Source of the DNA: a virus
Reading direction: 5' to 3' (one strand)
IMG/VR virus record: IMGVR_UViG_3300020190_000002
Location: 1-20,452 of that record
DNA: 20,452 bases
Below, piece by piece: positions 1 through 20,452 of this stretch; positions within the stretch are counted from its first letter, which is position 1; the number at the start of each line of letters is the position of its first letter. A model generated the notes under the pieces. The model did no database searches and was not told the DNA's origin. It was given only the letters and a program-made list of their open reading frames with translations. The translations under genes and the position numbers were made by a program.

Positions 1-55
1 AAAGCCTATGTTGGTGATAATGATCTATTACATGCAGATCATCCAAGATATTCAA
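1..55. repeat. Terminal direct repeat, left copy (circular overlap)
   Basis: These 55 bases are identical to the last 55 bases of the window (20398-20452). The reading frame ending at the right edge continues in phase from base 1, so the repeat marks the ends of a circular or circularly permuted contig. An overlap of 55 equals a k-mer length commonly used by de Bruijn assemblers, so it is more likely an assembly overlap than a biological terminal repeat. Confidence 0.95.
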
Positions 56-468
56 AACAAAAACGCGAGGCCAGGCAGGATAGTTATTCACCAACCCAAG
101 CCATGAAGAATGAAGCCCAGAGAGGTTTAGATTGGCGCAGGGAGTTTGGCAGAGGTGGTACAGAGATTGGTATTGCTAGGGCAAGAGATATTGTCAGTGG
201 AAAGGACTTACCACTTGAAACTGTAAATCGGATGGTCTCTTTTTTTGCACGCCATGAGGTAGATAAACAGGCGGAAGGTTTTAGACCAGGTGAGGATGGC
301 TACCCTTCAAATGGCAGGATTGCATGGGCATTATGGGGTGGTGATGCTGGCAAAGCTTGGTCAGAAAAAATTGTCAGTCAGGATCGATATGATGATGATG
401 AAGATGATGATAAGCCAAGATATAACACTGCCTGGCTAATCTTACAAACAATACAAAAAAAGATATAA
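1..468 (+). CDS. C-terminal part of head-region modular protein (continues from 19759)
   Basis: This is the end of a 368-residue protein that begins at 19759. Joined over the 55-base overlap, base 1 is the first base of codon 214. An internal ATG at 103 would give a free 121-residue protein, but the frame is open from base 1 and the upstream codons belong to a conserved-looking domain. The part shown finishes one domain (around DNDLLHADHPRYS) and carries a second, about residues 250-340 of the joined protein, with the motifs GLDWRREFGRGGTEIG, FFARHEVDK and GRIAWALWGGDAG. A very acidic stretch (DRYDDDEDDDK) follows. I recall this second domain in other phage head modules next to proteases, but know of no proven function. 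It sits just upstream of the capsid gene, where a scaffold or maturation factor would be expected. The capsid promoter lies over its last codons. Confidence 0.85.
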   Translation, partial: KAYVGDNDLLHADHPRYSKQKREARQDSYSPTQAMKNEAQRGLDWRREFGRGGTEIGIARARDIVSGKDLPLETVNRMVSFFARHEVDKQAEGFRPGEDGYPSNGRIAWALWGGDAGKAWSEKIVSQDRYDDDEDDDKPRYNTAWLILQTIQKKI

Positions 469-469
469 T
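441..469 (+). promoter_or_regulatory. Putative sigma70-type promoter for the capsid gene
   Basis: CTTACA (441-446, 4 of 6 matches to TTGACA) is followed by a 17-bp spacer and a perfect TATAAT (464-469). It overlaps the stop codon of the preceding gene. Transcription would start near 476, leaving a leader of about 65 nt before the capsid ATG at 544. The leader contains a small GTGT-C-ACAC palindrome (504-512). The gap 469-543 holds no gene. Confidence 0.6.
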
Positions 470-543
470 ATAAAAAGTAGAACACCTGACCCTTTTTGTA
501 AGCGTGTCACACCTTCTCAATCCAAACTAATTATAGGAGAAAA

Positions 544-1902
544 ATGTCAAATGCTTTTTTAGCTTCTCTTACTGAGAAGCGTGAATCAAAGACTGCTCTT
601 ATTCAATCAACTTTAGATCGCGCAGCCGAAGAGGTACGCGATCTGACAGAGGTAGAGTTGGCGAATGTCGAAGCTCTAAATCTTGAAATCAAAAAGTTGG
701 ATGAACGCATTGAGCAGATGAGTGATATAGAGATCCGAAATCAAAAGGCTGCAGAATTGGCAGCCAAGGTTGATGCTGGATCTGTACCACAAAAAGAAGT
801 TCGCGCTGGTGGCTTCACTGTTACCAAAGAGGAACTTACATACTCAGAGCGTGGCCGTCATGATTTTCTAACTGATGCGCTCAAGGCAACATTTAAAACA
901 GATGGTGATGCCTCTGAAAGAATTGCACGCCATCAAAAAGAGATGGCAATCGAGTATCGCGCTGTAGATACTTCAAGCTTTGCAGGCTTGGTAGTACCCG
1001 CCTATTTACTGGATCTTTATGCGCCTCTGGCACGGGCTGGTCGTCCATTTGCAGACGCATGCCGCAAACATGCACTGGGTAATCAAGGCATGTCCGTAGT
1101 TATCTCAAAGATCAATACTGGTACAACTGTCGCATATCAAACATCTCAAAACACTGCAGCTGTATCTCAAGACATGGCCGACACTACTTTGACTGTCAAT
1201 GTCAATACTATTGCAGGCCAACAATCTGTATCTAAGCAAGCTCTATTGCGTGGGTACAATATTGAGCAGATTGTATTAGGTGATTTGATCCGCGCCTACC
1301 ACACCAAATTAGACAATGCTTTACTAAATGGTACTGGTGCAAACAATCAACCAACTGGTCTAGTAACAATGACCACTGGTATCTTGGTAACTTATACAGC
1401 TACCACTGGCACTGTCGCTGGAGTATTCCCTAAGATTGCAGATGCTATTCAACAAATTCAAAGTCAAATCTTTGCTAATCCAAATGCAATCATTATGCAT
1501 CCACGCCGCCTAGGATTCTTCTTGGCTGGATTAGATAGTCAAAACCGACCATTAGTTGTACCAACTGCTAACAATCCTGTAAATGCTTTAGGTATTGGCA
1601 ATGGAACATTTACTTATGGTCAAAGTGGTTATCAGATACTTGGCTTGCCAATTATTGTTGATGCTAACATTGCAACAAATCTTGGTGCAAGCACAAATCA
1701 AGACACCATCTTTGTGGTAGATCTTAATGAGTGTCACCTATTTGAAGAGGGTGGACAACCAACCTATGTTCAATTCGAAGAGCCAAATGGCAAGGTCGCT
1801 ATAAATACTGTTTTGTTTGGCTTCTCAGCCTTCACTGCAGAGCGTTATCCAAAAGCCATTGCCCAAATCAATGGCACAGGTCTGGCAACACCAAGCTTCT
1901 AA
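544..1902 (+). CDS. Major capsid protein, HK97 fold
   Basis: A 452-residue protein of the phage capsid family (HK97 gp5-like). Residues 1 to about 80 are charged and heptad-rich (EVELANVEALNLEIKKLDER), as expected of the N-terminal delta or scaffold domain removed by the prohead protease. The shell domain follows, with typical features such as FADACRKHAL, the repeated V-N-V-N-T strand and NAIIMHPRRLGFF. The length fits a capsid precursor with a fused scaffold domain and explains why no separate scaffold gene is seen. The start is supported by a good Shine-Dalgarno sequence, TAGGAGA, at 534-540. It follows the protease and the modular head protein, and lies between a promoter-like sequence and a strong hairpin, which would allow independent high expression. 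Confidence 0.93.
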   Translation: MSNAFLASLTEKRESKTALIQSTLDRAAEEVRDLTEVELANVEALNLEIKKLDERIEQMSDIEIRNQKAAELAAKVDAGSVPQKEVRAGGFTVTKEELTYSERGRHDFLTDALKATFKTDGDASERIARHQKEMAIEYRAVDTSSFAGLVVPAYLLDLYAPLARAGRPFADACRKHALGNQGMSVVISKINTGTTVAYQTSQNTAAVSQDMADTTLTVNVNTIAGQQSVSKQALLRGYNIEQIVLGDLIRAYHTKLDNALLNGTGANNQPTGLVTMTTGILVTYTATTGTVAGVFPKIADAIQQIQSQIFANPNAIIMHPRRLGFFLAGLDSQNRPLVVPTANNPVNALGIGNGTFTYGQSGYQILGLPIIVDANIATNLGASTNQDTIFVVDLNECHLFEEGGQPTYVQFEEPNGKVAINTVLFGFSAFTAERYPKAIAQINGTGLATPSF

Positions 1903-1910
1903 TCAAAATA

Positions 1911-1944
1911 TTCTAAGCCCCCTACCCTTCCAGGGGGCTTAGAA
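1911..1944 (+). terminator. Strong hairpin after the capsid gene
   Basis: TTCTAAGCCCCCT (1911-1923) pairs perfectly with AGGGGGCTTAGAA (1932-1944), giving a 13-bp stem with an 8-nt loop. It begins 8 bases after the capsid stop. The sequence downstream on the + strand (CTTAATATGATT) has no real U-tract, so this may be a partial terminator or an mRNA-stabilising structure. Either would let capsid mRNA exceed that of the downstream connector genes. Confidence 0.75.
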
Positions 1945-1966
1945 CTTAATATGATTGGTATTTAAG

Positions 1967-2590
1967 ATGGCAATTACAAATGGTTATGCAACACTGGCAG
2001 AGATAAAGACATATTTATCGATTTCAGATGCAACTGATAACACTTTATTGGAAGCATTAGTTGAATCATCATCTCGCTCTATTGATCGGATCGCCAATCG
2101 TAGATTTTATGCAGATGCATCAGCCTCAGCCAGAAAATACAGAGCATACTCAGATGTTTTTGTTTATGTAGATGACATAAGTACCACCACAGGTTTGGTC
2201 GTAAAAGTTGATGAATCAGGTAATGGTACTTATAGTAAAACCTTGACTTTAGATACAGATTTTATTTTAGATCCACTGACAGCCGCATCATTAGATAGAC
2301 CCTTCACCCAATTAACCATGGTCTCTAATACTGAGAGTTGGCCAATCTTTCCAGGCATTACACAAAATGGTTTGCGCCCAGGTGTTGAGGTAACAGCTAA
2401 ATGGGGCTGGCCAGCTGTGCCTGATGATGTCCATGTAGCTTGTTTGATTCTTACCGCCGATCTTTACAAACGCAAAGATGCCCCAGGTGGGGTTTTAGGT
2501 TTGGGGGATCTTGGTGTCATCCGCATGTCACCAGTGGGCAGAGATGTTACTTATATGATTCGCGCCTACCAAAAGATTGCGATTGCATGA
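1967..2590 (+). CDS. Head-tail connector (gp6-like adaptor)
   Basis: A 207-residue protein resembling the HK97 gp6/connector family, which forms the ring below the portal. The N-terminus (YATLAEIKTYLSI, DNTLLEALVESSSRSID) has the helical pattern typical of that family, and the central part (DFILDP, PGVEVTAKWGWP, VHVACLILTADLYKR) matches the family's later half. The first gene after the capsid is the usual place for it. The start is uncertain: the ATG at 1967 is used here, while a TTG at 1955 would add four residues. Neither has a clear Shine-Dalgarno sequence, so reading may depend on transcripts passing the upstream hairpin. The stop overlaps the next start (ATGA). Confidence 0.75.
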   Translation: MAITNGYATLAEIKTYLSISDATDNTLLEALVESSSRSIDRIANRRFYADASASARKYRAYSDVFVYVDDISTTTGLVVKVDESGNGTYSKTLTLDTDFILDPLTAASLDRPFTQLTMVSNTESWPIFPGITQNGLRPGVEVTAKWGWPAVPDDVHVACLILTADLYKRKDAPGGVLGLGDLGVIRMSPVGRDVTYMIRAYQKIAIA

Positions 2591-2997
2591 TCCCCAGCAC
2601 TGTACGCGATAATCTTAAGACCGCTTTGCAGACAATATCTGGCTTAAGAGTTATGGATTATGTACCCGACTCAGCCAATGTGCCTACCAATAATGCCTTT
2701 GCAATCGTAGGTCAATTAAGTCTTAATTATGATTTTACTGTGAATCGAGGTTTTGACACTGCAACCTGCAACATTATTGTCATGGTAGGCAGGATGAGTG
2801 AGCGCAATGCGCAGGAAAGATTAGATGGGTTACTTGCCTCATCTGGTTCAAACTCAGTAAAGGCCGCGATTGAGTCTGATAAAACATTAAGTGGCGCAAT
2901 ACAAACTCTCAGGGTGGTGTCTGCAACACCAGGCACACTAACTTCCGCTAATATTGACTACCTAAGTTATCAGTATTCAGTGGAATTGATAGGTTAG
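2587..2997 (+). CDS. Tail terminator / head-tail completion-like protein
   Basis: A 136-residue protein whose ATG overlaps the preceding stop (ATGA at 2587-2590). The frame is open further upstream, to 2440, but that part lies over the connector gene, so the coupled start is preferred. The size, the position between connector and major tail protein, and the layout (helix with VRDNLKTALQTI, then strands AFAIVGQLSLNYDF and CNIIVMVGR, then SERNAQERLDGLLA) fit tail-terminator or minor tail proteins of siphoviruses. These cap the tail tube and join it to the head. Assignment rests mostly on position and general pattern, since no diagnostic motif is visible. Confidence 0.55.
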   Translation: MIPSTVRDNLKTALQTISGLRVMDYVPDSANVPTNNAFAIVGQLSLNYDFTVNRGFDTATCNIIVMVGRMSERNAQERLDGLLASSGSNSVKAAIESDKTLSGAIQTLRVVSATPGTLTSANIDYLSYQYSVELIG

Positions 2998-3010
2998 CGA
3001 AAGGAAAAAG

Positions 3011-3418
3011 ATGGCAATATTTATGGGTAACAAAGTTGCAGTCATTGTTGGAGCTACAACAATCAGCGACCATGTTAGTACAGTCAGTTTAAATCGTGAG
3101 GTAGAGCAAGTAGTAATTTCCAGCATGAATGACACTGTACAGAATATGGTAGGGGGTCTCGAGGTTTCGCAAGTGAGCCTGGAAGTCTTCAATGATTTTG
3201 CTGCATCATCTGTAAATAGTTTATTTGAGGATGCAATCGGCACTAAGTTGGCAATCAAATTGATACCAGTAACAGGCACAGTCTCAGCGACCAATCCAAG
3301 TTACTCAATGTCATGTTTGGTTTCCCAATGGACACCAATTTCAGGATCAACCGATTCTGCAATGACAGCCAGTATTACACTTCCTGTTACAGCTATTACA
3401 AAATCAACCAGCTCTTAA
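3011..3418 (+). CDS. Major tail (tube) protein
   Basis: A 135-residue, Ser/Thr/Val-rich, probably beta-rich protein directly before the tail assembly chaperone, the standard place for the tube subunit. It has a strong Shine-Dalgarno sequence (AAAGGAAA at 2999-3006) as expected of an abundant protein. Segments such as NKVAVIVGATTISDHVSTVSL and DSAMTASITLPVT look like alternating strands. It is short for the family (many are 150-250 residues), consistent with a minimal tube domain without a decorating Ig-like domain. Identification relies mainly on context and composition. Confidence 0.65.
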   Translation: MAIFMGNKVAVIVGATTISDHVSTVSLNREVEQVVISSMNDTVQNMVGGLEVSQVSLEVFNDFAASSVNSLFEDAIGTKLAIKLIPVTGTVSATNPSYSMSCLVSQWTPISGSTDSAMTASITLPVTAITKSTSS

Positions 3419-3434
3419 TTAGGAAAGGAAGGAC

Positions 3435-3692
3435 ATGCACAGAATTGAGATCACAAAGAAAGACGGCAAAAAGATTAGTTATGATCTTACGCCATCAGTC
3501 AAAGTTGCATTTGAGGCAGAGTTTAAGACTGGGTGGCGTAAGAGGCTGGCTGAATCACAAATGGAGTCAGATTTGTGGTGGTTTGCGCATAGACTTGAAA
3601 AAGATGCAGGCAAAACAGATTTAGCCTTTGGTAATGAGTACATAGATCAATATGAAGATGTTGATCTAATCTATGACTCAAAAAATGGCTAG
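3435..3692 (+). CDS. Tail assembly chaperone, unshifted short form (gpG-like)
   Basis: An 85-residue protein with a good Shine-Dalgarno sequence (AGGAAAGGAAGG upstream). The pattern (EITKKDGKKISYDLTPSVKV, FKTGWRKRLAESQ, LWWFAHRLEKDAG, then an acidic YEDVDLIYDSKNG end) matches the N-terminal gpG-like part of siphovirus tail assembly chaperones, which bind the tape measure during tube assembly. It lies between the major tail protein and the tape measure. The zero frame stops at TAG 3690-3692, four bases after a slippery AAAAAAT, and the -1 frame continues open to 3847. This form is therefore probably the major one of two products. Confidence 0.8.
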   Translation: MHRIEITKKDGKKISYDLTPSVKVAFEAEFKTGWRKRLAESQMESDLWWFAHRLEKDAGKTDLAFGNEYIDQYEDVDLIYDSKNG

Positions 3693-3847
3693 ACCGACAT
3701 GGACAGATTTGGGAGATTGCATCTGTGTCGGTTGCAACTGGTATCAGCCCTAAAGATCTTTTAGAGGTTGAGCCTGCAGTTTATATGGCAATCAAAGCCA
3801 TATTGCATGAGCAATCTCAAAAATCAAGGACAATGAGGCGCAGATAA
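3435..3847 (+). CDS. Tail assembly chaperone, -1 frameshifted long form (gpGT-like)
   Basis: If ribosomes slip back one base at AAAAAAT (3680-3686), 84 codons of the first frame are followed by 53 codons of the -1 frame, beginning TGG at 3686-3688 and ending TAA 3845-3847, for 137 residues. The added part reads WLDRHGQIWEIASVSVATG, then ISPKDLLEVEPAVYMAIKAI and a basic tail. The D-L-L-x-x-x-P-x-x-x-x-A-I pattern is typical of the T domain of frameshifted chaperones. The extension fills what would otherwise be a 154-base gap, and its TAA overlaps the ATG of the next gene (TAATG). The frame, slippery site, spacer and stem are seen directly; that slippage happens is inferred. Confidence 0.8.
3680..3732 (+). 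promoter_or_regulatory. Programmed -1 ribosomal frameshift signal
   Basis: The slippery heptamer A AAA AAT (3680-3686) is in the correct phase. After a 6-nt spacer, ACCGACATGGA (3693-3703) can pair with TCTGTGTCGGT (3722-3732), an 11-bp stem with two G-U pairs and an 18-nt loop. The spacing and stem fit known stimulators of -1 frameshifting. The zero-frame TAG lies in the spacer. Confidence 0.8.
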
Positions 3848-4482
3848 TGTTTCAATTTAAAATTGATGAGGCAATCTATATTAAAAACTTTGATGCGATT
3901 TTAGAAAAGTTAGAAAAGATGGATCCTAAACTTGCCAAAAAATTTAAAAGCCAATTACGCAAAGCGATAAGACCTGTTCAAAATAAAGCCAAAGGTTACA
4001 TACCAAACTCACCCTTTCCAGGTTGGCGTGAAACTAAACCCTTTTATCCGACCAACTGGGGTTGGGCTTATGACAATGTTCACCGAGGTCGCACTTATGG
4101 TAAGACCAATGAGTCAAGGTGGCAATGGGATGCCGAAAAGGTAGCGAGAGGGATTCGAATATCATTTGCCCCAAGTAAAGTACAAAGACAAGGTTTAAAT
4201 ATATCGGTCTCAGCTTTGTCATTACAAAATACCAGTGTGCCAGGTATTATCTATGAATTAGCTGGATTTGGCACAGCCAAAAGTAAAGGCCGCACTAAAA
4301 GAGTAAGTCGTAACCCGAACGCCAGCGAAGAGTTTATTGACAGAGTGAGAAGAGCAGAAAAAGGCGGCAATAGTGGCAAACAAAGGCTTATCTATAGAGC
4401 CGCACATGAATTAAAAGATCAGGTACATGCTAATCTTTATGGTGTGCTTAAAAAATATTTAGGCGAAAATTTTAAAGGGTAG
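3847..4482 (+). CDS. HK97 gp10-like / minor tail protein
   Basis: A 211-residue basic protein. The start (FDAILEKLEKMDPKLAKKFKSQLRKAIRPVQNKAKGYIP) resembles the N-terminal helix pattern of HK97 gp10-like proteins, in which a K/R-rich helix precedes a small A-K-x-x-x-P segment. The middle is rich in W, Y and R (WGWAYDNVHRGRTYGK). The family acts in head-tail joining or tail completion. Here the gene lies between the chaperone and the tape measure rather than near the connectors, so a dedicated tail role is also possible. Its start overlaps the stop of the frameshifted chaperone (TAATG), supporting translation coupled to the long form. Confidence 0.55.
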   Translation: MFQFKIDEAIYIKNFDAILEKLEKMDPKLAKKFKSQLRKAIRPVQNKAKGYIPNSPFPGWRETKPFYPTNWGWAYDNVHRGRTYGKTNESRWQWDAEKVARGIRISFAPSKVQRQGLNISVSALSLQNTSVPGIIYELAGFGTAKSKGRTKRVSRNPNASEEFIDRVRRAEKGGNSGKQRLIYRAAHELKDQVHANLYGVLKKYLGENFKG

Positions 4483-4484
4483 AT

Positions 4485-6266
4485 ATGCCACTTAGTCAAA
4501 ATGTAATTATTAACTTCCTTACAAAGTTTGATAAAAAAGGACTCCAAAGGGCAACCAAAGATTTAAAGGGTTTTGACAAGTTTGTTGCAACTGCCAGATT
4601 TAGTTTGGCAAGATTCGCCAAGGTGAGTGCAATCGCGGCTGGAACTGGCTTAACAATATTTGCTAAAAAATCTATAGATGCGGCCTTAGCTCAAGAACGC
4701 TTAGATAAATCTTTACAATTAACTTTGTCATCCATTGGTAAAACTGGGCTTTTATTACAAACAAAAGAGTTTATCGAAAACTTGCAGGATTTAACAAATA
4801 TCAGCGAAGATCAACTCACACCAGCTTTACAAAAATTGATCGCCCAAACTGGCAACCTAGATTCTGCTCAATTACTTTTGACCAGAGCATTAGATATATC
4901 GGCGGGAACAGGTCAAGAATTTGATTTGGTGCTAAATGCGATCACAAAAGCGGCGGTAGGTAATTTTGCCAGCCTGGGCAAACTCTCGGTTGGATTATCG
5001 GCTGCCGAGGCCAAAGCAATGGGTTTTGTTGAAGTCATGCAGGCTTTGGAGAGATTTCAAGGTGATGCCGAGGAATCAACAAAAACATTGGCAGGCCAGA
5101 TTCGCGGATTTAGAATTGATGCAGGTGAGGCAACTGAAGAGGTAGGAACTGGATTCCTGCAGATGTCCTCATTTATTGCAGGCACAAAGGGTGATCTTGA
5201 TAAATTTGGTAAATCTCTTGTAACAAAAGCTAAAGATTTTGCAGACTTTATGGTTGGTTTTGGTAAAGTCTCTAATCAAAAAGGTTTTTTTGATGCTGTT
5301 ACAACTGGATTCAATGATCTTGCCAAAGAGGGTAATAAAGTAAGACAGGAAAGAATCTTAAAAGAAAAAGGGTTATTTGGTTTATCAGGTAATGTTTTGA
5401 GTGCATTGGAACAACAAAATAAAGTTACTAATAAACAAAAAAATTCTGCAGCCATATTAGCAAAAATTCAGGCCGATATTTTAGCAAAAAATAAAAAGAT
5501 AAATGCTGAAAAACGCGCCCAGGAAGCCTTAGATAAAAAGAAGGCGCAGCTTGAAGCAATGTTTGATATTGATCGGATAAATCTACAGGCTGCTCTTACT
5601 CGCAAGTTATCTGCCGAAGATGCACTTCGAGTAAAACTTTTGCAACAACTTGCAGATGGTACAAAGGCTGCAGTAGATGAAGCACAAAGATATGCAGATG
5701 TCTTAAAGGTTATTGAAGATGGCAAAATCACTACAGCTGAAATTGATGAATTAGCTAAAAAATGGGGCATCTCAACCACTGCAGTCTTACTGTACTTGCG
5801 ACAATTATTTGAGGCCAATGCCGCTTTAAGATCTATGCTGGCATTACTTGATGAATTAGCAAAGAAAAAATTTCCGCAACCAACTATGGGTGGGGGTGGG
5901 GGAATGTTTGAGCCTGGATATTTTATTGAATTAGGCCAACAATTAGTGGGCACAAAAGGTTACGCGGGCATGAGCGCAGCTGAGATTACCGCTGAAAGAT
6001 ATAAAGAATCTGGTGCAGCTCGCAGAGGTATCCCTTTGTTTGCAGATGGTGGCATTGTCACCAAACCAACTCTTGGCATGTTGGGCGAGGCTGGTAGTGA
6101 AGCGGTAATTCCATTAGATCGCATAGGGAGCATGGGTACAAAGGTCGTAGTAAATGTGCAAGGCTCTGTTATATCTGAGGGTCAATTGCAATCTGTAATC
6201 CAAGATGTTTTGTATAACTTAAACCGAACTGGGGCGGTTACTCAGCTCACAAACTTAGGCAGATAA
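4485..6266 (+). CDS. Tape measure protein
   Basis: A 593-residue protein, the longest in the window, directly after the tail chaperone region. It starts with an amphipathic basic segment, has one hydrophobic stretch near residues 45-65 (KVSAIAAGTGLTIFAKKS), and a long helical, Lys/Ala/Glu-rich part at about 316-470. Near residues 519-545 is the widespread tape-measure C-terminal motif (FADGGIVTKPTLGMLGEAG then SEAVIPLDR). At about 0.15 nm per residue, a family rule of thumb, it predicts a tail of roughly 90 nm. A G-rich run encodes five glycines at 5888-5902. The start is 2 bases after the previous stop, and the stop overlaps the next start (TAATG). Confidence 0.92.
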   Translation: MPLSQNVIINFLTKFDKKGLQRATKDLKGFDKFVATARFSLARFAKVSAIAAGTGLTIFAKKSIDAALAQERLDKSLQLTLSSIGKTGLLLQTKEFIENLQDLTNISEDQLTPALQKLIAQTGNLDSAQLLLTRALDISAGTGQEFDLVLNAITKAAVGNFASLGKLSVGLSAAEAKAMGFVEVMQALERFQGDAEESTKTLAGQIRGFRIDAGEATEEVGTGFLQMSSFIAGTKGDLDKFGKSLVTKAKDFADFMVGFGKVSNQKGFFDAVTTGFNDLAKEGNKVRQERILKEKGLFGLSGNVLSALEQQNKVTNKQKNSAAILAKIQADILAKNKKINAEKRAQEALDKKKAQLEAMFDIDRINLQAALTRKLSAEDALRVKLLQQLADGTKAAVDEAQRYADVLKVIEDGKITTAEIDELAKKWGISTTAVLLYLRQLFEANAALRSMLALLDELAKKKFPQPTMGGGGGMFEPGYFIELGQQLVGTKGYAGMSAAEITAERYKESGAARRGIPLFADGGIVTKPTLGMLGEAGSEAVIPLDRIGSMGTKVVVNVQGSVISEGQLQSVIQDVLYNLNRTGAVTQLTNLGR

Positions 6267-7519
6267 TGTCAGCTGCAGTTTTAAAGGTAGAGGTGGATTT
6301 TTCCCAGGGTGCAAGTTTTGACCCAGCCCTTGTACTTGATGATCCTGCTACACCTTTAGATATTGCAGTCTTAGGTACTGTAGCTGCAGATGTTGTAGAT
6401 ATAACTCCATTTGTAACTCAAGTATTTATTAGGCGTGCATTTAATAGATCATCTGACTCATTTACTGGTGGTAGTGCCAAGGTTGTCTTTGTAGATCAAA
6501 CAGGTGAATTTAATCCTGCAAACACATCATCAGACTTATACGGCAAAATCAAACCCATGAGAAAGATCAGATTTACAGCCACTTTTTCTAATGTCAACTA
6601 CAATCTAGGATCTTTTTATGTGCAACAATGGGATTACAAAAGCCCTACAGGTTTTGACCCAGCCTATGTAACCTTAAATTGTGTAGATGGTTTTCAGTTA
6701 TTAAACCTAACTACTATAAGCACTGTCTCTGGTGGCACAGCTAATCAGACAACTGCACAGAGGGTTACAAGCTTATTGGATGCTGGAGAGTGGCCAATCG
6801 GTATGAGAGACATTTCAACTACTACAACCACATTAGTTCAGGCAGATACAGGGGCATCAAGATCTTTACTTGGTGCGCTGCAGGTAGTAGAGCAGACAGA
6901 CCTTGGGGCTTTATACATTGATGAGAGAGGCTTTGTTAAATTCCTATCGCGCAATGACATCATCACTGCATCAGGTGGCACATTGACTAAATTTTCAGAT
7001 CAAGTCGGATCAGGTGACATTACTTATCAGGCAGCTCAGTTCGATATATCAGATTATCAGCTCATAAATAAAGCTGAGGTTAGTCCTACTGGGTTGACAA
7101 CTCAGGTTGCATCAGATATTGACAGCATTGGTGACTACTTTCAACATAGCAGAATTAGATCAGGCATTATGACTACAGAGGCAGATGCTTTAAATCAAGC
7201 CTTAATGATTGTAGCCTCACGCAAAGAGCAAGGGGTAGATCTACAATTGAACGCTTTGACTGTAGATGCTTATTCCTCAGTTGACCCAGATAGAGTAACT
7301 GCAGCTTTAGAGCTAGATATATTTGACCCAATAGAGGTCACTCAAACTTTGCCTGCAGAAAATGTAGTAACACAAAGCGTAATTGCAGGTGTCCAATATG
7401 AGATAACACCAAACAGTTTTTTAGTGACTTTTACCTGTGCGCAACCCTTTGCCTCTGGATTTTTGCTAGACTCAGCCGTAGATGGAATTTTGGATCAAGA
7501 CAGCTTGGCTTATACCTAG
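6266..7519 (+). CDS. Minor tail protein (tail-tip / distal tail)
   Basis: A 417-residue protein following the tape measure with a TAATG overlap. The N-terminal part has a pattern common in actinophage minor tail proteins: a V-F-I-R-R-A-F-x-R-S-S-D-S-F segment, then GSAKVVFVDQTGEFNPANTS and LYGKIKPMRKIRF. The latter corresponds to a beta-rich domain describing deviations from a tube axis. The rest (YVTLNCVDGFQLLN, QVVEQTDLGALYIDERGFVK, YQLINKAEVSP) continues like tail-tip proteins that sit at the distal end and hold fibres. The exact role (Dit- or Tal-like) cannot be settled by eye. Confidence 0.75.
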   Translation: MSAAVLKVEVDFSQGASFDPALVLDDPATPLDIAVLGTVAADVVDITPFVTQVFIRRAFNRSSDSFTGGSAKVVFVDQTGEFNPANTSSDLYGKIKPMRKIRFTATFSNVNYNLGSFYVQQWDYKSPTGFDPAYVTLNCVDGFQLLNLTTISTVSGGTANQTTAQRVTSLLDAGEWPIGMRDISTTTTTLVQADTGASRSLLGALQVVEQTDLGALYIDERGFVKFLSRNDIITASGGTLTKFSDQVGSGDITYQAAQFDISDYQLINKAEVSPTGLTTQVASDIDSIGDYFQHSRIRSGIMTTEADALNQALMIVASRKEQGVDLQLNALTVDAYSSVDPDRVTAALELDIFDPIEVTQTLPAENVVTQSVIAGVQYEITPNSFLVTFTCAQPFASGFLLDSAVDGILDQDSLAYT

Positions 7520-7526
7520 GAGATAA

Positions 7527-8525
7527 ATGGCTAAACAAATCTTCACTACTGGACAGGTACTAACCGCAGCTCAGCTCACATCACTGCAACAAACTGCAAT
7601 GAATGGAGGTGCGGCCTCTAATAAGACCGCCTCATATACTTTGGTTTCCAGTGATGCTGGTACTGCAATCTCCATGACATCTACCAGTGCTACCACAATC
7701 ACTGTCAATACAGGAATTTTTAGTGATGGCGATACAGTCTTAATTCAAAACCTTGGTTCGGGTGACTGTACAATCACAGCGGGTACTGCCACAGTAAATA
7801 CCGCTGGCAGTTTAATTTTGCCGCAATATGATGCTGGTATTTTAAAGTTTGTATCTGCAAGCTCAGCGGTTTTTTATGATTTCATTCAAGTGGGTGCTAC
7901 ATCACCATTAACCACAAAGGGTGATCTGTATGGATTTAGCACATCAGATCAACGCATCCCAATCGGCGCAAACGGAACTATTTTAACTGCAGATAGCACA
8001 GAAAATCTTGGACTCAAGTGGGCAACTGCTGCTTCTGGCGGTGGTATGACATTATTATCTACTACAACTTTAAGTGGTGCGTCGGTTACTATTTCAGGTA
8101 TTAGTGGATCATATAAAACTTTAGAATTACAAATATTTAATGTAACAAACGCTAGTTCTAATGGTTCTTTTAGATGTAACCCAAATAATGAACCTCACGC
8201 AACAGATTTCGTATCTAATAAAGGAACAACAACTTTAAGTATTGATCAAGATGATGTGATAAGATTTAGTGGTGGTGGCGGTACAAATAGTCCAAATAGA
8301 ACTAACAACGAAAATGCTTGGGTTTTAAAAATTTACAATTATGCAAGCACTACAACCCGCAAACCTTACCTTTTAACTGGTGGTTATTACAATGGTTCTA
8401 ATGCTAGGGTTGCAATACATCAATCAGGAATTATTAGATTTACAAGTGCCTTGACTTCATTAGTTATTTCAAATGATGGCGGAAGTTTAAGCACTGGAAC
8501 TGCTTTATTATATGGGGTGTCATAA
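7527..8525 (+). CDS. Tail fibre / receptor-binding protein
   Basis: A 332-residue Ser/Thr/Gly-rich protein with a good ribosome site (TAGGAGAT before the ATG). Three parts are visible. The N-terminal attachment region starts with a FTTGQVLTAAQL motif. A linker at about residues 130-170 (PLTTKGDLYGFSTSDQRI, then GANGTILTADSTENLGLKW) is widespread in phage fibres. The C-terminal part begins GGGMTLLSTTTLSGASVTIS and is rich in short beta segments, as expected of a receptor-binding tip. The sequence shows no enzyme motif. The C-terminal half looks more AT-rich than the surrounding genes, as is common for exchanged host-range domains. It ends with a TAATG overlap to a small protein. Confidence 0.75.
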   Translation: MAKQIFTTGQVLTAAQLTSLQQTAMNGGAASNKTASYTLVSSDAGTAISMTSTSATTITVNTGIFSDGDTVLIQNLGSGDCTITAGTATVNTAGSLILPQYDAGILKFVSASSAVFYDFIQVGATSPLTTKGDLYGFSTSDQRIPIGANGTILTADSTENLGLKWATAASGGGMTLLSTTTLSGASVTISGISGSYKTLELQIFNVTNASSNGSFRCNPNNEPHATDFVSNKGTTTLSIDQDDVIRFSGGGGTNSPNRTNNENAWVLKIYNYASTTTRKPYLLTGGYYNGSNARVAIHQSGIIRFTSALTSLVISNDGGSLSTGTALLYGVS

Positions 8526-8734
8526 TGAGTAAACCAATAATCAGAATACATAATATAGAAACAAATGAAGTTATTGATAGAGAAATGACAGATGCAGAAT
8601 ATGCACAATATCAATTAAACCAAGAAAATGTTGAAGCACGACAAGCCGAAGCGGAAGCAAAGGCAGCACAAAAGGCTGCGCTACTAGAACGCTTAGGAAT
8701 TACCCAAGACGAGGCAAACTTACTTCTGTCCTAG
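8525..8734 (+). CDS. Small fibre-associated protein of unknown function
   Basis: A 69-residue protein coupled to the fibre gene by TAATG. It has a short beta-like start (KPIIRIHNIETNEVIDREMTD), a long Ala/Glu/Gln-rich helix and a conserved-looking end (ALLERLGITQDEANLLLS). Similar small proteins, recognisable by the M-T-D-A-E-Y start of the helix and the L-G-I-T-x-D-E-A end, often follow fibre or receptor-binding genes in aquatic phages. They may act as a chaperone or accessory, but I know of no shown function. Confidence 0.7.
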   Translation: MSKPIIRIHNIETNEVIDREMTDAEYAQYQLNQENVEARQAEAEAKAAQKAALLERLGITQDEANLLLS

Positions 8735-8751
8735 AACAATTCCCCAAGATT

Positions 8752-9225
8752 GTGGCAAAAATAATTGAATTGACCAGCCCAAATGGTTGGCCTGCAAGTA
8801 AAGATCGTAAAGAGATAGGTATTGAAAGTTTTACAGTGCCTGGTACAAAGATCAAGTTTGCATGTGCCAAATCTGTCGCACCCTTACTTGTCAATTTTGC
8901 CAAAGAGTTTAATAATTTAGTTGAGCCGATTGATTGCGGTCAATTAGACGACTGGGGTTATGCCTTCCGACAAACCAGAGGCTCAGACAAAATTTTGAGT
9001 AATCATGCATCTGGCACAGCGATTGATTTAAATGCAATTAAACATCCATTAGGCAAGTCAAATACCTTTACCAAAGATCAGCGTAATATAATAAAGCTGC
9101 TCATAATTAAATACGGACTAATTTGGGGTGGTAATTTCAAAACACGCAAAGATGATATGCACTTTGAAATCGCTTTAAATCCCGAACAGGTGCGTGCCAA
9201 AATAAAAGAGTTAGGATTAAAATGA
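8752..9225 (+). CDS. Endolysin, M15-family D,D-carboxypeptidase/endopeptidase
   Basis: A 157-residue protein read from GTG at 8752, with no strong Shine-Dalgarno sequence. It has the zinc ligands of the M15 (VanY/L-Ala-D-Glu peptidase-like) family: His85 and Asp92 in SNHASGTAIDLN, and His137 in KDDMHFEI, with a catalytic acidic residue expected at Asp134 or Asp135. This family cuts peptide cross-links or stems of peptidoglycan. No signal peptide or separate wall-binding domain is visible, so it probably relies on the holin-like products just downstream. Its stop overlaps the first of these (ATGA). This lysin type with two small membrane proteins is common in actinophages. Confidence 0.88.
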   Translation: MAKIIELTSPNGWPASKDRKEIGIESFTVPGTKIKFACAKSVAPLLVNFAKEFNNLVEPIDCGQLDDWGYAFRQTRGSDKILSNHASGTAIDLNAIKHPLGKSNTFTKDQRNIIKLLIIKYGLIWGGNFKTRKDDMHFEIALNPEQVRAKIKELGLK

Positions 9226-9413
9226 AGATAAGTAAAAAACAAAGAGAGATTTTAAAATCTTACTTGCGCAGCGTTGCAGCTGCATCATTGACTACTGTAC
9301 TTGCTCTGGTCGCAGATATTAGACCAGAATTGAGCATTTTAGCTGGTGCGTTAGTTGCACCTTTGACACGATATTTTGACCCTGCAGATAAATCTTTTGG
9401 AATCAATAGCTAA
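9222..9413 (+). CDS. Holin-like small membrane protein
   Basis: A 63-residue protein coupled to the endolysin (ATGA). A basic N-terminus (KISKKQREILKSYLR) is followed by two hydrophobic stretches, about residues 17-32 and 36-50, separated by DIRPE, and a short polar end. Size, position and topology fit a two-segment holin that opens the membrane for the endolysin. No sequence motif proves it. Confidence 0.7.
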   Translation: MKISKKQREILKSYLRSVAAASLTTVLALVADIRPELSILAGALVAPLTRYFDPADKSFGINS

Positions 9414-9613
9414 TGCAGATGAATGATTGGGCAGCTTTATTGGTCTCACTTTTGACCATCATTGGATCTTTAATCGCCTCTGTTCGGTGGCTGGTAAAAC
9501 ACTATCTTTCAGAGCTAAAAGATGACAAAAATGGTGGTCATAATTTAGAGGGCAGAGTCAGGCGGATTGAAAATAAATTAGACACTCTTTATGAGATCTT
9601 AATTAGTAAATAG
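9413..9613 (+). CDS. Second small membrane protein (holin or lysis accessory)
   Basis: A 66-residue protein with one transmembrane helix at about residues 7-28 and a charged, probably coiled-coil cytoplasmic tail (GRVRRIENKLDTLYEILIS). It overlaps the preceding gene by TAATG. Its layout resembles the second holin-like protein seen in many actinophage lysis cassettes, where it may act as holin, antiholin or regulator. Which of the pair forms the lesion cannot be told. Confidence 0.65.
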   Translation: MQMNDWAALLVSLLTIIGSLIASVRWLVKHYLSELKDDKNGGHNLEGRVRRIENKLDTLYEILISK

Positions 9614-9633
9614 ATCAGGTTTAGGCTTTGACC

Positions 9634-10320
9634 ATGCAAAGCTGTGCAATCGTACCCACTCGGGGTAGGCCATCAAACGCTCATAGATTAGCCAATGCCT
9701 TCAATGAAACTGCAGCATTTTCTCAACTGTACTTTGTTGTTGATAATGATGACCCACTCTGGACTGATTACACCAGACATGAAGAGGTGCTCAATTATCG
9801 CTGTATTAGTTTGGAAAACAAAACAGGTGGCTGTGCTAAATCTTTAAATGATGCCGCAGTTCAACTTTTGGATTTTTGTAATTACCCTGCATTTGATTAT
9901 TTTATTTTTATGGGTGATGATCACTTACCCAAAACAAAAAACTGGGATCAAAGGTTAGTCGAAGCCATAGGTCTTGACCAAGGCATTGCCTATGGTGATG
10001 ATCTTTTGCAAGGTGAGAATCTACCTACAGCTTATGCCATGAGTCGGGAGCTCGTGGTCGAGTTACAGGGTATGACCTTTCCTGGATGCAAACATCTATT
10101 CTTTGACAACTTTGTCAAACAACTAGGTATTGATCTAAAAAATCTTAAATATTGTCCAGATGTCATAATTGAACACTTGCACCCAGTTGCAGGCAAAGCT
10201 GAGGTTGATGAGGGCTACGCCAGGGTCAATCAACCCAAGTGGTATGAAGAGGATTTACTAACATTACAAAAATTTTTAAGAGGTACACAATATGCCGAAC
10301 TCATCCATAAATTCAGATGA
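9634..10320 (+). CDS. GT-A-type glycosyltransferase
   Basis: A 228-residue protein with features of a family 2-like GT-A fold. An N-terminal VPTRGRP at residues 7-13 is typical for nucleotide-sugar binding, a beta strand ends in YFVVDNDDP, and IFMGDDHLP holds a D95-D96-H97 metal-binding motif in the place of the usual DxD. HLHPVAGKAE near the C-terminus is a plausible acceptor or catalytic region. The ATG at 9634 is preferred because TTTAGG (9621-9625) lies 8 bases upstream; a TTG at 9628 is the alternative. It overlaps the epimerase gene (ATGA), so the two are probably co-translated. Likely targets are a virion protein, host surface sugars or phage DNA; the sequence does not say which. Confidence 0.75.
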   Translation: MQSCAIVPTRGRPSNAHRLANAFNETAAFSQLYFVVDNDDPLWTDYTRHEEVLNYRCISLENKTGGCAKSLNDAAVQLLDFCNYPAFDYFIFMGDDHLPKTKNWDQRLVEAIGLDQGIAYGDDLLQGENLPTAYAMSRELVVELQGMTFPGCKHLFFDNFVKQLGIDLKNLKYCPDVIIEHLHPVAGKAEVDEGYARVNQPKWYEEDLLTLQKFLRGTQYAELIHKFR

Positions 10321-11189
10321 ATATTTTAATCACTGGCTCACATGGCTTTGTCGGTAGGGCTTTCCGTAGAGCTTTACCAAATGTTTCATTGACTCTGGTA
10401 GATTTAAAAAACGGCACAGATTGTCGTACCTTTTTTAAGCTAGAGACCAAACAATATGATTTGGTCATACATTTAGCAGCCATTGTCGGTGGTCGAATGC
10501 AGATCGAAGGCAATCCACTTAGTCTTGCAGTTGATCTTGCGATTGATGCTGAGTTTGCGAATTGGTGTTTGCTAACCAGACAGCCCTATGTTGTCTATTT
10601 TAGTTCATCCGCTGCATATCCAATCGAGCTGCAAACCCTTGCAAAAAAACACAAATTAAAAGAAAAAGATTTAGATTTCAAAAAGATTGGCGCACCTGAT
10701 ATGACCTATGGCTGGACAAAATTAACAGGTGAGACTTTGATGCAGTATCTAAGGGATGCAGGCACAAAGGTTTTAGTCTTAAGGCCATTTAGCGGATATG
10801 GTACAGACCAAGATTTAGATTATCCCTTTCCAAGCATTATCCAAAGGGCGATCTTAAATTGTAATCCTTTTGACATTTGGGGCAGAGCTACGACGACCAG
10901 GGATTTTATACACATTGATGATGTTGTAGCCGCTGTCATTACAATGGTTAAAAATGATTGTAATCAAACTCTAAATTTATGCACTGGCCGACCATTGACA
11001 TTTTTACAACTTGCTCAGATTGCCATGCGCACAATCGGAATTGACAAGATGCCTAGATTTAATATCTTGACGGATAAGCCAGCTGGCGTGGCCTATCGGG
11101 TGGGCAACCCTGCCATGATGAGTGATTATTACACACCAAAAATAACAATCGAAGAGGGTGTCCACCGAGCAATCGCAGGGGTAATCTGA
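10317..11189 (+). CDS. NAD-dependent epimerase/dehydratase (extended SDR, GDP-fucose synthase-like)
   Basis: A 290-residue extended short-chain dehydrogenase. The Rossmann motif GSHGFVG (G7, G10, G13) binds NAD(P). The catalytic set is FSSSAAY (Ser96-98) with Y131-x-x-x-K135 in TYGWTK. The segment HLAAIVGG, RPFSGYG and the late TRDFIHIDDVV pattern match nucleotide-sugar epimerases, most like GDP-fucose synthase or GDP-4-keto-6-deoxymannose epimerase-reductase. The product probably supplies or alters the sugar donor for the adjacent glycosyltransferase. Its substrate is not proven, and no partner dehydratase is encoded here, so the host would have to make the precursor. Confidence 0.82.
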   Translation: MNILITGSHGFVGRAFRRALPNVSLTLVDLKNGTDCRTFFKLETKQYDLVIHLAAIVGGRMQIEGNPLSLAVDLAIDAEFANWCLLTRQPYVVYFSSSAAYPIELQTLAKKHKLKEKDLDFKKIGAPDMTYGWTKLTGETLMQYLRDAGTKVLVLRPFSGYGTDQDLDYPFPSIIQRAILNCNPFDIWGRATTTRDFIHIDDVVAAVITMVKNDCNQTLNLCTGRPLTFLQLAQIAMRTIGIDKMPRFNILTDKPAGVAYRVGNPAMMSDYYTPKITIEEGVHRAIAGVI

Positions 11190-11203
11190 TTTAAAATTGA
11201 CCC

Positions 11204-11455
11204 ATGAGTACAAAAAAATCCCCAAAGAAAAAACAGTTTAAACGGCGCAGGACAATCAATAAACCTGTTTTGACCAAACTCGATTACTGGGCTATTTCAG
11301 CCAGTGAGGTTTATGCAGCTTGCCTAAATGCTGGTATGTCCACCGAGATTGCACTCGCTTTTGCTATGGACAAATCAAGTTACCCAGATTGGATAGTTAG
11401 CCCTGATGATCCTCTAAAAAATCCCCTAGATGATTATGATGAGGATGACGATTAA
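11204..11455 (+). CDS. Small charged protein of unknown function
   Basis: An 83-residue protein with a strongly basic start (KKSPKKKQFKRRR), a central helical part (YWAISASEVYAACLNAG, then STEIALAFAMDK) and an extremely acidic end (DDYDEDDD). No Shine-Dalgarno sequence is obvious before ATG 11204. The split charge suggests a nucleic-acid- or protein-binding adaptor, but no family is recognised. Its 3' end overlaps the start of the metallophosphoesterase gene. Confidence 0.6.
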   Translation: MSTKKSPKKKQFKRRRTINKPVLTKLDYWAISASEVYAACLNAGMSTEIALAFAMDKSSYPDWIVSPDDPLKNPLDDYDEDDD

Positions 11456-12218
11456 ACGCGACAAAACAGCCAATGCCAGATACTTAATCTGCAGTGACTT
11501 GCAGATCCCTTTCCAATTTGATGCGGCAATCCGCAATCTAAAAAAATTGGTTAAGGTCTTTAAATTTGACTTAGTGCTTAATGTTGGTGATGAGTTAGAC
11601 CTAAATACTTTGTCCAAATTCAGCCAAGGCAAAGCTGAGTCATTTAAACAAACTTTGGATGCAGATAGGCAACTGTGTCAGGATATTTTGTTTGACCTCA
11701 AAACAGATGTGGTCTCTCGATCAAATCATGGTGATCGGTTGTATAAATCATTGATGGTAATACCAGGGCTGATGGAGTTGCCAGAGCTACAGTACGATAA
11801 ATTTTTAAACTTTGATGACCTGGGTATTTACTACGCTCGCAAGCCTTTTGAGATACCAGGCACAGATTTTGTCTTAGCCCATGGGGATGAAGGCACGCTC
11901 TCGCGTGTTGGTGGTACAACCGCCTTGAATCTTGCAAAAAGATGGGGCAAAAGTTGCATTATTGGCCATACTCACAGAATGGGTTATCAATGCCAATCAG
12001 AGGCCTTTAAAGGGCGTTTAGAGAGGGTTTTGGTAGGGGTCGAGGTAGGACATACCTGCGATATGAGAAAAGTGTCTTATTTGGCTAAATATGGCCAATA
12101 TGCCAACTGGCAGGCAGGCGTGGTGATAATGATGGTTAAGCGTGGCAATGTCTCTTTTGAGATGGTCAGATTTAACACTGATGGCAGTTTTACAGCCATG
12201 GGTAAAGCCTTTGGATAG
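11445..12218 (+). CDS. Calcineurin-like metallophosphoesterase
   Basis: A 257-residue protein with the full metallophosphoesterase motif set: SDLQ (D18, Q20 where many members have DxH), GDELD (D49, D52), SNH (N94, H95), AHGDE (H146) and GHTH (H175, H177). These ligands bind two metal ions. The phage subgroup with Gln in motif I is known to me from other phage genomes, so this is not necessarily an inactivating change. The substrate may be nucleotides, RNA ends or a phosphoprotein. The start is uncertain: ATGs at 11430, 11436 and 11439 are also in frame. ATG 11445 is chosen because it gives the shortest overlap (11 bases) with the previous gene and drops the odd MIMMR start. Confidence 0.85.
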   Translation: MTIKRDKTANARYLICSDLQIPFQFDAAIRNLKKLVKVFKFDLVLNVGDELDLNTLSKFSQGKAESFKQTLDADRQLCQDILFDLKTDVVSRSNHGDRLYKSLMVIPGLMELPELQYDKFLNFDDLGIYYARKPFEIPGTDFVLAHGDEGTLSRVGGTTALNLAKRWGKSCIIGHTHRMGYQCQSEAFKGRLERVLVGVEVGHTCDMRKVSYLAKYGQYANWQAGVVIMMVKRGNVSFEMVRFNTDGSFTAMGKAFG

Positions 12219-12247
12219 TTGCAAATGTAATTGAGGTGTGGTTTAAT
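12219..12247 (+). promoter_or_regulatory. Putative promoter for the early/replication gene block
   Basis: Directly after the metallophosphoesterase stop lies TTGCAA (12219-12224, 4 of 6), a 17-bp spacer and TTTAAT (12242-12247, 5 of 6). The next gene starts at 12284 with GAAGGGAT as ribosome site. The 65-base gap is one of the few real gaps in the genome. A weaker alternative is TTGAGG (12231) with TGTAAA (12254), also 17 apart. Confidence 0.45.
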
Positions 12248-12283
12248 TGCTTTTGTAAATCTATTTGAAGGGATAGGTTACAA

Positions 12284-12556
12284 ATGAAAATTACATCAGA
12301 TCAATTTGAAGCTCTTACTGAGTGTCAAATGGAATGGTCATCTAATGATGGCTGGGCAAAACAATTAAATAGGTTTGAAGACACAATTTGTTGGTCTCAT
12401 AAATTTATTTATTGGGCTGAAAGTTATGCTGCAATAATTTTGGCAACACAATTTTTGAAGCAAAAAAGGTATGACTACAGTATCTCTTTCGATAATGCCA
12501 CTGGTCAGTATTGTTTTACTACCGACTATGCTGCGAGTTGGTTTAAACAATGTTGA
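12284..12556 (+). CDS. Unknown protein, first gene of early block
   Basis: A 90-residue protein, rich in Trp, Tyr and Phe (WSSNDGWAKQL, WSHKFIYWAESYAAIILATQF). It has a plausible Shine-Dalgarno sequence (GAAGGGATAGG) 6-15 bases upstream of the ATG and a putative promoter before it. There are no transmembrane segments, metal motifs or known domains. Small aromatic-rich proteins in this position are often host-takeover or anti-defence factors in phages, but that is only a positional guess. Confidence 0.65.
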   Translation: MKITSDQFEALTECQMEWSSNDGWAKQLNRFEDTICWSHKFIYWAESYAAIILATQFLKQKRYDYSISFDNATGQYCFTTDYAASWFKQC

Positions 12557-12756
12557 CAATTTTGGAAAGTGTTTTGCAAAGCAAAATTGAATTTAGATAC
12601 TTAGCAGATGAAGAGACTTACTTGGCCTACACTACAAATGCTTTGGGTAAGTATGAGGCAACGGCTAAACAGCCACATGAAGCGGTGCGCAAACTCAAGT
12701 CAAATCTATTTACTTTGATGGCAAAATATTTACAGAACAACCTGGTGAGCCATTGA
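12550..12756 (+). CDS. Unknown small protein
   Basis: A 68-residue protein overlapping the previous gene by 7 bases and the next one by 4 (TTGA). It looks like a mixed alpha/beta domain: a possible beta part (IEFRYLADEETYLAYTTNAL) then a helix (PHEAVRKLKSNLFTLMAKYL). No family is recognised. Tight overlap on both sides supports real translation. Confidence 0.6.
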   Translation: MLTILESVLQSKIEFRYLADEETYLAYTTNALGKYEATAKQPHEAVRKLKSNLFTLMAKYLQNNLVSH

Positions 12757-13235
12757 ACGCCGCGACTTATATTGAAAAAGGCTGGAAGGTTTTACCCTTG
12801 CGAGCAAACTCAAAAGAGCCATGTAAGTTTTTAAGGCATGGTTATCTGGATGCCAGTGATGATGTACAAACCCTAAACAAATGGTTCAAGGATGATACTT
12901 TAAACATTGGCCTGGCAATCGTACAGTCAAGCTTAGTGGTCTTAGATTTTGACAAGCGAAATGCCATTGCAAAAAGGGAGTGGCAACATTATTTTACCTG
13001 GTGTATGGAGTTAAATACGCATACAGTTAAAACTGATGATGGGTATCACTTTTATTTTAAAGCTGATCCTGGCCTTAGTTTTAAAGGTAAATTGATTGCA
13101 GGCATTGACATCAAGCACAAAGGATATGTTGTATTGCCACCATCAACTCACCCAAATGGTTCAATTTATACAGTAATGAAGGATGTAGATCCGATTGATC
13201 TACCTGATGGTTTGCGAAAGGTGTTGATCTGGTGA
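12753..13235 (+). CDS. Stand-alone primase-polymerase (Prim-Pol N-terminal) domain
   Basis: A 160-residue protein made only of the bifunctional primase/polymerase N-terminal domain. The N-terminal GWKVLPLRANSKEP matches the family's usual start. VVLDFDKR holds the two acidic metal ligands D65 and D67, TDDGYHFYF the His99 motif, and GIDIKHKGYVVLPPSTHPNG the third motif with D119 and the nucleotide-binding PPS. All catalytic motifs are present. In most phages and plasmids the domain is fused to a helicase, but here it ends right after motif III. It could prime DNA synthesis for host polymerase. The start is TTG 12753, overlapping the upstream stop (TTGA). Confidence 0.85.
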   Translation: MNAATYIEKGWKVLPLRANSKEPCKFLRHGYLDASDDVQTLNKWFKDDTLNIGLAIVQSSLVVLDFDKRNAIAKREWQHYFTWCMELNTHTVKTDDGYHFYFKADPGLSFKGKLIAGIDIKHKGYVVLPPSTHPNGSIYTVMKDVDPIDLPDGLRKVLIW

Positions 13236-13426
13236 TTGTAAAGTATGACAAAACAAGTGGAGCGTATGTAGATGATCAACGCAAACACTTTGTAAAAGCT
13301 TCCCTGATCAGAGCGTTTGCCAAAAAATCAATGGGTGCAACGCAGGTCAGGGGTAGGCTCTCAGCTGCCATGGTTGAGGGTTATTGGTTAGATAATTTTC
13401 AGGAAGGGGTTAAATATGAACTCTGA
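13232..13426 (+). CDS. Unknown small protein after the primase
   Basis: A 64-residue basic protein starting with GTG that overlaps the primase stop (GTGA). It has a helical, Lys/Arg/Ala-rich middle (RKHFVKASLIRAFAKKS, then RGRLSAAMVEGYWLDNFQ). The alternation of basic and hydrophobic residues may fit DNA binding, possibly a helix-turn-helix-like element, but no motif is certain. It may complement the missing C-terminal part of the primase. Confidence 0.55.
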   Translation: MIVKYDKTSGAYVDDQRKHFVKASLIRAFAKKSMGATQVRGRLSAAMVEGYWLDNFQEGVKYEL

Positions 13427-13622
13427 GGTACTAGGTTGGTTGATCACAATTTTACTGGTTGCAATAGTTTTGTTGATCATGAAAGTCACTTGGATCATAG
13501 CCGTTGAACATGGCTTTGACCAAGGATTCAAAAGCGGCTATGAAAGAGGTCGATTTGATAGCCAACAAAAGATGCGCTGGCGAGATCAGGCCAGCTCTCT
13601 GTTTGATGGTGAAAGTAAATGA
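13416..13622 (+). CDS. Small single-pass membrane protein
   Basis: A 68-residue protein with one strong transmembrane helix (residues 4-28, LGWLITILLVAIVLLIMKV) and a charged C-terminal part containing aromatic and Gly repeats (FDQGFKSGYERGRFD). It has a good ribosome site (GGAAGGGG at 13402-13409). It lies in the middle of a replication-type block, so it may tether something to the membrane or act in superinfection exclusion. No function is known. Confidence 0.65.
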   Translation: MNSEVLGWLITILLVAIVLLIMKVTWIIAVEHGFDQGFKSGYERGRFDSQQKMRWRDQASSLFDGESK

Positions 13623-14191
13623 AGCCAGATTTAAGTCAATATGAAGATGCAGCGACTCTGAACAAGTGGTTTATCAATAACTTTCCTTTGGGTCGCATCA
13701 GCTTGGAGATTCGAGAGCTAGATCTTGACAAAGGTATTGTGGTCTTTCAAGGGGATGTGTGGCGTGATACCAATGATGCCAATCCTGCAATTACAAACTT
13801 TGCCAAAGGTGAGCGAGATGAGTACCCAACACACATGCGTAAGTGGTATTTGGAGGACACAGCTACAAGCTGCATTGCTAGATGCTTGATACTGCTCAAG
13901 GGGTCAAACAAGACTGCACCAAAAGAGTCAATGATCGCTGCAACAACTTGGTCAGTTGAGCCAAAGCCTGAGCCAAAGGTTGAGGTTGAGCCACAGGTCG
14001 AAGAGTTGGAGCTGTTAAAAAATCCAATGTGTGAGGGTGGGTTTAGAATGGTGTACAAAAAAGGTGTCTCAGCGACCACAGGCAAACCGTTTGCAGGATA
14101 TGTCTGTGTTTGCAACAATAAATGCAAACCAATCTGGGCATCCCAAAGGGCAGATGGAAGTTTTTACTTTAAAGAGACCATCAATGGGTGA
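13619..14191 (+). CDS. ERF/SSB-like recombination protein with zinc-ribbon-like tail
   Basis: A 190-residue protein coupled to the previous gene (ATGA). In the N-terminal domain (1-110), WYLEDTATSCIARCL (76-90) resembles the E-N-A/C-E-T-S-A-I-G-R-A-L signature of ERF-type single-strand annealing proteins and related phage ssDNA-binding proteins. The identification is by resemblance only and not exact. A Pro/Glu-rich linker (residues 113-132) leads to a C-terminal segment with Cys138, 163, 165 and 169 around a FAGYVCVCNNKCKPIW motif, like the zinc ribbons of topoisomerase tails. The probable role is binding or annealing single-stranded DNA during replication or recombination, alongside the primase. 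Confidence 0.6.
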   Translation: MKPDLSQYEDAATLNKWFINNFPLGRISLEIRELDLDKGIVVFQGDVWRDTNDANPAITNFAKGERDEYPTHMRKWYLEDTATSCIARCLILLKGSNKTAPKESMIAATTWSVEPKPEPKVEVEPQVEELELLKNPMCEGGFRMVYKKGVSATTGKPFAGYVCVCNNKCKPIWASQRADGSFYFKETING

Positions 14192-14354
14192 GTTAGAGAT
14201 GACGGACAAGTATGGATTCAAGCTTGTTTTTACAGATGAGGGCATAGAGGCTGAGATCATCCCTGATAATGAATTATGTTTTGTTTGCTCAGATGCAAGA
14301 TACCTGACAAAAGAGACAAAAAGGATCTGTGTAAATTGTGGCTCAGTTAGATAA
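14184..14354 (+). CDS. Small zinc-ribbon protein
   Basis: A 56-residue protein read from ATG 14184, overlapping the previous gene by 8 bases. The frame is open further upstream, over the previous gene. It has two Cys pairs, C32-x-x-C35 (CFVC) and C49-x-x-C52 (CVNCG), separated by 13 residues, a classic zinc-knuckle or ribbon arrangement. It probably binds nucleic acid or a polymerase subunit. An ATG at 14199 is an alternative start that keeps both Cys pairs. Confidence 0.65.
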   Translation: MGELEMTDKYGFKLVFTDEGIEAEIIPDNELCFVCSDARYLTKETKRICVNCGSVR

Positions 14355-14655
14355 AAATCAAGTCATAATCGCTGCCAATGCCCAGCGTACATCTGTATCA
14401 GCTGCAGAGAAGGTGTATCCACAAACAGGATCTTTGCGCTGCAAGGTATATGAGTTTATAGTTAGGCGAGATCTGTATGGTGCGACTGATCAAGAGATCG
14501 AGAGTTGTCTCAAAATTGATGGCAACACAGTTCGACCAACGCGGTTGAGTTTAGTCCGAGATGGTTTTATTTTTGACACTGGTACAACCAGGAAAAACAG
14601 TAATGGCAATGATTGTATAGTTTGGAGATCAGCCACAGATCAAATGCTTTTGTAA
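14338..14655 (+). CDS. Winged helix-turn-helix DNA-binding protein
   Basis: A 105-residue protein read from GTG 14338, overlapping the previous gene by 17 bases. The pattern LRCKVYEFIVRRDLYGATDQ, EIESCLKIDGNTVRPTRLSL, then VRDGFIFDTGTTRKNSNGND and CIVW matches a winged-helix domain found in small phage proteins. A first helix is followed by the DQEIE turn, a recognition helix TVRPTRLSLVRDG, and a wing with an S/G-R-x-x-x-V-W end. It is a likely transcription or replication regulator, and the only DNA-binding regulator recognised in the genome. Confidence 0.75.
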   Translation: MAQLDKNQVIIAANAQRTSVSAAEKVYPQTGSLRCKVYEFIVRRDLYGATDQEIESCLKIDGNTVRPTRLSLVRDGFIFDTGTTRKNSNGNDCIVWRSATDQMLL

Positions 14656-14701
14656 ATAATTATTACGACACACAGACAATAATTAAAAGAAGGGCAAACT
14701 C

Positions 14702-15187
14702 ATGTTAAGGTTTGGTCGGTTTGTGGGGGGCTTACACTGGGGGTCGGTCATACCGAGTGACGCTTACTTCAACTCTAATATTAAAAAAAAATATTGGGGG
14801 TGGGGGGGCTTTGCTAAAAATCAAGTCACCCAAGTGACAATGTTTTTAATAATAGTATTAAATCTTTTAAATATAAATAATGCTTTTGCTCAATCCAAGA
14901 TCAATATTTACAAGCAAGAATACTTTAAGCAATTAAAATATGATTTTGATCAAGCTTATTGTGTGATTGATTTAGTGATGCGGGAGAGTAGTTTTAATCC
15001 CAAGGCTCAAAATGGAAGTCACTTTGGGTTACCGCAGGGCAAATCTGAATATCTCAAGACAGCTACATATAAACAACAAATAACTTGGCACATTAAATAC
15101 ATTAAACACAGATACGGCACTGATACATTTGGCACTGCAAACGCATGTGCAGCATGGGCGCATTGGTTAAAAAAGGGGTGGCATTGA
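14702..15187 (+). CDS. Lysozyme-like / lytic transglycosylase protein, membrane-anchored or secreted
   Basis: A 161-residue protein. From about residue 66 it resembles actinobacterial lysozyme-like (SLT/Rpf-type) domains: VMRESSFNPKAQNGSHFG with a catalytic Glu95, then QITWHIKYIKHRYG and a closing CAAWAHWLKKGW. Residues 47-63 (MFLIIVLNLLNINNAFA) look like a signal peptide with cleavage after AFA. The start is ambiguous. ATG 14702 has a Shine-Dalgarno sequence (AGAAGGG, 8 bases upstream) and adds 46 Gly/Trp/Lys-rich residues; ATG 14840 gives the bare signal peptide but has no ribosome site. The extension is coded by a stretch with four G runs (6, 5, 5 and 7 G). It may aid DNA entry or lysis. 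Confidence 0.75.
   Translation: MLRFGRFVGGLHWGSVIPSDAYFNSNIKKKYWGWGGFAKNQVTQVTMFLIIVLNLLNINNAFAQSKINIYKQEYFKQLKYDFDQAYCVIDLVMRESSFNPKAQNGSHFGLPQGKSEYLKTATYKQQITWHIKYIKHRYGTDTFGTANACAAWAHWLKKGWH
14725..14808 (+). other. G-tract-rich segment
   Basis: Four G runs on the + strand: G6 (14725-14730), G5 (14739-14743), G5 (14796-14800) and G7 (14802-14808), in an otherwise AT-rich genome. A small stem (TCGGT, loop CAT, ACCGA, at 14743-14755) and a repeat of GGTCGGT lie between them. G5-T-G7 could form a G-quadruplex in DNA or mRNA. It lies over the uncertain 5' end of the lysozyme-like gene. Confidence 0.65.
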
Positions 15188-15930
15188 AAGAGACCGACAG
15201 AATTACAATCGGCATCTGTTCACCTGGTTATGTCGTAACCGACTTTTTGACAAGCTTGTTGGATGTGGCGAGAAGTCAAAAGCAATTAGGTCAATTTATT
15301 TCACTACAGGGATCAGGGGTTATTAGTAGATTACGCAATCAAGTGATCTCAACCTTCTTAGAAAAAACCAGTGATCAATGGTTGTTGCAGATAGACACTG
15401 ATCAAAGATTTAATGTAAATGATTTTAGGAAGTTAGCAGATGCCGCAGATGAAAAAGAGAGGCCAATCATCTCAGGTGTGGTACATGGTGGGTGGGAGGT
15501 AGGCGAGGCATACCTTGAGCCAGTGCCTTGCATCTTTAGACATGGCAAAGAGAGTGGCTTATATGCGGTACATGATTACCCAGCTGATACTATTATTGAG
15601 GTTGATGCCGCTGGCACTGGAGCAATCCTGGTACATAGATCCGTCTTTGAGAGGTTTCGCAAGGAAGCTGATCAAACCCACCAAGGTGATAAGTGGGGCT
15701 ATTACCAGGATATGCCACTACACCATGAGTGGATCGGTGAAGATTTATTGTGGTGTGTCAGGGCGCGAAGCTTTGGATATAAGATTCATGTGCATACTGG
15801 GGTGCAGATGGAGCATCAACGCAAGATGTGGGTAGGTCAAAAACAACATGCTGACTTTGCAAGATTTAGGCGAGCTAGGCTACAAAGTGAGGATCAGATC
15901 TTGCAGATGACCTCAGATTCTGCCAACTAA
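15178..15930 (+). CDS. Second glycosyltransferase (GT-A fold)
   Basis: A 250-residue protein. ITIGICSPGYVVTDFLTSLL starts like family 2-type transferases, SRLRNQVISTF fits the R-N-x-x-V helix seen in phage homologues, and WLLQIDTDQRF contains the metal-binding D73-x-D75. GEDLLWCVRARSFGY near residue 200 is the typical E-D-x-x-x-C-x-R acceptor-site motif. The start may be GTG 15178 or TTG 15184. The latter overlaps the previous stop (TTGA) and has AAAAGGGG a good distance upstream. It is unlike the first glycosyltransferase in sequence and lies 4 kb away, so the two probably act on different acceptors or steps. Confidence 0.75.
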   Translation: MALKETDRITIGICSPGYVVTDFLTSLLDVARSQKQLGQFISLQGSGVISRLRNQVISTFLEKTSDQWLLQIDTDQRFNVNDFRKLADAADEKERPIISGVVHGGWEVGEAYLEPVPCIFRHGKESGLYAVHDYPADTIIEVDAAGTGAILVHRSVFERFRKEADQTHQGDKWGYYQDMPLHHEWIGEDLLWCVRARSFGYKIHVHTGVQMEHQRKMWVGQKQHADFARFRRARLQSEDQILQMTSDSAN

Positions 15931-16039
15931 TTATGATGCGTTTTTTTCCTGCAACACGCGCGAACGGAATACGCCGCCGTGTTGGTTTTCTCTCTCCCCG
16001 AAGCTGTATTTTTTTGACAAAAAAAATAACAAATTCGTT
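15931..16039 (+). other. Intergenic region before packaging genes; candidate cos region
   Basis: A 109-base gap, one of the few in this compact genome, lies between the last glycosyltransferase and the HNH gene. It starts AT-rich, then holds a strikingly GC-rich core (about 15957-15980) and ends in an A/T palindrome (ATTTTTTT, GAC, then AAAAAAAAT, 16008-16027). The position directly upstream of HNH and terminase genes is where cos sites lie in many HNH-terminase phages. That it is the cos site is an inference. Confidence 0.45.
15952..15984 (+). terminator. Hairpin, possible terminator of the early block
   Basis: CAACACG (15952-15958) pairs with CGTGTTG (15978-15984); further inner G-C pairs are possible around GCG and CGC. 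It is followed by GTTTTCTCTCT, a modest T-rich tract. It could end transcription coming from the early genes, or be part of a packaging site. Confidence 0.5.
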
Positions 16040-16300
16040 ATGAAAAATATAAAAACAAGAAAATACAATGCGTATTACAAAAAAATGCGCAAACTTATTC
16101 TGGCTACTTTGCCTGTGTGTTTTTATTGTAAAAAAGCCAGAGCGACCACCATTGATCATGATCCGCCAGTAGATTCCTTCCCATCTCCAGAGCTGTGGGT
16201 TGGTACTCTAAGGCCAAGCTGTGCGCATTGCAACTACAGTAGGGGGGCGATTTATGGCAACAAAAAAAGGACAGCAATCAAAAATAGCCGTAAGTGGTAA
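16040..16300 (+). CDS. HNH endonuclease (packaging-associated)
   Basis: An 86-residue protein with the complete small HNH layout: C27-x-x-C30 (CFYC), the metal-binding D39-H40 in TIDHDPPV, then C61-x-x-C64-N65 (CAHCNY). The two Cys pairs bind structural zinc and the His-Asn pair forms the catalytic core. Small HNH proteins next to terminase genes are known to be needed for cos-type DNA packaging together with the large terminase. The start has no clear ribosome site; an ATG at 16085 would still keep the whole motif set. The 3' end overlaps the next gene by 47 bases. Confidence 0.85.
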   Translation: MKNIKTRKYNAYYKKMRKLILATLPVCFYCKKARATTIDHDPPVDSFPSPELWVGTLRPSCAHCNYSRGAIYGNKKRTAIKNSRKW

Positions 16301-16520
16301 AAAAGAGCAGGGCAAACATACAGCTGCAATGATTGATGCTCTAAAGGGTCGCAAAGATATTGATTGGGTAAAAAAAGAGATGCTGCTCGGTTTATCACGC
16401 GCGTGGGATTTAATAGAAAAGAGTGGGGAGAATACGCATACCATCCCCTCGATCTCGCGTGAGCTTAGAGAGATCTGGGATATGTGTGGCCTGCCCGAAG
16501 AAGATGATCTCTTTAAGTAA
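16254..16520 (+). CDS. terS: Small terminase subunit-like protein
   Basis: An 88-residue protein with a strong ribosome site (AGGGGGG, ending 6 bases before the ATG at 16254) placed inside the HNH gene. The N-terminus is basic (MATKKGQQSKIAVSGKKEQGK), followed by helices (HTAAMIDALKGR, VKKEMLLGLSRAWDLIEKS) and a short acidic end (PEEDDLFK). Position between HNH and large terminase is the main evidence. It is shorter than most small terminases, which are often above 100 residues. The frame is open upstream to 16221, but the Shine-Dalgarno sequence supports 16254. Confidence 0.65.
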   Translation: MATKKGQQSKIAVSGKKEQGKHTAAMIDALKGRKDIDWVKKEMLLGLSRAWDLIEKSGENTHTIPSISRELREIWDMCGLPEEDDLFK

Positions 16521-17913
16521 GTGTCCACCAAGGTGGGCATCTTTGAGAGATCCAGCTTGGCAAACAGATGGCGACAAGATGACTGTGGTAGCTGATCTTT
16601 TGGGCTACACATTATTTGAATGGCAACAATATGTATGTGATGTTGGTTTGGAAAAAGATAAGCAAGGCAACTACAAGTATCGAACAGTTTGCGCCCAGGT
16701 ATCAAGGCAATCTGGTAAGTCAAAGCTTATTGAAACTCGCATAGCCTATGAGTTACTACAACCGAAGAGGCATGTCGCATATACGGCGCAAGATCGCAAC
16801 ATGGCCAAGGTCAAATGGGATGAACATCTATTATCTTTTTTGATGTCGCCAAAGTTTTCCAAACGCATTGGCAAGGTATCTAAAACTAATGGCAGTGAAA
16901 AAATCTACATGCGCAATGGCTCAACTTATGGGATTGTGACCCCAAATGATAAAGGGGCAAGAGGGTTGAGTTTAAATCTTATGGTAATTGATGAAGCCCT
17001 GACTCATCCATTGTCACTGATTGCTAATCTACAACCGACCTTGGCGACCAAGCGCAATGGTCAGCTTTGGATGATGTCTAATGCTGGTCGGCCTGGTCAA
17101 TCCGAATTATTAGAGCATTACCGCGAGCTTGGACACAGAGAGATCGCTGATCCTCAAAATAAATTGGCTTGGTTTGAGTGGTCGCCCTTATCTGATGATT
17201 TTGATTATATGGATGAGCGCGTTTGGTATCAAGCAATCCCATCATTACATGAAGATAAAGGTGTGTTACTAGAGGCTGTGCGTGAGGCAGCACAAACAAA
17301 CAGTGCTGAGATATTCACAAAAGAATGGTTGAATGTCTGGCCAGCCAAAGATGCAGTGCAGGTTATCGGTACAGAGTTTTGGGATTCACTAGCTCGCACA
17401 GATATTGTTTTGGGTAGTGAGGTGGTATTTGGTGTTGATATATCTAGGGAGCGAGATCGCGCTGCAATCGGTGTCTCAGGTCTAGTCAGAGATTTTACGC
17501 CCATTGAATTAGTTGAATGTAAAGAGGGTACATCCTGGGTCTTGCCGAAGTTGATTGAGTTATGCAAAAAATATAAAACTAAGGTGGTAATTGATACAGG
17601 CTCACCTGCAGCTTCATTGATTGCAGAGCTACAAAAGAATGAGGTAGGTGTCATGGCCATACACTTGCGAGAGTACGCCAGGGCATGTGGCTCTTTTTAT
17701 GATGCAGTTATGGCAAAAACAATCTGCCATATTGATGATCCAAATTTAAGATCTGCAATTATGGGGTCAAGCAAAAGACCTTTAGGTGATTCCTGGGCTT
17801 GGAATCGTCAATCAACCACAAACATCACCCCATTGGTTGCAGTAACTCTGGCACGCTATGGCGTAGTGACCAAAATAGATGATAAACCTGTAGCTCGGAG
17901 TAAGATGTACTGA
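16504..17913 (+). CDS. terL: Terminase large subunit
   Basis: A 469-residue packaging motor. The ATPase part shows a Walker A variant SRQSGKS (67-73), the Walker B LMVIDEA with D163-E164 and a later SNAGRPGQ coupling motif. The RNase H-like nuclease part has D312 (GVDISRERD), D364 (VVIDTGSPA) and D411-D412 (CHIDDPN), the three expected acidic clusters. It drives DNA into the prohead through the portal and cuts concatemers. ATG 16504 is chosen because the frame upstream runs back over the small terminase gene, and GAAGAAG precedes it; the overlap with the latter is 17 bases. It ends TGATG with the next gene. Confidence 0.92.
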   Translation: MISLSKCPPRWASLRDPAWQTDGDKMTVVADLLGYTLFEWQQYVCDVGLEKDKQGNYKYRTVCAQVSRQSGKSKLIETRIAYELLQPKRHVAYTAQDRNMAKVKWDEHLLSFLMSPKFSKRIGKVSKTNGSEKIYMRNGSTYGIVTPNDKGARGLSLNLMVIDEALTHPLSLIANLQPTLATKRNGQLWMMSNAGRPGQSELLEHYRELGHREIADPQNKLAWFEWSPLSDDFDYMDERVWYQAIPSLHEDKGVLLEAVREAAQTNSAEIFTKEWLNVWPAKDAVQVIGTEFWDSLARTDIVLGSEVVFGVDISRERDRAAIGVSGLVRDFTPIELVECKEGTSWVLPKLIELCKKYKTKVVIDTGSPAASLIAELQKNEVGVMAIHLREYARACGSFYDAVMAKTICHIDDPNLRSAIMGSSKRPLGDSWAWNRQSTTNITPLVAVTLARYGVVTKIDDKPVARSKMY

Positions 17914-18059
17914 TGAAATATTTACCATCAATACTTCAAATCACAGGTGCAGTCTTAGTTATTGGCGGTGTCGCCTCATTCAACTTGATTTTGGGAGTAA
18001 CATTAGGCGGTGCATTTTTAATTATTTTTGGAATTGCTTTAGAAATAAGAGGTAGGTAA
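17913..18059 (+). CDS. Small two-helix membrane protein between terminase and portal
   Basis: A 48-residue protein, start overlapping the terminase stop (TGATG), stop overlapping the portal start (TAATG). Two hydrophobic segments, about residues 6-24 and 27-43, are joined by SFN, and the end is charged (EIRGR). Tight coupling on both sides and a clean frame argue that it is real. Similar tiny membrane proteins occur at this position in other actinophages to my knowledge. Membrane anchoring of packaging or a role in entry is possible, but unproved. Confidence 0.8.
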   Translation: MKYLPSILQITGAVLVIGGVASFNLILGVTLGGAFLIIFGIALEIRGR

Positions 18060-19231
18060 TGCTGGGCAGGCTCTTAAAAAGACAGATACAACCTGGCTTG
18101 GTTTATACCTCTCAAGGTTATGTTGATTCACTGGGTAGGGTTGGAAGATTTTTTGAGGGTAACTGGGCAGGCGCGTATGTAGATCAAAACACAGCTTTGG
18201 GAATACCTGCAATCTATCGCGGAATATCTTTGATTGCAGATGCTATTGGTGCATTAGATCTTTGTGCATATCGTAATGATCGAGAGGTAAAACCAAAGCC
18301 AATACTCTTACAAAGACCAGTGCCGACTGAAACGCGTATGGAGACAATCTCAGCTATGGCAGCTGGTCTAATACTGCATGGTAACTACATTGCAGTTTTG
18401 GGCGAGCCTGGTGCGAATGGATTACCAGATCATATTTATCCAGTTGCATCTGATCGAGTTCAAGTAACTAGAGATAAAGGTAAAATTGTTTATCGCATAG
18501 ATGAAAAGGTTTATGACAAGTCAGACATCTTACACATAAAAAATTTTGTATTACCAGGTGATTTAGTTGGTCGTGGAATCCTAGCCATTGCAAAACAATC
18601 TTTGGGTAAAGAAATTGCGATCAATGAATATGCAAGTAGATATTTTGATGGCGGCGTAAATCCGACAGCTGTGATCAAATCAGCGAATCCAGATCTGACA
18701 AGTGAAGAGGCCGATGCCCTAAAAAGTGCGTGGATGTCAATGTACTCATCACGCAATAGATCACCAGTGGTTATGAATGCCTCTACAGATTTTGAGGTTC
18801 TAAGTAGCAATGCAGCTGAGTCACAATTAGTTGAGGCACAAACAGCTGGACTTACTGAGGCCGCAAACATCATTGGTCTGCCAAGTTATTATTTAGGTTC
18901 ACCAAATGCCTCTCGCACCTATAGCAATGTTGAACAAGAAAATTTACAATTAGTTAAATGGTCGATACAACCTATTGCAGAGAGGATAGAGGCGGCCTTA
19001 TCTGATCTGTTAGTGCGTGGACAAACTGCCAAATTTAAATATGAGTCATTGCTCAAGACTGATACTCAATCGCGCTACATTGCATATCAAACTGCATTGA
19101 GTAGTGGATTCTTAACTGTAGATGAAGTGCGTGACTTAGAAAATTTAGATGGCATGGATTATGAAGAGGGGGAAAGTGATGATGAGATTGCGACCACCCA
19201 GACTCAAGTAGAGGTAAATGAAAATGAGTAA
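18059..19231 (+). CDS. Portal protein (HK97 family)
   Basis: A 390-residue protein with recognisable portal-family pieces: ALGIPAIYRGISLIADAIGAL near the N-terminus, HGNYIAVLGEPG, the YPVASDRVQVTRDKGKIVYR strands, DILHIKNFVLPGDLVGRG, and GGVNPTAVIKSA. The late IGLPSYYLGSPNASRTYSN then precedes the long helix of the wing or crown (EQENLQLVKWSIQPIAERIE). Its dodecamer forms the vertex for DNA entry and tail attachment. The C-terminus is acidic (EEGESDDEI). It overlaps the protease gene by 8 bases. Confidence 0.92.
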   Translation: MLGRLLKRQIQPGLVYTSQGYVDSLGRVGRFFEGNWAGAYVDQNTALGIPAIYRGISLIADAIGALDLCAYRNDREVKPKPILLQRPVPTETRMETISAMAAGLILHGNYIAVLGEPGANGLPDHIYPVASDRVQVTRDKGKIVYRIDEKVYDKSDILHIKNFVLPGDLVGRGILAIAKQSLGKEIAINEYASRYFDGGVNPTAVIKSANPDLTSEEADALKSAWMSMYSSRNRSPVVMNASTDFEVLSSNAAESQLVEAQTAGLTEAANIIGLPSYYLGSPNASRTYSNVEQENLQLVKWSIQPIAERIEAALSDLLVRGQTAKFKYESLLKTDTQSRYIAYQTALSSGFLTVDEVRDLENLDGMDYEEGESDDEIATTQTQVEVNENE

Positions 19232-19781
19232 AGATACAGAGTTGGAAAACAGACGATATAGCGTTGATTTTGAATTAAGACTTGCAGGCGGTGATGGCCG
19301 AACTATTTATGGCATAGCAGTGCCTTATGATAAAGAGCAGCGGATTAGTAGCACCCTAACTGAGATATTCCGTAAAGGTGTTTTTGCAGATGTTATTCGC
19401 GCACCACACCGAGTTAAATTATTGCGCGGCCATGGGGAAAACAATGTATTGGGTCGAGCCACATTACTCAAAGAGACAGATGAAGGGTTATACGCTGAGT
19501 TTAGGATCTCTAAAACTCGGGAGGGTGATGAGGCTTTGGAACTTGTCAAAGATGGGGCGTTAGATCAATTATCTATTGGATTCATGCCAATTAAAAATCG
19601 CAAACGACCAGATGGTGTCATGGAGCGCATCAAGGCACACCTAGCGGAAGTATCACTGGTGACCTTTGGTGCGTATGGAGATATGGCCTCAATAGTAGGG
19701 GTGCGAGATGGTGTGCCAGTTGCAACACCGAGAGCTGATGAAGCCAGAAAGATTTTAAATGCCATACAGCATAAAAAATGA
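19224..19781 (+). CDS. Prohead protease (S78 family)
   Basis: A 185-residue HK97-type prohead protease. The catalytic set is His70 in LLRGHGEN, Ser117 in LDQLSIGF, and Glu142 in HLAEVSLVTFGAY. It trims the N-terminal domain of the capsid protein during maturation and then leaves the shell. ATG 19224 is preferred to ATG 19218, because GAGG (19211-19214) is 9 bases before the former and only 3 before the latter. It overlaps the portal gene by 8 bases and the modular head protein by 23, so all three are probably translated together. Confidence 0.93.
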   Translation: MSKDTELENRRYSVDFELRLAGGDGRTIYGIAVPYDKEQRISSTLTEIFRKGVFADVIRAPHRVKLLRGHGENNVLGRATLLKETDEGLYAEFRISKTREGDEALELVKDGALDQLSIGFMPIKNRKRPDGVMERIKAHLAEVSLVTFGAYGDMASIVGVRDGVPVATPRADEARKILNAIQHKK

Positions 19782-20452
19782 CCATCCAGATTGTGATGGC
19801 TTTGCAGTTGTAAAAGATGCAGATAATGAATTACTTGGTTGCCACAAAACAAAATCTCAAGCCCAGGAACAACTGACTGCAATAAACATCTCCGAGTATG
19901 GCACTCGCGCTTTGCCGCAAAATTACAGACCAGCCTCTAGTGATGATGTACCTGAAGGTCGCAACTGTGCTAATTGTAGTTTTTATCGCGCTGGTTATTG
20001 TGAACTCTGGGAGGCCAATGTCAAAGCCAATTACTATTGCAACCGCTGGGCAGCCATGGTGGAAGATAGAGCAGATCCAGCTGCACCAAAAAAAGATCAG
20101 ATTGAGGGCAGTGACAAAAACAAACCTGGTAGTGCTGCAGGCAAGGGCGGAGATATTACAATCAATGCTGCCACTGAGACAGCTTTACAAAATAAGGCAG
20201 ATGATCATAATGCAGCTATGAGTAAGGCAGATCGCCCGAACTGGACAAGGGTGCGTGTTGGTTCATTGAAGGCTGTGTATCGAAGGGGGGCTGGTGCATA
20301 CTCAACATCTCACCGACCTGGTATTGGTAGGGCGCAGTGGGCAATGGCTAGAGTAAATGCGTTTTTATATTTAGCAAGGACTGGTGCGCCAAAAAATAAA
20401 GCCTATGTTGGTGATAATGATCTATTACATGCAGATCATCCAAGATATTCAA
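19759..20452 (+). CDS. Modular head-region protein with Cys cluster, N-terminal part (continues at 1)
   Basis: The first 231 codons of a 368-residue protein that continues in phase at base 56 and ends at 468. Module 1 (residues 1 to about 48, MPYSIKNDHPDCDGFAVVKD, GCHKTKSQAQEQL) is a short domain I know from many actinophage head-protease regions. Module 2 (70-98) holds C70-x2-C73-x7-C81-x12-C94 followed by NRW, spaced like a zinc- or iron-sulfur-binding site. Next is an Ala/Gly/Lys linker. Module 3 (about 162-232, TRVRVGSLKAVYRRGAGAYS, TSHRPGIGRAQWAMARVNAF) is basic and aromatic. It starts inside the protease gene and precedes the capsid gene, so a role in head assembly or maturation is likely but unproven. 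Confidence 0.85.
   Translation, partial: MPYSIKNDHPDCDGFAVVKDADNELLGCHKTKSQAQEQLTAINISEYGTRALPQNYRPASSDDVPEGRNCANCSFYRAGYCELWEANVKANYYCNRWAAMVEDRADPAAPKKDQIEGSDKNKPGSAAGKGGDITINAATETALQNKADDHNAAMSKADRPNWTRVRVGSLKAVYRRGAGAYSTSHRPGIGRAQWAMARVNAFLYLARTGAPKNKAYVGDNDLLHADHPRYS
20398..20452. repeat. Terminal direct repeat, right copy
   Basis: Exact copy of 1-55. The codon phase of the crossing gene is kept when one copy is removed, giving a circle of 20,397 bp. Confidence 0.95.

Follow-up and report, generated by a model that had tools for sequence, protein, structure and literature searches.

A predicted -1 frameshift cassette in the putative tail assembly chaperone gene of an uncultured aquatic phage family

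Introduction

The -1 frameshift in tail assembly chaperone genes has been known since phage lambda. There, the order is major tail protein, G, G-T produced by a -1 shift, and tape measure, with the fusion made in a minority (PMC5009743). More than two thousand actinophage genomes now have an annotated joined chaperone gene (PMC10885494). The chaperone of Microbacterium EE-cluster phages has the slippery site GGGAAA (PMC11749239).

Here, we describe a related arrangement in IMGVR_UViG_3300020190_000002. The window that we analysed is the entire 20,452-base virus record. We conclude that a phage tail assembly chaperone gene in this DNA very probably contains a cassette for -1 programmed ribosomal frameshifting, of the type known from lambda G/GT. 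We infer from sequence that the shift occurs, how efficient it would be and that the product acts as a chaperone. The cassette appears to be unannotated so far in this phage family.

Results

Position of the cassette among the tail genes

A 55-base direct repeat is found at both termini of the window (1-55 and 20398-20452). Hence, the record probably represents a complete genome, about 20.4 kb in length. The capsid protein is nearest to those of mycobacteriophages (36%) and the major tail protein is nearest to those of Rhodococcus and Pontimonas phages. An actinobacterial host is therefore likely. A prokaryote genome collection, searched with the chaperone and the portal, contained no relatives. 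Hence, no host was assigned via prophages. The relatives of this phage are presumed to come from fresh water, as is usual for such collections. The genome also encodes a lone prim-pol domain (12753-13235), an NAD-dependent sugar epimerase/dehydratase (10317-11189) and an M15 peptidase that is a probable endolysin (8752-9225).

The cassette is located between the genes for the major tail protein and the probable tape measure protein, with a single gp10-like gene intervening. The features are as follows.

3011 to 3418, + strand: major tail protein gene, directly upstream of the G-like ORF (phrog_4574, E 1e-12)
3435 to 3692, + strand: zero-frame chaperone ORF (G-like), 85 aa, stop TAG at 3690-3692
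3680 to 3686, + strand: slippery heptamer A AAA AAT, in -1 phase
3687 to 3692, + strand: 6-nt spacer GGC TAG, with the zero-frame stop
3693 to 3703, + strand: 5' arm of the putative stimulatory stem, ACCGACATGGA (conserved pairs 3693-3702)
3722 to 3732, + strand: 3' arm of the putative stimulatory stem, TCTGTGTCGGT (conserved pairs 3723-3732)
3686 to 3847, + strand: T-like extension in the -1 frame, 53 codons and a TAA stop, predicted to be reached only after a -1 shift
3847 to 4482, + strand: HK97 gp10-like gene, directly downstream of the T frame (PF04883, E 8e-4, just under the cut-off)
4485 to 6266, + strand: probable tape measure protein gene (phrog_23574, E 3e-5, plus position)

Genes of the gp10 type usually precede the tail terminator, but here the gp10-like gene separates the chaperone gene from that of the tape measure.

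The G-like ORF ends ...TCA AAA AAT GGC TAG. The zero frame thus reads AAAAAAT as A AAA AAT, which is the phase required for tandem -1 slippage. The T frame begins with TGG at 3686 (TGG CTA GAC CGA...) and ends with TAA at 3845-3847, sharing one base with the ATG at 3847 of the next gene. A first-pass annotation had claimed a correctly phased AAAAAAT, a 6-nt spacer holding the zero-frame stop and 53 codons in the -1 frame ending at the start of the next gene. All three are exact, and its 137-residue fusion agrees with the length that we compute for the predicted product. The listed genes of the window contain 66 in-phase X XXY YYZ heptamers. Hence, the heptamer alone is unremarkable.

In the mechanism that we propose, the majority of ribosomes would terminate at TAG 3690, giving the 85-aa G-like protein. 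Some ribosomes would be paused by the stem (3693-3732) when their P and A sites are on A AAA AAT. This fraction would slip one base back onto AAA AAA, bypass the stop and yield a G-T fusion of 137 aa. If the two proteins act as lambda gpG and gpGT do, G would form a coat on the tape measure protein, and the minority fusion would bring in the major tail protein through its T part.

Heptamer, stop and -1 frame are conserved together

From a translated search of viral contigs, which gave 271 candidate relatives, we retained the best 80. All 80 have the 85-aa zero-frame ORF, T in the -1 frame and the junction AAAAAAT GGN TAG. A second search was seeded with the neighbouring major tail protein and so was blind to the cassette. 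Here, the cassette was present in 75 of the 75 loci with enough sequence. When both searches were pooled, heptamer, zero-frame stop and -1 reading frame occurred together in 163 of 164 complete relatives. The sole exception (L105), also the only complete locus to depart from GGN TAG, has a one-base indel upstream of an intact cassette. On this comparison, the candidate cassette is far above chance through its conservation across relatives, not through the heptamer or the stem by itself.

The stem is conserved in close relatives but is not universal

The 40-nt stem-loop folds at -15.2 kcal/mol (z = -2.9, which is modest by itself). The first-pass annotation had described an 11-bp stem. Both arms are present, and two of the pairs in the window are G-U. 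Each of pairs 1-10 is formed in 92-100% of the 71 distinct sequences compared, but pair 11 (3703-3722) in only 31%. The conserved stem is therefore 10 bp. Over pairs 1-9, pairing amounts to 98.6%, compared with 20-58% when the arms are slid out of register.

Co-variation was assessed on a tree built without the stem columns. Pair 5 occurs as A-U, G-U, C-G or U-G across relatives, and all six supported independent contrasts change in a compatible direction (p 0.03). There is also one double change at pair 2, from C-G to U-A. In a subgroup with ...CCATTTCGGT, a C-U mismatch is found and the stem is weaker (z -0.55). Several relatives with C CCA AAA have hairpins no better than shuffles, and hairpins are stable in many, not all, members of the phiPsal1 group described below. 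Because of the weak subgroup and these C CCA AAA relatives, the stem is not universal. A pseudoknot scan of the loop against downstream sequence identified no helix kept in nearly all sequences (the best had 5 pairs in 85%).

Distant relatives use other heptamers

The major tail protein of Pontimonas phage phiPsal1 (L324, MG835450.1) is related to that of the window (24%). Its genes are ordered major tail protein, an 83-aa ORF, an unannotated stretch, one further gene and the tape measure gene. The 83-aa ORF ends TCA AAA AAA TAA, and a T homologue in the -1 frame fills the unannotated stretch. The phiPsal1 and window fusions align end to end with 27% identity (E 3e-9 for a single comparison). 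The -1 T domain accounts for the annotation gap at 11069-11168. Annotated gene 017 of phiPsal1 begins within the T region, and its start may have been called too early. An unnamed phiPsal1 gene occupies the position matching that of the window's gp10-like gene.

A search seeded with phiPsal1 found 51 loci. Counting phiPsal1 itself, 51 loci have both parts, and 50 of these have T in the -1 frame. Among the distinct junctions examined in this group, only that of L332, where T is in +1, departs from an in-phase A AAA AAA or C CCA AAA. Compared with near-identical sequences, this locus lacks a single base at the stop, which is probably an error.

These heptamers bear on whether the slippage could be transcriptional. 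RNA polymerase might add or drop bases on the A run, leaving some mRNAs with T in phase. Poly-A can slip in transcription, and there are six A's in the window and seven in the phiPsal1 group. However, such slippage has been described where the run exceeds seven A's (PMC3711429). Moreover, relatives with C CCA AAA have only four A's, and T is still in the -1 frame. Hence, transcriptional slippage is unlikely for the entire family. An invariant phase, an adjacent stop and a co-varying stem are also things required by ribosomes, not by polymerase. We regard slippage by the polymerase as very improbable here. The change of heptamer within one family, while T stays in -1, is clear comparative evidence for ribosomal over transcriptional slippage.

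The -1 codons are conserved as protein upstream of any start

Selection was compared between frames using 150 distinct sequences. The zero-frame part has a pN/pS of 0.14. In the -1 frame, values are 0.19 for 3692-3724 and 0.15 for 3725-3808. The other two frames give 1.3-2.2 (1.3 and 2.1 over 3692-3724). The 53 codons are thus conserved at the protein level. Each comparison with relatives that the first-pass annotation had called for favours its reading. A -1-frame stop, TGA 3674-3676, lies just 5' of the heptamer and is in the same place in 141 of the 150 sequences. From this stop to GTG 3725, the -1 frame of the window contains no ATG, GTG or TTG. Hence, 3692-3724 should be selectable as protein only via frameshift entry. 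The conserved T residues before GTG 3725 are W-L/I-D-R-H-G. Judged by these ratios, purifying selection acts on the -1 codons, also on those 5' of the first possible start codon.

Alternatively, T could be a separate small protein started internally at GTG 3725, by re-initiation or internal initiation. In 131 of 150 distinct sequences, GTG, ATG or TTG at codon 3725 is the first -1-frame start, and the window has GGGAG upstream of its GTG. Yet protein-level conservation is just as strong in the codons 5' of this GTG, most relatives lack the GGGAG and a separate T would leave the invariant heptamer unexplained. We consider an internal start highly improbable. Finally, although the adjacent ORFs are two frames of one protein family, a single ORF broken by sequencing error or recent frameshift mutation is refuted by the identical split in 150 distinct sequences and in phiPsal1, and its likelihood is negligible. 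Programmed ribosomal frameshifting is the reading that we retain.

Elsewhere in the window, a second in-phase heptamer (A AAA AAG, 15169-15175) lies about four codons 5' of the stop of ORF 14702-15187. It leads into a 251-codon -1 frame, and ORF 15145-15930 overlaps ORF 14702-15187. The ATG of this downstream gene sits upstream of the site. Hence, the site is probably a mere gene overlap.

Gene order and T homology support a putative chaperone role

Profile searches of PHROGs, Pfam, NCBIfam and PDB, using the fusion and its parts, gave nothing significant and no match to a chaperone profile. PHROG_166 ('tail protein') recurred as a weak match (best E 0.06), from which we drew no conclusion. 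AlphaFold predicts a strand-helix-strand fold for G (pLDDT 83) and a three-helix unit for T (pLDDT 87). The best matches of the G fold are unnamed phage proteins of 83-106 aa, and a comparison with solved structures found no match. The T fold has weak matches only, including an Arthrobacter chaperone at E 4. The T sequences of the phiPsal1 group match, weakly (E 0.05-0.4), small frames that follow or overlap annotated chaperones of Gordonia phage Schiebs and of Arthrobacter phages MooKitty and SerialPhiller. The T domains of these phages are in -1 relative to G and have the motif T-G-I-[SA]-P. The identification as a tail assembly chaperone, made in the first-pass annotation, is thus supported by gene order, G/G-T architecture and homology to -1-frame T domains of annotated chaperones, and not by profiles.

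Discussion

Our data support a hidden second product in uncultured phages of a widespread aquatic group. The mechanism itself is a well-known phage device and is no surprise. Together, G and T form a protein family unrecognised by the profile libraries used. Hence, automatic annotation will miss it. We tentatively raise the possibility, which we think rather doubtful, of a single lineage of cassettes in aquatic, probably actinobacterial, phages. Within it, the heptamer would have changed among three forms (A AAA AAT, A AAA AAA and C CCA AAA), with stems rebuilt or lost. If so, these phages would be a natural series for testing a heptamer-stem trade-off that holds a fixed G:GT ratio.

The locus shares with lambda G/GT the gene order and, as predicted from sequence, the architecture of G plus a minority G-T. 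It differs in its shorter G (85 aa), its conserved stem 6 nt downstream and the one gene between T and the tape measure. By profile, there is no sequence similarity between the two. Microbacterium EE-cluster phages (Bri160, Biscayne) likewise have small actinophage genomes and a -1 chaperone, which is a joined gene there. However, their chaperone has its own PHROG (15555), which the window protein does not match.

The 15-kb Arthrobacter and Gordonia phages (MooKitty genes 10-11, Schiebs 13-14, SerialPhiller 10) also have a -1 T between the major tail protein and the tape measure. Compared with T of the phiPsal1 group, MooKitty and Schiebs show 63-70% identity over 27 aa, and SerialPhiller shows 37%. 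In contrast to the window, these chaperone pairs have an extra gene between the major tail protein and G, and neither Schiebs nor MooKitty showed an X XXY YYZ heptamer near the stop. Gene 016 and the adjoining gap of phiPsal1 differ from the window in having seven A's, a stop directly after the heptamer, a different hairpin and a T that is unannotated in GenBank. They resemble it in having the same gene order, a G of 83 aa and a homologous T in the -1 frame.
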